DNA of 64,000 nucleotides from assembly GCA_002127285.1 (NCBI GenBank), contig NFUW01000001.1:1128057-1192056 (forward strand). The letters are read 5' to 3'. This document shows, in pieces, positions 1 to 64,000 of this stretch. This stretch comes from Chitinophagaceae bacterium IBVUCB1 (GTDB lineage Bacteria; Bacteroidota; Bacteroidia; Chitinophagales; Chitinophagaceae). The first letter of the stretch is position 1, and each line of letters begins with the position of its first letter. The notes beneath the pieces were generated by a model, which did not search any database, was not told the DNA's origin, and was given only the letters and a program-made list of their open reading frames with translations. The position numbers and the translations under genes were made by a program.

Positions 1-775
1 CTTTTAATAAGTTGTGTATCATAGATGTAAACAAAATAAGGTTAAATGGTTTTAATTTATCAGTAAACGATATTTTTTTCCAGTAATACCATTTAGTATT
101 AAATGTACGGATATGGTAATTACGTTTTTTGTTCCTGTTATTGCTTATGGTGTAAGAGTTATTATGTATTCTATACAATAAGAGCGGCTCCGGCAGCTTA
201 TGTATTTTGTATCCATCATTAATAAGTCGTAACCATAGGTCGTAGTCTTCAAAGTCGGTATGCCTGTAACGGTATCGAATGTAAGGTTCTCGTCGCATCA
301 TGATAGAAGAATGGCCAAGCACATTGCTGTATGGCAGGCTGTACTTTATAGCTACAGGGCTATTGCTTGTGCTATTGTATTTATTTAATCTATGACCGCT
401 CTCATCAATATATTCCATTATGCTATCAATCATTATAACATCGCTATTGTCATTGAGATAAGCCACTTGCTTGGCTAAACGGTCTGGTAAACAGATGTCG
501 TCAGCATCCATACGCGCAATATACTTGCCCTTACATAAGGGCAGTGCTATATTCAGTGTATTGACTAACCCCATATTAGAGGCGTTTTTGTGCAGTATTA
601 TTCTCTTATCTGTGTACGATTGTATTATTTGCTGCGAACTATCAGTGCTGCCGTCGTCAACTATAATTAACTCGAAATTATTATATGTTTGCTTCAATAT
701 GCTATCTATAGCCTCTTTCAGATGCTTCTCCCCGTTATATACAAGTAATATTACACTTACCAATGGTTGCTGCAC
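1..775 (-). CDS. Glycosyltransferase family 2, 3' end cut by window edge
   Basis: Transfers a sugar from a nucleotide-sugar donor, probably in surface polysaccharide synthesis. Reading the minus strand gives an N-terminus of the type PLVSVILLVYNGEKHL, then DDGSTDSS and the metal-binding segment ARMDADD, which together are diagnostic of the GT-A fold of family GT2. The frame stays open to base 1, so the C-terminus lies outside the window. No ATG precedes the conserved start of the domain. A GTG at 773-775 gives MQQPLVSV and fits the family, and an in-frame TAG lies further upstream inside the neighbouring gene. It follows the GT4 gene by about 50 bases on the same strand, so the two likely form one glycan operon. 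The acceptor sugar cannot be told. Confidence 0.88.
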   Translation of the reverse strand, partial: MQQPLVSVILLVYNGEKHLKEAIDSILKQTYNNFELIIVDDGSTDSSQQIIQSYTDKRIILHKNASNMGLVNTLNIALPLCKGKYIARMDADDICLPDRLAKQVAYLNDNSDVIMIDSIMEYIDESGHRLNKYNSTSNSPVAIKYSLPYSNVLGHSSIMMRREPYIRYRYRHTDFEDYDLWLRLINDGYKIHKLPEPLLLYRIHNNSYTISNNRNKKRNYHIRTFNTKWYYWKKISFTDKLKPFNLILFTSMIHNLLK

Positions 776-827
776 AGTATGCTGATATAAATGGTAAAAA
801 TAATGGAAATTATGGTGGCGATTCTTA

Positions 828-2042
828 TCAATTGCAATCAGTCGCTATACCCGTACTGTTAAAAAACGCAAGGTATTTTTGTAAGAATACAGTCCTGTCA
901 AAGTGCTGACGGGCATAGTTATGTGCTGTGGCAGACAAATTATGTAATAACCCGTTATCATTACATAACATGGTAATGTATGAAACAGCTTGTGCTACAA
1001 CCCCTTCCTCATCTTCTGGTTTTTCTATAAGCAGCGCGTTTTGTTGATGGGTAAGGTGTGTTTTATTACCTTCCAGTGCCGTTACGACTGGCAGGCAGCC
1101 GTTTGCCATACCTTCTTTTATTATCATAGGAAAACCCTCGTAAGCAGATGTCATCAGTATGATGTGGCAATCCTGATAGAGGGCGTACATTTTTTCTTTT
1201 TCGCTTATTTCGCCATGCAGCACGGCGTTTTGCTTTACAAGCGGGCTTAGCTCATCCTGCATGGTACCTGCAAAATGAAATGATATAGGTAATTTTTGTT
1301 CAATGCATTTTTCTGCAATAGCATTCAGCAGGTATATGCGTTTTTGCGGGCCACCCCTGCCGGCATACAGCACTTTCAGCGGCAAACTGTAATCTTTTTT
1401 ACCAAATGGAACAAAACTAACCCCCGGCTCTATAAACAATATCCTATCTGTATATTTACTATCAATACCGTACGAAATATATTGATTTTTAATATTGCTA
1501 AGGGTAAAAATATCATATACTACTCTGTAATTCAGAAGTTTATGGTTTGCCAACCCAAAGAATTCCATACCGTTTTTGCCATGGGTAAAGTTGTGCAGCA
1601 ATTCGGTTTTCACAACGCTTTTCTTCAGAAAAAACAACATATCATAAAAAAACGTGCTGTTAGAGCTGAAAACATGGCCTTTAGAGTGTCTGTTTATATA
1701 TAAAGAATAATAGTGAACTGTAAATAGCCTGATTAACAGGTTGTCGCACCAAAAATGAATGTCCTTAGAGTGGGTGTTGGCAATGCTGTAAAACTCTTTT
1801 TTCAGGTAGTCGTCTGGCGACGAACGTGTAAAATACACTTGCTTATTAATTTCTGCTACCGACTGCAATATATCAATATGTATTCGCTGAGCCCCGCCTA
1901 TGGCATACCTGTCAAAGAAAAAAAACAGACCTGTTGGGTTTTTGCGTTTGAATAATATAAATGGGAATATGAAAATCAATGCCAGTGGATAAGACATACA
2001 TAGTAATATCCTGAACAATTTGATTTTTGTAAGATTATGCAT
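828..2042 (-). CDS. Glycosyltransferase family 1/GT4
   Basis: GT-B type glycosyltransferase of 404 residues. An N-terminal hydrophobic stretch (about residues 9-31) suggests membrane association. The C-terminal half has the expected signals: KVLYAGRGGPQKR at the start of the donor domain (about 225-237) and the E-x7-E region SAYEGFPMIIKEGMANG (about 299-315), which binds the nucleotide-sugar. The N-terminal part contains DRYAIGGAQRIHIDI, a variant of the glycine-rich acceptor loop. Together with the downstream GT2 gene it implies a polysaccharide or glycolipid locus continuing to the left of the window. Linkage and acceptor are unknown. Confidence 0.85.
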   Translation of the reverse strand: MHNLTKIKLFRILLCMSYPLALIFIFPFILFKRKNPTGLFFFFDRYAIGGAQRIHIDILQSVAEINKQVYFTRSSPDDYLKKEFYSIANTHSKDIHFWCDNLLIRLFTVHYYSLYINRHSKGHVFSSNSTFFYDMLFFLKKSVVKTELLHNFTHGKNGMEFFGLANHKLLNYRVVYDIFTLSNIKNQYISYGIDSKYTDRILFIEPGVSFVPFGKKDYSLPLKVLYAGRGGPQKRIYLLNAIAEKCIEQKLPISFHFAGTMQDELSPLVKQNAVLHGEISEKEKMYALYQDCHIILMTSAYEGFPMIIKEGMANGCLPVVTALEGNKTHLTHQQNALLIEKPEDEEGVVAQAVSYITMLCNDNGLLHNLSATAHNYARQHFDRTVFLQKYLAFFNSTGIATDCN

Positions 2043-2169
2043 TCAGCTATTGTACTTTTTTCGGATTGTGAATGTAGCAATAAATATATGGATGATAAAA
2101 GGAATAAAACGACAGTGTTAGCTATAAATTATGATGATGTAAAAATAGCCTCAAAATGGCTTTTTCCCC

Positions 2170-2199
2170 TTGTATATTCGCCCCATAACTATAACTTTG
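2170..2199 (+). promoter_or_regulatory. Promoter of the nuo operon
   Basis: A -33 TTG (2170-2172) and a -7 TAACTTTG box (2192-2199), matching TAnnTTTG, are separated by 19 bases, the spacing known for the Bacteroidota primary sigma factor. Transcription should begin near 2205, leaving a leader of about 30 bases before nuoA. Confidence 0.75.
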
Positions 2200-2237
2200 C
2201 TACCTCTGTTTAGCACATTTAGAAGCATTGTAGCAAT

Positions 2238-2630
2238 ATGAATTTTCTGTTATTGGCGGCCGACCAGCAAACACCCTTCAGTTACTTACCTGTAGCCATA
2301 CAATTATTGGTAGGTATCGGCTTTGTGGTATTAACCATAGGTGCTTCTCAGTTTCTCGGTCCAAAACGCCTCACTTCCGATAAACTTATCAACTTCGAGA
2401 GTGGTATCCCCTCTGTGGGCAACGCGCGCCAACCGATGGCTATCAAATACTTTCTGGTTGCCATCTTATTTGTGTTATTCGATGTGGAAGTAATATTCTT
2501 CTACCCCTATGCCGTCAACTTCAAAGAACTGGGGCAAGAGGGTTTTCTGGCAGTTATTATGTTCGTGGCATTTTTCCTTTGCGGGTTTATATATATTGTT
2601 AAAAAAGGTGCACTTGATTGGGAAGATTAG
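2238..2630 (+). CDS. nuoA: NADH-quinone oxidoreductase subunit A
   Basis: Membrane subunit of complex I, 130 residues with three transmembrane helices (about 18-40, 73-95, 98-120). The conserved loop between helices 1 and 2 is present (DKLINFESGIPSVGNAR), as is the acidic pattern FDVEVIFFYP in helix 2. It is the first gene of the operon and sits directly behind the promoter at 2170-2199. A 59-base gap separates it from nuoB. In complex I this subunit lines the quinone-binding chamber together with NuoH and NuoJ. Confidence 0.97.
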   Translation: MNFLLLAADQQTPFSYLPVAIQLLVGIGFVVLTIGASQFLGPKRLTSDKLINFESGIPSVGNARQPMAIKYFLVAILFVLFDVEVIFFYPYAVNFKELGQEGFLAVIMFVAFFLCGFIYIVKKGALDWED

Positions 2631-2689
2631 CAGATGATATAACCATATCAGTTTGTAATTGTTATTACAAATAAAACATACTAAAAATT

Positions 2690-3253
2690 ATGGGACGTCC
2701 CGTACAATACAATACCAATGTGAAACTGGCTCCGATGCCGGAAGGCTATTCGGGAGAAGGGTTTATGGCTACTTCTTTTGATAAAGTAGTAGGCCTTGCG
2801 CGTAAAAATTCATTGTGGCCTTTGCCATTCGCTACCTCTTGTTGTGGTATCGAGTTTATGGCTACCATGGGTTCTAACTACGATCTGGCTCGTTTTGGCT
2901 CAGAGCGTATGGGCTTTACACCCCGCCAGTGCGATATGCTGCTGGTAGCAGGCACTATAGCCAAGAAGATGGCACCCGTATTGCGCCAGGTTTATCTGCA
3001 AATGGCAGAGCCGCGCTGGGTGATAGCAATAGGTGCTTGTGCATCGAGTGGTGGTATTTTCGACTCTTACCCTGTATTGCAGGGCATAGACCAAGTGATA
3101 CCTGTAGATGTGTATGTAGCAGGATGCCCGCCGCGTCCTGAAGCAATACTGGACGGCATTGTGAAGCTGCAAGACCTTGTACAGAACGAGAGCCTGCGCC
3201 GCCGAAACAGCCCGCAATACAAAGCATTGCTGGAGAGCTACGCGATAGAGTAG
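2690..3253 (+). CDS. nuoB: NADH-quinone oxidoreductase subunit B
   Basis: Peripheral-arm subunit of 187 residues that holds the terminal [4Fe-4S] cluster N2, the direct electron donor to quinone. The four ligands are visible: the tandem CC in ATSCCGIEFM, the cysteine in AIGACASSGG, and the one in VAGCPPRPE. The N-terminal start ATG at 2690 follows the stop of nuoA after an A/T-rich gap. The gap to nuoC carries a 7-bp tandem repeat. Confidence 0.97.
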   Translation: MGRPVQYNTNVKLAPMPEGYSGEGFMATSFDKVVGLARKNSLWPLPFATSCCGIEFMATMGSNYDLARFGSERMGFTPRQCDMLLVAGTIAKKMAPVLRQVYLQMAEPRWVIAIGACASSGGIFDSYPVLQGIDQVIPVDVYVAGCPPRPEAILDGIVKLQDLVQNESLRRRNSPQYKALLESYAIE

Positions 3254-3288
3254 AATATAATTCAAAAGGCAAAATTCAGAACCTTAAA

Positions 3289-3323
3289 ACTTTTGACTTT
3301 TGACTTTTAACTTTTGACTTAAT
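3289..3323 (+). repeat. 7-bp tandem repeat ending at the nuoC start codon
   Basis: Five consecutive heptamers, ACTTTTG, ACTTTTG, ACTTTTA, ACTTTTG, ACTTAAT, run from 3289 to 3323, and the nuoC ATG begins at 3324. The same heptamer precedes nuoG, and a variant precedes mnmE. Confidence 0.9.
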
Positions 3324-3833
3324 ATGGCATTGACCAACGAGATATTAAAACAAAAACTGACAGATAAATTCGGCGAGCAGCTTACCGAGTGGGATGAGCA
3401 ATACGCATTGTTGACCGTCCGTATGCCGGCCGAAGCCAACCTGAAAGTGATGCAGTACCTGTACGAGGCTGAGGGCTTTCAGTTTCTGACAGACCTTACT
3501 GCCGTACACTACCCCGAAAGAGCTGGCGAAGAACTGTGTGTGGTGTATCACCTGCACAATCTCGTAGAAAACATCCGCCTGCGCCTGAAAGTGTATGTGC
3601 CTGTAGAAAAACCGGATGTATATACGGCAACCAAAATATTTTCGGGAGCCAACTGGATGGAGCGTGAAACGTACGACAACTTTGGTATCAACTTCGTAGG
3701 GCATCCCAACCTTACCCGCATATTGAATGTGGATGAGATGGATTACTTCCCTATGCGTAAAGAATACCAGATGGAAGACCCTACACGTATAGACAAAGAC
3801 GATGAAATGTTTGGCAGGGGCGGAACGATATAA
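3324..3833 (+). CDS. nuoC: NADH-quinone oxidoreductase subunit C
   Basis: Peripheral-arm subunit (30-kDa subunit family), 169 residues, encoded separately from NuoD as in most Bacteroidota and unlike the E. coli NuoCD fusion. The family signature ERETYDNFGINFVGHP is near residues 112-127, followed by LTRIL and the C-terminal DYFPMRKEYQMEDPTR. It carries no metal centre and docks NuoB and NuoD. The start codon directly abuts a heptad repeat. The next gap is filled by a palindrome pair. Confidence 0.96.
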   Translation: MALTNEILKQKLTDKFGEQLTEWDEQYALLTVRMPAEANLKVMQYLYEAEGFQFLTDLTAVHYPERAGEELCVVYHLHNLVENIRLRLKVYVPVEKPDVYTATKIFSGANWMERETYDNFGINFVGHPNLTRILNVDEMDYFPMRKEYQMEDPTRIDKDDEMFGRGGTI

Positions 3834-3937
3834 GCCCCTCCCAGCCTCCCCCAAGGGGAGGAGTGGGAGGCAAAAAAGATATTTGAAACAATAAAAAATT
3901 TAGAACCCTCCCCCATGGGGGGAGATGGAGGGGGCTC
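3834..3937. repeat. Paired-palindrome intercistronic repeat, nuoC-nuoD
   Basis: The whole gap is a repeat element. A palindromic block (3833-3861, core CCTCCCCCAAGGGGAGG) begins at the nuoC stop. A second block (3906-3936, core CCCTCCCCCATGGGGGGAG) ends one base before the nuoD ATG. The outer ends are inverted copies: AGCCCCTCCCAG against AGCCCCCTCCAT read on the other strand. About 45 A/T-rich bases separate the blocks. The same architecture recurs at 5174, 11765, 54701 and 59815. Confidence 0.88.
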
Positions 3938-5173
3938 ATGACAGAACAAAATATACAACTTGCAGAAGAGTCGCTGGCGAAGCAGAGTACCACGCTGAAC
4001 CTTGGGCCTACGCACCCTGCCACACACGGTGTGTTTCAAAACATCATGGAGATTGATGGTGAGCGCGTATTGAGTACAGTACCCACCATCGGTTATATAC
4101 ACCGTGCGTTCGAGAAGATAGCTGAGCGCCGTCCATACTATCAGGTTACACCGCTTACAGACAGGCTTAACTATTGCAGCGCACCCATCAACAATATGGG
4201 TTGGCACATGACTATCGAAAAGCTGATAGGCATCAAAACACCCAAGCGTGTTGACTATATGCGTGTCATCATCATGGAACTGGCACGTATTGCCGACCAT
4301 CTGATATGCAATTCGGTAGTAGCGGTAGATACAGGAGCTTTAACAGGCTTTACGTATGTGTTTCAGTGGAGAGAGTTGATATACGAGATATACGAAGAGA
4401 TTTGCGGTAGCCGCCTCACTACCAATATAGGTCGTGTGGGTGGTTTTGAGCGAAACTTTACAGAAGTGGCATGGCAGAAGATAGATAAATTCATGGATGG
4501 CTTTCCCAAAGTGATGCGTGAATTTGAAGCTCTGCTCAACCGCAACCGTATATTTATGGAGCGTTGCATTGGTGCAGGCCCCATCAGTGCAGAGCGCGCA
4601 CTTAACTACAGTTTTACAGGCCCCAACCTGCGTGCTGCGGGTGTTGACTATGATGTGCGCGTAGCACAACCTTATTCGTCTTACGAAGATTTTGATTTTA
4701 AAATACCCATAGGCACAACGGGCGACGTGTATGACAGGTACATGGTGCGCAACGACGAGATATGGGAAAGCTATAAAATAATACAGCAGGCACTACAGAA
4801 GATAGCCGCACTGGAGCAGGCAGACCCTACGCAGAAGGAAATCTTTTATGCGCCCGAATCGGATGCGTATCACCTGCCTGCCAAAGAAGATGTATATACA
4901 AAGATGGAAGCTTTGATATACCACTTCAAAATGATAATGGGCGAAGTAACGGTACCTGTCGGAGAAGTGTATCATGGTGTAGAAGGAGCTAATGGCGAGG
5001 TTGGCTATTACCTGATTAGTGATGGCGGCCGTACACCCTATCGTCTGCATTTCCGCAGGCCATGTTTCATCTACTATCAGGCTTACCCCGAAATAGTAAG
5101 TGGTGGATTATTGAGCGATGCAATAATAACATTGAGCAGCCTGAACGTAATTGCAGGCGAACTGGATGCGTAA
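3938..5173 (+). CDS. nuoD: NADH-quinone oxidoreductase subunit D
   Basis: Peripheral-arm 49-kDa subunit, 411 residues, forming the quinone pocket with NuoB. Family marks include LNLGPTHPATHG (about 21-32), the conserved GYIHRAFEK, the segment NYCSAPINNMGWH and the C-terminal YYLISDGGRTPYRLHFRRPCF (about 360-380). The ATG follows immediately after the second palindrome of the C-D repeat. The translated start MTEQNIQLAEES leads straight into the conserved core, so the start is well supported. Confidence 0.97.
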   Translation: MTEQNIQLAEESLAKQSTTLNLGPTHPATHGVFQNIMEIDGERVLSTVPTIGYIHRAFEKIAERRPYYQVTPLTDRLNYCSAPINNMGWHMTIEKLIGIKTPKRVDYMRVIIMELARIADHLICNSVVAVDTGALTGFTYVFQWRELIYEIYEEICGSRLTTNIGRVGGFERNFTEVAWQKIDKFMDGFPKVMREFEALLNRNRIFMERCIGAGPISAERALNYSFTGPNLRAAGVDYDVRVAQPYSSYEDFDFKIPIGTTGDVYDRYMVRNDEIWESYKIIQQALQKIAALEQADPTQKEIFYAPESDAYHLPAKEDVYTKMEALIYHFKMIMGEVTVPVGEVYHGVEGANGEVGYYLISDGGRTPYRLHFRRPCFIYYQAYPEIVSGGLLSDAIITLSSLNVIAGELDA

Positions 5174-5247
5174 CCCCCTGACCCCCTGAAGGGGGAAAGG
5201 TTTTGAATATAATTTTAAAAAGAAAAGCCCCTTTAGGGGTTTGGGGT
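5174..5247. repeat. Paired-palindrome intercistronic repeat, nuoD-nuoE
   Basis: The 74-base gap between nuoD stop and nuoE ATG holds two C/G palindromes. The left one is CCCCCTGAAGGGGG next to the stop. The right one is GCCCCTTTAGGGG followed by TTTGGGGT, which touches the ATG. Read from opposite strands the two ends align (ACCCCCTGACCCCCTGAAGG and ACCCCAAACCCCTAAAGG), so the element has terminal inverted repeats around an A/T-rich core. Confidence 0.88.
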
Positions 5248-5745
5248 ATGAAGTTTAACGACAAGAACTTAAATAAGGTAAAAGAAATCATGGCGCGCTA
5301 CCCCGAGGGGAAGCATAAAAGTGCCCTGATACCTGTACTGCATATAGCGCAGGAAGAAAATGGCGGCTGGCTGAGTACAGAGGCTATGGACGAGGTAGCT
5401 GCCGTGCTGAACATATTGCCTATAGAGGTGTATGAAGTGGCTACGTTCTATACCATGTTCAACCTGAAACCTGTTGGCAAATATGTATTTGAAGTATGCC
5501 GTACAGGACCCTGTATGCTCAATGGCAGCGATGGCATTATAGATTACATAAAAGAAAAGCTGAGCATAAGAGAAGGAGAAACAACACCCGATGGTTTGTT
5601 TACCCTGAAGCCCGCAGAATGTTTGGGTGCTTGTGGTTATGCGCCCATGATGCAGCTTGGCAATCACTACCGCGAACACCTGACAAAAGAAAAAGTGGAC
5701 GCGATAATAGACGAGTGCAGGCGCAATGCCGCTAACAATAACTGA
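5248..5745 (+). CDS. nuoE: NADH-quinone oxidoreductase subunit E
   Basis: NADH dehydrogenase module subunit (24-kDa family), 165 residues, carrying the [2Fe-2S] cluster N1a. Ligands are seen in CRTGPCMLNGS and AECLGACGYAP. A longer reading from a TTG at 5203 would translate the repeat element (residues ILKRKAPLGVWG). The ATG at 5248, directly after the repeat, gives MKFNDKNLNKVKEIM and is preferred. It forms the NADH-oxidising module with NuoF and NuoG. Confidence 0.96.
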   Translation: MKFNDKNLNKVKEIMARYPEGKHKSALIPVLHIAQEENGGWLSTEAMDEVAAVLNILPIEVYEVATFYTMFNLKPVGKYVFEVCRTGPCMLNGSDGIIDYIKEKLSIREGETTPDGLFTLKPAECLGACGYAPMMQLGNHYREHLTKEKVDAIIDECRRNAANNN

Positions 5746-5746
5746 T

Positions 5747-6166
5747 ATGCGTAAGCTGATTACCATATCATTGCTCTTTATTTACGGTTCTGTCTTTGCA
5801 CAAGACGAACAAAGTTTGAAAGCCGCCGCCGATGCGTTTCACAATGCATTGATAGCGCGCGATACGATGATGCTGAAAAAGTTATTGAGCAGCAAATTGG
5901 TTTACGGACACTCAAACGGGTGGCGAGAAACCAGACAGGAAATGATAAACAACCTGTACAACGGAACGATACAGTATTTGAAAATACAATCGGCTGATGA
6001 GCAGTTGACAGTATATAATAATAGAATTGGTCTTGTTCGTGCTACGTTGGATATTGATGTGATAATGGAAGGCAAAACGCTGCCATTCAGGCTGCACGGA
6101 TTGCAGGTGTGGGTATGGGAAAATAAAAAATGGATAATGCTTAGCAGGCAAAGTGTGAAACTGTAA
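5747..6166 (+). CDS. Exported NTF2-like (DUF4440/SnoaL-type) protein
   Basis: A 139-residue protein starting one base after the nuoE stop (ATG 5747). A signal peptide (MRKLITISLLFIYGSVFAQ) is followed by a single domain resembling DUF4440-type cone folds: an N-terminal helix of the LKAAADAFHNALIARD type, then ITxxx-like segments and a C-terminal strand GLQVWVWENKKWIMLSRQ. Such domains are usually small-ligand binders or enzymes of unknown substrate. It is not a known complex I subunit, and its predicted periplasmic location is on the other side of the membrane from NuoE and NuoF. Tight coupling to nuoE suggests it is translated with the operon. Its function is not known. Confidence 0.75.
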   Translation: MRKLITISLLFIYGSVFAQDEQSLKAAADAFHNALIARDTMMLKKLLSSKLVYGHSNGWRETRQEMINNLYNGTIQYLKIQSADEQLTVYNNRIGLVRATLDIDVIMEGKTLPFRLHGLQVWVWENKKWIMLSRQSVKL

Positions 6167-6232
6167 CGGCCGACCTCTGAATTGGAGTAAGGCTTAAAAA
6201 ATAAAAAGAAAGTCCCTTTAGGGATTTAGGGT
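6167..6232. repeat. Decayed paired-palindrome repeat before nuoF
   Basis: The right half is clear: AGTCCCTTTAGGGATTTAGGGT touches the nuoF ATG and is a mutated version of the block in front of nuoE and nuoL. The left half next to the previous stop (ACCTCTGAATTGGAG) is only weakly palindromic and looks degraded. Confidence 0.65.
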
Positions 6233-7582
6233 ATGAAATTATTATTAGAACACGCACATGTAGAAGGCATCCGCTACTATGATACCTACCGCAAACACGG
6301 CGGGTATCGCTCTGTAGAGAAAGCTTTTAAAATGACACCCGAAGAGATAGTAGAAGAGGTGAAGAAGAGCGGTCTGCGCGGCCGTGGCGGTGCAGGCTTC
6401 CCTACGGGTATGAAGTGGAGCTTTTTGGCAAAGCCCGAAGGTGTGCCCCGCCATCTGGTGTGCAATGCAGACGAATCGGAGCCAGGCACGTTCAAAGACC
6501 GTTATCTGATGGAGTTCATTCCGCACCTGCTGATAGAGGGATTGATTGTGAGCAGCTTTGCGCTGGGCAGCAATATGACTTACATCTATATACGCGGAGA
6601 GTATGCGTGGATAGTAGATATACTGGAACAAGCTATTGCAGAAGCGAAGAACAATGGCTGGTTAGGTAAAAACATCCTGAATAGTGGTTTTGACTGCGAG
6701 ATATATGTGCAGCGCGGTGGTGGTGCATATATATGCGGCGAGGAAACAGCTCTGATAGAATCGCTGGAAGGCAAGCGTGGCAATCCCCGCATCAAGCCGC
6801 CATTCCCCGCCATACAAGGTGTGTGGATGCGCCCGACGGTAGTAAACAATGTAGAAACACTGGCAGCAGTAGTACCCATCATCAACAATGGTGGCGAAGC
6901 GTATGCAAGTATAGGTGTGGGTAAATCTACAGGTACAAAACTGTTGTCTGTTTGCGGCAATGTAAAGAAGCCCGGTATATACGAGATAGATATGACACAA
7001 TCGGTAGAAGAGTTCATCTTCTCTGATGAATATTGTGGTGGCATACCCAATGGCAAACGTCTGAAGGCTTGCATACCCGGTGGCTCGTCTGTACCCATAC
7101 TGCCAGCCAACCTGCTGCTGAAAACCGCTAAAGGCGAAACACGTACCATGAGTTATGAAAGCCTGTCAGACGGTGGTTTTGCATCGGGCTCTATGATGGG
7201 TTCTGGTGGTTTTATCGTGTTTGACGAAGACCAGTGCGTAGTGCGCCATACCATGACGCTGGCACGATTCTACAACCACGAAAGCTGCGGGCAGTGCAGC
7301 CCATGCAGAGAGGGAACTGGCTGGATGTATAAGATATTGAAGAACATAGAATACGGAAAAGGTAAGATGAGCGATATAGACCTGTTGTGGGATATACAGC
7401 GAAAGATAGAAGGTAACACCATCTGTCCGCTGGGCGATGCCGCTGCATGGCCTGTAGCCGCCGCAATCCGCCACTTCCGCGATGAGTTTGAATGGCATAT
7501 TACCAACGCAGACGAAGCACAAAACAGGAACTATGGGCTGGCGCATTATGCTGACCCGATACATGTACCTGCGGGTGCTTAG
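6233..7582 (+). CDS. nuoF: NADH-quinone oxidoreductase subunit F
   Basis: NADH- and FMN-binding 51-kDa subunit, 449 residues. The glycine-rich LRGRGGAGFPTGMKWSF (about 49-65) binds NADH. CNADESEPGTFKDR and YIRGEYAW (FMN region) follow, and the [4Fe-4S] N3 ligands appear as SCGQCSPCREGTGW with the fourth in NTICPLGDAAAW. It passes electrons from FMN to NuoE and NuoG. The ATG directly abuts a palindromic block. Confidence 0.97.
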   Translation: MKLLLEHAHVEGIRYYDTYRKHGGYRSVEKAFKMTPEEIVEEVKKSGLRGRGGAGFPTGMKWSFLAKPEGVPRHLVCNADESEPGTFKDRYLMEFIPHLLIEGLIVSSFALGSNMTYIYIRGEYAWIVDILEQAIAEAKNNGWLGKNILNSGFDCEIYVQRGGGAYICGEETALIESLEGKRGNPRIKPPFPAIQGVWMRPTVVNNVETLAAVVPIINNGGEAYASIGVGKSTGTKLLSVCGNVKKPGIYEIDMTQSVEEFIFSDEYCGGIPNGKRLKACIPGGSSVPILPANLLLKTAKGETRTMSYESLSDGGFASGSMMGSGGFIVFDEDQCVVRHTMTLARFYNHESCGQCSPCREGTGWMYKILKNIEYGKGKMSDIDLLWDIQRKIEGNTICPLGDAAAWPVAAAIRHFRDEFEWHITNADEAQNRNYGLAHYADPIHVPAGA

Positions 7583-7588
7583 TTTTTG

Positions 7589-7613
7589 ACTTTTAACTTT
7601 TGACTTAAAGATT
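7589..7613 (+). repeat. 7-bp tandem repeat before nuoG
   Basis: Heptamers ACTTTTA (7589), ACTTTTG (7596) and ACTTAAA (7603) run to within four bases of the nuoG ATG at 7614. This is the same unit as in front of nuoC. Confidence 0.8.
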
Positions 7614-8693
7614 ATGTCGGAGCAACCGAAGTTTAAAGTAACGATAGACAATATAACAGTTGAAGTACCAGCTGGTACTACCATACTGAATGCTGCGCGT
7701 ATGATAGGCGGCGATGTTACCCCGCCAGCCATGTGCTACTACAGCAAGCTGGAAGGCAGTGGCGGTAAATGCCGTACTTGTCTGGTAGAGGTGAGCAAGG
7801 GTTCTGAAAAAGACCCTCGCCCCATGCCCAAGCTGGTAGCAAGCTGCCGTACTACGGTGATGGATGGTATGGAAGTAAAAAACATTACTTCTGAGAAGGT
7901 ATTGGATGCCCGCAAAGGCGTGGTAGAGTTCTTGCTGATGAACCATCCGCTCGATTGTCCAGTATGCGATCAGGCGGGCGAATGTCATTTGCAAGATCTG
8001 AGCTATGAGCACGGCGCAGCTACCACCCGCTACGAGTTCGACCGCCGTACGTTTGAAAAAGAAGACCTTGGCGATTATATATCGCTGCACATGACGCGCT
8101 GCATACTTTGCTACCGTTGTGTATATACAGCAGAGCAGCTTACCAACCAGCGCGAACATGGTGTGCTGGATCGTGGCGACCATGCATCTATCAGCACATT
8201 GCTTGGCAAATCGCTGGATAATGAATTTATAGGCAACGTAATAGATGTATGCCCCGTAGGTGCGCTGACGGATAAGACATTCCGTTTCAAAAACCGTGTA
8301 TGGTTTACAAAACCTGTAGATGCTCACCGCGACTGCCCTACATGCAGCGGCAAAGTGCGTTTGTGGATGCGTGGCGATGAGGTATTCCGCGTAACGGCGC
8401 GCAAAGACCAGTGGGGCGAAGTAGAAGAATGGATATGTAACGATTGCCGTTTCCACAAAAAAGAAACCAAAGACTGGGTAATAGAAGGGCCTTCAAAAAT
8501 CAGCAGGCATAGTGTTATATCGCAAGGGCATTATGTAGGCGTAAAAAAAGCACCCGTATTGATAGACAAAGTAATAGGCAAAGACCCCAAACTGCTGATG
8601 GATATACATTCTATAAGTGATGTAAACAGGCCGGAAGTAGAGCTATCCAAGATAGCAGGCCCTGCCCATAGCGATGATTTTAAGAATGAATAA
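7614..8693 (+). CDS. nuoG: NADH-quinone oxidoreductase subunit G, short form
   Basis: Iron-sulfur subunit of 359 residues, much shorter than the ~900-residue E. coli protein. The ferredoxin-like [2Fe-2S] ligands are C41, C53, C56 and C78. The His-Cys [4Fe-4S] site is H111, C115, C118, C124 (HPLDCPVCDQAGEC). A third set is CILCYRC with the later CPVGAL. After this only the first part of the molybdopterin-oxidoreductase-like domain remains, with a CPTC ... CNDC pair that might hold a metal. The large C-terminal domain is absent. As far as I know this short form is normal in Bacteroidota. The stop overlaps the next gene by one base (TAATG). Confidence 0.93.
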   Translation: MSEQPKFKVTIDNITVEVPAGTTILNAARMIGGDVTPPAMCYYSKLEGSGGKCRTCLVEVSKGSEKDPRPMPKLVASCRTTVMDGMEVKNITSEKVLDARKGVVEFLLMNHPLDCPVCDQAGECHLQDLSYEHGAATTRYEFDRRTFEKEDLGDYISLHMTRCILCYRCVYTAEQLTNQREHGVLDRGDHASISTLLGKSLDNEFIGNVIDVCPVGALTDKTFRFKNRVWFTKPVDAHRDCPTCSGKVRLWMRGDEVFRVTARKDQWGEVEEWICNDCRFHKKETKDWVIEGPSKISRHSVISQGHYVGVKKAPVLIDKVIGKDPKLLMDIHSISDVNRPEVELSKIAGPAHSDDFKNE

Positions 8694-8989
8694 TGATATT
8701 AAGCACCGAACATATAAAACAAGTGATTGTAAATTTTTTTACAGACAAACCTGTAAAAAAGGTATGGTTGTTCGGTTCTTATGCAAGAGGCGAGGCAGAT
8801 GAAAATAGCGACGTAGATGTATTAGTAGATATTGATTATACAAAACCGATAGGATGGGAATATTTTAGTTGGAACGATGAGTTGAGTGACAGGCTGAAAA
8901 AGAAAGTAGATATAGTTAGTGCCGGATGGGAAAATAAATTTGTAAAACCATTCATAGATAAGGATAAATATATTATTTATGAAAGGTAG
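8693..8989 (+). CDS. mntA: MNT-type nucleotidyltransferase antitoxin (MntA-like)
   Basis: A 98-residue minimal nucleotidyltransferase. The active-site pattern GSYARG (28-33) and SDVDVLVD (D40, D42) with the third carboxylate in KKVDIV (D73) is complete. In characterised MNT/HEPN pairs such enzymes add AMP to the HEPN toxin and silence it. The start ATG overlaps the nuoG stop by one base and the end overlaps the HEPN gene by 11 bases. The sequence is visibly richer in A and T than the flanking nuo genes, suggesting acquisition. The pair interrupts complex I between nuoG and nuoH. Confidence 0.9.
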   Translation: MILSTEHIKQVIVNFFTDKPVKKVWLFGSYARGEADENSDVDVLVDIDYTKPIGWEYFSWNDELSDRLKKKVDIVSAGWENKFVKPFIDKDKYIIYER

Positions 8990-9317
8990 ATTTGGAGATA
9001 ATGCAAGGATAGAACACATAAAAGAGTGCATACTTGAGATAGAAACCGCTATGGCTGGACAAAGCTATGAGCAGTTTCTTGAAAACCACGTGTTGCGAAT
9101 TGCAGTTGTAAAATGGCTTGAAATAATTGGCGAAGCAGCGAATCATATTTCAACTGAATTGAAAGAAAGGAGTACAGAAATAGAATGGAATAAGATTATA
9201 AGCTTGAGGAATATTGTAGTGCATGAATATTTTGGTATTAACTACCATATTATTTGGGAAGCAGCAACAATCTTTCTCAATGACTTGAAAATAAAAATCG
9301 AACGGATAAATAATTAA
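8979..9317 (+). CDS. hepT: HEPN-domain toxin (HepT/DUF86-like)
   Basis: A 112-residue HEPN protein. The RNase motif R-x4-H-x-Y is intact as R77, H82 and Y84 in LRNIVVHEYFGIN. The tyrosine is the AMPylation target in known HepT proteins. The upstream part LEIIGEAANHIS is also typical of the DUF86 family. In the family the toxin is an RNase acting on tRNA or mRNA. Overlap with the antitoxin gene by 11 bases gives coupled translation. Toxicity of this copy is inferred only from the intact motif. Confidence 0.9.
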   Translation: MKGRFGDNARIEHIKECILEIETAMAGQSYEQFLENHVLRIAVVKWLEIIGEAANHISTELKERSTEIEWNKIISLRNIVVHEYFGINYHIIWEAATIFLNDLKIKIERINN

Positions 9318-9335
9318 ATTTTTAAACGAACTAAT

Positions 9336-9350
9336 TAGTTTTGCGCCGCT
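9336..9350 (+). promoter_or_regulatory. Possible internal promoter before nuoH
   Basis: TAGTTTTG at 9336-9343 matches TAnnTTTG and lies 7 bases upstream of the nuoH ATG, just after the toxin-antitoxin pair. No clear TTG is found at the usual distance upstream, so this is only a candidate. It could supply nuoH-N with their own transcript. Confidence 0.4.
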
Positions 9351-10409
9351 ATGCAACTGGATATAGCTTTTATTATTGAAAAAGTACTGCTCATCTCGGT
9401 GATACTGTTAGGCTCACTGGGTATAGCCATGTATGCCACATGGGCAGAGCGTAAGGTGGCAGCCGTAATGCAAGACCGTCGTGGCCCAAACCGCGCGGGC
9501 TTTATGGGTTTGCTGCAACCATTGGCCGATGGTTTAAAACTCTTCTTCAAAGAAGAGATTATCCCAGACCGTTCTACACGTTTCCTCTTCATACTCGGCC
9601 CTGCATTGGCAATGCTTACAGCAGTTATGACAAGTGCCGTAGTACCTTGGGGGCCGGATATTGCTACAGACAATGGCGTTATATCGCTGCAGGTAGCAGA
9701 TATTAATATCGGTATCCTGTTTATATTCGGTGTAGTGAGCTTGGGTGTATATGGTGTGATGCTGGGTGGCTGGGCTTCTAACAACAAATTCTCATTATTA
9801 AGTAGCATCCGTGCGGCATCGCAGGCTATATCTTACGAACTAGCTATGGGCCTGAGCCTTGTAGCCATGCTGATGATGACAGGTTCATTAAGTCTGCGAG
9901 AAATTGTAGAGCAGCAACATGGCTTTTGGGATAATGGTTATTTTACTTGGAACTTCTTTAAGCAGCCATTAGGCTTTATGATATTTTTGGTTTGCGCATT
10001 TGCTGAGCTCAACCGTGCACCTTTCGACCTGCCCGAGTGCGAAAGTGAACTGAACATGGGCTACCATCAGGAATACTCATCTATGAAGTTGGGCTTCTAC
10101 TTGTTTGCTGAATACATCAATCTGTTCATTAGCTCTGCGGTAATAGCTACACTGTTTTTCGGTGGTTACAACTTCCCCTTTATGGACGAAGTAGCAGCAG
10201 GTGTGAACCCGATACTATTTGCCATCATTTGTGTAATGGCTTTGCTGACAAAAGTAATATGCATCATACTGTTCTTTATGTTTATCAGGTGGACGCTGCC
10301 ACGCTTCCGCTACGACCAGTTGATGCGTTTGGGTTGGAAATCGCTGATACCGCTTGCCTTGGTAAACATGGTAGTAACGGGCGCAGTGATATTGTGGGTG
10401 ATTAAATAA
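9351..10409 (+). CDS. nuoH: NADH-quinone oxidoreductase subunit H
   Basis: Membrane subunit of 352 residues with about eight helices, connecting the quinone site to the proton-pumping arm. Family signatures are ERKVAAVMQDRRGPNRAG (about 31-48), LQPLADGLKLFFKEEI, and the charged loop FAELNRAPFDLPECESEL (about 217-234). The C-terminal RWTLPRFRYDQLM is also conserved. Separated from the HEPN gene by 33 bases. Confidence 0.97.
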   Translation: MQLDIAFIIEKVLLISVILLGSLGIAMYATWAERKVAAVMQDRRGPNRAGFMGLLQPLADGLKLFFKEEIIPDRSTRFLFILGPALAMLTAVMTSAVVPWGPDIATDNGVISLQVADINIGILFIFGVVSLGVYGVMLGGWASNNKFSLLSSIRAASQAISYELAMGLSLVAMLMMTGSLSLREIVEQQHGFWDNGYFTWNFFKQPLGFMIFLVCAFAELNRAPFDLPECESELNMGYHQEYSSMKLGFYLFAEYINLFISSAVIATLFFGGYNFPFMDEVAAGVNPILFAIICVMALLTKVICIILFFMFIRWTLPRFRYDQLMRLGWKSLIPLALVNMVVTGAVILWVIK

Positions 10410-10419
10410 ATCTATTGAA

Positions 10420-10926
10420 ATGAAACTAACTAACAGAGCAGCACAAATAAACAGAGACCCGATGACATTCGGAGAGAAGATTTATTTGCCTGCAATAGCA
10501 AAAGGGTTGAGCATAACGGTAGGCCATATTTTCAAAAAGAAAGCAACCGTTAATTATCCTGAAGAAAAACGTCCGTTCAGCCCTGTATTTCGTGGGCTGC
10601 ATGTGCTGAACCGTGATGAAGAAGGACGCGAGCGTTGTACGGCTTGTGGTTTGTGTGCATTAGCTTGCCCCGCCGAGGCTATTACAATGGAAGCGGCAGA
10701 ACGAAAAGCAGGCGAAGAAAATAAATATCGCGAAGAGAAGTATGCGGCTAAGTACGAAATAAATATGCTGCGTTGCATATTCTGCGGCCTTTGCGAGGAA
10801 GCCTGTCCCAAAGATGCGGTGTACCTGAGCGAAACGGTGATGCCTACTAACTATACACGCGATAGTTTTATATACAAGAAAGAAGATTTGTTAATCCCTC
10901 ACCCTCATAAACACGAAAGCAAATAA
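10420..10926 (+). CDS. nuoI: NADH-quinone oxidoreductase subunit I
   Basis: Ferredoxin-like subunit of 168 residues with two [4Fe-4S] clusters (N6a, N6b). The ligand sets are CTACGLCALACPAEAI and CIFCGLCEEACPKDAV. It relays electrons from NuoG to NuoB. The N-terminal segment before the domain (about 1-45) is amphipathic and docks on NuoH in known structures. It follows nuoH by 10 bases. Confidence 0.97.
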   Translation: MKLTNRAAQINRDPMTFGEKIYLPAIAKGLSITVGHIFKKKATVNYPEEKRPFSPVFRGLHVLNRDEEGRERCTACGLCALACPAEAITMEAAERKAGEENKYREEKYAAKYEINMLRCIFCGLCEEACPKDAVYLSETVMPTNYTRDSFIYKKEDLLIPHPHKHESK

Positions 10927-10932
10927 TACATC

Positions 10933-11442
10933 ATGGGTATTTACGAAATATCTTTTTGGGTTTTAACTATCATGGCATTGAGTTGCGCGTTGGGTGTAAT
11001 ACTCAGTCGCAATCCGGTGAATAGTGTATTGTTTCTGATAGCTACATTCTTTGCCATATCGGGCCACTATATATTATTGAACGCCCAATTTCTGGCTATC
11101 GTAAATATCATTGTATATGCAGGTGCCATCATGGTACTCTTCCTGTTTGTGATAATGCTGATGAACCTGAACGCGGATACCGAACCACAAAAAAACAGGC
11201 TGGTGCAGATAGCAGGTGCCATATCGGGCGGTACATTGTTGTTGGTAATACTCGCCGCGTTGCGTACATCAACAATCGAAAGCCTCGACCAGCAGGCTAC
11301 AGATATTGGTTTGATAAAAAATCTTGGTAAAACACTCTTCACACAGTTTGTATTACCGTTTGAAATAAGCAGTGTTCTTTTTCTCAGTGCAATGATAGGT
11401 GCAGTGGTGATTGGTAAAAAGGAAAAAGAACATACAGCATAG
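10933..11442 (+). CDS. nuoJ: NADH-quinone oxidoreductase subunit J
   Basis: Membrane subunit of 169 residues with five predicted helices. The conserved third-helix pattern [20 protein letters not shown] (about 55-74) is present and is the segment implicated in coupling. It is six bases from nuoI. The last helix is followed by a short KKEKEH tail. Confidence 0.95.
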
Positions 11443-11464
11443 TAAATTAAAAACCTTACTTGGG

Positions 11465-11764
11465 ATGCCTGTACAATATTATTTGTTTTTGAGTCTTGCT
11501 TTGTTTTGCATTGGTATGATGGGTGCCATGATGCGCAGAAATGCCATCATCGTATTTATGTGTATAGAGCTGATGCTGAACGCGGTGAACCTGTTGATGG
11601 TTGCATTTTCTAAAATGTATAACGATGCGGCAGCGCAGATATTTGTATTCTTTATCATGGTTGTAGCAGCGGCAGAGGTAGCGGTTGGCTTAGCCATCAT
11701 TGTAATGATGTACCGCAAAGTACACTCGGTAGATATAAATATTTTGAACAGATTGAAACATTAA
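11465..11764 (+). CDS. nuoK: NADH-quinone oxidoreductase subunit K
   Basis: Membrane subunit of 99 residues with three helices. The essential glutamates are in [11 protein letters not shown] and [15 protein letters not shown] longer frame opens at 11411 inside nuoJ and would add [18 protein letters not shown]. The ATG at 11465 gives [14 protein letters not shown], which matches the usual length and start of the family. Confidence 0.95.
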
Positions 11765-11842
11765 ACCCCCTAACCCCCTAAAGGGGGGAAGCAGGGTAAT
11801 AACAATATTTAAAAAAAGAAAGCCCCTTTAGGGGTTTGGGGT
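11765..11842. repeat. Paired-palindrome intercistronic repeat, nuoK-nuoL
   Basis: The best-preserved copy. The left block CCCCCTAACCCCCTAAAGGG follows the nuoK stop directly. The right block GCCCCTTTAGGGGTTTGGGG touches the nuoL ATG after one T. The ends are inverted copies of each other around an A-rich core of about 30 bases. It fills the gap exactly. Confidence 0.9.
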
Positions 11843-13729
11843 ATGACAAACTTAGTTTACTTAGTTCCTTTATTTCCGTTGATAGGGTTTCTTATCAATG
11901 GTTTGGGTTGGCGAAAAATACCTAAAAATGCAGGCGGCATCATCGGCAGCCTCGCTATACTGGCATCTTTTGCCGTATCGTTAGGTATCTTCTTCGAGGT
12001 TAAAAGCACCGGTGCATCAACCGTTGTGCATCTGTTCGATTTCATTCAATCGGGCAAGTTGTATATACCTTTTTCTTTTCAGGTAGATGCTTTGTCTTCG
12101 CTGTTCTTGCTCATTATTACAGGTATTGGTTTTCTGATACACGTCTATTCTACCTCTTATATGCACGAGGACGAAGGCATGGTAAAATATTTTGCCTACC
12201 TCAACTTGTTCGTGTTCTCTATGCTATTGCTGGTATTGGGTGCCAACTACCTAATCATGTTCATTGGCTGGGAAGGCGTTGGTCTTTGTTCATACCTTCT
12301 AATTGGTTTCTGGTTCAAGAATAGAGATTATACCAATGCGGCCAAGAAAGCATTTGTAATGAACCGCATCGGCGACCTCGGCTTTCTGGTAGGTATGCTG
12401 CTGATACTTTTCAACTACGGTACGCTTTCATATCAGGAATTTTTCGGGCAGTTAAATGGCGGGCAAGTGCAGCTATCTGCAGATATGTATAACTGGATAG
12501 CCATCTGTCTGTTTATTGGTGCAATGGGCAAAAGTGCGCAGATACCTTTATATACATGGCTGCCCGATGCGATGGCAGGTCCTACACCCGTATCTGCTCT
12601 CATACACGCCGCTACAATGGTTACCGCAGGTATCTATATGATTGCCCGCAGCAGCGCGTTGTACAATCTGGCACCTTCGGCACTCAATCTGGTAGCCATC
12701 ATCGGTTTGGCTACTGCTATACTTGCGGCATCTATCGCCATCAGGCAATACGATATTAAAAAAGTACTGGCATACTCTACTGTCAGCCAGCTTGGTTTCA
12801 TGTTCCTCGCGCTGGGTGTAGGTGCATATACGACGGCGGTTTTCCACGTTATGACACATGCTTTCTTCAAAGCATTATTGTTCCTCGGTTCGGGTAGCGT
12901 TATCCATGCTATGGGTGGCGAACAAGATATCCGCAATATGGGCGGGCTCAATAAGCACATGAAGATTACGGGTGCTACCTTCCTTATAGGCTGTCTTGCC
13001 ATAGCAGGTATCCCCGGCTTTTCGGGCTTCTTCTCAAAAGACGAGATATTGGCATCGGTATATGCGCACAGCCCCGTTATGTATTATATGGCATTGGGCG
13101 CGGCTTTGATGACTGCCTTTTATATGTTCCGCCTCTACTTCCTTACGTTTACGGGTTCATTCCGTGGTACCGAGGCGCAGCACCATCACCTGCACGAAAG
13201 CCCCGCAGCCATTACCATACCTTTAATAGTATTAGCCATATTATCCGTTGTTGGTGGTTATGTAGGTTTGCCTGCTGTTATCAGTGAGCATCATACATTG
13301 AATACATATCTGGGTTCGGTACTCAGCAATTTCAATGTGCATCACTTAGACCATAATACAGAGTGGATGCTGATGGGTTTATCTACAGGCTTGGTGATAG
13401 CCATGATAATAGTAGCAAGGGTAGCAACGAAGAAGCCAAACTTTACAGAGAATACAGGCTTGGCAAAACTGCTGGAGAATAAATGGTATGTAGATGAATT
13501 GTACGATGCCGTGATTGTTCGCCCTTTGGGTGCATTATCAGGCGCGTTAACCCGTTTTGTTGAAAAAATGGGCGTAGATGGTGTAGTAAACGGTACGGGC
13601 AGATTAGTGCGTTGGAGCAGCGACCGTGTCAGGTTGTTGCAAACAGGGCAGGTGGGCTTTTACATCTTTGTGATGGTGATAGGCATGGTATTATTATTCG
13701 CCCTGAAATTCTTTGGTTTAAATTATTAA
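11843..13729 (+). CDS. nuoL: NADH-quinone oxidoreductase subunit L
   Basis: Largest antiporter-like subunit, 628 residues with some 15-16 helices. Conserved pieces include FIGWEGVGLCSYLLIGFW (key glutamate of helix 5), the lysine helix ending GKSAQIPLYTWLPDAM, PTPVSALIHAATMVTAG, and the broken-helix region VSQLGFMFLALGVG. The C-terminal part contains the long lateral amphipathic helix and a last membrane segment (about 605-625). Start follows the palindrome block. Confidence 0.97.
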   Translation: MTNLVYLVPLFPLIGFLINGLGWRKIPKNAGGIIGSLAILASFAVSLGIFFEVKSTGASTVVHLFDFIQSGKLYIPFSFQVDALSSLFLLIITGIGFLIHVYSTSYMHEDEGMVKYFAYLNLFVFSMLLLVLGANYLIMFIGWEGVGLCSYLLIGFWFKNRDYTNAAKKAFVMNRIGDLGFLVGMLLILFNYGTLSYQEFFGQLNGGQVQLSADMYNWIAICLFIGAMGKSAQIPLYTWLPDAMAGPTPVSALIHAATMVTAGIYMIARSSALYNLAPSALNLVAIIGLATAILAASIAIRQYDIKKVLAYSTVSQLGFMFLALGVGAYTTAVFHVMTHAFFKALLFLGSGSVIHAMGGEQDIRNMGGLNKHMKITGATFLIGCLAIAGIPGFSGFFSKDEILASVYAHSPVMYYMALGAALMTAFYMFRLYFLTFTGSFRGTEAQHHHLHESPAAITIPLIVLAILSVVGGYVGLPAVISEHHTLNTYLGSVLSNFNVHHLDHNTEWMLMGLSTGLVIAMIIVARVATKKPNFTENTGLAKLLENKWYVDELYDAVIVRPLGALSGALTRFVEKMGVDGVVNGTGRLVRWSSDRVRLLQTGQVGFYIFVMVIGMVLLFALKFFGLNY

Positions 13730-13763
13730 TAGATAGCAACTGCAAATAAATTGCATTAGCGTT

Positions 13764-15203
13764 ATGATGTTGACATTACTTATACTGGTTCCTATTGTGG
13801 CAGGCATTATCAGTTTTCTTGCAAAAGAAAATGCTAAAGCCGTTGCCCTCATCAGCTCTATAGCCACATTGGGACTGGCTGCTTATATCAGTGCTACATG
13901 CAGCGCACAACCGCTTGATTGGAGCATACCTTGGATACCACGCCTCGGTGCACAGCTTAGCCTGCATGCCGATGGTATGAGTGCCATGCTCTGCCTGCTT
14001 ACAGGTATTGTGATGCCTGTCGTATTCATCAGCAACTGGAATAAAGAAGTAGAAAATACAGGTTCATTTTACGGATTGATGCTGCTGTCGCAGGCAGGTA
14101 TTACAGGTGTGTTTTTGGCGCATGATGCGTTGTTGTTTTATTTCTTTTGGGAGCTGGCATTGATACCTGTTTACTTCCTCTGCTCTCGCTGGGGTGGCGA
14201 AAAACGCATACAGGTTACGTTCAAGTTTTTCGTTTATACCTTCCTCGGTAGCCTGATGATGCTGGCAGCATTGATATACCTGTCGTTGCAAACATCTGGT
14301 CCTAATGCGTATAGTTGGGATAATATCATCCGTGCGGGTGCATCGCTCGACCCATTGACACAACAATGGTTGTTCGTTCTCATATTCGTAGCATTCGCTA
14401 TCAAGATGCCGGTCTTCCCTTTCCATACTTGGCAGCCCGACACCTACGAGCAATCTCCAACGGCGGTAACCGTTGTGCTGAGTGCACTGATGGTAAAAAT
14501 GGGTTTGTTCGGGGTTATCAACTGGTTGCTGCCTGTAGTGCCGCAGGGCGTAGCTTTCTGGAGCGATACGGTAATCGTCATGTCTATCATCGGTATAGTA
14601 TATGCATCGCTGATAGCCATTGTGCAAACCGACCTGAAACGCCTGATAGCTTATTCGTCTATAGCCCACATGGGGCTGATGAGTGCTGCTGCTTTCGCAC
14701 AAACTAATGTAGGTATGCATGGCCTGATGGTGCAGATGTTCAATCACGGTATCAACATAACGGGTATGTGGATTATTGTGAGCATGATAGAGCAGCGTTG
14801 GGGTACACGCGATATGGGCAATCTGGGTGGCATGGCAAGCACTGCACCCAAAATGGCTATCGCATTGGTAATCGTATCGCTGGCAAATATTGCCTTGCCG
14901 CTTACCAATGGTTTCATCGGCGAGTTTATGTTGTTCAATGGTTTGTTCTCCAGTCCGTCGCCATACCGCATTACCTATATGGTAGTGGCAGGCTTGGGTG
15001 TGATACTGGGTGCTGTTTATACACTGAATATGGTGCAGAAAACAGCCTATGGCAATGCCGTAGAGATGAAAGAACAAAAAGACCTGACTGGCAATGAGTG
15101 GGCTGGCTTAGCCATTATAATAGCAATCATCATCTTCCTCGGCGTATATCCTAAACCATTACTGGATATGACAGCAGGCGTAGCGAATATGATGATACCA
15201 TAA
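13764..15203 (+). CDS. nuoM: NADH-quinone oxidoreductase subunit M
   Basis: Antiporter-like subunit of 479 residues, about 14 helices. The essential glutamate is in YFFWELALIPVYFL, the lysine region in KMPVFPFHTWQPDTYEQSPT, and the third in RLIAYSSIAHMGLM. Two consecutive ATGs (13764 and 13767) could start it. The gap to nuoL is 34 bases. Confidence 0.97.
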   Translation: MMLTLLILVPIVAGIISFLAKENAKAVALISSIATLGLAAYISATCSAQPLDWSIPWIPRLGAQLSLHADGMSAMLCLLTGIVMPVVFISNWNKEVENTGSFYGLMLLSQAGITGVFLAHDALLFYFFWELALIPVYFLCSRWGGEKRIQVTFKFFVYTFLGSLMMLAALIYLSLQTSGPNAYSWDNIIRAGASLDPLTQQWLFVLIFVAFAIKMPVFPFHTWQPDTYEQSPTAVTVVLSALMVKMGLFGVINWLLPVVPQGVAFWSDTVIVMSIIGIVYASLIAIVQTDLKRLIAYSSIAHMGLMSAAAFAQTNVGMHGLMVQMFNHGINITGMWIIVSMIEQRWGTRDMGNLGGMASTAPKMAIALVIVSLANIALPLTNGFIGEFMLFNGLFSSPSPYRITYMVVAGLGVILGAVYTLNMVQKTAYGNAVEMKEQKDLTGNEWAGLAIIIAIIIFLGVYPKPLLDMTAGVANMMIP

Positions 15204-15268
15204 CATTTAAAAAAAATAAAACAATCCGGACTAATCATTAAATCCTGATAATCCGGTTCGTATTTAAT

Positions 15269-16645
15269 ATGAAGGCAATAATAGCTGCAACGGTATTTGG
15301 GGTTATCCTGATGTTTGCGGGCCTCTTTGTAAAGGAAAAGAAATCGGTAGCATCGCTGGCGGTGTTGCTGCTTTTCGCTTTGCTGGGTGTCAACATCTGG
15401 GAATTAGTAACTACAGCCACTAACGAAACCCTGTCTTTCTTTAACAATATGCTGCGTGTTGACCGTTACGCATTGTGGTTCAATACCCTGATGACGGGTT
15501 GTACATTGCTGTATGCGCTGCTCGTAAATAAAGAGATACAACGTGTAGGCAGCCATGTGGCCGAATATTTTGCATTGATATGTTTTATACTCTGCGGTGT
15601 GTATATGCTCAGCACATACAACAATGTGCTGATATTATTCATTGGTATCGAAATACTGTCTATTCCCCAATACATACTGGCTGGTAGCGATAAGCGCAAT
15701 CTGAAAAGCAGCGAGGCATCACTCAAATACTTTTTGATGGGTGCATTCTCTACAGGCATACTGCTGATGGGTATTACATTGTTGTACGGCGCAACGGGTA
15801 CATTCAATATCATTCAATACACCTTCCTGCAATCGGATATGCTAAGCCCGATGGCATTGGCAGGTATCCTGTTCCTGATGGTGGCATTTGCTTTTAAAGT
15901 ATCTGCTGCCCCCATGCATATGTGGACACCCGACGTGTACGATGGTGCACCTACACCGTTCACGGCTTTCATGGCTACTATCGTTAAGGCAAGCGCCTTT
16001 GTAGCATTCATGCGTTTATTCTCCGTATCGTTTGGCGCACTAAGCGGCGACTGGATGCTGATACTCGCCATCATTACAGCAGCTACATTATTAATAGGCA
16101 ACGTAACGGCTGTGTTTCAGCAAAGTGTCAAGCGTATGCTGGCATACTCATCTATTGCGCAGGCGGGTTTCATGTTGTTTGCTGTATTGGCGGTAAACGC
16201 TACTGCATGGCAGGGTATGATGATATATGCCGTAGCATACAGCGTAGCAACCATTGGTATGTTTGCCGTGCTGATGAAGCTGAAAGATTATACCTACGAT
16301 GGCTTCAATGGCCTTGCTAAGAAAGACCCTGTACTGGCAGCATTCACGGCAGTATTCCTGTTTTCGCTGGCGGGCATACCGCTTACGGGTGGCTTTATGG
16401 CAAAATACTTTGTATTGCTGGCTGCCGTAGAGCAGGGCAAGATGATGTGGCTGGTGATATTCGCCTTGTTTATGGCGGCTATCAGTGCCTATTATTATTT
16501 CCGTGTTATCATGGCTATGTATTTCAAACAGGGTGAACCTGAATTTAATTCGGAAGTAACGCCAATGGATAAATTCTTATTAGCCATCACGGTGCTGCTT
16601 GTTATTGTATTGGGTGCAGCCCCCAATCTGATACTGCACGTATAA
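15269..16645 (+). CDS. nuoN: NADH-quinone oxidoreductase subunit N
   Basis: Third antiporter-like subunit, 458 residues, about 14 helices. Motifs: LFIGIEILSIPQYIL, FKVSAAPMHMWTPDVYDGAP, and RMLAYSSIAQAGFMLFA. It is the last gene of the operon and is followed 20 bases later by a strong terminator. The 65-base gap from nuoM contains a short inverted pair (ATCCGGA at 15224 and TCCGGTT at 15252). Confidence 0.97.
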   Translation: MKAIIAATVFGVILMFAGLFVKEKKSVASLAVLLLFALLGVNIWELVTTATNETLSFFNNMLRVDRYALWFNTLMTGCTLLYALLVNKEIQRVGSHVAEYFALICFILCGVYMLSTYNNVLILFIGIEILSIPQYILAGSDKRNLKSSEASLKYFLMGAFSTGILLMGITLLYGATGTFNIIQYTFLQSDMLSPMALAGILFLMVAFAFKVSAAPMHMWTPDVYDGAPTPFTAFMATIVKASAFVAFMRLFSVSFGALSGDWMLILAIITAATLLIGNVTAVFQQSVKRMLAYSSIAQAGFMLFAVLAVNATAWQGMMIYAVAYSVATIGMFAVLMKLKDYTYDGFNGLAKKDPVLAAFTAVFLFSLAGIPLTGGFMAKYFVLLAAVEQGKMMWLVIFALFMAAISAYYYFRVIMAMYFKQGEPEFNSEVTPMDKFLLAITVLLVIVLGAAPNLILHV

Positions 16646-16665
16646 TCATTACCTGTTTTATATAC

Positions 16666-16697
16666 AAAGCCCCAAACCATCGGGGCTTTCGCTTTTT
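16666..16697 (+). terminator. Terminator of the nuo operon
   Basis: Stem AAAGCCCC (16666-16673) pairs with GGGGCTTT (16682-16689) around an 8-base loop, followed by CGCTTTTTT. It lies 20 bases after the nuoN stop. Confidence 0.88.
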
Positions 16698-16824
16698 TAA
16701 CAAGCCGACTGTACCAATAGGCCTATCTTTACAGGGCTGTTTTTACCCACATCTGTGTATTTCTTTTCAGGGTAAAAGCCTGTGTATGTTTTATTTTCGG
16801 TGTGTACTGATAAACGAGGATTAT

Positions 16825-17481
16825 ATGGATATCGAACAATTAATGCCGCATGTAGAAGCTATCATATTTGCCAGCGAACGCCCTGTAACGCTCATGGAAA
16901 TGACAGATATGCTCAGCACCGCATTGGAAGAAATAGTAGAGGGAGAGCGTGTAGCAACTTGCATAGAAGCCGTGCGCGAAAAATACGAAGCACCGTACTA
17001 TCCTTTTCAGCTAAGAGAAGCGGGTGGCGGTTATCAGTTCCTCACCAAAAAAGCATATCATAAAACGGTATTGCAGCTCAACGGCGATAAGCATATCAAA
17101 AAACTATCTACCGCCGCTATGGAAACGCTGGCTATCATTGCCTACAAGCAACCGATAACCAAAGCCGAAATCGAATTTATACGCGGTGTAAGTGCCGATT
17201 ATTCTATACAGAAGCTACTGGAAAAAGACCTGATAGTAATAACAGGCCGCAACGAAAACATGGTGGGCAAGCCGCTTACCTACGCCACTTCCAAAAACTT
17301 TATGGATTATCTCGGCATCAACAATTCGGGTGAATTGCCGCAACTGAAAGATATTACCAATATCGACATCGTATTGCCTACAGATGCCGCCGATGCCATG
17401 CCTGAAGATGAGGCGCAACTGCTGGTAGCAGCAGATGGCAGCATCGTACAGGAAGAAAGTACAGAACAAGCACCTGAATAG
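16825..17481 (+). CDS. scpB: Segregation and condensation protein B
   Basis: ScpB, the winged-helix partner of ScpA and SMC in chromosome condensation, 218 residues. The family core is visible: HVEAIIFASERPVTLMEM at the N-terminus, LSTAAMETLAIIAYKQPITK (about 95-114) and the second winged helix with IEFIRGVSADYSIQKLLEKD. The ATG at 16825 is chosen over an upstream one at 16786, because the conserved domain begins immediately after it. The last 40 residues are acidic and low in complexity. scpA is not adjacent. Confidence 0.93.
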   Translation: MDIEQLMPHVEAIIFASERPVTLMEMTDMLSTALEEIVEGERVATCIEAVREKYEAPYYPFQLREAGGGYQFLTKKAYHKTVLQLNGDKHIKKLSTAAMETLAIIAYKQPITKAEIEFIRGVSADYSIQKLLEKDLIVITGRNENMVGKPLTYATSKNFMDYLGINNSGELPQLKDITNIDIVLPTDAADAMPEDEAQLLVAADGSIVQEESTEQAPE

Positions 17482-17502
17482 TAACCCATTATATTCGCAA
17501 CT

Positions 17503-17533
17503 GCCCCGTGTCGTCATACACGGGGCTTTTTTT
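17503..17533 (+). terminator. Terminator after scpB
   Basis: Nine-base-pair stem GCCCCGTGT (17503-17511) and ACACGGGGC (17518-17526) with a 6-base loop and a run of seven T. Confidence 0.9.
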
Positions 17534-17579
17534 ATGCTTTAATTTCCCGCTAATGACATGAAACCCAAGGCAAATCGTA

Positions 17580-17587
17580 TAATTTTG
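17580..17587 (+). promoter_or_regulatory. -7 box for the M28-PDZ peptidase gene
   Basis: TAATTTTG matches TAnnTTTG, 18 bases before the ATG at 17606. No convincing TTG upstream. Confidence 0.5.
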
Positions 17588-17605
17588 CAGCATTAAACAA
17601 TCAGG

Positions 17606-19240
17606 ATGAGGTTTCTTGCTGTTGGGGCATTGGTGTTAGCTACACCGCTTTTTATTGCAACTACGTCTTTAGCTAAGGATAAGAAGACAATCAAAGAACT
17701 GAAAAAACAAATCGGTTACCTCGCGTCCGACGAGTTGGAAGGCAGGCGCACGGGCAGCAATGGCGAAAAGAAAGCAGCCGAATACATCATCGCGTATTAT
17801 CAACAAAATGGTATAGCGGCATATAAGGGCAATTACCGTTATCCATTCAGTTTTGTAACAGGCAAAGAAATCATGCCGTTGACAAGCATCATCATCAACG
17901 GACAAAAAATAACAGACCTGAGCGAAGCATTTCCATTGCCTTTTAGTGTGAACAGTAAACGCGCCACAGGCGATGCATTGGCTGGCGTGCTGGAGCATGG
18001 CAATGTATGGTTGATGCCTTTATATTCAGATGCAGACGAAGCAAAAGATGCACACTTCGATTGGGAAAAAACAGCGCACGAAAAGGCCAAAGAGGCAGCA
18101 GAGCAAGGTGCAGCAGGCATATTGTTCTACGACAACTATGGTGCAAAGTACGAACCCGAGTACAACAAAAAATCAGACTACGAAACATTGGATGTACCCG
18201 TTGGCATACTTACCTACAAAGGCTACAAGAAATACATTGAAAAAATAGACGGCAGTGTAGCTATAGATATGATGGTGGTGCTGAAGAAAGCAGAGATGAC
18301 GGGCACTAACATAGCAGCGTATGTAGATAACGGCGCGAAGCACACCGTAGTAATAGGTGCGCATTACGACCACTTAGGGCATGGCGAAGACGGCAACAGC
18401 CTGCATGCAAAAAAAGACGGGCAAATACACAATGGTGCAGACGACAACGCCAGTGGTACGGTGGCACTGATGCAACTGGCAAAGCGCATCAAAAATAGTA
18501 AGCTGAAAAAATACAATTATTTATTCATCCATTTTTCGGGAGAGGAATTGGGTTTGCTGGGTTCTAAAGCCATTGTAAAACAAGAACAATTAGACAGTAC
18601 CAAGCTGGCATACATGCTGAACATGGATATGGTAGGCAGGCTGAACGACAGCACCCACGCGCTGACGATTGGCGGTGTCGGCACATCGCCCGTATGGGGT
18701 AGGGTGGTAGATAAAAACAACCCATCCTTCAAAATAAGCTACGATAGTGCAGGTGTTGGCCCGTCCGACCACAGCTCATTTTATTATCAGGGTGTGCCCG
18801 TGCTGTTTTTCTTTACAGGCTTGCATACAGACTATCACAAGCCGAGCGACGACGCGGATAAGATAAACTACAAAGGGCAGGCTATGTTGATGAACTACAT
18901 CTATAGCGTAGTAGCAAAGATGGAAAAAGAACCGAAGCCTGCGTTTACACCCACTAAGCAATCAACCGTTGGCAAAGTAAGGTTTAAAGTAACGCTGGGC
19001 GTAATGCCCGACTATTCTTATCAGAATGGTGGTGTGCGTATAGATGGTGTTACGGAAAACAAACCCGCCATCAAAGCAGGTATGAAGGGTGGCGACATCA
19101 TCATACAGCTTGGCGAGTATAAAGTAACGGGTATGCAAACCTATATGGAAGCACTTGGCAAGTTTGCAGAGGGAGATAAAACAGAAGTAAAAATAATGCG
19201 CGATGGCAAAGAGCTTGCATTGCCTATCGAGTTTAAATAA
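17606..19240 (+). CDS. M28 family zinc aminopeptidase with C-terminal PDZ domain
   Basis: Exported metallopeptidase of 544 residues. A signal peptide covers about 1-23. The catalytic domain shows zinc ligands in GAHYDHLGHG, NGADDNASGT, SGEELGLLGS (base and ligand glutamates), MLNMDMVGRL and GLHTDYHKPSDD. An inserted PA-like segment (about 115-215) lies between the N-terminal region and the active site. The last 90 residues form a PDZ-like domain with VTENKPAIKAGMKGGDIIIQ. It likely trims peptides in the periplasm or on the surface. A second, unrelated-in-detail M28 protein is at 30246. Confidence 0.92.
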   Translation: MRFLAVGALVLATPLFIATTSLAKDKKTIKELKKQIGYLASDELEGRRTGSNGEKKAAEYIIAYYQQNGIAAYKGNYRYPFSFVTGKEIMPLTSIIINGQKITDLSEAFPLPFSVNSKRATGDALAGVLEHGNVWLMPLYSDADEAKDAHFDWEKTAHEKAKEAAEQGAAGILFYDNYGAKYEPEYNKKSDYETLDVPVGILTYKGYKKYIEKIDGSVAIDMMVVLKKAEMTGTNIAAYVDNGAKHTVVIGAHYDHLGHGEDGNSLHAKKDGQIHNGADDNASGTVALMQLAKRIKNSKLKKYNYLFIHFSGEELGLLGSKAIVKQEQLDSTKLAYMLNMDMVGRLNDSTHALTIGGVGTSPVWGRVVDKNNPSFKISYDSAGVGPSDHSSFYYQGVPVLFFFTGLHTDYHKPSDDADKINYKGQAMLMNYIYSVVAKMEKEPKPAFTPTKQSTVGKVRFKVTLGVMPDYSYQNGGVRIDGVTENKPAIKAGMKGGDIIIQLGEYKVTGMQTYMEALGKFAEGDKTEVKIMRDGKELALPIEFK

Positions 19241-19255
19241 TCCGTTTGTCAATTC

Positions 19256-19813
19256 ATGCCTTTATATTCAATTGCCATACTGCCCGATGCCGAAGCTACT
19301 GCCAAAGTAGTAGCTAAGAAGAAGCAATTGAAAGAAGCCATCGGTTGGTTCAATACTGTCAATACATTACCATACATCACCATCAGCACATTTGAAGCCG
19401 GTGATATAGATACACTGCCCGATTTGCTTAAAAAAATGGCAGGTATAGCTGCCCGCCAGCCCGATATAAAACTCCGCTTCAACCAATTGATGAAATTCGA
19501 CCACGGTGCGTTTTGCATTGTACCCGACGAGGAATCTGAAACGAAATTAAGAAAGCTGATGGCTGATTTTCAGCAACTACCTGTAACCAATACGGCTACC
19601 AACAGAGTGCCACACATCACCATTGGCAACGGGCTAAGTGATAAAGAACTGCGCATAGCAGGCGAATTGATTACAGACATCAGCCTCAGGTTTCAGGCTT
19701 GCAGCATCGCATTCAGAAAGCTGAATACAGAAGCCGACCAGTACGATATGATTGAAGAGTTTCCGTTTCGCAACGGTTATTTGCAGCAGGTAGCGCAGCA
19801 AAGTTTATTTTAA
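19256..19813 (+). CDS. 2H phosphoesterase-like (2'-5' RNA ligase family) protein
   Basis: A 185-residue protein with the bilobal 2H phosphoesterase plan. The second catalytic motif is intact (PHITIGNGL, about 121-129). The first, expected as HxTI, reads LPYITISTF (about 40-48), so the histidine is replaced by tyrosine. The N-terminus MPLYSIAILPD matches the family's first strand. With one histidine missing, catalysis by the usual two-histidine mechanism is doubtful. It could be a binder of RNA or cyclic nucleotides. The last four bases overlap the convergent ABC transporter gene. Confidence 0.72.
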   Translation: MPLYSIAILPDAEATAKVVAKKKQLKEAIGWFNTVNTLPYITISTFEAGDIDTLPDLLKKMAGIAARQPDIKLRFNQLMKFDHGAFCIVPDEESETKLRKLMADFQQLPVTNTATNRVPHITIGNGLSDKELRIAGELITDISLRFQACSIAFRKLNTEADQYDMIEEFPFRNGYLQQVAQQSLF

Positions 19814-21591
19814 TTATCAGCCGCCGTTTGGTGTTTGTATAGCGCGGCATACTTTCCGTTCAGTGCCATCAGTTCTTCGTGTGTACCTTGCTCGGCAATG
19901 TTGCCATCATCCAATACAAGTATCTTATCGAACTGCCAGCTTGTAAATATGCGGTGAGTGATGACGATGGTTGTGGTGTATTGCAGATGGCTTTGCAGAT
20001 TGTGCAGTATGGTTTGCTCCGTTTGTGTATCAACCGCCGATAGCGATTCGTCCATCAGTAGTATCTTACTCTTCTTCAGCAATGCCCTTGCAAGCACCAT
20101 CCGTTGTTTTTGCCCGCCCGATAGCATCACGCCACGCTCACCTATCACGGTGTCGTAGCCATTGGCAAGGGTGTCTATATCTTTCTGCAAATCTGCCAGC
20201 ATAGCGGCTTGCTTCACATCCGCCTCGCTAGCCCACTCGCTGCCGAATTTAATATTGTTATATACTGTATCAGAGAACAGATAGGCTTCTTGCGGTGCAT
20301 ACGCTATCTGCGAGCGCAGGCTATGTAGTTGATAAGCGTTTACAGATGTGCCATCTATCAGCACCTCACCATCGGCAGGTTGGTACATGCGCAGCAGCAT
20401 ATGTGCAAGGGTAGATTTTCCTGAACCTGTTTTGCCGATGATGGCAATTTTTTGCCCTGCTTCTATCGCTACATCAAATTGGCGCAATGCCTGTATGCCT
20501 GTATGTGGGTAAGTAAAGCTGACTTGTTTGAAATGGATATGCCCTGTTATCGTTTTACTGATGGCATCCGGCGCATCTTTTATTTCAGGTGGTGTTTCCA
20601 GAAATTCATTGATGCGTTTTTGCGATGCACCCGCACGTTGTATCATAGATGCCACCCAGCCTATGCTGGATATGGGAAACATCAGCAGGTTGATATACAG
20701 TACAAACTCGGCGATATTGCCTACCGTGATGCTGCCGTTGATGGCATAGTAGCCGCCTATCAGTACGGTACTCAGCATACTAAGCCCGATAAACAAGTTC
20801 ATAGACGGGAAGTATATAGCCTCTGTCAGCGATAGGTTAGTGGCACTTTTTCTGTATTGCTCCGATGTGTTGAAGAAAAAGCGCAGCATATTATTTTCCT
20901 GTACAAACGATTTGATAACGCGAATGCCTGAATAAGATTCCTGCGCCGTGGTAGTCAGTTCGCTTAGCTGCGCCTGTATCTGTTCGCTCTTACGAAAAAT
21001 GATGCTGTTGACGATATAAATACAGATGGCAAGCAGCGGCAAAGGGGCTATTACATACACCGTTAGTAAAGGGTTTACACGCAGCATACCCCACACGCAC
21101 ATAATGCTCAGCACTATCAGGTTGATGCTATACATCAGCGATGGCCCCGTGTACATCCGCACGCGCGATACATCTTCTGCAATACGGTTCATCAGGTCGC
21201 CCGTATAGTGTGTTTTGTAAAACTGGGTATGCAGTTGCTGATAGTGGGTATATACTTCGTTTTTCTGGTCGTACTCTATCAGGCGGCTCATTACGATAAT
21301 GGTTTGCCGCATAAAGAACATGAACACACCGCGCGCCAGTGCCAGCCCCAAAAGCAATAAGCCATTCCACAATACCAGTTCAAATATGTTTGTCTCTATG
21401 TCGCCTTTAGCATTTGCATCCGTCAGTTGATGGTATTGCACTACCGCAGCCTCTACTTTATCAAGCACATCGCGCACTACAGTGGGCGATACTACGGCGA
21501 ATAGGTTGGATACTGTTACAAACAGCATTCCCCACAACAACCGCCATTTATATTTGACGAAGTATTTATTAAGCGCGGCAAGGCTTTTCAT
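19810..21591 (-). CDS. ABC exporter, fused permease and ATPase (MsbA/MdlB-like)
   Basis: Half-transporter of 593 residues. Six membrane helices occupy about 15-320, followed by an intact ATPase: Walker A GKTGSGKST, Q-loop IAYAPQEAYLF, signature LSGGQKQR, Walker B ILLMDESLSAVD and the histidine in VITHRI. Substrate is unknown; the family exports lipids, peptides or drugs. A frame from a TTG at 21600 is open, but the ATG at 21591 is a better start. The intact motifs make a useful contrast to the degenerate ABC protein at 48392. Confidence 0.9.
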   Translation of the reverse strand: MKSLAALNKYFVKYKWRLLWGMLFVTVSNLFAVVSPTVVRDVLDKVEAAVVQYHQLTDANAKGDIETNIFELVLWNGLLLLGLALARGVFMFFMRQTIIVMSRLIEYDQKNEVYTHYQQLHTQFYKTHYTGDLMNRIAEDVSRVRMYTGPSLMYSINLIVLSIMCVWGMLRVNPLLTVYVIAPLPLLAICIYIVNSIIFRKSEQIQAQLSELTTTAQESYSGIRVIKSFVQENNMLRFFFNTSEQYRKSATNLSLTEAIYFPSMNLFIGLSMLSTVLIGGYYAINGSITVGNIAEFVLYINLLMFPISSIGWVASMIQRAGASQKRINEFLETPPEIKDAPDAISKTITGHIHFKQVSFTYPHTGIQALRQFDVAIEAGQKIAIIGKTGSGKSTLAHMLLRMYQPADGEVLIDGTSVNAYQLHSLRSQIAYAPQEAYLFSDTVYNNIKFGSEWASEADVKQAAMLADLQKDIDTLANGYDTVIGERGVMLSGGQKQRMVLARALLKKSKILLMDESLSAVDTQTEQTILHNLQSHLQYTTTIVITHRIFTSWQFDKILVLDDGNIAEQGTHEELMALNGKYAALYKHQTAADN

Positions 21592-21656
21592 GCAACGCAA
21601 ATGTCGGCAATTTGCAACAGCAAACCCTCTGACATCTGAAAACTATTAGTAAAAAA

Positions 21657-23936
21657 TCAGTCTATTATAAAATGAAGCGATGCATAAACACTGCGTGGCA
21701 TCAGAAAGCCCGTGCCACTGGTACCATGTACGCTGCCTGTAGATGTGCTGCTAAGCCCCGATACATTCCGCCTTGTTACGTTCAGTATATTCTTCACACC
21801 TGCTATCACTTGCAGTTTGTTATTAAACAGCTTTTTTTCCAGCGAGCCATCCAGCATATTCAATGACTCTTGTGTACCATTATAAGTAGCAGTACCATCT
21901 ATATTGTTTTGTATAAAGGGCTGCGCTCCTGTCAGTTTGTAAAACAGGTTGATATTGAGCCCTGTCTTTTGCCAATAATATTGCAGGTTGGCATTAGCTT
22001 CCACTACATCAAATGCGTTATACACACCTTTTTCTTCAAACGTATAATTGTAAGAATAGCCAAGCTGCAGGTGGAAGTTGCGCCATTGTGCATCCATTTG
22101 CGCAGTACCTATGGCATTCGTCTGGCGGGTGATGTTATGGTATCTGTATGATATGCTGTTCGTATCGTGCGGGTTGATGTTTACCAGCGTGATGCCATTG
22201 TTGACAGCATTGTAAAAGCCTGTTACCATGAATTGTACATAGTCCGCTTTCCTTTCGTATGCCTGATACGATGCCGATACTTGCAGGTGGTTACTGTTTT
22301 CTGCTTTGATGTCGGGGTTGCCTACAATGTAGTGGTTCTGGTCTATAAAGCTCAGATACATTTCTTTGAGCGACGGTGCTCTGAATCCGCGAGAATAAGA
22401 GCCGCGCACCTGCATCACTTTGCTTGGTGTGTATAGCAGGTTGATGCTTGGTATTACGGGCGCTTTGTATGCTGTATTATACAATGCCCGCAGCCCGCCC
22501 TGTGCTGTCAGCTTGTCTTTCACAAGCGGATAGGTAAGGTTGGTATATACCGCGTAGTCTTGTATCTCTTTATCATAACCGCTAACCTTCAGGCTGCGGG
22601 CATAATCAAGGTTTACATCATAACCCACATTGTATTGCAGCAGTTTGTATTGATTGATGTAATTACCCCTGAATGTATAGGTCTGAAAACGTGATGTGTC
22701 TTGGTCGCCCGTGCCGTTAGTTGGTATGCGTTCCATCGTTACCATGTTCTGCTCTACACGGTTGCGTATTCGGTAATAATGCGCATAGCTGTTTTGGCTT
22801 TGCCAGCGTCCTGTTTTACCTGCCTTGCCTTCTGCCATCAGCCTGTTCAGCGAGCGGGTAGTATGATAGTATTCATCAATGGCGTATGCCTTCCACGGGT
22901 CCCAAGTTTGCAAGCTGCCTTTGTTGGTTACTTTTTCGTTCATAAAGTCTGATGCGAACATCAACCTGAACTGGCTTGGGGCAGTATAACTATAAGCCAC
23001 ATTGGCAAGGTATTGCTCATAAGGCTTGAAGAAGAAAGCACGGCTGGTATGTATCGTATCTCCGTTATAGTGCAGCGGGCGGTCTATACTTTTATAGCCA
23101 CCAAAAAAATTGCGCCCGCCACCTGCTGTTAGCTGATGCCTTTCTTTCAGTTTGTAGGTTACAGATGCATCGCCATTGTACTTGCCAATAGATTCCGCAT
23201 AGGTATTTATCCTCGCACCTATTTTTTTATTTTCTTTTCGGGTAATGACGTTTATCACACCACCTATGGCATCAGTTCCATACACCACACTCATTGGCCC
23301 TTGTATCAATTCTATACGCTCTACATTGTTCATGTTTATCTGCGTCAGGTTGATATTGCCAAACTCGCGTCCGTTTACAGGCATGCCATCCACCAGTATT
23401 TTTACTTTGTCACCGCTCATACCCTGCATACGGATGTTGCTACCCAATATACCTGCATCGCCTACGGTTACATTCAGTTGGTTTCGCAATGCGTCGCCAA
23501 GGCTTACAGCACCCAATGCCTGTATCTGCGAGCGTGGTATCACCTGATATACAGATAGGGCGTTCTTCATCTTCACGGGTTGGCTCAGGCCCGTTACCAC
23601 CACTTCATCCAGCGCACTGAATTTTTTAGTAAGTACGGCTTTTATTGTACGGTTGTCAGGTGCTTGCTGCCATGTTTTTTTATAAGGCTCATACCCCTGC
23701 ATTGCTACTTCTACGGTAACGGGATATGCGTTTTGTACTATCGTTGCTTTACCATCTTCGTCTGTTTGTGTACTGGTAGTTAGTTTCCCGTCTTGTCCGT
23801 AGATATTAATAAAGGCGGGCCATACAGGTAGCCTGTTCTCTCTGTCTTGCACTACAAGCCGCAGGGTATCTTGTGCCCATACATATGTATTGCACAATAC
23901 ACCTATCATCATCATAAAAATCAGTCGCCTCATCAT
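21657..23936 (-). CDS. TonB-dependent receptor, probably for haem
   Basis: Outer-membrane receptor of 759 residues. After a signal peptide (to about residue 21) comes a carboxypeptidase-regulatory-like domain (about 24-110), a TonB-box-like DEVVVTGLSQP, the plug (GSNIRMQGMSGDKVKILVDG) and a 22-stranded barrel ending in aromatic/hydrophobic residues. The barrel has FRAPSLKEMYL followed by a histidine and NPDIKAE, resembling the FRAP/NPNL boxes and intervening histidine of haem and haemoglobin receptors. It is 81 bases downstream of a HmuY-like gene on the same strand, supporting haem uptake. The substrate is inferred. Confidence 0.85.
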   Translation of the reverse strand: MMRRLIFMMMIGVLCNTYVWAQDTLRLVVQDRENRLPVWPAFINIYGQDGKLTTSTQTDEDGKATIVQNAYPVTVEVAMQGYEPYKKTWQQAPDNRTIKAVLTKKFSALDEVVVTGLSQPVKMKNALSVYQVIPRSQIQALGAVSLGDALRNQLNVTVGDAGILGSNIRMQGMSGDKVKILVDGMPVNGREFGNINLTQINMNNVERIELIQGPMSVVYGTDAIGGVINVITRKENKKIGARINTYAESIGKYNGDASVTYKLKERHQLTAGGGRNFFGGYKSIDRPLHYNGDTIHTSRAFFFKPYEQYLANVAYSYTAPSQFRLMFASDFMNEKVTNKGSLQTWDPWKAYAIDEYYHTTRSLNRLMAEGKAGKTGRWQSQNSYAHYYRIRNRVEQNMVTMERIPTNGTGDQDTSRFQTYTFRGNYINQYKLLQYNVGYDVNLDYARSLKVSGYDKEIQDYAVYTNLTYPLVKDKLTAQGGLRALYNTAYKAPVIPSINLLYTPSKVMQVRGSYSRGFRAPSLKEMYLSFIDQNHYIVGNPDIKAENSNHLQVSASYQAYERKADYVQFMVTGFYNAVNNGITLVNINPHDTNSISYRYHNITRQTNAIGTAQMDAQWRNFHLQLGYSYNYTFEEKGVYNAFDVVEANANLQYYWQKTGLNINLFYKLTGAQPFIQNNIDGTATYNGTQESLNMLDGSLEKKLFNNKLQVIAGVKNILNVTRRNVSGLSSTSTGSVHGTSGTGFLMPRSVYASLHFIID

Positions 23937-24017
23937 CTGTTCTTATTTTCAGAAAAAGTCCGGCTGCAGATGACTCTCCACAACCGAACTTTTCAACCAA
24001 TCCACGCTATATCATAA

Positions 24018-25349
24018 TTAGTGTTGAACCACTAATTTTTGTGTTGCTTTCCATTCGCCGCTTGCAATAGTTATCATATAGATGCCATTGGTATAAGCAG
24101 CGGTGTTGATGCGATAAGCATTTACCCCCGCATTCAGTTTCAAGTTATGCCTTTCAACTACTTTACCTGTCAGGTCTGTTACAAATATCATGGTATTGGC
24201 ATCTGCCTGTTTTGCATCCAGCATAATGTTTGCCTCGTTGGCAGCAGGGTTGGGTGCTACGGTATAGGCAGTAACAGCACTGTTGATATTATTTACACTC
24301 AATACATCGCCCAGCTTACGTTTTTCAAATATAATTTTGCCCGGCAAGAAAGAAGGATTACCAGATGAACCACTGAACTGCAGAAAGTGCAACTGGTAGT
24401 ACTCGTTTGTATTTTTTGTTTTGATGAAATAGTTAGCAGAGTCGCGCACTACCCATGATGGCGGGGGCGGTGTCTTCCAGTCAGAGCCGATGATGTTGAT
24501 AGCAGTACCGTATGTTTTTGCCATAAAGCCCGTAGTATCGGGGTTGAGAGCAATAACTTCTGAAACAGATACACCAAAGTTTGATAATACCGTCATTACA
24601 GGATATGATGCCGTTACGCTGCCTTGTGTTACTGTTTCTCTGTAGCGGGTAAATAGTACATCCCATGCAGTCCTGCCCGGTTCGCGGTCTGTAATAGCAT
24701 CGGTTGCCAGATTAAAGTACGCGAAGTTGCGGTCAGTAAAACCGTTTTTGCGGTAGATGCGTATGGTGCGGTCATTTGTGCCATCTATGTTTGCTACACG
24801 TACTATGTATTGTATAGAATCCATGGGTGTGCTTTTGTATTGCTGCACCAGCAGCAGGTAAGCTACGCCATTTGCTCTTACCATATACAATGAGTCACCA
24901 TCTACAAAGTGAGATGTCAAATTGTATTTACCCCAACCGTAGTCAAAAGGATTAGAAGCATCCGCATTCATGTTTAGTGCGCCATAATTCCATGAAGTGT
25001 CAGAATTTATCATGGCAACTTTGTTTTGTGTGTCGGCTGGGAGAGTAAGCGTACCGAAGCTGGCAGCAGTTTTATTCAGCGAATACACCATAACATCTGC
25101 CTGTACATGATTGGCAATAATCGGTGCTTTAGCAGATGCACCGAATTGGGGTATCATACCAAATGCCAGATGCCATTTTGTATTTGTATCGCGCTTGGCA
25201 CTTCCGTTCTTAAAGCTGTAGTAAATATCAACAGGATAAGACTTGCCAACTGTAGAACCCATTTCCACGGAGTCTGTTACCCAAGTTTGCGCATTTGCAT
25301 TTATTGTACAAGCTGTAATGCCTAATAATAGTAGAGATTTTATATTCAT
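24018..25349 (-). CDS. HmuY-like haem-binding protein with T9SS sorting domain
   Basis: Secreted protein of 443 residues. Signal peptide MNIKSLLLLGITACTINANA. The body shows features like the HmuY family: YYSFKNG followed by KWHLAFG, a later TAWDVLFTRY, and YYQLHFLQFSG with GKIIFEKRKL before the end. Residues about 365-443 form a type A T9SS C-terminal domain (APNPAANEANIML, VTDLTGKVV, YTNGIYMITI), so it should be exported through the outer membrane and anchored. Classical HmuY is a lipoprotein, so the T9SS tail is notable. Haem-ligand residues cannot be assigned with confidence. Confidence 0.65.
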   Translation of the reverse strand: MNIKSLLLLGITACTINANAQTWVTDSVEMGSTVGKSYPVDIYYSFKNGSAKRDTNTKWHLAFGMIPQFGASAKAPIIANHVQADVMVYSLNKTAASFGTLTLPADTQNKVAMINSDTSWNYGALNMNADASNPFDYGWGKYNLTSHFVDGDSLYMVRANGVAYLLLVQQYKSTPMDSIQYIVRVANIDGTNDRTIRIYRKNGFTDRNFAYFNLATDAITDREPGRTAWDVLFTRYRETVTQGSVTASYPVMTVLSNFGVSVSEVIALNPDTTGFMAKTYGTAINIIGSDWKTPPPPSWVVRDSANYFIKTKNTNEYYQLHFLQFSGSSGNPSFLPGKIIFEKRKLGDVLSVNNINSAVTAYTVAPNPAANEANIMLDAKQADANTMIFVTDLTGKVVERHNLKLNAGVNAYRINTAAYTNGIYMITIASGEWKATQKLVVQH

Positions 25350-25372
25350 CAGAGAAGTGTTTTTTTACAGCA

Positions 25373-25380
25373 CAAAGGTA
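25373..25380 (-). promoter_or_regulatory. -7 box for the HmuY-like/receptor operon
   Basis: On the minus strand TACCTTTG matches TAnnTTTG, 23 bases upstream of the ATG. No TTG at the usual spacing; the gene may need an activator. Confidence 0.5.
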
Positions 25381-25447
25381 CGTTCACACTCCCCCCGCAG
25401 ATTGCTCTGAATCAAGTTATTACAATCCCATGACATAGCGCTGATAG

Positions 25448-26437
25448 CTATATCCAGCCTTGGTTGTGCAGGTATTTGGCTATCTGTACGGCATTGGTTG
25501 CTGCGCCTTTTCGCAGGTTGTCGGCTACTATCCAGCAATTCAGGGTATTGGGCTGGCTATAGTCGCGGCGGATGCGTCCCACAAATACCTCGTCTTTGCC
25601 GGCCGCATCAAGCGGCATGGGGTAGGCATTGGCTTTGGGGTTGTCTATCACTACCACACCCGACATATTGCTCAGTATTTCCCTCACATCGTTTTCTTCA
25701 AAATCCTTATGAAACTCAATATTCACGCTCTCGCTATGCCCGCCCGTTACGGGTACACGTACGGTGGTAGCCGTTACTTTTATGCTGTCGTCGCCCATTA
25801 TCTTGCAGGTTTCCAGCACCATTTTCATTTCTTCCTTGGTATAGCCATTATCCTGAAACACGTCTATATGCGGCAGTACGTTCATATCTATACGGTGGGG
25901 GTACACACCAAATCCATCGCCGCCTGCCCGCTGGTTTTCCATTTCCTTTACCGCCTTCTGCCCTGTACCGCTTACACTTTGGTATGTGCTTACAACCACG
26001 CGTTTGATGCCGTATGTATCGTGCAGGGGTTTTAATACCATTACCATTTGTATGGTGCTGCAGTTGGGGTTGGCTATTATCAGGTCATCTTTTGTCAGTA
26101 CGTTGCCGTTTACCTCGGGTACTACCAGCTTTTTGGTAGGGTCCATGCGCCAAGCCGACGAGTTATCTACCACATAACAACCCACCTCTGCAAATTTTGG
26201 TGCCAGTTCCAGCGATGTGCTGCCGCCTGCCGAGAAGATAGCCAGTTGCGGCTTCATGCTGATGGCGGTTTCCGCATTCACTACGCTGTAACTTTTGCCC
26301 TTGTACTGTACCTGCATACCTACCGACTTTTCAGAAGCCACCGGTATCAGTTCAGTCAATGGAAAGTTTCTTTCTTCAAGAATCTGCAACATGGTGCTGC
26401 CAACCAGCCCTGTTGCGCCTACTACAGCTACGCGCAT
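25448..26437 (-). CDS. asd: Aspartate-semialdehyde dehydrogenase
   Basis: Reduces aspartyl phosphate to aspartate semialdehyde with NADPH, the branch point to lysine/diaminopimelate, threonine and methionine. 329 residues. The NADP-binding VVGATGLVGSTML opens the protein. The catalytic cysteine is C126 in NPNCSTIQM, and VPVTGGHSESVNIEF carries the substrate-binding histidine and serine region. It is a single gene with its own -7 box; a palindromic repeat block sits upstream of the promoter. Confidence 0.96.
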   Translation of the reverse strand: MRVAVVGATGLVGSTMLQILEERNFPLTELIPVASEKSVGMQVQYKGKSYSVVNAETAISMKPQLAIFSAGGSTSLELAPKFAEVGCYVVDNSSAWRMDPTKKLVVPEVNGNVLTKDDLIIANPNCSTIQMVMVLKPLHDTYGIKRVVVSTYQSVSGTGQKAVKEMENQRAGGDGFGVYPHRIDMNVLPHIDVFQDNGYTKEEMKMVLETCKIMGDDSIKVTATTVRVPVTGGHSESVNIEFHKDFEENDVREILSNMSGVVVIDNPKANAYPMPLDAAGKDEVFVGRIRRDYSQPNTLNCWIVADNLRKGAATNAVQIAKYLHNQGWI

Positions 26438-26459
26438 TGTATCAAAAATTTACGGTTTG

Positions 26460-26467
26460 CAAAGATA
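26460..26467 (-). promoter_or_regulatory. -7 box for asd
   Basis: TATCTTTG on the minus strand, 22 bases before the asd ATG. A TTG is present but only 15 bases away, shorter than usual. Confidence 0.5.
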
Positions 26468-26476
26468 ATAGATTTG

Positions 26477-26511
26477 CCTCCCCAAACCCCTCCCAAAGAG
26501 GGGCTTTTTTC
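26477..26511. repeat. Single palindromic block upstream of asd
   Basis: CCTCCCCAAACCCCTCCCAAAGAGGGGCTTTTTT is one half of the paired-palindrome repeat family (compare the block before nuoL). No partner block is seen nearby. Confidence 0.7.
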
Positions 26512-26631
26512 ATTTTGAGTGCTGTCAGGAGTTTCTTGCCGACAGAGACAACCAAGTACAAGCTTTACAGCGCTTGAATGTAATGATAGATAGCCTGTTG
26601 ATATTGTGTATATTTATACAAATAGATAAAT

Positions 26632-26772
26632 ATGACCATCTGCATGCTGCTGGCTGCTAATGCAAAGATGATAGCCTTATATGCTTTCCCCGTACTGATT
26701 TTCGCTGCCACCTTTCTTTTAGGACGTTTCCTGAAAAACAAGCGCGAAAAAGAGGATAAGAAAGAGAACTGA
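26632..26772 (+). CDS. Small single-span membrane protein, 46 residues
   Basis: Too short for usual gene calling. ATG at 26632 opens MTICMLLAANAKMIALYAFP, followed by a hydrophobic segment VLIFAATFLLGRFL and a strongly charged tail (KNKREKEDKKEN) before the TGA. The composition, one helix of about 25-28 hydrophobic residues plus a basic/acidic cytoplasmic tail, is that of a small integral membrane protein. No family is recognised. It stands alone between asd and the repeat island. Confidence 0.5.
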   Translation: MTICMLLAANAKMIALYAFPVLIFAATFLLGRFLKNKREKEDKKEN

Positions 26773-27229
26773 TTTTAGCGTAACGGGATTTTTCCTTTTG
26801 TTGCAATTCATGAGGTTTTGTGAAAAACGCAACAAAACGCAACAAATTAATTTTCGAGCATACTGATAACTGATTTGCTAAACATGGGTTTTTTCAAAGA
26901 CCTTTTACTATAGCAAATATACACAATTTTTATCGTATTATAATGTAATTATTTTGCTGCTAAGGCGAAAACCTTGCTTGGGTACTAATGCTTTGGCAGA
27001 TGCTTCACTGCGTTCTGCATGACAGGTGGGATTTGAGGTAGTAATAGATTTTGCTCGCGTGTTCACATCCTTCTGATGATGCTGTACGCAGCATCGGTCT
27101 CCCTTCAAAGGGAGAATTTATTTAGCGGAATTCCTCCTTTGAAGGAGGTGTCCGCAAGGACGGAGGATGTGTACATGTTATGTTTAGCATAGCCTCTGAC
27201 TACGCTATTACGGTTGCAAATCTCCTGAT
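26773..27229. other. Gene-free stretch: repeat island
   Basis: No credible gene. From left to right it holds CGCAACAAAA/CGCAACAAAT direct repeats (near 26828-26848), an A/T-rich part, a GATGCTTCACTGCGTTCTGCATGACA-like block at about 26998-27024 (it resembles a motif commonly scattered in Bacteroidota genomes), the 108-base multi-hairpin element at 27064, and the left arm of the inverted repeat at 27190. Confidence 0.6.
27064..27171. repeat. 108-base element of nested hairpins with inverted ends
   Basis: The outer ends CACATCC (27064) and GGATGTG (27165) are inverted. Inside are four hairpins: GATGCTG-TACG-CAGCATC, CTCCCTT-CA-AAGGGAG, CCTCCTT-TG-AAGGAGG and GTCC-GCAA-GGAC, the last with a GNRA-type loop. 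This looks like a non-autonomous repeat (MITE-like) or a structured RNA. No transposase is nearby. Confidence 0.7.
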
Positions 27230-27332
27230 TTGCGTAGTGTATTACATACTCGTTTTATAATAGTATCTTTTACTTTATACTCATTCGCAAATCGGGAGAT
27301 TTGCTGCCGGTACAACGTAGTCAGAGACTACG
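27190..27332. repeat. Inverted repeat built from small palindromes (REP-like)
   Basis: Left arm 27190-27234 and right arm 27286-27332 are imperfect inverted copies. Each arm contains two smaller palindromes: GCAAATC-TCCT-GATTTGC (right copy with CGGGA loop) and CGTAGTCAGAGACTACG (27316-27332; partly decayed on the left). About 50 A/T-rich bases lie between. The GTAG at the foot of a hairpin recalls REP elements moved by RAYT transposases, but none is present here. Confidence 0.75.
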
Positions 27333-27658
27333 CCGAACAGGGCAGCTACATCTGTCCGCAACCGAGCAAGGTAACAAGCAACCCTATCAGGCTGAAGATA
27401 AGTACTGGCATCAAAAATGCTGCATTCAACAAACTGAAAGTATATCCCAACCCTGCTAATGACAGGTTAATGATAGAGGGCTTGCAAGGCAGCAATCATA
27501 TCAGGCTGACAGATGCCATTGGCAGGGTTGTATATCAATCAACTACAAAAGAAGCGAAGCATATTATAGACATGCAACACTTTGCTACTGGCAACTATGT
27601 GCTGGAGATAACGGATGCGCAGGGCAATGCCATGAGTGTGAAAGTGGGGAAAGAGTAG
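27230..27658 (+). pseudogene. Remnant of a T9SS cargo gene (C-terminal sorting domain only)
   Basis: The frame ends with a clear T9SS type A sorting domain: KVYPNPANDRLMIEGLQG, IRLTDAIGRVVYQS, FATGNYVLEITDAQGNAMSV. Upstream of about residue 50 the translation runs through the right arm of the inverted repeat, and the only start available is a TTG inside that repeat. No signal peptide or cargo domain exists. The repeat apparently replaced or separated the 5' part. The stop lies four bases from the convergent M2 gene. Confidence 0.72.
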
Positions 27659-27661
27659 TGC

Positions 27662-29467
27662 TTACAGCTTCTCTGGCAGGCTATACTTTCTACCCTTGTT
27701 CTGCGTTTGTAGCCAGCTTACCAATGGCTGAAAATATTCCAGCATGGCTTTGGCATTCAGTTCATCGCCTGTGCTTTCTTTCAGTACAGTACGCCAGTCT
27801 TTGGATGCGCCGGGGTAGGTTATTTTTTTCAGGAAATCGCCGATGCCTGTTTGTCCGTAGTAGTTGGTAGCGCGCGGGTCTTGCTTCAGTATGTTTTTGG
27901 CTATATGGTTGTGTAGCTGATACAGTATTACGTAAGACAGCGCATAGTCGTAGTACTGCGCGGGGTCGTCGTTGATGTGTGTTTTGGTAGCCGCATCGCA
28001 ATACTCCTCGCCACGGGCAGTAGGTGGTACAATGCCCTGATACTTCTTTGCCAGTTCCCACCACTTGGCGTTAAACTGATTTTCGGGCAGGTTATCTACA
28101 TACAGTGCTTTTTCAAAATTGCTCATCGTACCCGATGAGAAGAAGATGAACACTACCGAATTGAGTGCCTCTTTCAGCAATGCCTGTATGCTGTCTGTTT
28201 TTACATTGCCATCTATCAGCCCGCGCCCTGCGAGGTAAGGTTTTTGCATGGCTGCCAGTCCCATCATCGTGCCTATGGCTTCGTGATACGCACGGTTGGC
28301 ACCACCACGCAGTAGCGGGGGTACGTCTTTGTTGGTATAGGTCATGTAGTAATAGATATGCCCCAATTCGTGGTTGGCGGTTTCCCACCATTCGGCATTG
28401 GGTTCAACACTCATCAGGCTGCGCACATCGGTATCAAGATTCATGTGCCATGCAGATGCATGGTTGTTCTTCTTCACATTGCTATCGGCACGGTAAGGGT
28501 ACAGACTCGATTTCTGCCAAAAAGTTTCAGGCAATGCAGGGAAGCCAATACTGGTGTACAGTTTCTCGCCCTCTTTCACTATCCATTCTTTCGATTTGGT
28601 AGCCAGTATTTTATCAAGGTCTATGCCTTCTACGTTTACTACCGCGCTCCAGTCTTGCCCCCAACGGTTGGGCAGCCAGTGTGCAGGCAAGTAGTCGGGT
28701 ACATCGGTAGTGCCGTATTTCTTTGCCATCTCGTAGCGCATCCATGTATGCAATTCGCGATACAGCGGATATAGCTCGTTCATCAGCTTATCCATTGTCT
28801 GCATCATCTCTTCGGCCTTCATGCCATAGTCGCTTACCTGATAACTGAAGTAATCGTTGTAGCCAAGCTCTTGCACGGTTTTATTGCGCAGGTTGCGCAG
28901 GTTTACCAATCCGCCTTTCAGTGTTTTGCCCACTTCTTTACTGGCTGTCCATGCGGCAAGGCGTTTGTTCAAATCGTTTTCACTTTTCAACGCAGCATCC
29001 AAATCGTTAGTGCTTACTTTTTTGCCATCGTACATATACTGAAAGCTGTATAGCTGGCGTGTCTGTTCGTTCTCTGCTTTGATGCGTTGCTTCACCACAT
29101 CGGCTATCGTCTGCGGATTGTTGGCAGCGGCATATAGTATCAGTTCCAGTTGCTTTACCTGTATGGCAGTCAGCTTGTCTTTCTGCGCCATGTATTTTTT
29201 GGCCTGTTCTATGTTTTCTTTACTGCCTGTAAATGCAGCCATTGCCTCATCAGCTTTTTGCGCGTTCTGCGTATTGCTCGAATCTCCCTCTACTATTTCA
29301 GTATTCGATTTCCATTGCGCCTCGCTGCTGTTGGTGTACAGCTTTACGTATTCGGCAGTGTATATATCCAGAAACTGTTGTGCTTCTTTTTGCAGCGCAT
29401 CATTATTGCCATTGCAAGAGAGGAGCATCATTGCCGATAAGCCGATTGCGGCGAGGTATTGCTTCAT
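27662..29467 (-). CDS. M2 family peptidyl-dipeptidase (ACE-like) lipoprotein
   Basis: Zinc dipeptidyl carboxypeptidase of 601 residues. The N-terminus MKQYLAAIGLSAMMLLSCNG has a lipobox with cysteine at about residue 18. The zinc site is HELGH (about 364-368) with the third ligand in AYHEAIG about 24 residues later, as in angiotensin-converting enzyme. The C-terminal half is helical. Expected to act in the periplasm on oligopeptides. It lies downstream, on the same strand, of an unknown gene and an M28 peptidase gene. Confidence 0.93.
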   Translation of the reverse strand: MKQYLAAIGLSAMMLLSCNGNNDALQKEAQQFLDIYTAEYVKLYTNSSEAQWKSNTEIVEGDSSNTQNAQKADEAMAAFTGSKENIEQAKKYMAQKDKLTAIQVKQLELILYAAANNPQTIADVVKQRIKAENEQTRQLYSFQYMYDGKKVSTNDLDAALKSENDLNKRLAAWTASKEVGKTLKGGLVNLRNLRNKTVQELGYNDYFSYQVSDYGMKAEEMMQTMDKLMNELYPLYRELHTWMRYEMAKKYGTTDVPDYLPAHWLPNRWGQDWSAVVNVEGIDLDKILATKSKEWIVKEGEKLYTSIGFPALPETFWQKSSLYPYRADSNVKKNNHASAWHMNLDTDVRSLMSVEPNAEWWETANHELGHIYYYMTYTNKDVPPLLRGGANRAYHEAIGTMMGLAAMQKPYLAGRGLIDGNVKTDSIQALLKEALNSVVFIFFSSGTMSNFEKALYVDNLPENQFNAKWWELAKKYQGIVPPTARGEEYCDAATKTHINDDPAQYYDYALSYVILYQLHNHIAKNILKQDPRATNYYGQTGIGDFLKKITYPGASKDWRTVLKESTGDELNAKAMLEYFQPLVSWLQTQNKGRKYSLPEKL

Positions 29468-29488
29468 GCTATTGTATTTAAGAATATA

Positions 29489-29540
29489 AAAGTATCAATA
29501 TGTTTTGTAAAGATAGGTGTTAGTGCAAGGGGTATTTTAT
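29489..29540. repeat. 52-bp direct repeat, copy 1
   Basis: Identical to 30198-30249 over 52 bases, beginning AAAGTATCAATATG and ending GGGGTATTTTAT. Weaker similarity continues into GCAGCC-TTGC on the right. It lies between the M2 gene and the unknown gene at 29641. Confidence 0.95.
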
Positions 29541-29640
29541 GGCAGCCATTGCAAGTTTTCTTTGTTGGTAACGTACAGCGACAAAGAAGAAGAGTACATA
29601 TATGCGTTTTCGAAAGCTACGTATGGAACATGACCAATTA

Positions 29641-30114
29641 CTACCGACTAATAATATCCTTTATCAAACTATCTTTTATTACAATAACATAGTCATCATC
29701 CTTCAAACTTTGCACATAAAAAACATTATAAGTATTGTCGGGGATAGAAACGGGAAAGTTATTTGCATTATTCAAACTATCAATCTCTTGACTATCTAAT
29801 TCACGAATTATCACCCCTCCTTTGTTCCTTGTACATATTAATGTTGCAATAGAATCAGCAATTTTAGCATCAACGCCAAATTTAATAAGATGAGCTGCTT
29901 TTTTAGATGAATCTAGTGTTATAGCCAAATCTAAAATTGATTGACTGAGCCATTTCACATTCGACGTATCCAATTGTATATCTTCTCTTTTACTACAAGT
30001 TCTTAATCCTAATAACAACAACATTACTCCACCTACTATACCTATGATAGCCTTCCCAACTAAGGATAGTTCAGCCCTACGAGCAAGTTCCTCTTTAATA
30101 TTTTTTTTATCCAT
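29641..30114 (-). CDS. Unknown protein with one membrane helix
   Basis: A 157-residue protein, not recognised. The short cytoplasmic N-terminus MDKKNIKEELARRAELSLVG is followed by one helix (IIGIVGGVMLLLLGL, about 24-40) and a charged soluble domain rich in D, S and K. A longer frame from 30141 exists, but the ATG at 30112-30114 fits better. The gene is A/T-rich compared with both neighbours and lies exactly between two 52-bp direct repeats, which points to insertion between the M28 and M2 genes. Confidence 0.6.
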   Translation of the reverse strand: MDKKNIKEELARRAELSLVGKAIIGIVGGVMLLLLGLRTCSKREDIQLDTSNVKWLSQSILDLAITLDSSKKAAHLIKFGVDAKIADSIATLICTRNKGGVIIRELDSQEIDSLNNANNFPVSIPDNTYNVFYVQSLKDDDYVIVIKDSLIKDIISR

Positions 30115-30141
30115 ACTTACTTGGCAACTCCGCCCATTCAA

Positions 30142-30186
30142 GTGTTCTTCACCTGCAAGGTATTTTTATTTATCGGTGAAGAACAC
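30142..30186. repeat. Perfect 12-bp inverted repeat
   Basis: GTGTTCTTCACC (30142-30153) and GGTGAAGAACAC (30175-30186) flank 21 A/T-rich bases, upstream of the unknown gene on the minus strand. There is no T run after it, so it looks more like an operator or element end than a terminator. Confidence 0.7.
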
Positions 30187-30197
30187 CAACAAAGGCG

Positions 30198-30249
30198 AAA
30201 GTATCAATATGTTTTGTAAAGATAGGTGTTAGTGCAAGGGGTATTTTAT
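30198..30249. repeat. 52-bp direct repeat, copy 2
   Basis: Second copy of the repeat at 29489-29540, identical over 52 bases. Its right end overlaps the stop codon of the M28 gene (30246-30248). Confidence 0.95.
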
Positions 30250-31532
30250 TGCAGCCCTTGCGTAAAGCCAATCAGCAGCTTTGCCAACCCGTCTATATTA
30301 GTAAGCGATATTTCTTTGGCTACGTCAAACACATCGTGATAATAGGGCTTCGTGCCATTGCTGTATATAAACACACCTTTTACGCCTGCATCGCAAAACG
30401 GCCAGTGGTCGCTGTTTTGTGTTTGCTCCCGCTTGTTGATTTTGGGTATATAACCATGCTGCCCGTTTATCTTATCCATCAGGTTGTACTCTGCACTGTT
30501 AGCATACGCATTCACCATTGTGATGCCGTTGGTAGCATCGCCCGTCATATCGAGGTTTACCAAAAAGCGGATGTTCTTTAACGGAAACAAAGGATACTTT
30601 ACATAATGCTCAGAACCCAACAAACCTGCTTCCTCGCCGCTAAACAGCATGAATGCGATAGAGTATTTCTGTGGATGCGCTGCAAAGTATTTGGCAAGGT
30701 ACATCACCATTGCCGTGCCACTGGCATTGTCGTGCGCACCGTAGAAGATAGCCTGCCTGCCCATTTGCCCCAGATGGTCGTAGTGGGCGCTGAATACGAT
30801 AAAGCTATCGGGCTGTTCCGTGCCCTCTACATAGCCTATTACATTTTGCGCTTTGTAGTTAGGGTTCATCTTCGCCTCAATGCGCACCGCAGCTTTGTGA
30901 GGGTGTTTGGGCAATATGCTGTCTTGTACGGTAACCAATGTAGCGGGCACATTATCGGTACTGGCATACCAAATCATTTTGCCCGTTTTAGGTAATATAA
31001 ATAACCCTTTAGGGAAGGCTTTCGGAAAGCTCCGTGTGTTGTAGCCAAAGTATTTGATGACTGTATCAGCGTTTTTCAGATAGTAGCCATGTTCCGGGTT
31101 CGCTACTCGTTTAAGCACATCGCGCCACTTTACGGAGTCTTTTACATTTTTCAGGTCTATATGCTTCAGCCTGATGGTGCCGTCTGTAATATAACTGCTG
31201 CAGGCGGCGTCTGTAATAAAATCGCTGCCCGGCACTAATACTGTTTTATTAATCTTCATCAGCACATCGCCCGGAAAGGTATTGATGGGGAAGAAATAGG
31301 GTTGATAATAGTTACTGTCTTTGTCGAAAGACTTGAGCCCGATAGCGCGAAAATGGTTGCTGATGTGCTTAGCTGCTTTTTCACCCCCTTTAAATACATA
31401 ACCCCTGCCGTGCATAGTCGATGACGACAGTCGCTGGATTTCATATTTCAGGAAACGCTTTTCTTCTTGTGCTGTAGCAGCTATTGTAAAAAGGAGTGTG
31501 TTTATCAATAATGCGGATAGAACAGTTTTCAT
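30246..31532 (-). CDS. M28 family zinc aminopeptidase
   Basis: Exported peptidase of 428 residues. Signal peptide MKTVLSALLINTLLFTIAATAQ; the frame is open 42 residues further up, but this ATG at 31532 puts the signal peptide at the start. Zinc-site motifs: FSAHYDHLGQMG, YGAHDNASGTA, FSGEEAGLLGS, LVNLDMTGD and a C-terminal KPYYHDVFD. There is no PDZ domain, unlike the protein at 17606. Likely periplasmic peptide trimming. A TATTTTTG box lies 32 bases upstream of the ATG (31564-31571). Confidence 0.9.
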   Translation of the reverse strand: MKTVLSALLINTLLFTIAATAQEEKRFLKYEIQRLSSSTMHGRGYVFKGGEKAAKHISNHFRAIGLKSFDKDSNYYQPYFFPINTFPGDVLMKINKTVLVPGSDFITDAACSSYITDGTIRLKHIDLKNVKDSVKWRDVLKRVANPEHGYYLKNADTVIKYFGYNTRSFPKAFPKGLFILPKTGKMIWYASTDNVPATLVTVQDSILPKHPHKAAVRIEAKMNPNYKAQNVIGYVEGTEQPDSFIVFSAHYDHLGQMGRQAIFYGAHDNASGTAMVMYLAKYFAAHPQKYSIAFMLFSGEEAGLLGSEHYVKYPLFPLKNIRFLVNLDMTGDATNGITMVNAYANSAEYNLMDKINGQHGYIPKINKREQTQNSDHWPFCDAGVKGVFIYSNGTKPYYHDVFDVAKEISLTNIDGLAKLLIGFTQGLQ

Positions 31533-31563
31533 AAACAAAGCCCTTGTAGTTTTTTTTGACTGC

Positions 31564-31571
31564 CAAAAATA
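31564..31571 (-). promoter_or_regulatory. -7 box for the M28 gene at 30246
   Basis: TATTTTTG on the minus strand matches TAnnTTTG. No TTG at normal spacing. Confidence 0.45.
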
Positions 31572-31715
31572 AGGATTGCATGTATTCAAAATTTCAGTGC
31601 AGGTTTTGCGCATGTTATATTTTATAAATTGCCCGTCCGACTGCTTGGATATATACAACGTTTTGTATTATTTTTATATATCATCGTCCACGATTTGTGA
31701 ACGGTGTCCTCTTAT

Positions 31716-32750
31716 ATGAACGCAGCAGAGTTGAGAATCATCCACATGGCTTTGGATAGTCTTGAAGCCAACCCATTGTTTCAGGGTATGTGGAAATATG
31801 TGCTGGACGAGGGCGAGGATATGGAAATAAGCCTCTATGCCCGCGACAGGACGCTCCGCTTCAAGACCGAAACACGGCAGGAACTGCGCACAAGGCACAT
31901 ACCCTACCTGCTGGAGCTTGCACAGAAAAAGCAACCGCTGATGGTAATTGGCGGCAAAATATACCCCGATGTAAAAGAAGCACTGCGCCAGCAACACATA
32001 CCTTACCTCGAGGCCAACGGCAATATATCTATACAGCAAGACGAGCTGTTTATATGGGTAGACAGCAACAAAGCGGTGAACCTGCACAAGGGGCGCACCA
32101 ACCGTGCCTTTACCAAAGCGGGGCTGCGTGTACTCTTTCACTTCCTGATGAGCGAAAGGTTTATAACCCTGCCATACAGAGAGATTGCTACCCTTACTGC
32201 CACCAGCCTTGGCAATGTAACCAACGTGATGAATGCCCTGCGAGAGGCAGGCTACCTGTACGATACCCCCATGGGCGAACTGAAACTGCGCAATAAGAAG
32301 CAACTGCTGGATAAATGGGTGGCAGGCTACGAACAATTGCTGAAACCTGCCATAGAGATAGGTACGTTCCGTTTCATCAACCAGCAAGACCATGAAACAT
32401 GGCGGCGTGTGCCTTTGGAAAACAAAAAATCGCTGTGGGGTGCAGAGGCAGGGGCACACCTGCTGACGGGGCAGCTACGCCCGCACAATCTGGTAATATA
32501 TACCACCGAAAGCCGCAACGACCTCATCAATCATTACCGCCTGATGCGCGACCCCGATGGCTATATTACCGTGTACCAGAAATTCTGGAATTATGATGGC
32601 TTTCGCAGCAACATAACACCGCCAGTATTACTGTATGCCGACCTGCTGCATACGGGTGATGCAGCCACGCTATCCGTAGCCCAACGCATATACGACGAAC
32701 AGATGAAAGAAACTATAGAAGGGTACCGGAGTGCGTTTGACAAAGGGTGA
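31716..32750 (+). CDS. AbiEi-type (AbiEi_2) winged-helix protein, no toxin partner seen
   Basis: A 344-residue protein resembling the type IV toxin-antitoxin antitoxin/transcriptional regulator family AbiEi_2. A central helix-turn-helix region reads LPYREIATLTATSLGNVTNV (about 150-169). The C-terminal half has the family pattern LWGAEAGAHLLTGQLRPHNL, KFWNY, PVLLYADLLHTGD, AQRIYDEQMK. In AbiE systems a nucleotidyltransferase toxin follows; here the next gene is an unrelated DUF4783 protein. So it is an orphan antitoxin or a stand-alone regulator. A frame from a GTG at 31704 is possible; the ATG at 31716 is preferred. Confidence 0.8.
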   Translation: MNAAELRIIHMALDSLEANPLFQGMWKYVLDEGEDMEISLYARDRTLRFKTETRQELRTRHIPYLLELAQKKQPLMVIGGKIYPDVKEALRQQHIPYLEANGNISIQQDELFIWVDSNKAVNLHKGRTNRAFTKAGLRVLFHFLMSERFITLPYREIATLTATSLGNVTNVMNALREAGYLYDTPMGELKLRNKKQLLDKWVAGYEQLLKPAIEIGTFRFINQQDHETWRRVPLENKKSLWGAEAGAHLLTGQLRPHNLVIYTTESRNDLINHYRLMRDPDGYITVYQKFWNYDGFRSNITPPVLLYADLLHTGDAATLSVAQRIYDEQMKETIEGYRSAFDKG

Positions 32751-32915
32751 TATATATTTATAATATTTAATCTTAACAATCAATAAAACTTCTTGATATT
32801 TTCAATCGTATATCGTATCTTTAGTAGCTTTTTAACTTAAAAGTTAAAGTTTTGACAAGTTTGGCAGGTTTTTTGATGTGGATAACTTGTTAAACCGGAT
32901 TTGAGGAGTTTGCCG
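32751..32915. other. A/T-rich gap with a palindrome and a DnaA-box-like site
   Basis: Contains TTTAACTT-AA-AAGTTAAA (32831-32848) and TGTGGATAA (32877-32885), which equals the DnaA box consensus on the minus strand. Only one perfect box is present, so an origin is not claimed. Confidence 0.4.
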
Positions 32916-33308
32916 ATGAAGAAATTTTACAAACAAACTATTTTAACCATACTGTCTTCGTTCATATTGCTTGCAGCAGCTAATGCGCAGGCCTTAGAAG
33001 ACGTGACTAATGGCATCCGTAGCGGAAACGTAACTGCGGTAGCCAAGTTTTTTGACAATACTGTTGTCATTACCATCAACAATAATCAATCTGTATATAG
33101 CAAGGCGCAGGCAGAAATCGTGATGAAAGATTTCTTTGCCCGTAACCAGGTAAAAGAGTTTACCGTAAAACAAGGCGGGCCATCCGGGCAAAATGCTAAA
33201 TATGCGGTAGGCACTTTGCTAACAACTAATGGTACTTATCAGGTATATCTGGTGTTGAAGCAAAAGGACGACAGCTATGTGCTACGAGAGATACGGTTTG
33301 AAAAATAA
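32916..33308 (+). CDS. DUF4783 exported protein
   Basis: A 130-residue protein. Signal peptide MKKFYKQTILTILSSFILLA...NAQA, then a single NTF2-like domain typical of DUF4783: LEDVTNGIRSGNVTAVAKFF, QAEIVMKDFFARN, and the C-terminal strand DDSYVLREIRFEK. Function in the family is unknown. A frame from 32901 adds five residues; ATG 32916 is better placed for the signal peptide. A bidirectional terminator follows. Confidence 0.82.
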   Translation: MKKFYKQTILTILSSFILLAAANAQALEDVTNGIRSGNVTAVAKFFDNTVVITINNNQSVYSKAQAEIVMKDFFARNQVKEFTVKQGGPSGQNAKYAVGTLLTTNGTYQVYLVLKQKDDSYVLREIRFEK

Positions 33309-33315
33309 ATAATTG

Positions 33316-33346
33316 AAACGCCCCGCAATGCGGGGCGTTTTGTTTT
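33316..33346. terminator. Bidirectional terminator
   Basis: Perfect 11-bp stem AAACGCCCCGC (33316-33326) and GCGGGGCGTTT (33330-33340) with loop AAT, T-rich on the plus side. It separates the convergent DUF4783 and MuiA-like genes. Confidence 0.88.
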
Positions 33347-34958
33347 ACAGATTTATTGTTTTGCCTTTGGGGTATTTGACTGTAAAGGCTATTTTCTTTT
33401 TCACTGTTTCGGCGGGTTTTACGTTGAGTGTCCATTTCACTTCGCCTGTTGTTTCTTCCAACGTGCCACTGTCTGTATCTGTATCTTCTATTACAATGTC
33501 TTTATCGTTGCTGATGGGTAGTTGTTCCAGCACGGTTATGTTTACCGCCTCTTTGCGGGTATTGCGTATGCTAACGGTATAAACAAATGTTTCGCGTATG
33601 TTGGTACCAACGGTCTTAACGCTGCGCAATTCTTTATCGCGCTCGCGGCGTACGATGATTTTCTTATCTCTGCCCAGCGATATGTTCATCGTGTCTTTGG
33701 TATTGCGCATATCTATATAACCTTGCCCTACATAGCTGCCCTCGTAAAAGATGTTGGTAGCAGCAGGTATCAGGTTCAGGTCTTCCCAATTGGTTACCTG
33801 CGCTTGCAGGAATGCATCCCTATCCATTTTAGGAACTGCATAATAGCGATAGGTAGCTGGCAGTTCGTAGCTCTTAACAGCTACCAAATGCGATTGCCCA
33901 TCCGTAGGTATAGTATATGGCAGGTCTATATCGAAAGTTGTATTGATGCCGCTATTATCTATTTGTACATAATTATTAAGTGCGCCAGCAGCAGGTGCTT
34001 TAGCATCTTCAGATGCGGCTACTTCCATCAGTGCTTTTGCACGCGGTACAGCTTGGTTCTGATAGCTATTTATGTATCCCTCGCCATAAGAAACCGGCTG
34101 ATAAAATGCTAAATACCAAGGCTGCAATGCAGGTGCTTGCGCGCCCTCGCTGGGGTTGCCTGTAGAGAGGCTGATTTTTACTTTATCCCATTTCACGCCA
34201 CTGTTTTGATATACATTGGCTTTGTAAAACAGCTTGACAGGGCTTTTCAGGTCATCAACACGCAAATCGTAAGAGGGCGACCAACCTGCATTGGGCACTA
34301 CGTAGGATATATTTATATCGGTATTAGTAGCGCGCGGGCTGTAGAATTTTACCAATAATTGCCCACCAGGTTGAAAGTCTTTTCTCTTTTCTTCTTCCAG
34401 TTGCATATTCAGCAATGCAAGGTGTTCATCCGATTTTCTGAGTGTCAGGTTGAGTTTGTCTTTTTCTGCTAACAAACCTGCGAGGCGGTTTTTTACAAGG
34501 TCGAGCATCTTGGTAAGCTCTGCTACAGAAAGTCCGCTTTGTGTACCAGATACTTGTTTGTTTTGAGAAAGGATGCCTATCTGCTCGTTGGTAACAGACA
34601 ACATATTTTGTGCACTTGAACGGCTATCGGTTATCTTGTCTATACTATCTTGTATGGCCCTTGCGCGAGGCGATAATACTTCTGCCACTAAAAAATTATT
34701 CTGAAAAGTAGCGGACTGTATCACTACACCATTATCTGCGCCAATGTTCAGGCTTTGCTGGTTTACATTACCTGCTATATTGGTAAATAGTATTTCAGAT
34801 TCGCCTTGCGGCAAGCTTATTTTTGCCGTGCTGCTTAGCTCTGCCCCATTGAGGAATACGGTAGCGTGTTTTATATCAACAGATTGGCGGGTTTGTGCCG
34901 ATGCGATGCTTGCCATGTATATACAGGCAGCAGTCAAGAGATACTTTGGCGATTGCAT
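33345..34958 (-). CDS. MuiA-like protein (DUF4140/DUF4139)
   Basis: A 537-residue exported protein. Signal peptide to about residue 21 (ASIASAQ). The N-terminal DUF4140-like domain contains ATVFLNGAELSSTAKISLPQ. A coiled coil follows (about 95-195, heptad-rich LAEKDKLNLTLRK...). The C-terminal DUF4139 domain has NISYVVPNAGWSPSYDLRVDD, ISLSTGNPSEG and the final VKWTLNVKPAETVKKKIAFT. The family is named after mucoidy inhibition in Myxococcus; its role here is unknown. Confidence 0.88.
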   Translation of the reverse strand: MQSPKYLLTAACIYMASIASAQTRQSVDIKHATVFLNGAELSSTAKISLPQGESEILFTNIAGNVNQQSLNIGADNGVVIQSATFQNNFLVAEVLSPRARAIQDSIDKITDSRSSAQNMLSVTNEQIGILSQNKQVSGTQSGLSVAELTKMLDLVKNRLAGLLAEKDKLNLTLRKSDEHLALLNMQLEEEKRKDFQPGGQLLVKFYSPRATNTDINISYVVPNAGWSPSYDLRVDDLKSPVKLFYKANVYQNSGVKWDKVKISLSTGNPSEGAQAPALQPWYLAFYQPVSYGEGYINSYQNQAVPRAKALMEVAASEDAKAPAAGALNNYVQIDNSGINTTFDIDLPYTIPTDGQSHLVAVKSYELPATYRYYAVPKMDRDAFLQAQVTNWEDLNLIPAATNIFYEGSYVGQGYIDMRNTKDTMNISLGRDKKIIVRRERDKELRSVKTVGTNIRETFVYTVSIRNTRKEAVNITVLEQLPISNDKDIVIEDTDTDSGTLEETTGEVKWTLNVKPAETVKKKIAFTVKYPKGKTINL

Positions 34959-35022
34959 ATTATTCGTTTTTACAGACAGGATGCAAGTAACAGCCTTATT
35001 CCATAAAAACGAAAAACTTACG

Positions 35023-37314
35023 TCATCGCACTATCCTAATTTTAGCAAAGTTTAACATTATCTTCTTCTGCCCGTGACCGCTGCCAAACTCGATGGTGGC
35101 AATACGGTTGTTTGCGCCGCCTTCTAATGCTTTGATAGTACCAAAACCAAATTTCAGGTGTTCTACTTCCATACCAGTTTCCATTTCCATCGGGTTATCA
35201 GCTTTGAAGTCGGCAGAGGGTGTGTGCGATGCTGGGGCTGTTTGTTGCAACTTATCCGCCAGCTTTTTCAGCGATGGTGTTTTGTCAAAACTCTGGTTCA
35301 GCATATTGCCCCATGCGTTTACGGAGCCCTGCGCACGGTTGCTCATGCCCGTAAAGCTGCGGTCGAGGTATTCGTCGGGTATCTCTTCTATAAAGCGGCT
35401 GGGCTCGTTTTGCACCAGATTGCCAAAGCGGTAGCGGCTGTTTGCATACGTTACCCATAGTCTGTCTTTGGCACGGGTAATGGCAACGTAAAACAAACGG
35501 CGTTCTTCTTCCAAATCGTTGCGGTCGTACATGCTCATAGCACTTGGAAATAGATTTTCCTCAAGCCCTACATTGAATACGCAAGGGAATTCTAAACCCT
35601 TGGCCGCATGTATCGTCATCAGCTTAACGGTATCCTGGTCTTCGTCATTATTATTATCTGCATCCGTCAGCAGGGTTATCTGTTGCAGGTAGCTGCCCAG
35701 CGATTTATCTCGCAATTCGCCCTCTTCGTCGGGTGTTTCGGTAAATTCTTTGATAGAGTTCATCAATTCCTGTACGTTTTCGTAGCGTGCCAATCCCTCT
35801 ACCGATTTATCGTTATATAGTTCCTGCACCAAGCCCGTATGTTTACCTACGGCAAAAGCCACATCGTAGGCATTTTGCTTTTCGAGCATTATCTGGAAGC
35901 TCTTTATCATGGTAGTAAACTGCTCCAGTGCCGATGCGGCTGCACCCTTTAGCCCGCAGGCCTCTGCGTGGTGAAGCATTTCCCAAAATGTCTTTTGATG
36001 TTCGTTAGCGGCTATCAGCACACGCTCTATACTTGTTTTGCCGATGCCACGCGCGGGGTAGTTGATGATGCGCTTGATGTTTTCTTCATCTTGCTGGTTC
36101 ACAATCACCCGCAGGTAGGCAAGGAAATCCTTTACCTCTTTGCGTTGATAGAATGATATGCCGCCATACAGTTTGTAAGGTATATTCATACGGCGCAGGC
36201 TTTCTTCAAACGAACGGCTCTGTGCATTGGTGCGATATAGTATGGCAAAGTCTTTGTTGTGATAATGATTACGCAGCTTCATTTCTGTAATGGCATCTGC
36301 TACAAATCGGCCCTCGTCATTATCGGTGAGTGTGCGCACAAGGGTTATTTTTTCGCCCGTGCTATTATCTGTCCATAGGTTTTTGGGTATCTGGTTTTTA
36401 TTGTTCGATATGATTTGGTTGGCAACATTGAGTATGGATTGCGTGCTGCGGTAGTTCTGTTCCAGCTTCACAATCTTCACGTCTTCATAATCGTCCTGAA
36501 ACTGCAATATGTTTTGCACCGTAGCCCCGCGAAAGGAGTAGATGCTTTGCGCATCGTCGCCCACTACGCAGATGTTTTCGTGTACCGAGCCCAGCATTTT
36601 TATTATCTGGTATTGCGCGAGGTTGGTATCCTGATACTCATCTATCAATATATACTGAAAGCGGTGCTGGTATTTAGCCAGCACTTCGGGAAAGCGAACC
36701 AGCAGTTCATACATTTTAAACAGCAGGTCGTCAAAATCCATTGCCCCGTTGCGGAAGCATTTAGTGGCATACTGTTCATATATATCGCCCATCAGGGGAC
36801 GGTTGCTGCGCGCGTCTTCCTGTTGTATGTGATTGTCTTGCTTGTAGGTATAAGGGTCAACCAAACTGTTTTTTGCGGCCGATATGCGGTTATATACATA
36901 AGCGGGTTTGTAGTGTTTGTCATCAAGGTTCATACCCGTGATGATGCCTTTGAGTACGCTCTTGGCATCGTCTGTATCGTATATCGTAAAGTTGTTGGGG
37001 TAGCCCAGTTTATTGGCCTCTGCACGCAGTATGCGTGCAAACACGGAGTGGAATGTACCTATATACAGATTGCGCGCCTCGGTATTGCCCAGTATCTTCT
37101 CGATACGCTCTTTCATTTCTGCTGCAGCCTTGTTGGTAAACGTGAGTGCCAGTATATTGAAAGCATCTATGCCGTGGTGCATCAGGTGGGCTATGCGTGT
37201 GGTCAGCACTTTGGTTTTGCCGCTGCCCGCACCCGCCACAATCATCAGCGGCCCGTCAATATGTGCTACTGCTTCTCTCTGTTGTTCGTTCAGCCCGTCA
37301 AGGTAATTCTGCAT
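35023..37314 (-). CDS. pcrA: UvrD/PcrA-type 3'-5' DNA helicase
   Basis: SF1 helicase of 763 residues. Motif I GAGSGKTKVLTTR (27-39), Ia LALTFTNKAAAEMKER, II YILIDEYQDTN, III VVGDDAQSIYSFRGA, IV region NYRSTQSILN, V LMTIHAAKGLEF, VI YVAITRAKDRL. The C-terminal end VEHLKFGFGTIKALEGGANN is a PcrA-like tudor extension that binds RNA polymerase in homologues. Expected role: nucleotide excision repair and clearing of replication-transcription conflicts. A TAGCTTTG box is only five bases from the ATG. Confidence 0.95.
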   Translation of the reverse strand: MQNYLDGLNEQQREAVAHIDGPLMIVAGAGSGKTKVLTTRIAHLMHHGIDAFNILALTFTNKAAAEMKERIEKILGNTEARNLYIGTFHSVFARILRAEANKLGYPNNFTIYDTDDAKSVLKGIITGMNLDDKHYKPAYVYNRISAAKNSLVDPYTYKQDNHIQQEDARSNRPLMGDIYEQYATKCFRNGAMDFDDLLFKMYELLVRFPEVLAKYQHRFQYILIDEYQDTNLAQYQIIKMLGSVHENICVVGDDAQSIYSFRGATVQNILQFQDDYEDVKIVKLEQNYRSTQSILNVANQIISNNKNQIPKNLWTDNSTGEKITLVRTLTDNDEGRFVADAITEMKLRNHYHNKDFAILYRTNAQSRSFEESLRRMNIPYKLYGGISFYQRKEVKDFLAYLRVIVNQQDEENIKRIINYPARGIGKTSIERVLIAANEHQKTFWEMLHHAEACGLKGAAASALEQFTTMIKSFQIMLEKQNAYDVAFAVGKHTGLVQELYNDKSVEGLARYENVQELMNSIKEFTETPDEEGELRDKSLGSYLQQITLLTDADNNNDEDQDTVKLMTIHAAKGLEFPCVFNVGLEENLFPSAMSMYDRNDLEEERRLFYVAITRAKDRLWVTYANSRYRFGNLVQNEPSRFIEEIPDEYLDRSFTGMSNRAQGSVNAWGNMLNQSFDKTPSLKKLADKLQQTAPASHTPSADFKADNPMEMETGMEVEHLKFGFGTIKALEGGANNRIATIEFGSGHGQKKIMLNFAKIRIVR

Positions 37315-37319
37315 GTGTG

Positions 37320-37327
37320 CAAAGCTA
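37320..37327 (-). promoter_or_regulatory. -7 box abutting the helicase start
   Basis: TAGCTTTG on the minus strand ends five bases from the ATG, which would place the transcription start at about the ATG (leaderless mRNA). No TTG at normal spacing. Confidence 0.4.
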
Positions 37328-37339
37328 AAAGCAAAACGG

Positions 37340-37465
37340 CAATATCTAATATCGAAATCCTAAACGCTGATATTTAAAACCTTAATTTCTAAACAAGAAG
37401 CACGAAATCCGAATATCTAAATCAACTTACTATCTCATTTTAGGATTTAGATATTAGAAATTAGG
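37340..37465. repeat. Inverted repeat between helicase and VWA genes
   Basis: Left arm ATATCTAATATCGAAATCC (37341 onward) and right arm GGATTTAGATATTAGAAATT (37443 onward) are inverted copies built from AAATCC-type short units. About 80 A/T-rich bases lie between. Related AAATCC units occur at 39303. Confidence 0.65.
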
Positions 37466-37533
37466 ATTTTTATTGTGGTGTTAAAGAAAAATAAAAATCC
37501 GTCAAGGGTATTAGGTTAATATTACAGCACGAT

Positions 37534-37541
37534 TAAATTTG
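37534..37541 (+). promoter_or_regulatory. -7 box for the VWA/TPR operon
   Basis: TAAATTTG matches TAnnTTTG, 12 bases before the ATG at 37554. It overlaps a TTG that could otherwise be read as a start, which argues for the later ATG. Confidence 0.55.
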
Positions 37542-37553
37542 CGTACTGCTGTT

Positions 37554-38564
37554 ATGATGCGTTTCCAACATATATCTCACCTCTTTGCACTGGGTTTGCT
37601 GCCCGTGCTGGTAGTGCTGTTTGTATGGATGCTGTATTGGCGCAGAGAAAAGCTAAAAAAGCTGGGTGATGAACGGTTGATACAAAGCCAGTTGCTGGGC
37701 AGGATACCGGGGCGCGCTACACTGAAATTTGTGTTGTATTGTACTGCGGTTGCCGCCATCGTCATAGGATGGGCCAACCTGCAAAAAGCAGGTAAGGCAG
37801 AAAAAGTGCAGCGCAGGGGGATAGATGTAATAGTGGCATTGGACGTGAGCAAGAGTATGCTGGCGCAGGATATACAACCCGACAGGCTGACGCGCGCTAA
37901 GCAATTGGTAACACGCCTGATGGATAAAATGCAGAACGACCGTGTGGGGCTGATAGTGTTCGCGGGCAGGGCATACCTGCAAGTGCCACTGACGGTTGAC
38001 TATAGTGCCATGAAGATGATGCTGCAAAACGTAAGCCCCGATATGGTGCCTACGCAGGGAACCGTCATCAGCGAGGCGGTGGAAATGGCTATTAATTCTT
38101 TCTCTCAAAAAGAGCGCAAATACAAATCGCTGATAGTGATAAGTGATGGTGAAGACCATGACGAAAACGCGATAGCCAAAATAAAAGAAGCTGCTGAAAC
38201 AGGCATTGTGGTGCATACAGTAGGTATCGGTTCGCCGCAGGGTAGTACGATATACGACCCTGCTACCAAAGGCGTGAAGATGGACGAAAACGGCAACCCC
38301 GTCATCAGCAAGCTGAATGAGGAAGCACTACGCCAAATGGCTGCGGCAGGCAATGGTTCTTATGCACAACTGAGCAATACGGATGAAGTAGCTAACAGAA
38401 TAGCATCGGGCATAGACGACATGGAGCAGAAAAATCTGGGAGATGATGTCTATACCGACTATAACAGCTATTTCCAATATTTCTTATTAGCAGGTTTTGT
38501 ATTGCTGCTGATAGAGTGGCTGCTGCCCAATACCAACAAAACACTGAAAACAAAAACCGCATGA
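37554..38564 (+). CDS. VWA-domain membrane protein (BatA/BatB-like)
   Basis: A 336-residue protein with two N-terminal membrane segments (about 7-25 and 54-74), a von Willebrand A domain and a C-terminal helix (about 305-325). The MIDAS residues are visible: DVSKSM (DxSxS), TQGT and ISDGEDHD. In Bacteroidota bat operons such proteins help in stress tolerance and envelope functions, with MoxR ATPase partners. Here no moxR, second VWA gene or batD is adjacent. It overlaps the next gene by ATGA. Confidence 0.88.
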   Translation: MMRFQHISHLFALGLLPVLVVLFVWMLYWRREKLKKLGDERLIQSQLLGRIPGRATLKFVLYCTAVAAIVIGWANLQKAGKAEKVQRRGIDVIVALDVSKSMLAQDIQPDRLTRAKQLVTRLMDKMQNDRVGLIVFAGRAYLQVPLTVDYSAMKMMLQNVSPDMVPTQGTVISEAVEMAINSFSQKERKYKSLIVISDGEDHDENAIAKIKEAAETGIVVHTVGIGSPQGSTIYDPATKGVKMDENGNPVISKLNEEALRQMAAAGNGSYAQLSNTDEVANRIASGIDDMEQKNLGDDVYTDYNSYFQYFLLAGFVLLLIEWLLPNTNKTLKTKTA

Positions 38565-39298
38565 GGCTGCTCAGCATCATATTGCCCCTGATAGCTGTTG
38601 TATGTGCGCATACAGCACAGGCTCAGTATAAGCAAATGGTGAAAGACGGGAATAAACTGTATGAGCAGAAAAAATACAAAGAAGCATCTGAAGCCTATAT
38701 GAAAGCTTTGCAAAAGAACCCAACCTACACGCCCGGGGCGTTTAACTTAGGCAATGCACTATACCAGCAGAAGCAATATGACGGCACACGCAAGGTGATG
38801 GAGCAGGTGGGTAAAATGGATACCACCCGCAATGGAAGAGCCGCAGCCAACTACAACATAGGGAATACCTATATGGCAGAGCAGAAATGGGAAGAGGCGA
38901 TAGATGCGTATAAAAAAACACTGCGTGCTAATCCGCAGGATGCGGATGCTAAGTATAACCTGAGCTACGCGCAGCAAATGCTGAAAAAAAATGGCGGGGG
39001 TAAAAACAATAAAGACAATAAGGATAAGAAAGACGATAAAAACAAAGACCAGCAGCAAAACCAACAGAATAAAGACGAGAATAAAAAAGACGACAAGCAA
39101 AAAGACCAGCAACAGAACAACGAAAACAAGGACGATAAAAAAGAAGAACAGGATAAACGCCCGCAACCACAACAAAGCAAGCTGAACGAAAAGCAAGCAG
39201 AGCAACTGCTGAACGCGCTGCAGCAAGAAGAGAAAAAGCTACAGGATAAACACAAGAAAGCAAAAGGAACACCTGTGAAAGTAGAGAAAGACTGGTGA
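38561..39298 (+). CDS. TPR protein (BatC-like) with charged low-complexity tail
   Basis: A 245-residue exported protein. Signal peptide (MRLLSIILPLIAVVCAHTAQ), then three tetratricopeptide repeats (about 25-150: GNKLYEQKKYKEASEAYMKA, AFNLGNALYQQKQYDG, YNIGNTYMAEQKWEEAIDAY), then about 60 residues almost only of K, D, N, Q and E. The end NEKQAEQLLNALQQEEKKLQ is a short coiled coil typical of BatC. The ATG overlaps the VWA stop. A longer frame from 38516 would lack the signal peptide at its start. Confidence 0.88.
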   Translation: MRLLSIILPLIAVVCAHTAQAQYKQMVKDGNKLYEQKKYKEASEAYMKALQKNPTYTPGAFNLGNALYQQKQYDGTRKVMEQVGKMDTTRNGRAAANYNIGNTYMAEQKWEEAIDAYKKTLRANPQDADAKYNLSYAQQMLKKNGGGKNNKDNKDKKDDKNKDQQQNQQNKDENKKDDKQKDQQQNNENKDDKKEEQDKRPQPQQSKLNEKQAEQLLNALQQEEKKLQDKHKKAKGTPVKVEKDW

Positions 39299-39610
39299 TG
39301 TAAAATCCAAATCCCTAAATCCAAATTTCAAATACCAACTTGTTGCACTCGTTTATGCAATACAACTTTCTACTCGCTACTTTTTACTTACGACCACAAC
39401 AAACGTTGTCAACAGTTTATCAACATGAAAAATTATTTTTAAAAATAGTTGCGATATTTTTTTCTGTTAAAAGAAATTCTTTTTAATATTGTGTTAAGGA
39501 TTGTACTTACTAACCCATCCTTATAAAAGCCCGGAGGTCCACAACACCTGCCGGGTTTTTTCTTTTCTTGTGAAAGCCTTTGCTGACGCATGTTTCAGCC
39601 GATGATAAAA
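39299..39610. other. Gap after the VWA/TPR operon
   Basis: No gene. It holds five heptamers of AAATCCA type (39303-39337), the sites TTGTCAACA and TTATCAACA close together near 39405-39425, a long A/T-rich part, and the terminator at 39525. No promoter for the next gene is obvious. Confidence 0.55.
39525..39561 (+). terminator. Terminator, probably of the VWA/TPR operon
   Basis: AAAAGCCCGGAGGT pairs with ACCT-G-CCGGGTTTT across a 7-base loop, followed by T and C/T-rich sequence. Confidence 0.75.
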
Positions 39611-40201
39611 ATGAACGCATACCGATACTATATCTTTTATAAACCTTACATGGTATTGTCGCAGTTTTCTGAAGAAGGTGAAAAACAGACATTAGCAGAT
39701 TATTTATCGCATTTGCCAAAAGATGTGTACCCTGTCGGCAGGCTCGACTATGATAGTGAAGGGTTGCTATTGCTTACCAATGATAAAGCGTTGACACATC
39801 GTTTGCTTGAACCGAAATTTGAACACAAGCGCACTTATTGGGTGCAGGTAGATGGTGATATAACCGATGAAGCGATAATGCAACTATGCAAAGGAGTTGC
39901 TATCAACAACAACGGAAAAGATTATGTAACTAAACCTGCCATTGCGAAAAAGATAGGTGCACCTGATGTATCGGAACGCAACCCACCTATACGTTATCGC
40001 AAAAATATACCTACCAGTTGGGTATCGCTAACACTGACAGAAGGTAAAAACAGACAAGTAAGGAAAATGACGGCGAAAGTCGGCTTCCCTACTTTGCGAT
40101 TGATACGATGCGCTATTGGTAATGTAACAATTGACAACTTGCAAGCAGGCGAATGCATCGAAACAGATGCAAGCACTGGGCAGAAACTAATGGGCAAGTA
40201 A
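39611..40201 (+). CDS. rluE: RluE/RsuA-family rRNA pseudouridine synthase
   Basis: A 196-residue pseudouridine synthase without an S4 domain, as in RluE, which modifies 23S rRNA. The catalytic aspartate is in [18 protein letters not shown]. Other family parts: [13 protein letters not shown] at the start, [11 protein letters not shown], and [25 protein letters not shown]. Starts at 39590 and 39602 are also possible; 39611 puts the FYKP strand near the N-terminus as in relatives. The exact target base is inferred from family. Confidence 0.88.
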
Positions 40202-40518
40202 TAACAATAGTATCAAAATAGAACAGAAAATAACACTACAAAAAATGACCTTATTACCCGATTAACATTCTTATAAATCGCTTAAATGTGAATTAATATT
40301 GTAAGAAGTGGTCTCATTCAATGATATGTGGTTATTAAAATGGTTTGTATGTATTTAATATGATTTAGTCTCACTAAGAGTACAATTACAGCATAAAAAC
40401 ACCCTGGTTTTCATTAAAATAGCCTTAAATCGAGCATATTTCTACCATAAAAGCATATATAATATGGCTATTACAAAGCGTTGGTTATTTTTGCAGCGTT
40501 AATATTATTTACCGATTT
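40202..40518. other. A/T-rich gap before adk
   Basis: No gene, repeat or clear RNA structure seen. The only signal is the TATTTTTG box at 40486 for adk. Confidence 0.6.
40486..40493 (+). promoter_or_regulatory. -7 box for adk-obgE
   Basis: TATTTTTG matches TAnnTTTG, 25 bases before the adk ATG. No clear TTG upstream. Confidence 0.5.
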
Positions 40519-41100
40519 ATGTTTAATCTGATATTGTTTGGCCCCCCAGGTAGTGGTAAGGGTACACAATCTGCCAACATTCTGGATACGTACAAACTGC
40601 AACACATCTCTACCGGCGACCTGCTGCGCGATGAGGTGAGCCGCCAAACACCACTGGGTGTAGAAGCAAAAAAATACATGGACCAGGGCATGCTGGTGCC
40701 CGACGAGGTGGTAATTGGCATGATAAGCAGCAAGATAGATGAGAACCCGCAAGCGCGTGGTTTTATCTTTGACGGCTTTCCGCGTACTAAAGCACAGGCA
40801 GAGGCGTTGGACAAATTGCTTGAGTTTAAAAGCACTGAAATACATCTTGTATTGGCATTGGAAGTGCCTGAAGAAAATTTGGTAAAACGCCTTGTGAACC
40901 GTGGCATTACATCCGGTCGTAGCGACGATAATGAAGAAGTGATAGCTAAGCGCATTAAAGAATACTACGAGAAAACAGAAGCAGTAGCAGGGCACTATCA
41001 TCACTTTGGCAAGTTGGAACGCCTGAAAGGCGATGGCACCATCGAAGAAACATTTGTACTGATAGCAAAAGAGATAGATAAATATCTGCAACCCGCATAG
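40519..41100 (+). CDS. adk: Adenylate kinase
   Basis: Interconverts AMP + ATP and 2 ADP; 193 residues. P-loop LFGPPGSGKGTQ (6-17), AMP-binding HISTGDLLRDEV, DGFPRTKAQAE, and a short LID (VNRGITSGRSDDNEE) without zinc cysteines, as in short-type enzymes. The stop codon TAG shares its last G with the GTG start of obgE, so translation is coupled. Confidence 0.97.
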   Translation: MFNLILFGPPGSGKGTQSANILDTYKLQHISTGDLLRDEVSRQTPLGVEAKKYMDQGMLVPDEVVIGMISSKIDENPQARGFIFDGFPRTKAQAEALDKLLEFKSTEIHLVLALEVPEENLVKRLVNRGITSGRSDDNEEVIAKRIKEYYEKTEAVAGHYHHFGKLERLKGDGTIEETFVLIAKEIDKYLQPA

Positions 41101-42095
41101 TGGAGAAAGCCAATTTTGTTGATTATATAAGAGTGTTCTGCCGTTCAGGTAAAGGCGGAGCAGGCAGTCGCCATTTCGCGCGCACCAAATTCAACCCCAA
41201 AGCAGGGCCCGATGGTGGTGATGGGGGGCGTGGCGGTCATATCATATTGCGCGGTAACGAGCAGTTGTGGACACTTCTACACCTGCGCTATCATAAAAAT
41301 ATACTGGCGCAAGACGGGGAAGGTGGCAGTAAAAATAACTGCACTGGCAAAGACGGGGAAGACATCATCATAGAGGTGCCACTGGGTACAGTAGCTATAG
41401 ATGAAGAAACAGGAGAGCCCGAAGTAGAAATACTGCACCACGGCGAAGAAAAAATATGGGTACGCGGCGGACGTGGCGGACTGGGTAATACCAATTTTGC
41501 CACACCAACCAATCAGGCTCCCGACTATGCACAACCCGGCGAACCCGGTATTGAGGGATGGAAATACTTAGAACTTAAAATACTGGCCGATGTTGGTTTG
41601 GTGGGTTTCCCCAATGCAGGCAAATCTACCTTGCTATCAACCGTCAGCGCAGCAAAGCCCAAGATAGCAGACTATGCCTTTACTACACTGACACCACAAT
41701 TGGGTATCGTTCCGTACAGAGATAATAAATCGTTTTGTATGGCAGATTTGCCCGGCATCATTGAAGGTGCAGCAGAGGGTAAGGGTTTAGGGCATCGTTT
41801 TCTGCGGCATATTGAGCGAAATTCAGTATTGCTGTTTTTAATACCTGCAGATAGTGCAGACCATGCAAAGGAATTTGCGATACTCTACAACGAATTGGAG
41901 CAATATAATCCTGAGCTACTGCACAAGCGTATGATAATAGCCGTAAGCAAAAGTGATATGCTGGATGATGAACTTAAAGAAGCTATTGCTGCCACACTGC
42001 CAAAAGATATACCGCACTTGTTTATAGCTTCTGTATCTAATCAGGGAATTGTAGAATTGAAAGACGCATTGTGGAGAGCATTAACAGAAGAGTAG
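41100..42095 (+). CDS. obgE: GTPase Obg/CgtA
   Basis: Essential ribosome-assembly GTPase, 331 residues. The glycine-rich Obg fold (FCRSGKGGAGSRHF, GPDGGDGGRGGHIIL) is followed by the G domain: G1 GFPNAGKSTLLS, G3 ADLPGIIEGA, G4 SKSD. The C-terminal OCT domain is absent. It starts with GTG at 41100, overlapping the adk stop by one base. Confidence 0.96.
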   Translation: MEKANFVDYIRVFCRSGKGGAGSRHFARTKFNPKAGPDGGDGGRGGHIILRGNEQLWTLLHLRYHKNILAQDGEGGSKNNCTGKDGEDIIIEVPLGTVAIDEETGEPEVEILHHGEEKIWVRGGRGGLGNTNFATPTNQAPDYAQPGEPGIEGWKYLELKILADVGLVGFPNAGKSTLLSTVSAAKPKIADYAFTTLTPQLGIVPYRDNKSFCMADLPGIIEGAAEGKGLGHRFLRHIERNSVLLFLIPADSADHAKEFAILYNELEQYNPELLHKRMIIAVSKSDMLDDELKEAIAATLPKDIPHLFIASVSNQGIVELKDALWRALTEE

Positions 42096-42097
42096 TA

Positions 42098-42397
42098 ATG
42101 AAAAATATTTCGCCGGAAGAATTGAAAGCGTGGATGGGCAACCCAACAAGCTGCATACTGATAGATGTGCGCGAGGGTTGGGAACGCGATGCCTTTCATA
42201 TAGGTGGCGAGCACATACCGTTGGGCGATGTAATGATGCGCCGTAATGAAATACCCTTTGACAAGCCAGTGGTTTTTTATTGCGAAAAAGGGATTCGCAG
42301 TGCCATCATCATACAACGGCTGGAAGCAATCGGTTTTAATAACTTGTATAACCTGACAGGTGGTATGAGCGGCTGGAAGAAAACGAACCGCGATTAA
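42098..42397 (+). CDS. Rhodanese-like sulfurtransferase
   Basis: Single-domain rhodanese of 99 residues. Active-site loop FYCEKGIRS with the catalytic cysteine, preceded by LIDVREGWERDAFHIGGEHIP and followed by LTGGMSGWK. It starts two bases after the obgE stop. A frame opening inside obgE (42071) is rejected in favour of the ATG at 42098. Moves sulfane sulfur to an unknown acceptor. Confidence 0.92.
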   Translation: MKNISPEELKAWMGNPTSCILIDVREGWERDAFHIGGEHIPLGDVMMRRNEIPFDKPVVFYCEKGIRSAIIIQRLEAIGFNNLYNLTGGMSGWKKTNRD

Positions 42398-42418
42398 TAG
42401 ATTAATTTGATTTTCAGG

Positions 42419-43327
42419 TTATTTAATGAGTGAAAGTGTGCTGCCATCTTTGGTAACAGATAGATTGTGTTGCATACCGAGTGTAAGTGTGAAGTTGACA
42501 TCCTGATGACCGCAAGGGAAGTTGAAGCAAACAGGGTAGTCATATTCTATTACCTTGTCCCAGATTATCTCCTCGATCGTTTGCCCGAAGGGGCGTTCCG
42601 TATCTTGCAAGTCGGTAAAGCTACCAACAACTAAGCCCGCCAGCTTATCGAATTTACCGGCGCGTTTCAGGTTCAGCATCAGGCGGTCTATGTTGTAAAG
42701 ATGTTCGCCGATGTCTTCTATAAAAAGGATTTTTCCATCCGTATCAACTTCTGAAACAGAGCCAGTAAGGTGAGCGAGGATAGCCAGATTGCCACCTGTT
42801 ATTAATCCCTCTGTATGTCCGTTTCTGTTGAAAGGAGATGCAGGAGCTTTATAGTTAAGCACCTTGCCTGTTATGGCATCAAAGAAGCTTTTGATATAGT
42901 CGGTTTCTATAGTATCGGGTTTGAAAGCAGCGCACATGGGGCTATGCAGGGTAGCAATGCCAAGTGTAGCATGTATATGATTGTGCAGTACAGTAATATC
43001 ACTAAAGCCACAAATCCATTTCGGGTTGTTTTTGAAACGGGAGAAATCAAGTCTGTCTATTATACGGCTCATACCATAGCCACCACGCCCCATCAGTATG
43101 GCATCTATGCCATCATCGTCCAGCATACACTGCAGGTCTTGCAGGCGAGCGTCGTCATTGCCCGAAAAATAATGGTATTCCGAACCAACCGTGTCGCCCA
43201 CTACCACATTATAGCCATGCCCTTGCAATGTGGTAACGGCAAATCGTACCCTCTCTGCAGATACATAACCTGCAGGGCAAGTAATGCCAATAGTAGAGCC
43301 TTGAGAAAGGTATGGTGGGTGTATCAT
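42419..43327 (-). CDS. ldcA: LD-carboxypeptidase (S66 family)
   Basis: Cytoplasmic murein tetrapeptide carboxypeptidase-like enzyme, 302 residues, which removes the terminal D-alanine during peptidoglycan recycling. Signatures: MGRGGYGMSRIIDRLDF, nucleophile serine in WICGFSDITVLHNH, glutamate region ILFIEDIGEHLYNIDRLM, and the histidine in FPCGHQDVNF. The downstream minus-strand neighbourhood is tRNA repair, so the link is only positional. Confidence 0.9.
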   Translation of the reverse strand: MIHPPYLSQGSTIGITCPAGYVSAERVRFAVTTLQGHGYNVVVGDTVGSEYHYFSGNDDARLQDLQCMLDDDGIDAILMGRGGYGMSRIIDRLDFSRFKNNPKWICGFSDITVLHNHIHATLGIATLHSPMCAAFKPDTIETDYIKSFFDAITGKVLNYKAPASPFNRNGHTEGLITGGNLAILAHLTGSVSEVDTDGKILFIEDIGEHLYNIDRLMLNLKRAGKFDKLAGLVVGSFTDLQDTERPFGQTIEEIIWDKVIEYDYPVCFNFPCGHQDVNFTLTLGMQHNLSVTKDGSTLSLIK

Positions 43328-43335
43328 TAGTGTAT

Positions 43336-43653
43336 TTATAATCCAATATAAATATAATCCTCTCTTATTTCTACAGGGTAAGTTTTTAGTTTATAACCCT
43401 CACCGCTTGTATTGCGACCATTGGCAGGGTCGAAGCGGTATTTGTGCAGCGGGCAAACGATACGCCCCTGTGCATCGAGCCAGCCATCGCATAAGCGTGC
43501 ACCTGCATGGGGGCACGTGGCAGCAAAAGCATGGAGTGTATTATTCTTTTTCAGCAAGGCAACCTGTTTGTCGCCCACTAAAAAATCATGCATTTTGTTT
43601 TCTTCCATTGCAGAGAATAAAATGCCCTCAACTAAATGCCATGTGTACAACAT
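43336..43653 (-). CDS. Rieske [2Fe-2S] protein
   Basis: Small Rieske-type ferredoxin of 105 residues. Cluster ligands are in TCPHAGARL (C-x-H) and CPLHKYRFD (C-x2-H). The remainder resembles NirD-like and biphenyl-dioxygenase ferredoxins (AMEENKMHDFLVGDKQVALL). A start at 43671 would overlap tadA further; ATG 43653 is chosen. Electron partner unknown. Confidence 0.88.
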   Translation of the reverse strand: MLYTWHLVEGILFSAMEENKMHDFLVGDKQVALLKKNNTLHAFAATCPHAGARLCDGWLDAQGRIVCPLHKYRFDPANGRNTSGEGYKLKTYPVEIREDYIYIGL

Positions 43654-43654
43654 A

Positions 43655-44095
43655 TTATCTTCTTGCCGCAAAAAAATCTTTCATCAATTGAGCACATTCA
43701 TCTGCAAGGATTCCATGCGCCAGTTCTGTTTTTGGATGAAAGGGAGAGTTGTCTCCCGTGATTCTTGCAAAACCATTCTTCGCATCACTAGCACCAAATA
43801 CTACACGGCCTATCTTGCTCCAATATAATGCGCCACTGCACATAAGGCAGGGCTCCAGTGTTACATATAGTGTAGCATCGGGCAGGTATTTGCTGCCCAA
43901 TTGGTTGAATGCGGCGGTTAGTACAATCATCTCTGCATGGGCGGTGCTATCATTCAACTGTTCTACCTGATTGTGCCCGCGCGATATGATTTTTGTACCC
44001 CATACTACAACAGCACCTACAGGTATTTCGCCGGCATCAAAAGCCAGCTTTGCCTGTCGCAGTGCCTCTCGCATAAAATATTCGTCGTCAAACAT
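43655..44095 (-). CDS. tadA: tRNA adenosine(34) deaminase
   Basis: Converts A34 to inosine in tRNA; 146 residues from ATG 44095. Zinc and catalytic motif AHAEMIVLT, with PCLMCSGALYWSKI giving the two cysteines. EIPVGAVVV matches the N-terminal core. The frame extends to 44137, but those residues derive from a repeat-like sequence (MPPPKGK). It shares direction with dtd and leads into the Rieske gene. Confidence 0.94.
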   Translation of the reverse strand: MFDDEYFMREALRQAKLAFDAGEIPVGAVVVWGTKIISRGHNQVEQLNDSTAHAEMIVLTAAFNQLGSKYLPDATLYVTLEPCLMCSGALYWSKIGRVVFGASDAKNGFARITGDNSPFHPKTELAHGILADECAQLMKDFFAARR

Positions 44096-44099
44096 CGCC

Positions 44100-44137
44100 A
44101 TCAAATATAGAAATAGTTTCCCTTTAGGGGGCGGCAA
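44100..44137. repeat. Palindromic block fragment between dtd and tadA
   Basis: TTTCCCTTTAGGGGGCGGC just before the tadA start on the minus strand resembles one decayed half of the paired-palindrome family. A TATATTTG box overlaps its end. Confidence 0.45.
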
Positions 44138-44590
44138 CTATTCTTTGTTTTTAGTATCCATTAATATAGTTACTGGCCCGTCGTTTACTATTGCTACTTT
44201 CATATCTGCACCAAAGACACCTGTTGCAACGGGCTTATTTATAGTCTGCGAAAGTGTTTTGATAAAGTACTCGTAAAGCGGTATAGCCAGTTCGGGACGG
44301 GCAGCTTTTATAAAAGATGGGCGGTTGCCTTTTTTGTAGGATGCGTGTAGTGTAAACTGGCTGACCACAAGCACCTGTCCATCTACCTCTTGCAAGTTTT
44401 TGTTCATTAGTCCAGCTTCATCTGCAAAAACACGTAGCTGAGCAATCTTACCACATAGCCAGTCTGCATCTTCTTTTGTATCTGCCGCTTCTATACCAAG
44501 CAAAATCATAAAGCCTAAGCCTATCATTGACTTCACCTCTCCATTGATGGTAACGCTGGCACTGGAAACACGTTGTATGACTGCGCGCAT
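44138..44590 (-). CDS. dtd: D-aminoacyl-tRNA deacylase
   Basis: Removes D-amino acids and glycine mischarged on tRNA; 150 residues. Family marks: MRAVIQRVSSASVTINGE at the start, VVSQFTLHASYKKGNRPSF, and the Gly-cisPro motif in VNDGPVTILMD. It lies 103 bases from the divergent mnmE gene. Confidence 0.96.
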   Translation of the reverse strand: MRAVIQRVSSASVTINGEVKSMIGLGFMILLGIEAADTKEDADWLCGKIAQLRVFADEAGLMNKNLQEVDGQVLVVSQFTLHASYKKGNRPSFIKAARPELAIPLYEYFIKTLSQTINKPVATGVFGADMKVAIVNDGPVTILMDTKNKE

Positions 44591-44649
44591 AAGTGTAACA
44601 AAATTGCATATTTTGATTCAATAACTACCTATTAGTCTATCTGATACTG

Positions 44650-44683
44650 TTTTTAGTTTTTACTTTTTAGTTTTGACTTTGAA
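44650..44683 (+). repeat. 7-bp tandem repeat ending at the mnmE start codon
   Basis: Units TTTTTAG, TTTTTAC, TTTTTAG, TTTTGAC, TTTGAA run to the ATG at 44684. This is the same class as before nuoC and nuoG, with a slightly different unit. Confidence 0.75.
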
Positions 44684-46036
44684 ATGTATAATATAAACGA
44701 AACGATAGTAGCATTGGCAACGCCAGCGGGCATCGGAGCAATCGGTGTAATACGCCTGAGTGGCAGCAAAGCTATCGAGATAACGGATAAGATATTTAAA
44801 GGGAAAAAGCTGGCAAATCAAGCATCGCACACACTGCATTTTGGTAAAATAATGCAAGGTGATAAAGTACTGGATGAGGCAGTAGTGAGCCTGTATAAAG
44901 CGCCTAAAAGCTATACAGGCGAGGATGTGGTAGAGATAAGCGGACACGGCAGCCAGTATATTCTTGAGCAAATCATCAACCTGTGTATAGCAAATGGAGC
45001 ACACATGGCAAAAGCGGGCGAGTTTACCCAACGCGCTTTCCTGAATGGTAAACTGGATCTGGCACAAGCAGAAGCGGTGGCAGACCTTATCGCATCACAA
45101 TCCGGAGCGGCACAACAAGCAGCCATGCACAATCTGCGTGGAGGATTTAGTGAAGAACTGAAACAAATGCGTGAACAACTGATACAGTTCAGCGCGCTGA
45201 TAGAACTGGAACTGGACTTTAGTCAGGAAGATGTGGAGTTTGCCGACCGTACGCAGCTTTACAAATTGATACATGATATAAACGAAATAGCAGGCAAACT
45301 GGCAGATTCCTTTCGGCTTGGTAATGTGATACGCAATGGTGTAAGTGTAGCGATAATAGGCAAACCCAATGCAGGTAAGAGTACGCTACTGAATGCATTG
45401 CTGAACGAAGAGCGCGCCATCGTAAGTGATATAGCAGGTACTACGCGTGATACGATTGAAGAAACACTGAACGTCAATGGCATCCTATTTCGCCTGATAG
45501 ATACTGCGGGTATTCGTGAGCATACCAGCGATGTGATAGAGAGCATCGGTGTGCAACGCAGCATAGATACTATGAAACGTGCAGATGTGGTTGTGTACCT
45601 GTACGATGTAAACAATACTACTGGTGAAGAGATTGCTGAACAGGCAGCATTGTTTAAGCAAGAGAACATGAACTATCTGCTGGTAGCTAATAAGACAGAT
45701 GCGTATTTTGGCAACAAACAGAATGGCACAATTTATATATCTGCAAAAAACAAAGAGAATGTAAATGCATTAAAACAAGCATTGTACGATAAAGTAATAA
45801 CGGGTGATATAAATACGGAAAGCACCATTATTACCAATGCAAGACACTACGCATCGCTACAGGAAGTATTAAAATCTATTACTGATATACAGGCAGGGCT
45901 CGACACCCACATAGCCAGCGACCTGATAGCCCTCGACATACGCCGCTGCCTCTTTTACCTCGGCGAAATAACAGGTGAAGTAACTACGGAAGACAAGTTG
46001 GATTATATTTTCAGCAAGTTCTGTATCGGAAAGTAA
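44684..46036 (+). CDS. mnmE: tRNA modification GTPase MnmE
   Basis: Works with MnmG to modify U34 of tRNA; 450 residues. N-terminal folate-binding domain (ATPAGIGAIGVIRLSG), helical domain (AEAVADLIASQSGAAQQAA), an inserted G domain (GKPNAGKSTLLNAL, DTAGIREHT, NKTD) and the C-terminal FCIGK with the conserved cysteine. It stands alone on the plus strand. Confidence 0.97.
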   Translation: MYNINETIVALATPAGIGAIGVIRLSGSKAIEITDKIFKGKKLANQASHTLHFGKIMQGDKVLDEAVVSLYKAPKSYTGEDVVEISGHGSQYILEQIINLCIANGAHMAKAGEFTQRAFLNGKLDLAQAEAVADLIASQSGAAQQAAMHNLRGGFSEELKQMREQLIQFSALIELELDFSQEDVEFADRTQLYKLIHDINEIAGKLADSFRLGNVIRNGVSVAIIGKPNAGKSTLLNALLNEERAIVSDIAGTTRDTIEETLNVNGILFRLIDTAGIREHTSDVIESIGVQRSIDTMKRADVVVYLYDVNNTTGEEIAEQAALFKQENMNYLLVANKTDAYFGNKQNGTIYISAKNKENVNALKQALYDKVITGDINTESTIITNARHYASLQEVLKSITDIQAGLDTHIASDLIALDIRRCLFYLGEITGEVTTEDKLDYIFSKFCIGK

Positions 46037-46074
46037 CTACTATATTTTTATTCCTGTTTTTATTCATATCAATT

Positions 46075-46998
46075 CTAAAATACTTCATACCATTCAAAGT
46101 GGTGTTTAAGAATATCTTTTTTGTGTTCATGTACATGTTGCAAAAATGCCCTAGCCACTGCTGAATGTTTTTTGTTTTTCAGCCATATCAGGCTCCATGT
46201 TGTCTGAATAGGCAAGCCTTTACAAGGAATAATTTTGAGGTCTTTGTTTTGTAATTCATTCTTTATGCCTATCAGCGGCATAATGGAATAACCCAAATCT
46301 GCCATGAGTGCCTGCTTTACAGCTTCGTTTGATGTCAGTTCCATGCGCTTTAATACAGATATGCTGTTAGTGTTAAAAAAACGCTCCATCACCTGCCTTG
46401 TGCCGGAGCCTTCTTCTCTGAAAATAAATGGCAATGACTCCATCTGCTGTTTATTGTTACCCATTTTCTGAAGTGGTGATGCGCTGTTGCCAACCAGGTA
46501 TAGTTTATTCTTCAACAAGTCTATCTTTTCCACCTTCATGTTATTAGGCAGTATCGAAACTAAAGAAAAGTCTACTTCATTATTGTCTAAGGTATCCAGC
46601 ACTTTGGCTTTGTTTGTAACATCTATCACCAGTTCTATACCTGTATGTTCTTTTACAAAATCCGACAGGAAATAAGGTATCACATATTTTGCAGTAGATA
46701 CAACTGATATTTTCAGCTTACCTATCAACTGGCCTTTGTAGGCATGCATTTTATAGTTGATGTCGTATACCTGCTCCAGTATTTTTTCAGCAGCAGTTGC
46801 TATTTCTTTGCCAAAATCGGTAATGTATATATTTCTGCCAATCACTTCTGTAAGTGGTATATCAAATTGAGACTGAAAGTTTTTTAGTTGTATGGATACG
46901 GCAGGTTGTGTCAGGTGCAGCTCTTCCGCCGCTCTCGTTACACTATGGGTTTGGGCAATTTTCAGAAATATCTGTAGTTGGTGTAATGTGTAATTCAT
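46075..46998 (-). CDS. LysR-family transcriptional regulator
   Basis: A 307-residue LTTR. The helix-turn-helix is at about 17-37 (HSVTRAAEELHLTQPAVSIQ), followed by the linker helix and a two-lobe effector domain (about 90-300). It is divergent from a small unknown gene and an SbtA-type bicarbonate permease with 83 bases between, the classic layout in which an LTTR regulates the neighbour. LTTRs such as CmpR and CcmR govern inorganic carbon uptake in other bacteria, so control by carbon status is a reasonable inference. Confidence 0.88.
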   Translation of the reverse strand: MNYTLHQLQIFLKIAQTHSVTRAAEELHLTQPAVSIQLKNFQSQFDIPLTEVIGRNIYITDFGKEIATAAEKILEQVYDINYKMHAYKGQLIGKLKISVVSTAKYVIPYFLSDFVKEHTGIELVIDVTNKAKVLDTLDNNEVDFSLVSILPNNMKVEKIDLLKNKLYLVGNSASPLQKMGNNKQQMESLPFIFREEGSGTRQVMERFFNTNSISVLKRMELTSNEAVKQALMADLGYSIMPLIGIKNELQNKDLKIIPCKGLPIQTTWSLIWLKNKKHSAVARAFLQHVHEHKKDILKHHFEWYEVF

Positions 46999-47081
46999 AA
47001 ATATTATTTATCAATTTTATTATAAACATAAATAAAATTTAATCAATAATATTTATCAAATTTGCATCAAAATATAATGTG
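46999..47081. promoter_or_regulatory. Divergent control region between LysR and the sbtA operon
   Basis: Very A/T-rich. ATATTATTTATC (47002) and ATAATATTTATC (47047) form a spaced near-repeat that may bind the LysR protein. CAAATTTG (47058-47065) resembles the -7 box with one mismatch. Confidence 0.4.
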
Positions 47082-47363
47082 ATGGAAAATAATGCAGAGA
47101 ACATTGTACTGATTAACGGGGAATTTGACGCGGTTGAAGCAAAAGACATTATATTGTCTTTGCTGAATGACAAAATAGGTTTTCAGGCACTCAAAAACTT
47201 ACGGCACGAAGAGAAAAAAGGCAAACCGGACGCGCATGCGCTGCAACGCATAGCAGAACTGAAGCAGACTATTGACAAACTAACTGTGTTCTTCAATCAT
47301 TGCAACGACCAGGGGCATAGACTAAATATGCATTCTGAAATCAAGATAGAAATTACACAATAA
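47082..47363 (+). CDS. Small unknown protein before sbtA
   Basis: A 93-residue soluble, charged, mostly helical protein (VLINGEFDAVEAKDIILSLL at the start, ALQRIAELKQTIDKLTVFF in the middle, acidic/histidine end). No family is named. It is eight bases from the permease gene and looks co-transcribed. It could be a small regulator of transporter activity, as SbtB (a PII protein) is in cyanobacteria, but it does not resemble a PII protein. Confidence 0.6.
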   Translation: MENNAENIVLINGEFDAVEAKDIILSLLNDKIGFQALKNLRHEEKKGKPDAHALQRIAELKQTIDKLTVFFNHCNDQGHRLNMHSEIKIEITQ

Positions 47364-47370
47364 CAACTGT

Positions 47371-48342
47371 ATGAATTTCGATCTGTTAATCAATAATCTT
47401 ACCAATCCGGCACTCTTATTTTTTTTGCTGGGTATTGCAGCCGCATCTTTAAAAAGCGACTTGGAAATACCTGCCAGTTCGTCCAAGTTTATCTCATTTT
47501 ACCTCTTGTTTTCAATTGGCTTCAAAGGGGGGCAGGAGCTATCGCACGAAACACTGACTGCAGAAGTAATTCTGTCTATGCTATTTGGTATTGGTACAGC
47601 TATCTTTATCCCTGTATACACTTTCTTCATTCTTAAACGACGATTGAATGTGTACGATTCGGGTGCTATAGCTGCTGCTTATGGTTCTGTAAGTGCCGTT
47701 ACTTTTGTAACGGCAGTTGCCTATTTAGAAGCCAATCAATTACAACTGAAAGGCCATATGGTTGCTATAATGGCACTGATGGAGTCGCCCGCTATTATCG
47801 CTGCATTAATATTAATGTCAATATACAAAAGTGGCGACGACGAAGGGGTTAAAAAGCGTGTGGCTATCAAGCATTCACTTACAAATGGTAGTGTTATGCT
47901 TATATTGGGTAGCCTTGTAATTGGCTACATCGCCAGTGCAGAGCAGGCACAAGGTATTAAGCCATTTACCAACGATTTGTTCAAAGGCTTCCTTGCAATC
48001 TTTCTATTAGACATGGGTATTGTGAGCGGCAGAAAGATAAAGTCGCTTATCAGTGAGGGCTGGTTTCCCATATTATTTGCCATATTAATACCACTAATTA
48101 ATGGCAGCGCAGTAGCAGCACTTAGCTCTTTGGTTACGACGGATGTGGGTAGCCGTTTTGTTTTCGCCGTACTGGCAGCCAGTGCATCTTATATAGCAGT
48201 GCCTGCTGCCATGAAGATAGCTGCACCAAAAGCTAACCCCGGATTGTTCCTACCAATGACACTGGCAGTAACATTCCCTTTTAACATTACTTTTGGTATG
48301 CCGATATTTTATACAATTGTTAGCAACTATTCTATCATTTAA
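47371..48342 (+). CDS. sbtA: Sodium-dependent bicarbonate permease (SbtA family)
   Basis: Integral membrane protein of 323 residues with about ten helices, resembling the SBT/DUF897 family. Recognisable parts: NLTNPALLFFLLGIAAA at the start, FKGGQELSHE, AAAYGSVSAVTFVTAVAYLE in the middle and the second inverted half with SYIAVPAAMKIAAPKANPGL (about 276-295). The family imports bicarbonate with sodium. In a non-photosynthetic bacterium it could feed carboxylases or balance pH. The LysR gene divergent from it supports regulated uptake. Confidence 0.85.
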   Translation: MNFDLLINNLTNPALLFFLLGIAAASLKSDLEIPASSSKFISFYLLFSIGFKGGQELSHETLTAEVILSMLFGIGTAIFIPVYTFFILKRRLNVYDSGAIAAAYGSVSAVTFVTAVAYLEANQLQLKGHMVAIMALMESPAIIAALILMSIYKSGDDEGVKKRVAIKHSLTNGSVMLILGSLVIGYIASAEQAQGIKPFTNDLFKGFLAIFLLDMGIVSGRKIKSLISEGWFPILFAILIPLINGSAVAALSSLVTTDVGSRFVFAVLAASASYIAVPAAMKIAAPKANPGLFLPMTLAVTFPFNITFGMPIFYTIVSNYSII

Positions 48343-48391
48343 GTGTTTAACTTGCTGAATAAAAAATCAATATATTATTAAATAAAGCCTT

Positions 48392-50038
48392 ATGTCTAAT
48401 AATCCTTTAAATAGAATATTGGAGATATTACGCTTCGAAAAGAAGGAAATATCGTCCATATACTTCTATGCGGCATTAGCTGGGTTGGTACAGCTATCAT
48501 TGCCATTGGGCATACAAGCTATCATCAGCTTCGTGTTAGGTGGGGCTATTTCTACTTCTCTGGTATTACTTATTATATCTGTTGTATTCGGCGTTTTCGT
48601 CAATGGCCTGTTGCAGGTAAACAAGATGAAGATTATTGAAAAAATACAGCAACAATTATTCGTGAGGTATTCGTTTAAGTATGCCCATCACATTAATAAT
48701 ATAGATATTAAGGGGGTTAAAGATTATTATTTGCCCGAATTGGTAAACAGGTTTTTCGATGTAGTGTCTTTACAAAAGGGTATTGCAAAGCTTTTGCTCG
48801 ATGTGCCTACCGCTACCATACAGATCCTGTTCGGGTTGTTATTATTGTCATTTTACCACCCCACTTTCATATTCTTTGGCATATTGTTGGTAACCATATT
48901 GTACACGATACTCAGGTATACTGGCAGCAGAGGCCTTGAGACAAGTATGGCAGAAAGCAACCACAAGTATAAGGTAGCCGCTTATCTGGAAGAAGAGGCA
49001 AGGATGGTAAGTTCATTCAAATTTGTTGACACTAGTTTTCTGTTAAAAAAAGCGGATAGTCATATCAGCAACTATCTACGTTCCAGAACGGCGCACTTCA
49101 GGATATTGCTGATACAATACTGGTCGTTAATCGTATTTAAATTATTGATAACGGCTGCCATGCTTATTGTTGGTGCTTTCCTTTTGGTTAATCAGCAATT
49201 AAATATAGGCCAGTTTATTGCAGCCGAAATCGTGATCATACTGGTAATAAACTCTGTTGAGAAACTGATTGTCAACCTTGAAAAAGTATATGACGTTCTT
49301 ACATCGCTCGAAAAGCTGAATAAACTGCTCGATAAGCCAGCAGAGCGTACAGGTCATGTAGTACGTACCAAAGTTGATAAAGGGATATCCGTTTCTGTAG
49401 ATAAATTACATTTTACATATGGTGATAAGGATGTGTTGAAAGATGTAAGTTTTGATGTAGCCGCAGGTCAAAAAGTTTGTATTACCGGTACGCCGGGCTC
49501 GGGCAAAACAACGTTGCTGTATCTGCTGAGCGGTATTTATACGCCCGAAAAAGGTGAAATCACGCTTGATGAAGTGCCAATACACAATTACGATCTGCCA
49601 AGCCTGAGAAAAGATATCAACGTGTTGTTTTCTGAAACTGACATCATCAGTGCTTCCATCATGGAAAACATAACATTGGGACAAAATATAGACTATGCCA
49701 TAGTAGATAATATGGCTGAACTGACCGGCCTGCGCCAATATGTTGTGAGCCAGGAAGAGGGGTATGAGAAGATTATTCAGCCTTCGGCCTATCACCTGCC
49801 CGATAATGTAATTCAGAAAATATTGCTGACAAGGATACTTGTTTCCAAACCCAAACTGATGTTGCTGGAAGCATTGTTTGATAAAATTGCTCCGGAATAC
49901 AGAAGAAGGGTATTACAGTATATACATAATGAAATGAAAGATACAACGGTGGTAATAACAGCTACCGAATGTATGGAAGAGGAATACTTTGACAAGATAA
50001 TCAGGTTGGATAACGGCTCCATAAAAACCGATAATTGA
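48392..50038 (+). CDS. ABC exporter-like protein with degenerate ATPase domain
   Basis: A 548-residue fused membrane and nucleotide-binding protein resembling type I secretion ABC proteins without the peptidase domain. Membrane helices occupy about 20-300. Walker A is intact (GTPGSGKTT). The other motifs are not: the Q-loop glutamine is lost (VLFSETDII), the LSGGQ signature reads HLPDNVIQK, Walker B is LMLLEALFD (aspartate to glutamate, catalytic glutamate to alanine), and the H-loop reads VVITATE without histidine. The frame is intact and only seven bases precede the adaptor gene, so it is unlikely to be a pseudogene. It may bind ATP without normal hydrolysis. Confidence 0.82.
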   Translation: MSNNPLNRILEILRFEKKEISSIYFYAALAGLVQLSLPLGIQAIISFVLGGAISTSLVLLIISVVFGVFVNGLLQVNKMKIIEKIQQQLFVRYSFKYAHHINNIDIKGVKDYYLPELVNRFFDVVSLQKGIAKLLLDVPTATIQILFGLLLLSFYHPTFIFFGILLVTILYTILRYTGSRGLETSMAESNHKYKVAAYLEEEARMVSSFKFVDTSFLLKKADSHISNYLRSRTAHFRILLIQYWSLIVFKLLITAAMLIVGAFLLVNQQLNIGQFIAAEIVIILVINSVEKLIVNLEKVYDVLTSLEKLNKLLDKPAERTGHVVRTKVDKGISVSVDKLHFTYGDKDVLKDVSFDVAAGQKVCITGTPGSGKTTLLYLLSGIYTPEKGEITLDEVPIHNYDLPSLRKDINVLFSETDIISASIMENITLGQNIDYAIVDNMAELTGLRQYVVSQEEGYEKIIQPSAYHLPDNVIQKILLTRILVSKPKLMLLEALFDKIAPEYRRRVLQYIHNEMKDTTVVITATECMEEEYFDKIIRLDNGSIKTDN

Positions 50039-50045
50039 TTTACCA

Positions 50046-51371
50046 ATGAAAGAGGTAAAAGAAATAGTAGAACATATTACCCATGGTGAGGGGGTTAAAT
50101 CCTTTACGACGGTTTACCGTGTCAACAAAGAAAGTAATATTAAAAAATGGGTAACCGGTATTTTCATAGTGCTGGTTATTTTCCTGTTTTTACCATGGAC
50201 GCAGAACATTCGTGCCAGAGGAGCTGTAACAACTTTGAGGCAAGAAGACAGGCCGCAGGAATTGAATGCCATCATACCCGGCAGGATTATTAAATGGTAT
50301 GTAAAAGAAGGTGATTTTGTAAAAGCCGGTGATACGATTGCACAACTGGCGGAGATAAAAGATGAATACCTTGACCCGCAGCTGACACAACGCACATCAG
50401 AGCAAATAAATGCGAAGGCTTCGTCTATCAGCGCATACCAGCAAAAAATAACAGCTACGCAAGGACAGATACAAGCATTGGAAAACACGTTACAGTTTAA
50501 GCTGCAACAATTACGGCAGAAAGTGATTAGCGATAGTATAGATGCGGTAGCTGCAAATAATGGTTTCCAGATAGCTGAAGAACAGTACCGCAGGCAACGC
50601 ATTATGAGGGATAGTGGCCTGGTATCGAAAGTGCAGTTGGAAGACCGCAACCAAAAATATCAGGATGCATTGGCAAAAAAGAACAGTACCCAAATAAAAT
50701 ATAACAACACGCGCATCGAGCTGAGCCAGGTAAGCCAGGAGTACGCTGAAAAAATATTTAAAGCACGTAGCGATGTAGCAGCCTCAGAGAGTGAGATTGC
50801 GAGTGCACAGGGCGAGCTGGCAAAGTTGAATAACCAGTATGCCAATTACACCATTCGTGCAGGACAATACTTTTTGAAAGCTCCGCAGAACGGGCAGGTA
50901 GTGCAGGCAAGCAAAGCCGGTATTAATGAGATAGTAAAGGACGGTGAAAAACTGGTAGAGATAGTACCAGGCAAAGCGCAGCATGCGGTAGAGATATATG
51001 TTCGTCCGGTAGATCTGCCATTACTGTCTGTTGGCAGAACGGTTCGTTTCCTTTTCGATGGTTTCCCTGCTATAGTATTCAGTGGTTGGCCCAATGCTTC
51101 TTATGGAACATTTACCGGCGAAGTAACAGCTATTGAAAGCACCGTAAGCAAAAACGGAAAGTTCAGGGTGCTGGTACGCGAAAAGAAAGGTGAAAAACCA
51201 TGGCCCCCCGGTCTGACGATAGGTACAGGTGCTTCTGCAATAATATTGCTGAAGGATGTGCCCATATGGTATGAGCTATGGCGAAACGTCAACGGCTTCC
51301 CGCCCGATTTTTATAAAGAGTCTGCAGAATACAGCAATAAAAAAGACAACCAGAGCAAATCGAAAATATGA
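50046..51371 (+). CDS. HlyD-family periplasmic adaptor
   Basis: Membrane-fusion protein of 441 residues. One N-terminal helix (about 36-52), a lipoyl/barrel region (IPGRIIKWYVKEGDFVKAGD), a long coiled-coil hairpin (about 115-270) and the return lipoyl half (LKAPQNGQVVQASKAG). It bridges the ABC-like protein and the TolC-like channel encoded on either side. The last bases overlap the TolC-like gene (ATGA). Confidence 0.9.
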   Translation: MKEVKEIVEHITHGEGVKSFTTVYRVNKESNIKKWVTGIFIVLVIFLFLPWTQNIRARGAVTTLRQEDRPQELNAIIPGRIIKWYVKEGDFVKAGDTIAQLAEIKDEYLDPQLTQRTSEQINAKASSISAYQQKITATQGQIQALENTLQFKLQQLRQKVISDSIDAVAANNGFQIAEEQYRRQRIMRDSGLVSKVQLEDRNQKYQDALAKKNSTQIKYNNTRIELSQVSQEYAEKIFKARSDVAASESEIASAQGELAKLNNQYANYTIRAGQYFLKAPQNGQVVQASKAGINEIVKDGEKLVEIVPGKAQHAVEIYVRPVDLPLLSVGRTVRFLFDGFPAIVFSGWPNASYGTFTGEVTAIESTVSKNGKFRVLVREKKGEKPWPPGLTIGTGASAIILLKDVPIWYELWRNVNGFPPDFYKESAEYSNKKDNQSKSKI

Positions 51372-52774
51372 GCCTTAAACAGGTAGTGGCTATTGCTTTA
51401 TTGGTACTGCTGCATACACATGTGGCAGCACAAGACTCATTGCTCTATTTATCCAAAGATGGCATCATCAGTATTGTAAAAAAATATCACCCTGTAATAA
51501 AACAAGCTGACCTGAAAGTGCGCCGTATGGGTGCGGAAGTATTAGGTGCCAGAGGTGCTTTTGACCCGCAGGTAACCGCAGAGGGAGAACGAAAAACTTT
51601 TGGCGGACAGGAATACTACAGCTATCTGAACCCCGAACTGAAAATACCTACATGGTATGGTATAGATATAAAAGCAGGAGCAGAAGAAGTATATGGAACA
51701 AGAGTAAACAGTGAAAACACTTTCGGCAAATCGAGCTATGCAGGAGTGAATATAGCTGTAATGAATGGTTTGCTGTTTGATGAGCGCCGTGCTGCATTGC
51801 GCACAGCGCAGGCATACAGGGGCATGAGCGAGGTAGAGCGCAGGCTTACGCAAAATAATATACTGCTGGAAGCTATTGAGCGATACTGGAATTGGGTGCA
51901 GGCATACAATAAATACCAACTATTCGATCGTGTTATCGCTATCAATAAAGAAAGGTTGCAATTTGTAAGGATAGAATACGAACAAGGAAACCGTGCTGCC
52001 ATAGATACTACGGAAGCTACTACACAATTGCAGGCATTTCAGCTGCTTGCAAATGATGCATGGACGGATTTTCAGAATGCAGGCTACGAACTGTCTGCTT
52101 ACTTGTGGTTAGAAAATAACAAACCGGCAGAATGGTCTGATAAAATTGTGCCCGAAAACGCCGAATTAAATAATAAGCTTTCCCCTGATAATATGCCTGC
52201 ACTGCAACAGTTGATAACACAGGCTTATTCGCAACACCCTAAACTGAATGTATTTGAGTATAAATTGAATGTACTGGAAATAGAAAAACGCCTGAAACAA
52301 CAAGAGTTTCTGCCAAAGCTGGATGTAAAAGCTAATATGCTGAACAAAGGCTATAATATGCCAAACGATTTTACCACCAATTTTTTAGAAAACAACTATA
52401 AAGCAGGTTTTGAATTTAAGATGCCGTTGTTTTACAGAAAAGCAATAGGAAGTTACAGGGCAGCCAAATTCAAAATAATGGAAACCCAATTGGAGCAAGA
52501 CTATACCGCTTTGCAGATAGAAAATAAAATCAAAGTGTATTATACGGAAGTCCTCAACCTTTACAGGCAGATAAATCTCTATGAAGACGCATATCTGAAC
52601 TTTGCCAGAATGTATAATGCCGAGATGGTGCGTTATGAAGTAGGAGAAAGTACGCTGTTCCTTATCAACTCAAGAGAAAACAAATTGCTTGAGGCACAGC
52701 AAAAACTAATAGAGCTGAAAGCGAAGTGGCACATCAAGTACAGCACATTGCTGTGGTCTGCGGGTATTATTTAA
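51368..52774 (+). CDS. TolC-family outer-membrane channel
   Basis: A 468-residue exported protein. Signal peptide to about residue 21 (LLHTHVAAQ), then two TolC-like repeats of helices and strands (RMGAEVLGARGAFDPQV, ERLQFVRIEYEQGNRA, and the second half from about 270 with KRLKQQEFLPKLDVKANM and LYRQINLYEDAYLNFARMY). It is the outer-membrane exit of the trio. The ATG overlaps the adaptor's stop. Confidence 0.9.
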   Translation: MSLKQVVAIALLVLLHTHVAAQDSLLYLSKDGIISIVKKYHPVIKQADLKVRRMGAEVLGARGAFDPQVTAEGERKTFGGQEYYSYLNPELKIPTWYGIDIKAGAEEVYGTRVNSENTFGKSSYAGVNIAVMNGLLFDERRAALRTAQAYRGMSEVERRLTQNNILLEAIERYWNWVQAYNKYQLFDRVIAINKERLQFVRIEYEQGNRAAIDTTEATTQLQAFQLLANDAWTDFQNAGYELSAYLWLENNKPAEWSDKIVPENAELNNKLSPDNMPALQQLITQAYSQHPKLNVFEYKLNVLEIEKRLKQQEFLPKLDVKANMLNKGYNMPNDFTTNFLENNYKAGFEFKMPLFYRKAIGSYRAAKFKIMETQLEQDYTALQIENKIKVYYTEVLNLYRQINLYEDAYLNFARMYNAEMVRYEVGESTLFLINSRENKLLEAQQKLIELKAKWHIKYSTLLWSAGII

Positions 52775-52855
52775 ATATATATTTTGGTTGTTGAAAGTAA
52801 ATAACAATTACTCATAACTGAGCACTTCAATTATATCAGGCAATAAATACACTGC

Positions 52856-53977
52856 TCAATCATCGTCCCCGAAGTTCATGCCACCTTCAAGTATATCATC
52901 GAGCATAAATAGCTTGCGGTTTTTTACTTCTTTCTTTTCTGTCATAACCACATCTACAGATGTTTTGTCTTTAAAAGAAGTCCACTCGCCTGTTACTTTT
53001 TCGCCCTGTATAGTTATTTCCATCACACCTACGTCTTCTTCTGTCAGCACCAGTTTGCCGCCCTCGCCTCTTGTAACATCCAGTACGATGTAGTCTTCCA
53101 TATCCTGAAATTTATAGAGTGCATCCCATCCGCATACTGGTTGCGGGCATTTCCCTTTCAGGCTACGGATATACAGTTCCATTTTTATTTCATTATCAAA
53201 CAGGCCGGTGTATAGCTTGCGTTCTATTACCTCTGTGGCTGTTTGTTTTTTTTCTTCATCTTCAGGCACATCAATTTTCAGCGGATTGGCTGGTTGATTT
53301 TGTTTCGCTGTGGCGGTCGCCGTGCTGTCATTGGTATGTTCGCCTGTATCCATCATGGCATATAGCTGTGCTATCAGTACGTCTTTCAATACTTTTTGCT
53401 CTACCGCCAGCTTTTCATAATACTCTTCAATCGTTTCAGCTTCCAGCAGGTTGACGATGCGTCCGCCATACCATTGATTGTTAAAGCCATGTACATCTTT
53501 TACAGCAAGACAATATATTTTGCGAGTCAGCAAGTCTTGTACAAATATGTATCCGCGCAGGCGATAAGGCACTATTTTTTCAAAGCCAATTAATTCTCTG
53601 GGTAGTGGTGCTTTTTCCAATTCGTACCGTGCAACTAAAATATCGCGCCAATGCAGACCGGAGTCTATACCTTTTTTGTGTATAAACTTAAAGTCGTTGA
53701 TAATGGCATTATTAAATTCGGGGTCGAACTGCTGAACGGAACGCATATTGCTCCGCAGGCTTGCTATACGTCGGTTGCCTATCGTAGTTGTATCTTGATA
53801 AGCAAGCACTTTGCTCCATAACGTAGCAAATTTTGGGAACAAAGAAGCATATACAGAGTCATCCTGACTTGCCATGCATTGCAGTATTTTATTCACCAAA
53901 GCTTCTTCGCTTTTTTGCTGTGCTTGTACTGCTAAGCAAGACGATAGGAACAATAATAGCGTTGCTGCCAATTTCAT
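52856..53977 (-). CDS. Exported protein of unknown function
   Basis: A 373-residue protein not recognised. Signal peptide MKLAATLLLFLSSCLAVQAQ (cleavage after AQA likely, although SSC could be a lipobox). The first half is helical and ends with a strand-rich part (YIFVQDLLTRKIYCLAVKD). A low-complexity linker near 230-255 (TNDSTATATAKQNQPAN) precedes a C-terminal domain with LYIRSLKGKCPQPVCGWDAL and a beta-rich IQGEKVTGEWTSFKDK. Its end is very acidic (GDDD). A terminator lies between its start and the next gene. Confidence 0.7.
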   Translation of the reverse strand: MKLAATLLLFLSSCLAVQAQQKSEEALVNKILQCMASQDDSVYASLFPKFATLWSKVLAYQDTTTIGNRRIASLRSNMRSVQQFDPEFNNAIINDFKFIHKKGIDSGLHWRDILVARYELEKAPLPRELIGFEKIVPYRLRGYIFVQDLLTRKIYCLAVKDVHGFNNQWYGGRIVNLLEAETIEEYYEKLAVEQKVLKDVLIAQLYAMMDTGEHTNDSTATATAKQNQPANPLKIDVPEDEEKKQTATEVIERKLYTGLFDNEIKMELYIRSLKGKCPQPVCGWDALYKFQDMEDYIVLDVTRGEGGKLVLTEEDVGVMEITIQGEKVTGEWTSFKDKTSVDVVMTEKKEVKNRKLFMLDDILEGGMNFGDDD

Positions 53978-53982
53978 GCTAT

Positions 53983-54018
53983 GAATATAAAAAAAGAAAC
54001 CCTCTTTGCAGAGGGTTT
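53983..54018 (-). terminator. Terminator of scoAB (minus strand)
   Basis: Stem AAACCCTCT (53997-54005) and AGAGGGTTT (54010-54018) with loop TTGC. On the minus strand it is followed by CTTTTTTTATA, 26 bases after the scoB stop. Confidence 0.82.
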
Positions 54019-54043
54019 GATGTTGTAAGTATGTATGCTATTA

Positions 54044-54700
54044 TTAAAATACCATTTCTTTCATATCATCTGCAATCACTAACCTGCCTGCTGTTTTTGC
54101 TTTTATCTCGTCAATAGATACCCCAGGAGCATGTTCTATACAACGGAAACCGTCTGGTGTAATGTCGAACACACCAAGGTCTGTTACTACTTTTTTAACG
54201 CATTTTACCCCTGTTAGCGGTAGTGTACACGCTGGCAACAATTTGCTTTCGCCTTTGGGGTTGGTATGCTGCATAGCTACTATGATGTTTTTAGCTGCTG
54301 CCACCAAGTCCATCGCGCCTCCCATGCCTTTTACCATCTTACCAGGTATCTTCCAGTTGGCTATATCGCCGTTATCGGCTACTTCCATAGCACCCAACAC
54401 GGTCAGGTGTACTTTACCTGCCCGTATCATACCAAAGCTCATAGCACTATCAAAAAATGCAGAACCGGGTAATGTAGTGATGGTTTGCTTGCCTGCATTT
54501 ATCAGGTCGGCATCTTCTTCGCCCTCAAACGGGAAAGGCCCCATGCCCAGCAATCCGTTCTCGCTTTGGAGTACAACATTCACGCCGTCAGGTATATAAT
54601 TAGCTACCAGCGTAGGTATGCCAATGCCAAGGTTTACATAAAAACCATCCTGCAATTCCTTTGCTATGCGTTGTGCTATTTGTGTTTTATCGAGTGCCAT
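54044..54700 (-). CDS. scoB: 3-oxoacid CoA-transferase subunit B
   Basis: Beta subunit, 218 residues, transferring CoA between succinyl-CoA and acetoacetate or similar acids. The catalytic glutamate is in [33 protein letters not shown] and the C-terminal [17 protein letters not shown] are typical. It follows scoA on the same strand with a palindrome-filled 89-base gap. Confidence 0.95.
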
Positions 54701-54789
54701 AAACCCCCTATCCCCTACATGGGGAACTTGTTTTTAAAAGTTAAAGAATAATGTTGTTTTCATAATTAAGCCCCTTCAGGGGTTTGGGC
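54701..54789. repeat. Paired-palindrome intercistronic repeat, scoA-scoB
   Basis: On the minus strand GCCCAAACCCCTGAAGGGGC follows the scoA stop, and CCCCATGTAGGGGATAGGGG with GTTT touches the scoB ATG. The ends are inverted copies, as in the nuo operon. The element fills the gap. Confidence 0.88.
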
Positions 54790-55485
54790 TTATCTTTTTC
54801 TCGTTGTGCGTTGTTCTATACGTTTTTCATAATCCTTGCCCTGAAAAATTCGGTGAACATATATCCCTGGCGTATGTATTTCATTTGGGTGCAATTCGCC
54901 AACAGGAACAAGTTCTTCTACCTCTGCAATGGTTATTTTACCAGCCATTGCCATCATGGGGTTGAAGTTGCGAGCCGTGTCTTTATATACCAGATTCCCC
55001 TGCGAATCACCTTTCCACGCTTTTACAATGGCAAAGTCTGAATCGAAAGCATATTCCAGCAAATAGTCTTTACCGTTGAAGTTGCGAACTTCTTTGCCAT
55101 TTGCTACTTCTGTACCTACACCTGCCAGCAGGTAAACGGCAGGCATACCATAACCACTTGCCATGCAACGTGTAGCCAGTGTACCCTGTGGTATCAGTTC
55201 TACTTCCAACTCTCCGCTTAGTAGTTGGCGTTCAAACTCTGCATTTTCGCCTACATAAGACGAAATCATTTTCTTCACTTGCTTTTGCTGTAGCATCAGC
55301 CCGATGCCGAAGTCGTCCACACCTGCGTTGTTGGATATACAAGTAAGGTTATTAACGCCTTTGCGTACCAATGCAGCAATACAGTTTTCGGGGATGCCGC
55401 ATAGGCCAAAGCCGCCCAGCATCAAGGTCATGCCGCTTTCAATATCGCGTATGGCTTCACCCGCATTTGCAACCACTTTATTCAT
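54790..55485 (-). CDS. scoA: 3-oxoacid CoA-transferase subunit A
   Basis: Alpha subunit of 231 residues. The family start AIRDIESGMTLMLGGFGLCG with IPENCIAALV is present, as are GDSQGNLVYKDTARNFNPMM and the C-terminal HTPGIYVHRIFQGKDYEKRI. Forms a heterotetramer with ScoB. Used in ketone body or branched acid metabolism. Confidence 0.95.
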   Translation of the reverse strand: MNKVVANAGEAIRDIESGMTLMLGGFGLCGIPENCIAALVRKGVNNLTCISNNAGVDDFGIGLMLQQKQVKKMISSYVGENAEFERQLLSGELEVELIPQGTLATRCMASGYGMPAVYLLAGVGTEVANGKEVRNFNGKDYLLEYAFDSDFAIVKAWKGDSQGNLVYKDTARNFNPMMAMAGKITIAEVEELVPVGELHPNEIHTPGIYVHRIFQGKDYEKRIEQRTTRKR

Positions 55486-55499
55486 CTGTCCGTAAAATT

Positions 55500-55561
55500 T
55501 GCGCTAAAATACTGCAATTAGCTGATTAGCTGATGTGGTAATTAGCTGATAATAATAAGTT
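55500..55561. repeat. Short TTAGCTGA repeats
   Basis: ATTAGCTGATTAGCTGATG and ATTAGCTGATAATAATAA repeat the unit TTAGCTGA three times in the gap between OsmC and scoA genes. Confidence 0.6.
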
Positions 55562-56032
55562 TTAACCTGCAATAGCTTTAGGTTCATGCTTTACAGGAAA
55601 GCTGACCGACTTGGCAATAAAGCATTTTTTGTGAGCTTCATCGTGCAGGGCATTCGCTTTTTCAATCATGGAAGCGTCTTTTACGGTAACAATGGGGTAT
55701 AATGTAACTTCTGTAAAACGTGCGCCTTCGGGTGTGTCCATGCTTAATACTCCCGTAGCGTTATCGGTATAATCCGTAACAATAATGCCCGCATCTGCAC
55801 ACAAGTGCAAATACCATAGCATATGACAACTGGATAGTGAATAGAGCAATGCATCTTCGGGATTGTGTTTTGTACAATCTCCACGAAAAGGAGTATCAGA
55901 CGAACAGGCTATTGTCTGTTTGCCATCTACAGCCCATGTATGCGCTCGCTCATAGGCATCATAACGGGTAGTGCCTTCGCCTTTATTGCCCGTCCATGTT
56001 ATGGTGGCTGCGTAGTGATGTTGTTTGCTCAT
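55562..56032 (-). CDS. OsmC family protein
   Basis: A 156-residue OsmC/Ohr-like protein, a family of thiol peroxidases for organic hydroperoxides. The central helix YSLSSCHMLWYLHLCADAG carries the conserved cysteine, and the N-terminal strand has YAATITWTGNKGEGTTRYDAY. A second cysteine near residue 43 (IACSSD) may not be the usual partner, so peroxidase activity is not certain. It is three bases from the DUF1272 gene. Confidence 0.85.
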   Translation of the reverse strand: MSKQHHYAATITWTGNKGEGTTRYDAYERAHTWAVDGKQTIACSSDTPFRGDCTKHNPEDALLYSLSSCHMLWYLHLCADAGIIVTDYTDNATGVLSMDTPEGARFTEVTLYPIVTVKDASMIEKANALHDEAHKKCFIAKSVSFPVKHEPKAIAG

Positions 56033-56034
56033 AG

Positions 56035-56217
56035 TTATTCTTCGGTTTGTTTTTTTCTCCTCGGTCTTCTCACCAATTCCCCTTTACAATTAGGGCATAC
56101 ATGTTCCATTTCTTTTGTGCAGTCTTCGCAAAAAGTACACTCGTAGCTGCATACAAATGCAATACCATCTTGTGGTAGTTCTTTATTGCATTTTTCACAT
56201 ACTGGGCGCATTTCCAT
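56035..56217 (-). CDS. DUF1272 zinc-ribbon protein
   Basis: A 60-residue protein with cysteine pairs CEKC, CSYEC, CEDC and CPNC, enough for two zinc sites, and a basic tail RRPRRKKQ. Matches DUF1272. Function unknown. It sits between GNAT and OsmC genes in one apparent operon. Confidence 0.88.
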   Translation of the reverse strand: MEMRPVCEKCNKELPQDGIAFVCSYECTFCEDCTKEMEHVCPNCKGELVRRPRRKKQTEE

Positions 56218-56226
56218 ATACTAAAG

Positions 56227-56829
56227 TTAAGTATTTAGTAATTCAACAGGTTTGTTGATTGTTATTTTTAGTTCATCATCATCTAACATCTTCGTTATAG
56301 GTTTGGGCACTGGTGGGTTTATCACGGCTTCCTGCAATGCGTATTGCAGCCACAAATTAGTATGCCACTTACCAAGCTTGTAGCCAATGTTTTTAAACAA
56401 GCCTATTTCTTCAAATCCGTAAGCTTTATGAAACGCTACACTATTTTCATTCGTAACCAACACACTTGCAAAAACATTGATGTAGCCTTGTTGTCTCAAT
56501 AGTTCAAACAATGTATTGTATAGTGCCCGAGCTACGCCTTTCCGGTGGTGTTTGGCATCAATATACACTGTACTTTCCGGCGACCATTGATAAGCGGCAC
56601 GTTCACGGTGTGTGCTGCCGTAAGCATATCCTACTATTTCGCCATCGGACTCGCATACAAGCCACGGATATTGCACCGTTATCTTTTCAATCTTTGCACT
56701 GAAGTCTGCAACAGATGGTATTTCATATTCAAACGTATTGGCAGTGTGCAATACATAAGGCGCATATACTGCAAGCGCCGCTTCCGCATCAGCGGGTTTT
56801 ATTAATCGTATATTGTAGTTGTTCATCAT
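56227..56829 (-). CDS. GNAT N-acetyltransferase, phosphinothricin-acetyltransferase-like
   Basis: A 200-residue acetyltransferase. RLIKPADAEAALAVYAPYVL and FEYEIPS at the start, then YAYGSTHRERAAYQWSPEST, and the acetyl-CoA loop KHHRKGVARALYNTLFELL are the pattern of the Pat/MddA subgroup. Substrate is unknown; an amino acid analogue is plausible. ATG at 56829 or 56826 can start it. Confidence 0.88.
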   Translation of the reverse strand: MMNNYNIRLIKPADAEAALAVYAPYVLHTANTFEYEIPSVADFSAKIEKITVQYPWLVCESDGEIVGYAYGSTHRERAAYQWSPESTVYIDAKHHRKGVARALYNTLFELLRQQGYINVFASVLVTNENSVAFHKAYGFEEIGLFKNIGYKLGKWHTNLWLQYALQEAVINPPVPKPITKMLDDDELKITINKPVELLNT

Positions 56830-56846
56830 CAAGTTTATTAAAACAC

Positions 56847-56872
56847 AAAGCCCCGCAATGTTGCGGGGCTTT
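56847..56872 (-). terminator. Terminator after glutamine synthetase
   Basis: Perfect stem AAAGCCCCGCAA and TTGCGGGGCTTT separated by two bases. It lies nine bases after the glnA stop on the minus strand, followed by GTGTTTTAAT. Confidence 0.85.
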
Positions 56873-56880
56873 GCAGTTTG

Positions 56881-59073
56881 TTAGCGCAAGTACAGCAGCT
56901 CGCGGTATTTTGGCAGCGGCCACATCTTGTCTTCTACCAGCAGTTCCAGTTTGTCTGCATGGTAGCGTATTTTATCAAAGTACGTCTTCACGTTGTTGCA
57001 ATACATAGCAGCACGCTTGTGCATGTCTTCCACGTTGTTTGCTTTTTTACGTGCTTCAATCATTGCTTCTACATTGTCATTGATTTCTTGTATGTGTCCG
57101 CTTACTACTTTCAGTATGTTCAGTTGCGCTTTGTAGCTGCCCTCGCCCAGTCCCAAGTCTTTTAGTCCACGTACGTTTTCAGCCAATACATTCTGATAGT
57201 TGATGGCAGCAGGCAGTATGTGGTTGGTAGCCATATAGCCCAGTATGCGCGCTTCTATCTGCACTTTCTTCACATAGTCTTCCAGCAATATTTCGTGGCG
57301 TGCATCCAGTTCGCGTTCGCTGTAGATGTTGTTTTCAAAAAACACTTTCTTAGCTGCATCTGTTACGAATGCATCCAATGCTTCGGGTGTAGTTTTAAAA
57401 TTATTCAACCCACGTTTCTTAGCTTCTTCTGCCCATGCATCGCTGTAGTTGTCGCCCTCAAAACGAATTTTCTTTGAGTTCGTAATATAGTCGCGCAGTA
57501 CATGCATCAGGGCTACTTCTTTCTTCTCGCCTTTTTCTATCAGCGCATCTACATCGCTTTTGAAGTTTTTCAGGCTTTGCGCCATAATGGTGTTCAGCAC
57601 CGTCATGGGCGAACCGCAGTTGGCAGAAGAACCTACCGCGCGGAATTCAAATTTATTACCTGTAAAGGCAAACGGGCTGGTACGGTTGCGGTCTGTATTG
57701 TCCATCAGCAATTCGGGTATTTGCTTGTGGATGTCCAGCTTCAGTATTACTTCGTCTTGCTCGCTGAATTTATCTTTTACCCTTGTTTCAATTTCGTCCA
57801 GTACTTCTGTCAGGTATTTGCCTATATATACAGATATGATAGCAGGTGGTGCTTCGTTAGCACCCAAGCGGTGGTCGTTGTTGGCAGAAGCGATGGCAGC
57901 ACGCATCAGGTCGGCATGGTCGTGTACTGCTTTGATGGCATTCACGAAGAACGTGAGGAACATCAGGTTGGTGCGTGGTGTTTTGCCGGGGGCCAGCAGG
58001 TTTACACCTGTATCTGTAGCAAGGCTCCAGTTATTATGTTTACCGCTACCGTTTACACCAGCGAAAGGTTTTTCGTGCAGCAATACTTTTAGTTTGTGGC
58101 GTTTTGCCACTTTATTCATCACGTCCATCAGCAGCGAGTTGTGGTCAACTGCTATGTTCACTTCTTCAAATATCGGTGCGCACTCAAATTGCCCCGGCGC
58201 TACCTCGTTGTGGCGGGTACGCAATGGAATACCCAGTTTGTAAGACTCTTGCTCAAAGTCTTGCATGAACTCATATACCCTGTCTGGTATAGAACCGAAA
58301 TAGTGGTCTTCTAACTGTTGTCCTTTGGCAGGTGAATGGCCAACTAAAGTGCGTCCGCACATGACAAGGTCAGGGCGTGCATTTGCAAGTGTTTCATCAA
58401 TCACAAAATACTCTTGCTCCCAGCCCAGTGTTGTGGTTACTTTCGTAACATTCTTATCAAAATAGTGGCATACATCTACTGCTGCTTTATCTAATGCTGC
58501 GATAGACTTGAGCAATGGTGCTTTATAGTCCAGCGATTCGCCGTTGTAGGCTATGAATATAGTAGGTATGCAAAGTGTTTTGCCATTAGCAGCTTCCATA
58601 ATGAAAGCCGGAGAAGAAGGATCCCACGCGGTATAACCACGGGCTTCAAACGTAGCACGAATGCCACCGTTGGGGAAACTGCTGGCATCGGGCTCTTGTT
58701 GTATCAATGCATCACCGTCAAATATTTCTATTGCTGTACCATCACTTTTAATGGTAAAGAAAGAATCGTGCTTTTCGGCAGTAGTGCCTGTAAGGGGTTG
58801 AAACCAGTGTGTGAAGTGTGTAACGCCGCGCTCCTCTGCCCAAGCCTTCATGCCTGCGGCTATCTGGTCTGCCATCTTGCGGTCTATCTTAGTGCCCGAT
58901 TTTGCCGAGTTCATCAGGCTTTTGTAAGCCTCGTCGCTCAGGTATTCGCGCATTACGCGGCCTGTAAATACGTTGCTGGCAAACATGCTGGTAATGCGTT
59001 TGCCACTGTAGTGGGCTACCTTTTTTTCTTCGGAAGCCATTTCTTGCAGTGCGAGATAACGAAGTGATGACAT
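56881..59073 (-). CDS. glnA: Glutamine synthetase type III
   Basis: Makes glutamine from glutamate, ammonia and ATP. 730 residues, the length of the GlnN class common in Bacteroidota and far longer than GSI. Marks: THFTHWFQPLTG, TAWDPSSPAFI, GWEQEYFVID, GQQLEDHYFGSIP, TRHNEVAPGQFECAPIFEE, GSGKHNNWSL and NRTSPFAFTGNKFEFRAVGS. It has its own strong promoter and terminator. Confidence 0.96.
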   Translation of the reverse strand: MSSLRYLALQEMASEEKKVAHYSGKRITSMFASNVFTGRVMREYLSDEAYKSLMNSAKSGTKIDRKMADQIAAGMKAWAEERGVTHFTHWFQPLTGTTAEKHDSFFTIKSDGTAIEIFDGDALIQQEPDASSFPNGGIRATFEARGYTAWDPSSPAFIMEAANGKTLCIPTIFIAYNGESLDYKAPLLKSIAALDKAAVDVCHYFDKNVTKVTTTLGWEQEYFVIDETLANARPDLVMCGRTLVGHSPAKGQQLEDHYFGSIPDRVYEFMQDFEQESYKLGIPLRTRHNEVAPGQFECAPIFEEVNIAVDHNSLLMDVMNKVAKRHKLKVLLHEKPFAGVNGSGKHNNWSLATDTGVNLLAPGKTPRTNLMFLTFFVNAIKAVHDHADLMRAAIASANNDHRLGANEAPPAIISVYIGKYLTEVLDEIETRVKDKFSEQDEVILKLDIHKQIPELLMDNTDRNRTSPFAFTGNKFEFRAVGSSANCGSPMTVLNTIMAQSLKNFKSDVDALIEKGEKKEVALMHVLRDYITNSKKIRFEGDNYSDAWAEEAKKRGLNNFKTTPEALDAFVTDAAKKVFFENNIYSERELDARHEILLEDYVKKVQIEARILGYMATNHILPAAINYQNVLAENVRGLKDLGLGEGSYKAQLNILKVVSGHIQEINDNVEAMIEARKKANNVEDMHKRAAMYCNNVKTYFDKIRYHADKLELLVEDKMWPLPKYRELLYLR

Positions 59074-59089
59074 TAGATTAAATTTTACG

Positions 59090-59121
59090 CAAATGTAAAA
59101 TAATCAACACTACTAATCCAA
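59090..59121 (-). promoter_or_regulatory. Promoter of glutamine synthetase
   Basis: On the minus strand TTG (59119-59121) and TACATTTG (59090-59097) are 21 bases apart, fitting the Bacteroidota consensus. The ATG is 16 bases downstream. Confidence 0.72.
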
Positions 59122-59169
59122 ATATTTTGAATAAAACGCCAGAAAATAAAACATTAAAATAAAATTGTT

Positions 59170-59814
59170 TTATTTATCGAAAGGATGAAAAACCTCGTTG
59201 TGTACTACAAAAGCACATGTAAAGTCTTGTTTTACAATGCCTTGTGTATTTATTTGCATTTTCGGCTGTGTTAAATTCATAAAAATATTAATATTGTAAT
59301 AGTCCTCTATTTGCTCTATTTTTTGGATAATCATATGGTCTGCAAACTCTACGCCTCTGCGCCCCTGCCATTTATAGGCAGCCTCTTTAGCACTCCATGC
59401 CATCGTTAGCAGTTTAGGGTTATTATCAAATAACAGCTGCTCCGGCGGCGACAGGTATTTGTGTTGCAGGGCTTCCATGCGCGGGTGCCAGCATTGTATG
59501 TCTATACCACATTCTACATAAGGGCTCACAACTGCCGCCACATAAGGCCAAGAGTGAGAGATGGAGAAATAATATTGATTATCATCTATACGGGGTTTAT
59601 CATGCTCGTCGGCTTGGATATTGAGTAGCGGAAAATCTTCTTTCAGGTGCTTGAGCAAAAAACGTCCAGCCAACCTTTCCATCCTACGCTTCTCTGCTTT
59701 CATTTCAGGTGCAGGCAAGCCCGTGCGTTCAATAAAAAAGCTTTCGGGCTCTTCTATCTTCCATATAGCTGCAAGGCTATACGGGTCGCTGCTCCATTCA
59801 TTATATAATGCCAT
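59170..59814 (-). CDS. 4'-phosphopantetheinyl transferase
   Basis: A 214-residue Sfp/AcpT-like enzyme that loads the phosphopantetheine arm on a carrier protein. Motifs FSISHSWPYVAA, ECGIDIQCW (magnesium aspartate) and WSAKEAAYKWQG (catalytic KE-x3-K). A frame from 59838 would begin inside the repeat (MGEAGRGY), so the ATG at 59814 directly after the palindrome is chosen. The carrier protein is not in the window. Confidence 0.9.
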   Translation of the reverse strand: MALYNEWSSDPYSLAAIWKIEEPESFFIERTGLPAPEMKAEKRRMERLAGRFLLKHLKEDFPLLNIQADEHDKPRIDDNQYYFSISHSWPYVAAVVSPYVECGIDIQCWHPRMEALQHKYLSPPEQLLFDNNPKLLTMAWSAKEAAYKWQGRRGVEFADHMIIQKIEQIEDYYNINIFMNLTQPKMQINTQGIVKQDFTCAFVVHNEVFHPFDK

Positions 59815-59974
59815 ATAGCCCCTCCCTGCCTCCCCCAAGGGGAGGTGCTTGTATTTTGTAAATAGTAAAATCTCTCACGAATATAAAGATACATGTAGGT
59901 GGTTTTTATTCACACTCTATCCCCTATACTATTTTATTTTATACCCTCCCCTTGGGGGAGGTTTGGGTGGGGCT
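59815..59974. repeat. Paired-palindrome repeat between divergent PPTase and dcd genes
   Basis: Terminal inverted repeats: AGCCCCTCCCTGCCTCCCCC on the left and AGCCCCACCCAAACCTCCCC read from the right, each with CCTCCCCCAAGGGGAGG. About 100 A/T-rich bases lie between. Both ends sit next to a start codon. The right palindrome supplies the TTG of the dcd promoter. Confidence 0.88.
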
Positions 59975-59982
59975 TATATTTG
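59952..59982 (+). promoter_or_regulatory. Promoter of dcd, partly inside the repeat
   Basis: TTG at 59952-59954 lies in the palindrome CCCCTTGGGGG. TATATTTG at 59975-59982 is 20 bases downstream. The ATG at 59988 is only five bases after the box, so the mRNA is probably leaderless. Confidence 0.65.
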
Positions 59983-59987
59983 CCCCT

Positions 59988-60524
59988 ATGATACTATCTG
60001 ACAAGCGCATACTGGAAGAAATAGAAAAAGGCACTATCAAAATAGAACCTTACAAGCGCGACTGTTTGGGCAGCAATAGCTACGATGTGCATCTTGGCAG
60101 CACACTGGCTACGTATAAAGAACACATCATAGATGCGAAGAAGCACAACCAGATAGAATGTTTTGAAATACCCGACGAGGGCTTTGTACTATATCCGCAC
60201 ATCTTTTATCTGGGCGTAACGCTTGAGTACACCGAAACACATGCGCATGTACCTTTCCTCGAGGGTAAATCATCTACAGGGCGTTTGGGTATAGATATAC
60301 ATGCCACTGCCGGTAAGGGCGATGTGGGCTTTTGCGGCAACTGGACACTCGAAATATCTGTAAAGCAACCCGTAAAAGTATATAAGGGTATGCCCATAGG
60401 TCAGCTAATCTACTTCCCAGTAGATGGTGAGATAGAAGTGAAATACAACCAAAAGAAAAATGCTAAATACGGCAACCAGCCCAATAAGCCTATTGAAAGT
60501 ATGATGTGGAAGAACGAGTTTTGA
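59988..60524 (+). CDS. dcd: dCTP deaminase
   Basis: Deaminates dCTP to dUTP on the way to dTMP; 178 residues. Family parts: LSDKRILEEI at the start, LGSNSYDVHLG, FLEGKSSTGRLGI, HATAGKGDVGF and CGNWTLEISV with the catalytic glutamate. A frame from 59952 runs through the repeat and is rejected. Only five bases separate the promoter box from the ATG. Confidence 0.95.
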   Translation: MILSDKRILEEIEKGTIKIEPYKRDCLGSNSYDVHLGSTLATYKEHIIDAKKHNQIECFEIPDEGFVLYPHIFYLGVTLEYTETHAHVPFLEGKSSTGRLGIDIHATAGKGDVGFCGNWTLEISVKQPVKVYKGMPIGQLIYFPVDGEIEVKYNQKKNAKYGNQPNKPIESMMWKNEF

Positions 60525-60560
60525 CTTTGATTAGCATGATTATGAATGATTTGCTATGAT

Positions 60561-60594
60561 AATAAAAATGGCTCAATGATATTCATTGAGCCAT
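60561..60594 (-). terminator. Terminator after the SRPBCC operon
   Basis: Stem ATGGCTCAATGA (60568-60579) and TCATTGAGCCAT (60583-60594), loop TAT, with a T-rich tail on the minus strand. Nearly identical to the terminator at 62025-62058. Confidence 0.85.
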
Positions 60595-60614
60595 TTTGCT
60601 ATTAAGCCATTCAG

Positions 60615-61115
60615 CTATTTTTTAAGTGATTGTATTAGTTCATCTAATTGCTGTAATGTGGCGGTGAGGCCTTCTTTCATGCCCATCTCCAATATCTTTT
60701 CAAGGTCTGCAAGCGAGTTGTATTTTACAATGGTTGTTACCAATGTATTTTCTCCTTTGTCTGTAAAACTCACTTCCCATATAGCAGCAGGTAGCTCTTT
60801 GTTTATTTCACCTGCTTCGTTGCTGAATGCGTCCGATGTTTCGTAATAGTCTATCGGTTTTACATTGTTATACGATGTGTAGCCCCAGTATTCTGTACCA
60901 TCTTGGTCAACCATTGCATAGTGCCAATGCCCGCCATTATCGAAATTCATTGATTTGGTTTTGGCAGTAAATGGCTTGGGAGCAAACCATTGTTCGAGCA
61001 ATTCGCTTTTCGTATGGCAATCCCATACCAATTGCCTGCCTGCTGCAAATTCCCTTACTACTGTAAGCGTGTTATTTTCTTTGTTTACAAGAAAATCGAA
61101 TTGTAAATTGTTCAT
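60615..61115 (-). CDS. SRPBCC/AHSA1-like protein, second copy
   Basis: A 166-residue START-like ligand-binding protein. AHSA1 pattern: VREFAAGRQLVWDCHTKSEL, EQWFAPKPFTAKTKSMNFD, GGHWHYAMVDQDG and the C-terminal helix MGMKEGLTATLQQLDELIQS. It is one base from a paralogue with the same plan (61117), so the pair arose by duplication. Partner of an ArsR regulator, as often seen. Ligand unknown. Confidence 0.88.
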   Translation of the reverse strand: MNNLQFDFLVNKENNTLTVVREFAAGRQLVWDCHTKSELLEQWFAPKPFTAKTKSMNFDNGGHWHYAMVDQDGTEYWGYTSYNNVKPIDYYETSDAFSNEAGEINKELPAAIWEVSFTDKGENTLVTTIVKYNSLADLEKILEMGMKEGLTATLQQLDELIQSLKK

Positions 61116-61116
61116 G

Positions 61117-61605
61117 TTATTTCTTATTTATTAATGTTGATAATTCATTTAATGTCATAGTGAAACCTTCTTTGAAGCCCATTTCAAGCATCTTTTCCAT
61201 TCGTTCGCGCGATTCGTTATGAATGGTGATGCTAACTCTAGTTATTTCATCTTCTTCACTGAAATTCAAATCCCAATTTGAACCAGGTAAATGCGGATTT
61301 TCATCTTTATCTGCGAATACGCTCAAGAACTTAAAATTAGTTTTATGGGTGATTGAAGTATATTGTTGCAGTTGCCACATCTCTTGCCCTTCTGGGCTAA
61401 CCATTGCATAAAATCTACGTCCACCAACAACGAAATCCATTGCCTTTGTTTTTGATTCATAAGGCTTGGGTGCCCACCATTTGTCAAGCAGTTCTTTGGT
61501 TGTAAAGGCATCCCAAACAAGTGAACGTTCTGCTGTAAATTCTTTGTCTATTGATACAGAATTAGTTGATAAATCAACCTTTATGTCAAATAATAGATTG
61601 TTCAT
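61117..61605 (-). CDS. SRPBCC/AHSA1-like protein, first copy
   Basis: A 162-residue paralogue of the next gene. VDKEF-like start ([20 protein letters not shown]), [36 protein letters not shown] and the C-terminal [18 protein letters not shown]. The start overlaps the ArsR stop by ATGA, so it is co-translated with the regulator. Confidence 0.88.
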
Positions 61606-61922
61606 TTCTTTTCTTTTTTAATAGTTAATAATAAGTCATCGAGCTGGCTGAATCCGTTCTCCCATATTTTGCGAAACTGCTCAAGCCATTTGTCTATTTC
61701 TTTCATTTTTTTCACTTCAAGCAGATAATATATTTCCCTGCCTACTTGTTCTTGTTTTACCAAATCGCACTCGGTAAGTATGCGCAAGTGTTTTGATACG
61801 GCTTGTCTGCTGGTATCAAAATGCTCGGCTATGGCATTGGGTGTCATGGCTTGTATGGCTATTAATGCTATGATAGCCCTTCGCGTAGGGTCTGCTATTG
61901 CCTGATATACATCTCGTCTCAT
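61602..61922 (-). CDS. ArsR-family regulator
   Basis: A 106-residue winged-helix repressor. [20 protein letters not shown] at the start, then the recognition helix [21 protein letters not shown] and the wing [16 protein letters not shown]. There are no metal-binding cysteine pairs, so it is of the SRPBCC-linked non-metal type. A start at 61970 would lie inside the promoter; ATG 61922 is used. It likely represses its own operon through the AACC-N4-GGTT sites upstream. Confidence 0.92.
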
Positions 61923-61942
61923 CTTTACTTTATTATTTAAGA

Positions 61943-61986
61943 AACCAATCGGTTGCAAATATATATGCAACTATTCGGTTTCGCAA
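61943..61986 (-). promoter_or_regulatory. Promoter with two ArsR-type operators
   Basis: On the minus strand TTG (61984-61986) and TATATTTG (61956-61963) are 20 bases apart. AACCAATCGGTT (61943-61954) and AACTATTCGGTT (61969-61980) are two AACC-N4-GGTT-like sites, one just after the -7 box and one between the two boxes, placed to block polymerase. Confidence 0.7.
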
Positions 61987-62024
61987 ATTTTTCATCAGTT
62001 TTTTTCAAAAATGTATTTAGCAAA

Positions 62025-62058
62025 CAAAAAAATGGCTCAATGATATTCATTGAGCCAT
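62025..62058 (-). terminator. Terminator of pyrG
   Basis: Stem ATGGCTCAATGA (62032-62043) and TCATTGAGCCAT (62047-62058), loop TAT, with seven T on the minus strand. A 32-base stretch is identical to the terminator at 60564-60595. Confidence 0.88.
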
Positions 62059-62089
62059 TCAGTTATTAAGCTATTGAGCTATTATTATC

Positions 62090-63757
<1,668 letters not shown>

Positions 63758-63825
63758 TTATTCTGACCGGTAGCGCAGCATACAGATATTACAATAAAAT
63801 TGAGGAAGTAGCTGTTGCGGTCGCA

Positions 63826-63833
63826 CAAAGTTA
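63826..63833 (-). promoter_or_regulatory. -7 box for pyrG
   Basis: TAACTTTG on the minus strand, identical to the nuoA box, 80 bases upstream of the ATG. No TTG at normal spacing. The remaining bases to the window end hold no gene. Confidence 0.45.
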
Positions 63834-64000
63834 TAAACTCGGTTGGCATTTTAAAAATATAATTAACCATCAGGCAAATAGTATGTGTATAAACACTGAA
63901 TTAATAATTTCAAAAAATCCCCCTTTTTGCGCAGGCTCATTTAACTTATTTTAACATTTATTATTTCTTGATTCGTAACAATACAACCATATTTGTCATG

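Follow-up and report, generated by a model that had tools for sequence, protein, structure and literature searches.

The window, by which we mean the whole stretch of 64,000 nucleotides analysed, comes from the 3.41 Mb genome of Chitinophagaceae bacterium IBVUCB1 (labelled G000; other G numbers denote the related or other genomes compared with it). Genes within it were called from a listing of open reading frames (ORFs) together with a home-made caller, and take their names from Pfam; three of the filled gaps described here thereby fall in an operon for complex I, between the genes for the 30-kDa and 49-kDa subunits, the 49-kDa subunit and the thioredoxin-like 2Fe-2S protein, and chains 4L and 5. 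The Nuo letters used below (NuoC, NuoD, NuoE, NuoF, NuoK and NuoL) are the usual ones for the Pfam-named complex I genes. The features are as follows:

3834..3937, plus strand: paired element of the CTCCC type, hairpins at 3845-3861 and 3910-3921; from the TAA of NuoC to the ATG of NuoD.
5174..5247, plus strand: paired element of the ACCCC type, hairpins at 5182-5195 and 5228-5239; from the TAA of NuoD to the ATG of NuoE.
6167..6232, plus strand: half-decayed element, the right block alone recognisable (6209-6231); from the TAA of a DUF4440 gene to the ATG of NuoF.
11765..11842, plus strand: paired element of the ACCCC type, hairpins at 11774-11787 and 11823-11834; from the TAA of NuoK to the ATG of NuoL.
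26477..26511, no strand assigned: single C/G block within a 792-nt gap, at least 39 nt from any codon edge.
44100..44137, no strand assigned: possible one-block remnant, weak and judged by eye, adjoining a gene start.
54701..54789, minus strand: paired element of the ACCCC type, hairpins at 54711-54725 and 54771-54782; stop to start between two CoA-transferase subunits.
59815..59974, minus strand: paired element of the CTCCC type, hairpins at 59829-59845 and 59945-59961; upstream of a phosphopantetheinyl-transferase-like gene.

Reading along the sequence of a gap-filling element, we see a C-tagged hairpin, then an A/T-rich core and then an inverted partner block. The elements at 3834-3937, 5174-5247, 11765-11842 and 54701-54789 start at the base after a TAA and finish at the base preceding an ATG, so that the original prediction, in which five gaps were each taken to be a single element reaching up to the ATG, holds for these four. 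The fifth, 59815-59974, meets a codon edge at the left end alone, where a minus-strand gene has its ATG 3 nt away; on the right, 13 nt separate it from a weak ORF that starts on the plus strand. It is therefore not a stop-to-start filler. Among the blocks put forward as decayed or single, that at 6167-6232 is indeed a half element, its surviving right block ending at the ATG and showing a change on one side that is matched on the other (TCCC..GGGA); 26477-26511 is an isolated block that adjoins no codon edge, and 44100-44137 is doubtful, with no report from a sequence model of the ACCCC type—a model that is equally silent on the block at 26477 and on both pairs of the CTCCC type (3834 and 59815). 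The 792-nt gap (window positions 26437-27658) also holds several imperfect inverted repeats, with 65-nt arms at 27170 and 27286, as well as a GTAGTCAGAG-like motif seen too near a Y1_Tnp gene of G009 (L175); it is perhaps a REP or transposase relic.

The block core, CCCCTNAAGGGG, has 44 matches in G000 (22 + 22), as against none for a reversed control pattern, and 41 of the 44 tag ends lie outside predicted genes. Measuring from each tag end to the codon edge on its outer side, and keeping in the denominator of 44 the three ends inside predicted genes and the one without an assignable edge, we see 14 placed 0-5 nt after a stop codon, nine no more than 5 nt from a start codon and four with a stop codon inside the block; the remaining 13 are 6-257 nt away, one of them separated by 2 nt from a tRNA-Trp gene, at its 3' end. 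Under the single rule of 0-5 nt, contact with a stop or a start is seen for 23 of the 44 ends, compared with 3.8% of 16,800 random draws of intergenic positions (1.7% for stops, 2.1% for starts; p ~2e-21). The exact 20-nt right block has at least 139 matches in other Bacteroidota, some of them tandem or related copies (seven in L254) and hence not independent, so that p values calculated for the phylum come out too small; among the 139 listed, 17 are within 5 nt of a start and 20 within 5 nt of a stop, against 1.5% for each of 7,140 control positions, an 8- to 10-fold preference. Each of the 80 titles listed for matches to the shared block is from Bacteroidota. The preference for codon edges, on which the original prediction had staked its case, is thus present both in G000 and among the listed copies from the phylum, and the placement of the blocks at gene borders is real and strong. 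A built-in ATG/TAA target motif was considered and rejected: 94 of the 139 listed copies lie off gene edges, and their flanks are without ATG enrichment (ATG follows in 3.2%, against a background of 5.8%), the excess of TTA being merely twofold. With ATG so seldom following these off-edge copies, it is the codons that the elements fit, and no ATG motif.

A sub-family with the tag CCCCTAAAT (L196, L209, L210 and L212, in G000) sits mostly 12-23 nt before starts or deep in gaps, one copy (L179) touching a stop; at L211 (G000:C2:1437000-1442500), three block ends fall within predicted genes and are possibly in-frame insertions. Our own-genome sample stretches L010, L011, L012, L014, L018, L024 and L029 were picked for their search matches, not blind.

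Comparison of orthologous gaps for presence or absence, as the original prediction had proposed, finds the same junctions empty, filled or holding another element type across close relatives. At NuoK|NuoL there is a 9-bp gap of one sequence in G002, G006 and G012 and of another in G010 and G011; a C/G pair in G000, G005 (its left block decayed) and G008; and a different, ORF-bearing filler in G004, where the ORF matches PF05635, and in G014, which looks similar. At NuoC|NuoD a native leader of ~30 nt ending in AATTGACTTAAGACTA is common to G002, G006, G012 and partly G007, with no trace of it wherever an element sits; that element is of the CTCCC type in G000 and G005 and of the ACCCC type in G004 and G008. 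In the gene tree, G008 is nested in the native-gap group, on a branch with G002 and G006 (support 0.85). The CoA-transferase junction is an empty 2-bp gap in G002, G004, G006 and G012; in G005 the upstream protein continues into the block and terminates there, and in G000, G008 and G010 it is about one codon shorter than in the empty relatives. The element flanks are A/T-rich, the base following the tag is T or C, and no target duplication was recognised. Nowhere in the relatives compared did we see a clean insertion with both flanks intact: the native gaps of 9-30 nt are gone, so that simple insertion does not explain the elements, and with orthologous gaps empty or carrying other fillers we conclude that the elements come, go and replace gaps, rather than split them. 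Of the two origins originally offered for the exact fit—targeted insertion at gene borders, or a role in translation or mRNA processing—the border fit itself is borne out, and the gain, loss and exchange of elements among orthologous gaps favours mobile DNA.

ORFs matching PF05635 (23S rRNA intervening-sequence protein) were seen in 15 of 20 genomes (L120-L149, e.g. L126, L136, L142 and L125), often at co-directional junctions between complementary short-repeat arms that contain a stop codon, the arms being judged by eye and varying in sequence from locus to locus. Such fillers seem to make up another class of element that occupies junctions, unrelated to the first. They occur at junctions that hold C/G elements elsewhere: NuoK|NuoL of G004 (L148), the CoA-transferase junction of G007 (L141) and G009 (L137) and, by resemblance, G014. 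As a given junction carries C/G elements or PF05635 fillers according to species, some operon junctions appear to be hot spots for different elements.

The link to DUF559, which the original prediction missed, is in our view the key to the elements. DUF559 (PF04480) is a Pfam family of unknown function. Outward-tagged pairs of ACCCC-type blocks, 150-1800 bp apart, were found at 15 loci, five of which enclose a DUF559 ORF (Pfam PF04480, E 1.1e-26 to 2.6e-33; L228 and L266, both among the five and from related species, appear to represent a single insertion); at the remaining ten the blocks bound host genes, short ORFs or nothing. A PF04480 search found the family in 18 of 29 genomes, including 14 of 15 from the same genus as G000; matches in G003 and G011, which have 13 and 25 cores of the CCCCTNAAGGGG type, are weak and partial only. 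From 30 DUF559 loci (31 rows, one of which had no locus) we set aside L369, at a contig end, and the weak or partial L370, L371, L372, L380 and L384, leaving 24 for scoring, four of which (L355, L361, L366 and L383) gave no intact ORF. All 24 have a polypyrimidine-armed hairpin within ~300 bp, by a detector that accepts several block families, and half of them (12 of 24) have one on both sides, the other half passing on one side only. The same test gave 0/27 for PF05635 and 1/19 for Y1_Tnp (27 of 30 and 19 of 29 fetched loci being long enough to score) and, for control genes of 200-1500 bp, 30/314 in G000 on any side (1/314 on both), 0/50 in G013 and 2/62 in G004; Fisher p values for DUF559 versus the controls run from 4e-22 to 3e-11.

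Block type also follows the protein. DUF559 proteins with ACCCC ends, six in all and ranging from Marinilabiliaceae to Chitinophagaceae, form one group (support 83/89), and on the DUF559 tree block type changes once, compared with 5.4 changes when shuffled (0 of 500 shuffles as low). The pattern CTCCTCCT-N6-AGGAGGAG defines a second family of blocks, present in six of the 29 genomes; all six have a DUF559 locus, and five have this block beside it, some of the blocks counted being those at the DUF559 loci themselves; G000, G013, G031 and G034 have a DUF559 of the CTCC-type clade, yet no exact CTCCTCC-N6 block. At the junction upstream of urocanase (Urocanase_N), where the upstream gene is the same in G010 and G000 by alignment (it has no Pfam name), we see the DUF559 form in G010, ending in two right blocks, and a short pair of 91 nt in G000. 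In G008 a NuoJ-like frame (Oxidored_q3) closes at a TAA in the left-block loop and the DUF559 frame at a TAG in the right block; in G010 and G005 the DUF559 element is read through in frame within a Radical_SAM-TRAM protein, presumably MiaB-like. Saying this, the PF04480 search found no DUF559 in three genomes with blocks, G004 (14 cores), G015 (5) and G016 (2). The sole copy in G000, L362, adjoins a CTCC-type block, leaving the ACCCC copies of that genome without a matching nuclease in the same genome, and G007 has six DUF559 rows and no CCCCTNAAGGGG, a pattern that fits the link only if the block families are separate. In viral contigs, three stretches matched a pattern and none was confirmed as DUF559.

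A profile of four DUF559 sequences matches 3hrl, an endonuclease-like protein (E 1.3e-20), and an AlphaFold model (mean pLDDT 71.7) returns the same entry first in Foldseek (TM 0.61, E 7e-3, weak), followed by the catalytic domain of homing endonuclease I-Bth0305I (probability 0.97, E 0.2, weak); the profile and fold matches both rest on the four-sequence alignment. An intein-associated DUF559 gene is assigned to the EDxHD homing endonuclease family in part of PMC9403480, and a DUF559 domain in a Caulobacter Vsr-like protein is mentioned in part of PMC12907096. By these comparisons the element proteins have a PF04480 domain with a predicted nuclease fold, of the Vsr-like/EDxHD homing-nuclease kind; cleavage by them is putative.

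Could the elements instead be functional mRNA structures, immobile cis elements under selection to couple translation or to process or stabilise operon transcripts? Folding predictions for three of the four window elements have left and right block paired with each other and bring stop and start to the foot of the stem (z against shuffles of -4.15 for 5174-5247, -3.07 for 3834-3937 and -2.18 for 11765-11842), and right blocks reach the ATG in the orthologous gaps of several species. The fourth fold, 54701-54789, is no better than shuffles (z -0.78, 45 of 200 equally good). In an alignment that admits weak matches (E values as high as 5) and contains some hairpins once per strand, the outer stem pairs have changes on both sides in 16 cells versus 7.9 shuffled (1 of 500), the two outer pairs varying on both sides and the four inner pairs hardly at all; the outermost pair is unpaired in 37 of 81 rows, and partners slid by -2 give a covariation score of 0.083, above the 0.072 of the true pairing. 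Selection on stem structure, as originally suggested, is thus modestly supported by the alignment, through the outer pairs, with the near-invariant inner pairs and the higher slid control weighing against it. A mRNA role sits poorly, moreover, with close relatives that have short native gaps and no element at the same junctions, with copies that have no coupled start (2 nt from the tRNA-Trp gene, and in convergent gaps), and with block families that go with DUF559 genes; overall we consider it unlikely. The idea that co-directional gaps in general have closing stems was considered and rejected: seven of 146 gaps sampled in G000 have z < -3, five of these being C/G elements, and small samples from relatives gave 1/16, 1/21, 0/19 and 0/22.

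Exchange of junction alleles between species by homologous recombination, the elements being old and each gap carried along with its flanking genes, draws on the first 60 bp of NuoL, which group by gap state and not by species: G008 there has an identity of 0.77 with G002 but 0.95-0.97 beyond, and of 0.92 with G000, then 0.77 in the next stretch. This hints, from sequence identity, at recombination near the NuoK|NuoL junction. At NuoC|NuoD, however, the NuoD start of G008 is like that of G002 (0.98 over 60 bp) despite a different gap, and the upstream flank of G008 is undiscriminating (0.85 to G002, 0.82 to G004 and 0.87 to G000 in an ungapped comparison); as recombination also leaves the multicopy blocks and the DUF559 link unexplained, we hold it to be improbable. 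Slightly less probable again is that these are ordinary REP/REPIN repeats moved by a Y1 transposase (RAYT or IS200-type). An inverted palindrome pair with outward tags does resemble the REP dimers described in part of PMC3733652, RAYTs with atypical repeats are reported from Bacteroidetes in part of PMC6006769 (subclass 2.6), and one Y1_Tnp gene of G000 (L009) sits between C/G blocks, so that a RAYT at first looked like the driver; that candidate was dropped on finding that the neighbouring repeats and the orthologs of this gene do not fit. The gene has repeats of its own, its ortholog in G007 (L151) has no C/G blocks and that in G004 (L152) one; the polypyrimidine hairpin lies near just one of the 19 scored Y1 loci, five genomes with block cores (G001, G002, G005, G006 and G011) gave no Y1 match, and there is no GTAG or CGTC tag. 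The reading as intrinsic transcription terminators or chance palindromes can lean on GC-rich hairpins after stops being common in any genome, but the ends touch start codons, the exact core occurs 44 times against 0 for its control, and other terminator-like hairpins of the same sample begin ~4-39 nt after the stop (by eye); copy number and the pairing of the blocks refute it, leaving it next to no probability.

As to L009 itself (G000:C2:1015636-1018980), its Y1_Tnp gene (1396-2007, minus strand) stands among its own palindromes (GTCCCTACGGGAC, CAGTCCTACGGACTG), and a Y1_Tnp gene is found at the equivalent place in G004 and G007. The gene just downstream of it in L009 is one that we take to be panB-like. 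The motif YIANQQEHH of the L009 protein resembles subclass 1.2, as given in part of PMC6006769.

We therefore favour, with a probability of roughly 0.6, the reading of the C/G pairs as termini of Bacteroidota mobile elements with DUF559 and, for the most part, as copies of these that have lost their interior (MITE-like); the best explanation of the family is that its long form carries one gene, for a DUF559 endonuclease of the Vsr-like/EDxHD kind. As would be anticipated of MITE-like copies, ends are shared with a gene-bearing long form (the six ACCCC-ended DUF559 loci, and the long and short forms at one junction) and relatives have empty sites, though with the gap replaced rather than split; a matching autonomous copy in the same genome was not found in G000, and G004 is without DUF559. 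In the mechanism that we propose, the DUF559 nuclease would open or nick DNA, either at the target junction or at its own hairpin ends, and repair would then copy the element in, replacing the gap. Copying might proceed in cis or, for short copies, in trans; short pairs may instead be relics. Short-patch illegitimate recombination at TAA/ATG microhomology is a conceivable route. Copies would persist mainly at gene borders, where stop codons within the blocks (ACCCCCTAA, CCCCTAAAGGGG) could close the upstream gene cleanly and where the two blocks, able to pair, could keep stop and start close together at the stem foot and so favour survival; rare copies within genes would survive if read through in frame. 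Codon-edge placement may, then, stem from survival after insertion.

A bolder version, which we regard as tentative and distinctly less probable than the reading just given, is of a phylum-wide mobile DNA for which one small Vsr-like (DUF559) nuclease and hairpin ends suffice to move, and whose insertion replaces the whole stretch from stop to start. If true, this would be a nuclease-only analogue of RAYT-REPIN that is specific for gene borders and possibly works on nicked or single-stranded DNA where transcribed genes meet; intergenic regions of core operons, complex I among them, would now be made of its short copies. The link between block family and nuclease gives DUF559 genes a likely role, as mobile-element nucleases, and a Bacteroidota-wide repeat a likely origin. 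The elements are also a testable case of mobile DNA settling between coupled genes with neither broken, and allow one to ask how REP-like repeats persist by means of a second, unrelated nuclease.

No description of the C/G block family was found in the open-access literature, as covered mostly by titles and abstract openings; among open-access papers naming DUF559, no title or abstract opening describes a palindromic-ended element, nor do the parts of PMC9403480 and PMC12907096 consulted. Several known systems are nevertheless comparable. The TAACTGA heptamer repeats of Beggiatoaceae, Cyanobacteria and some Bacteroidetes, in the portion of PMC4679880 consulted, often lie just before starts, some overlapping stops, and provide stops in all frames; unlike the C/G elements they are direct tandem repeats, and appear in that portion without a palindromic pair or nuclease gene. 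In the 23S rRNA intervening sequence of Coxiella, with its S23/IVP protein, an ORF is enclosed by complementary arms (PMC4990558, in part), as is the case here, and PF05635 ORFs also occupy gene junctions in the relatives; both the protein family and the arms are, however, different. An S23/IVP (PF05635) origin was entertained on account of the striking heptamer-like arms and four-helix-bundle ORF, and dropped with C/G hairpins near none of the 27 scored PF05635 loci. Closer are the EDxHD/Vsr-like homing endonucleases, exemplified by I-Bth0305I, with a related predicted nuclease fold, insertion into conserved genes and junctions, and in-frame copies inside a host gene (L358 and L360); set against this, the elements here end in polypyrimidine palindromes and have numerous short copies without coding capacity, with no intron or intein noticed.

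It is with REPIN/RAYT that the likeness goes furthest: an inverted pair of palindromic blocks, an A/T-rich core, a high number of mostly extragenic copies, and a long form that bears a nuclease. There, the nuclease is a Y1 HUH transposase and here DUF559 (Vsr-like); a cognate Y1 gene flanked by the same repeat was not found, the Y1 loci carrying other repeats. The tag, too, is C-rich instead of GTAG/CGTC, the consensus of the aligned blocks being without a GTAG/GTGG or CGTC tetranucleotide at its foot and reading A/G-CCCC(C)-(T)AA, and the elements fit stop and start codons. By analogy, the C/G elements would work in the manner of REPIN, as paired palindromes with one nuclease gene, but built on a homing-endonuclease-like protein.
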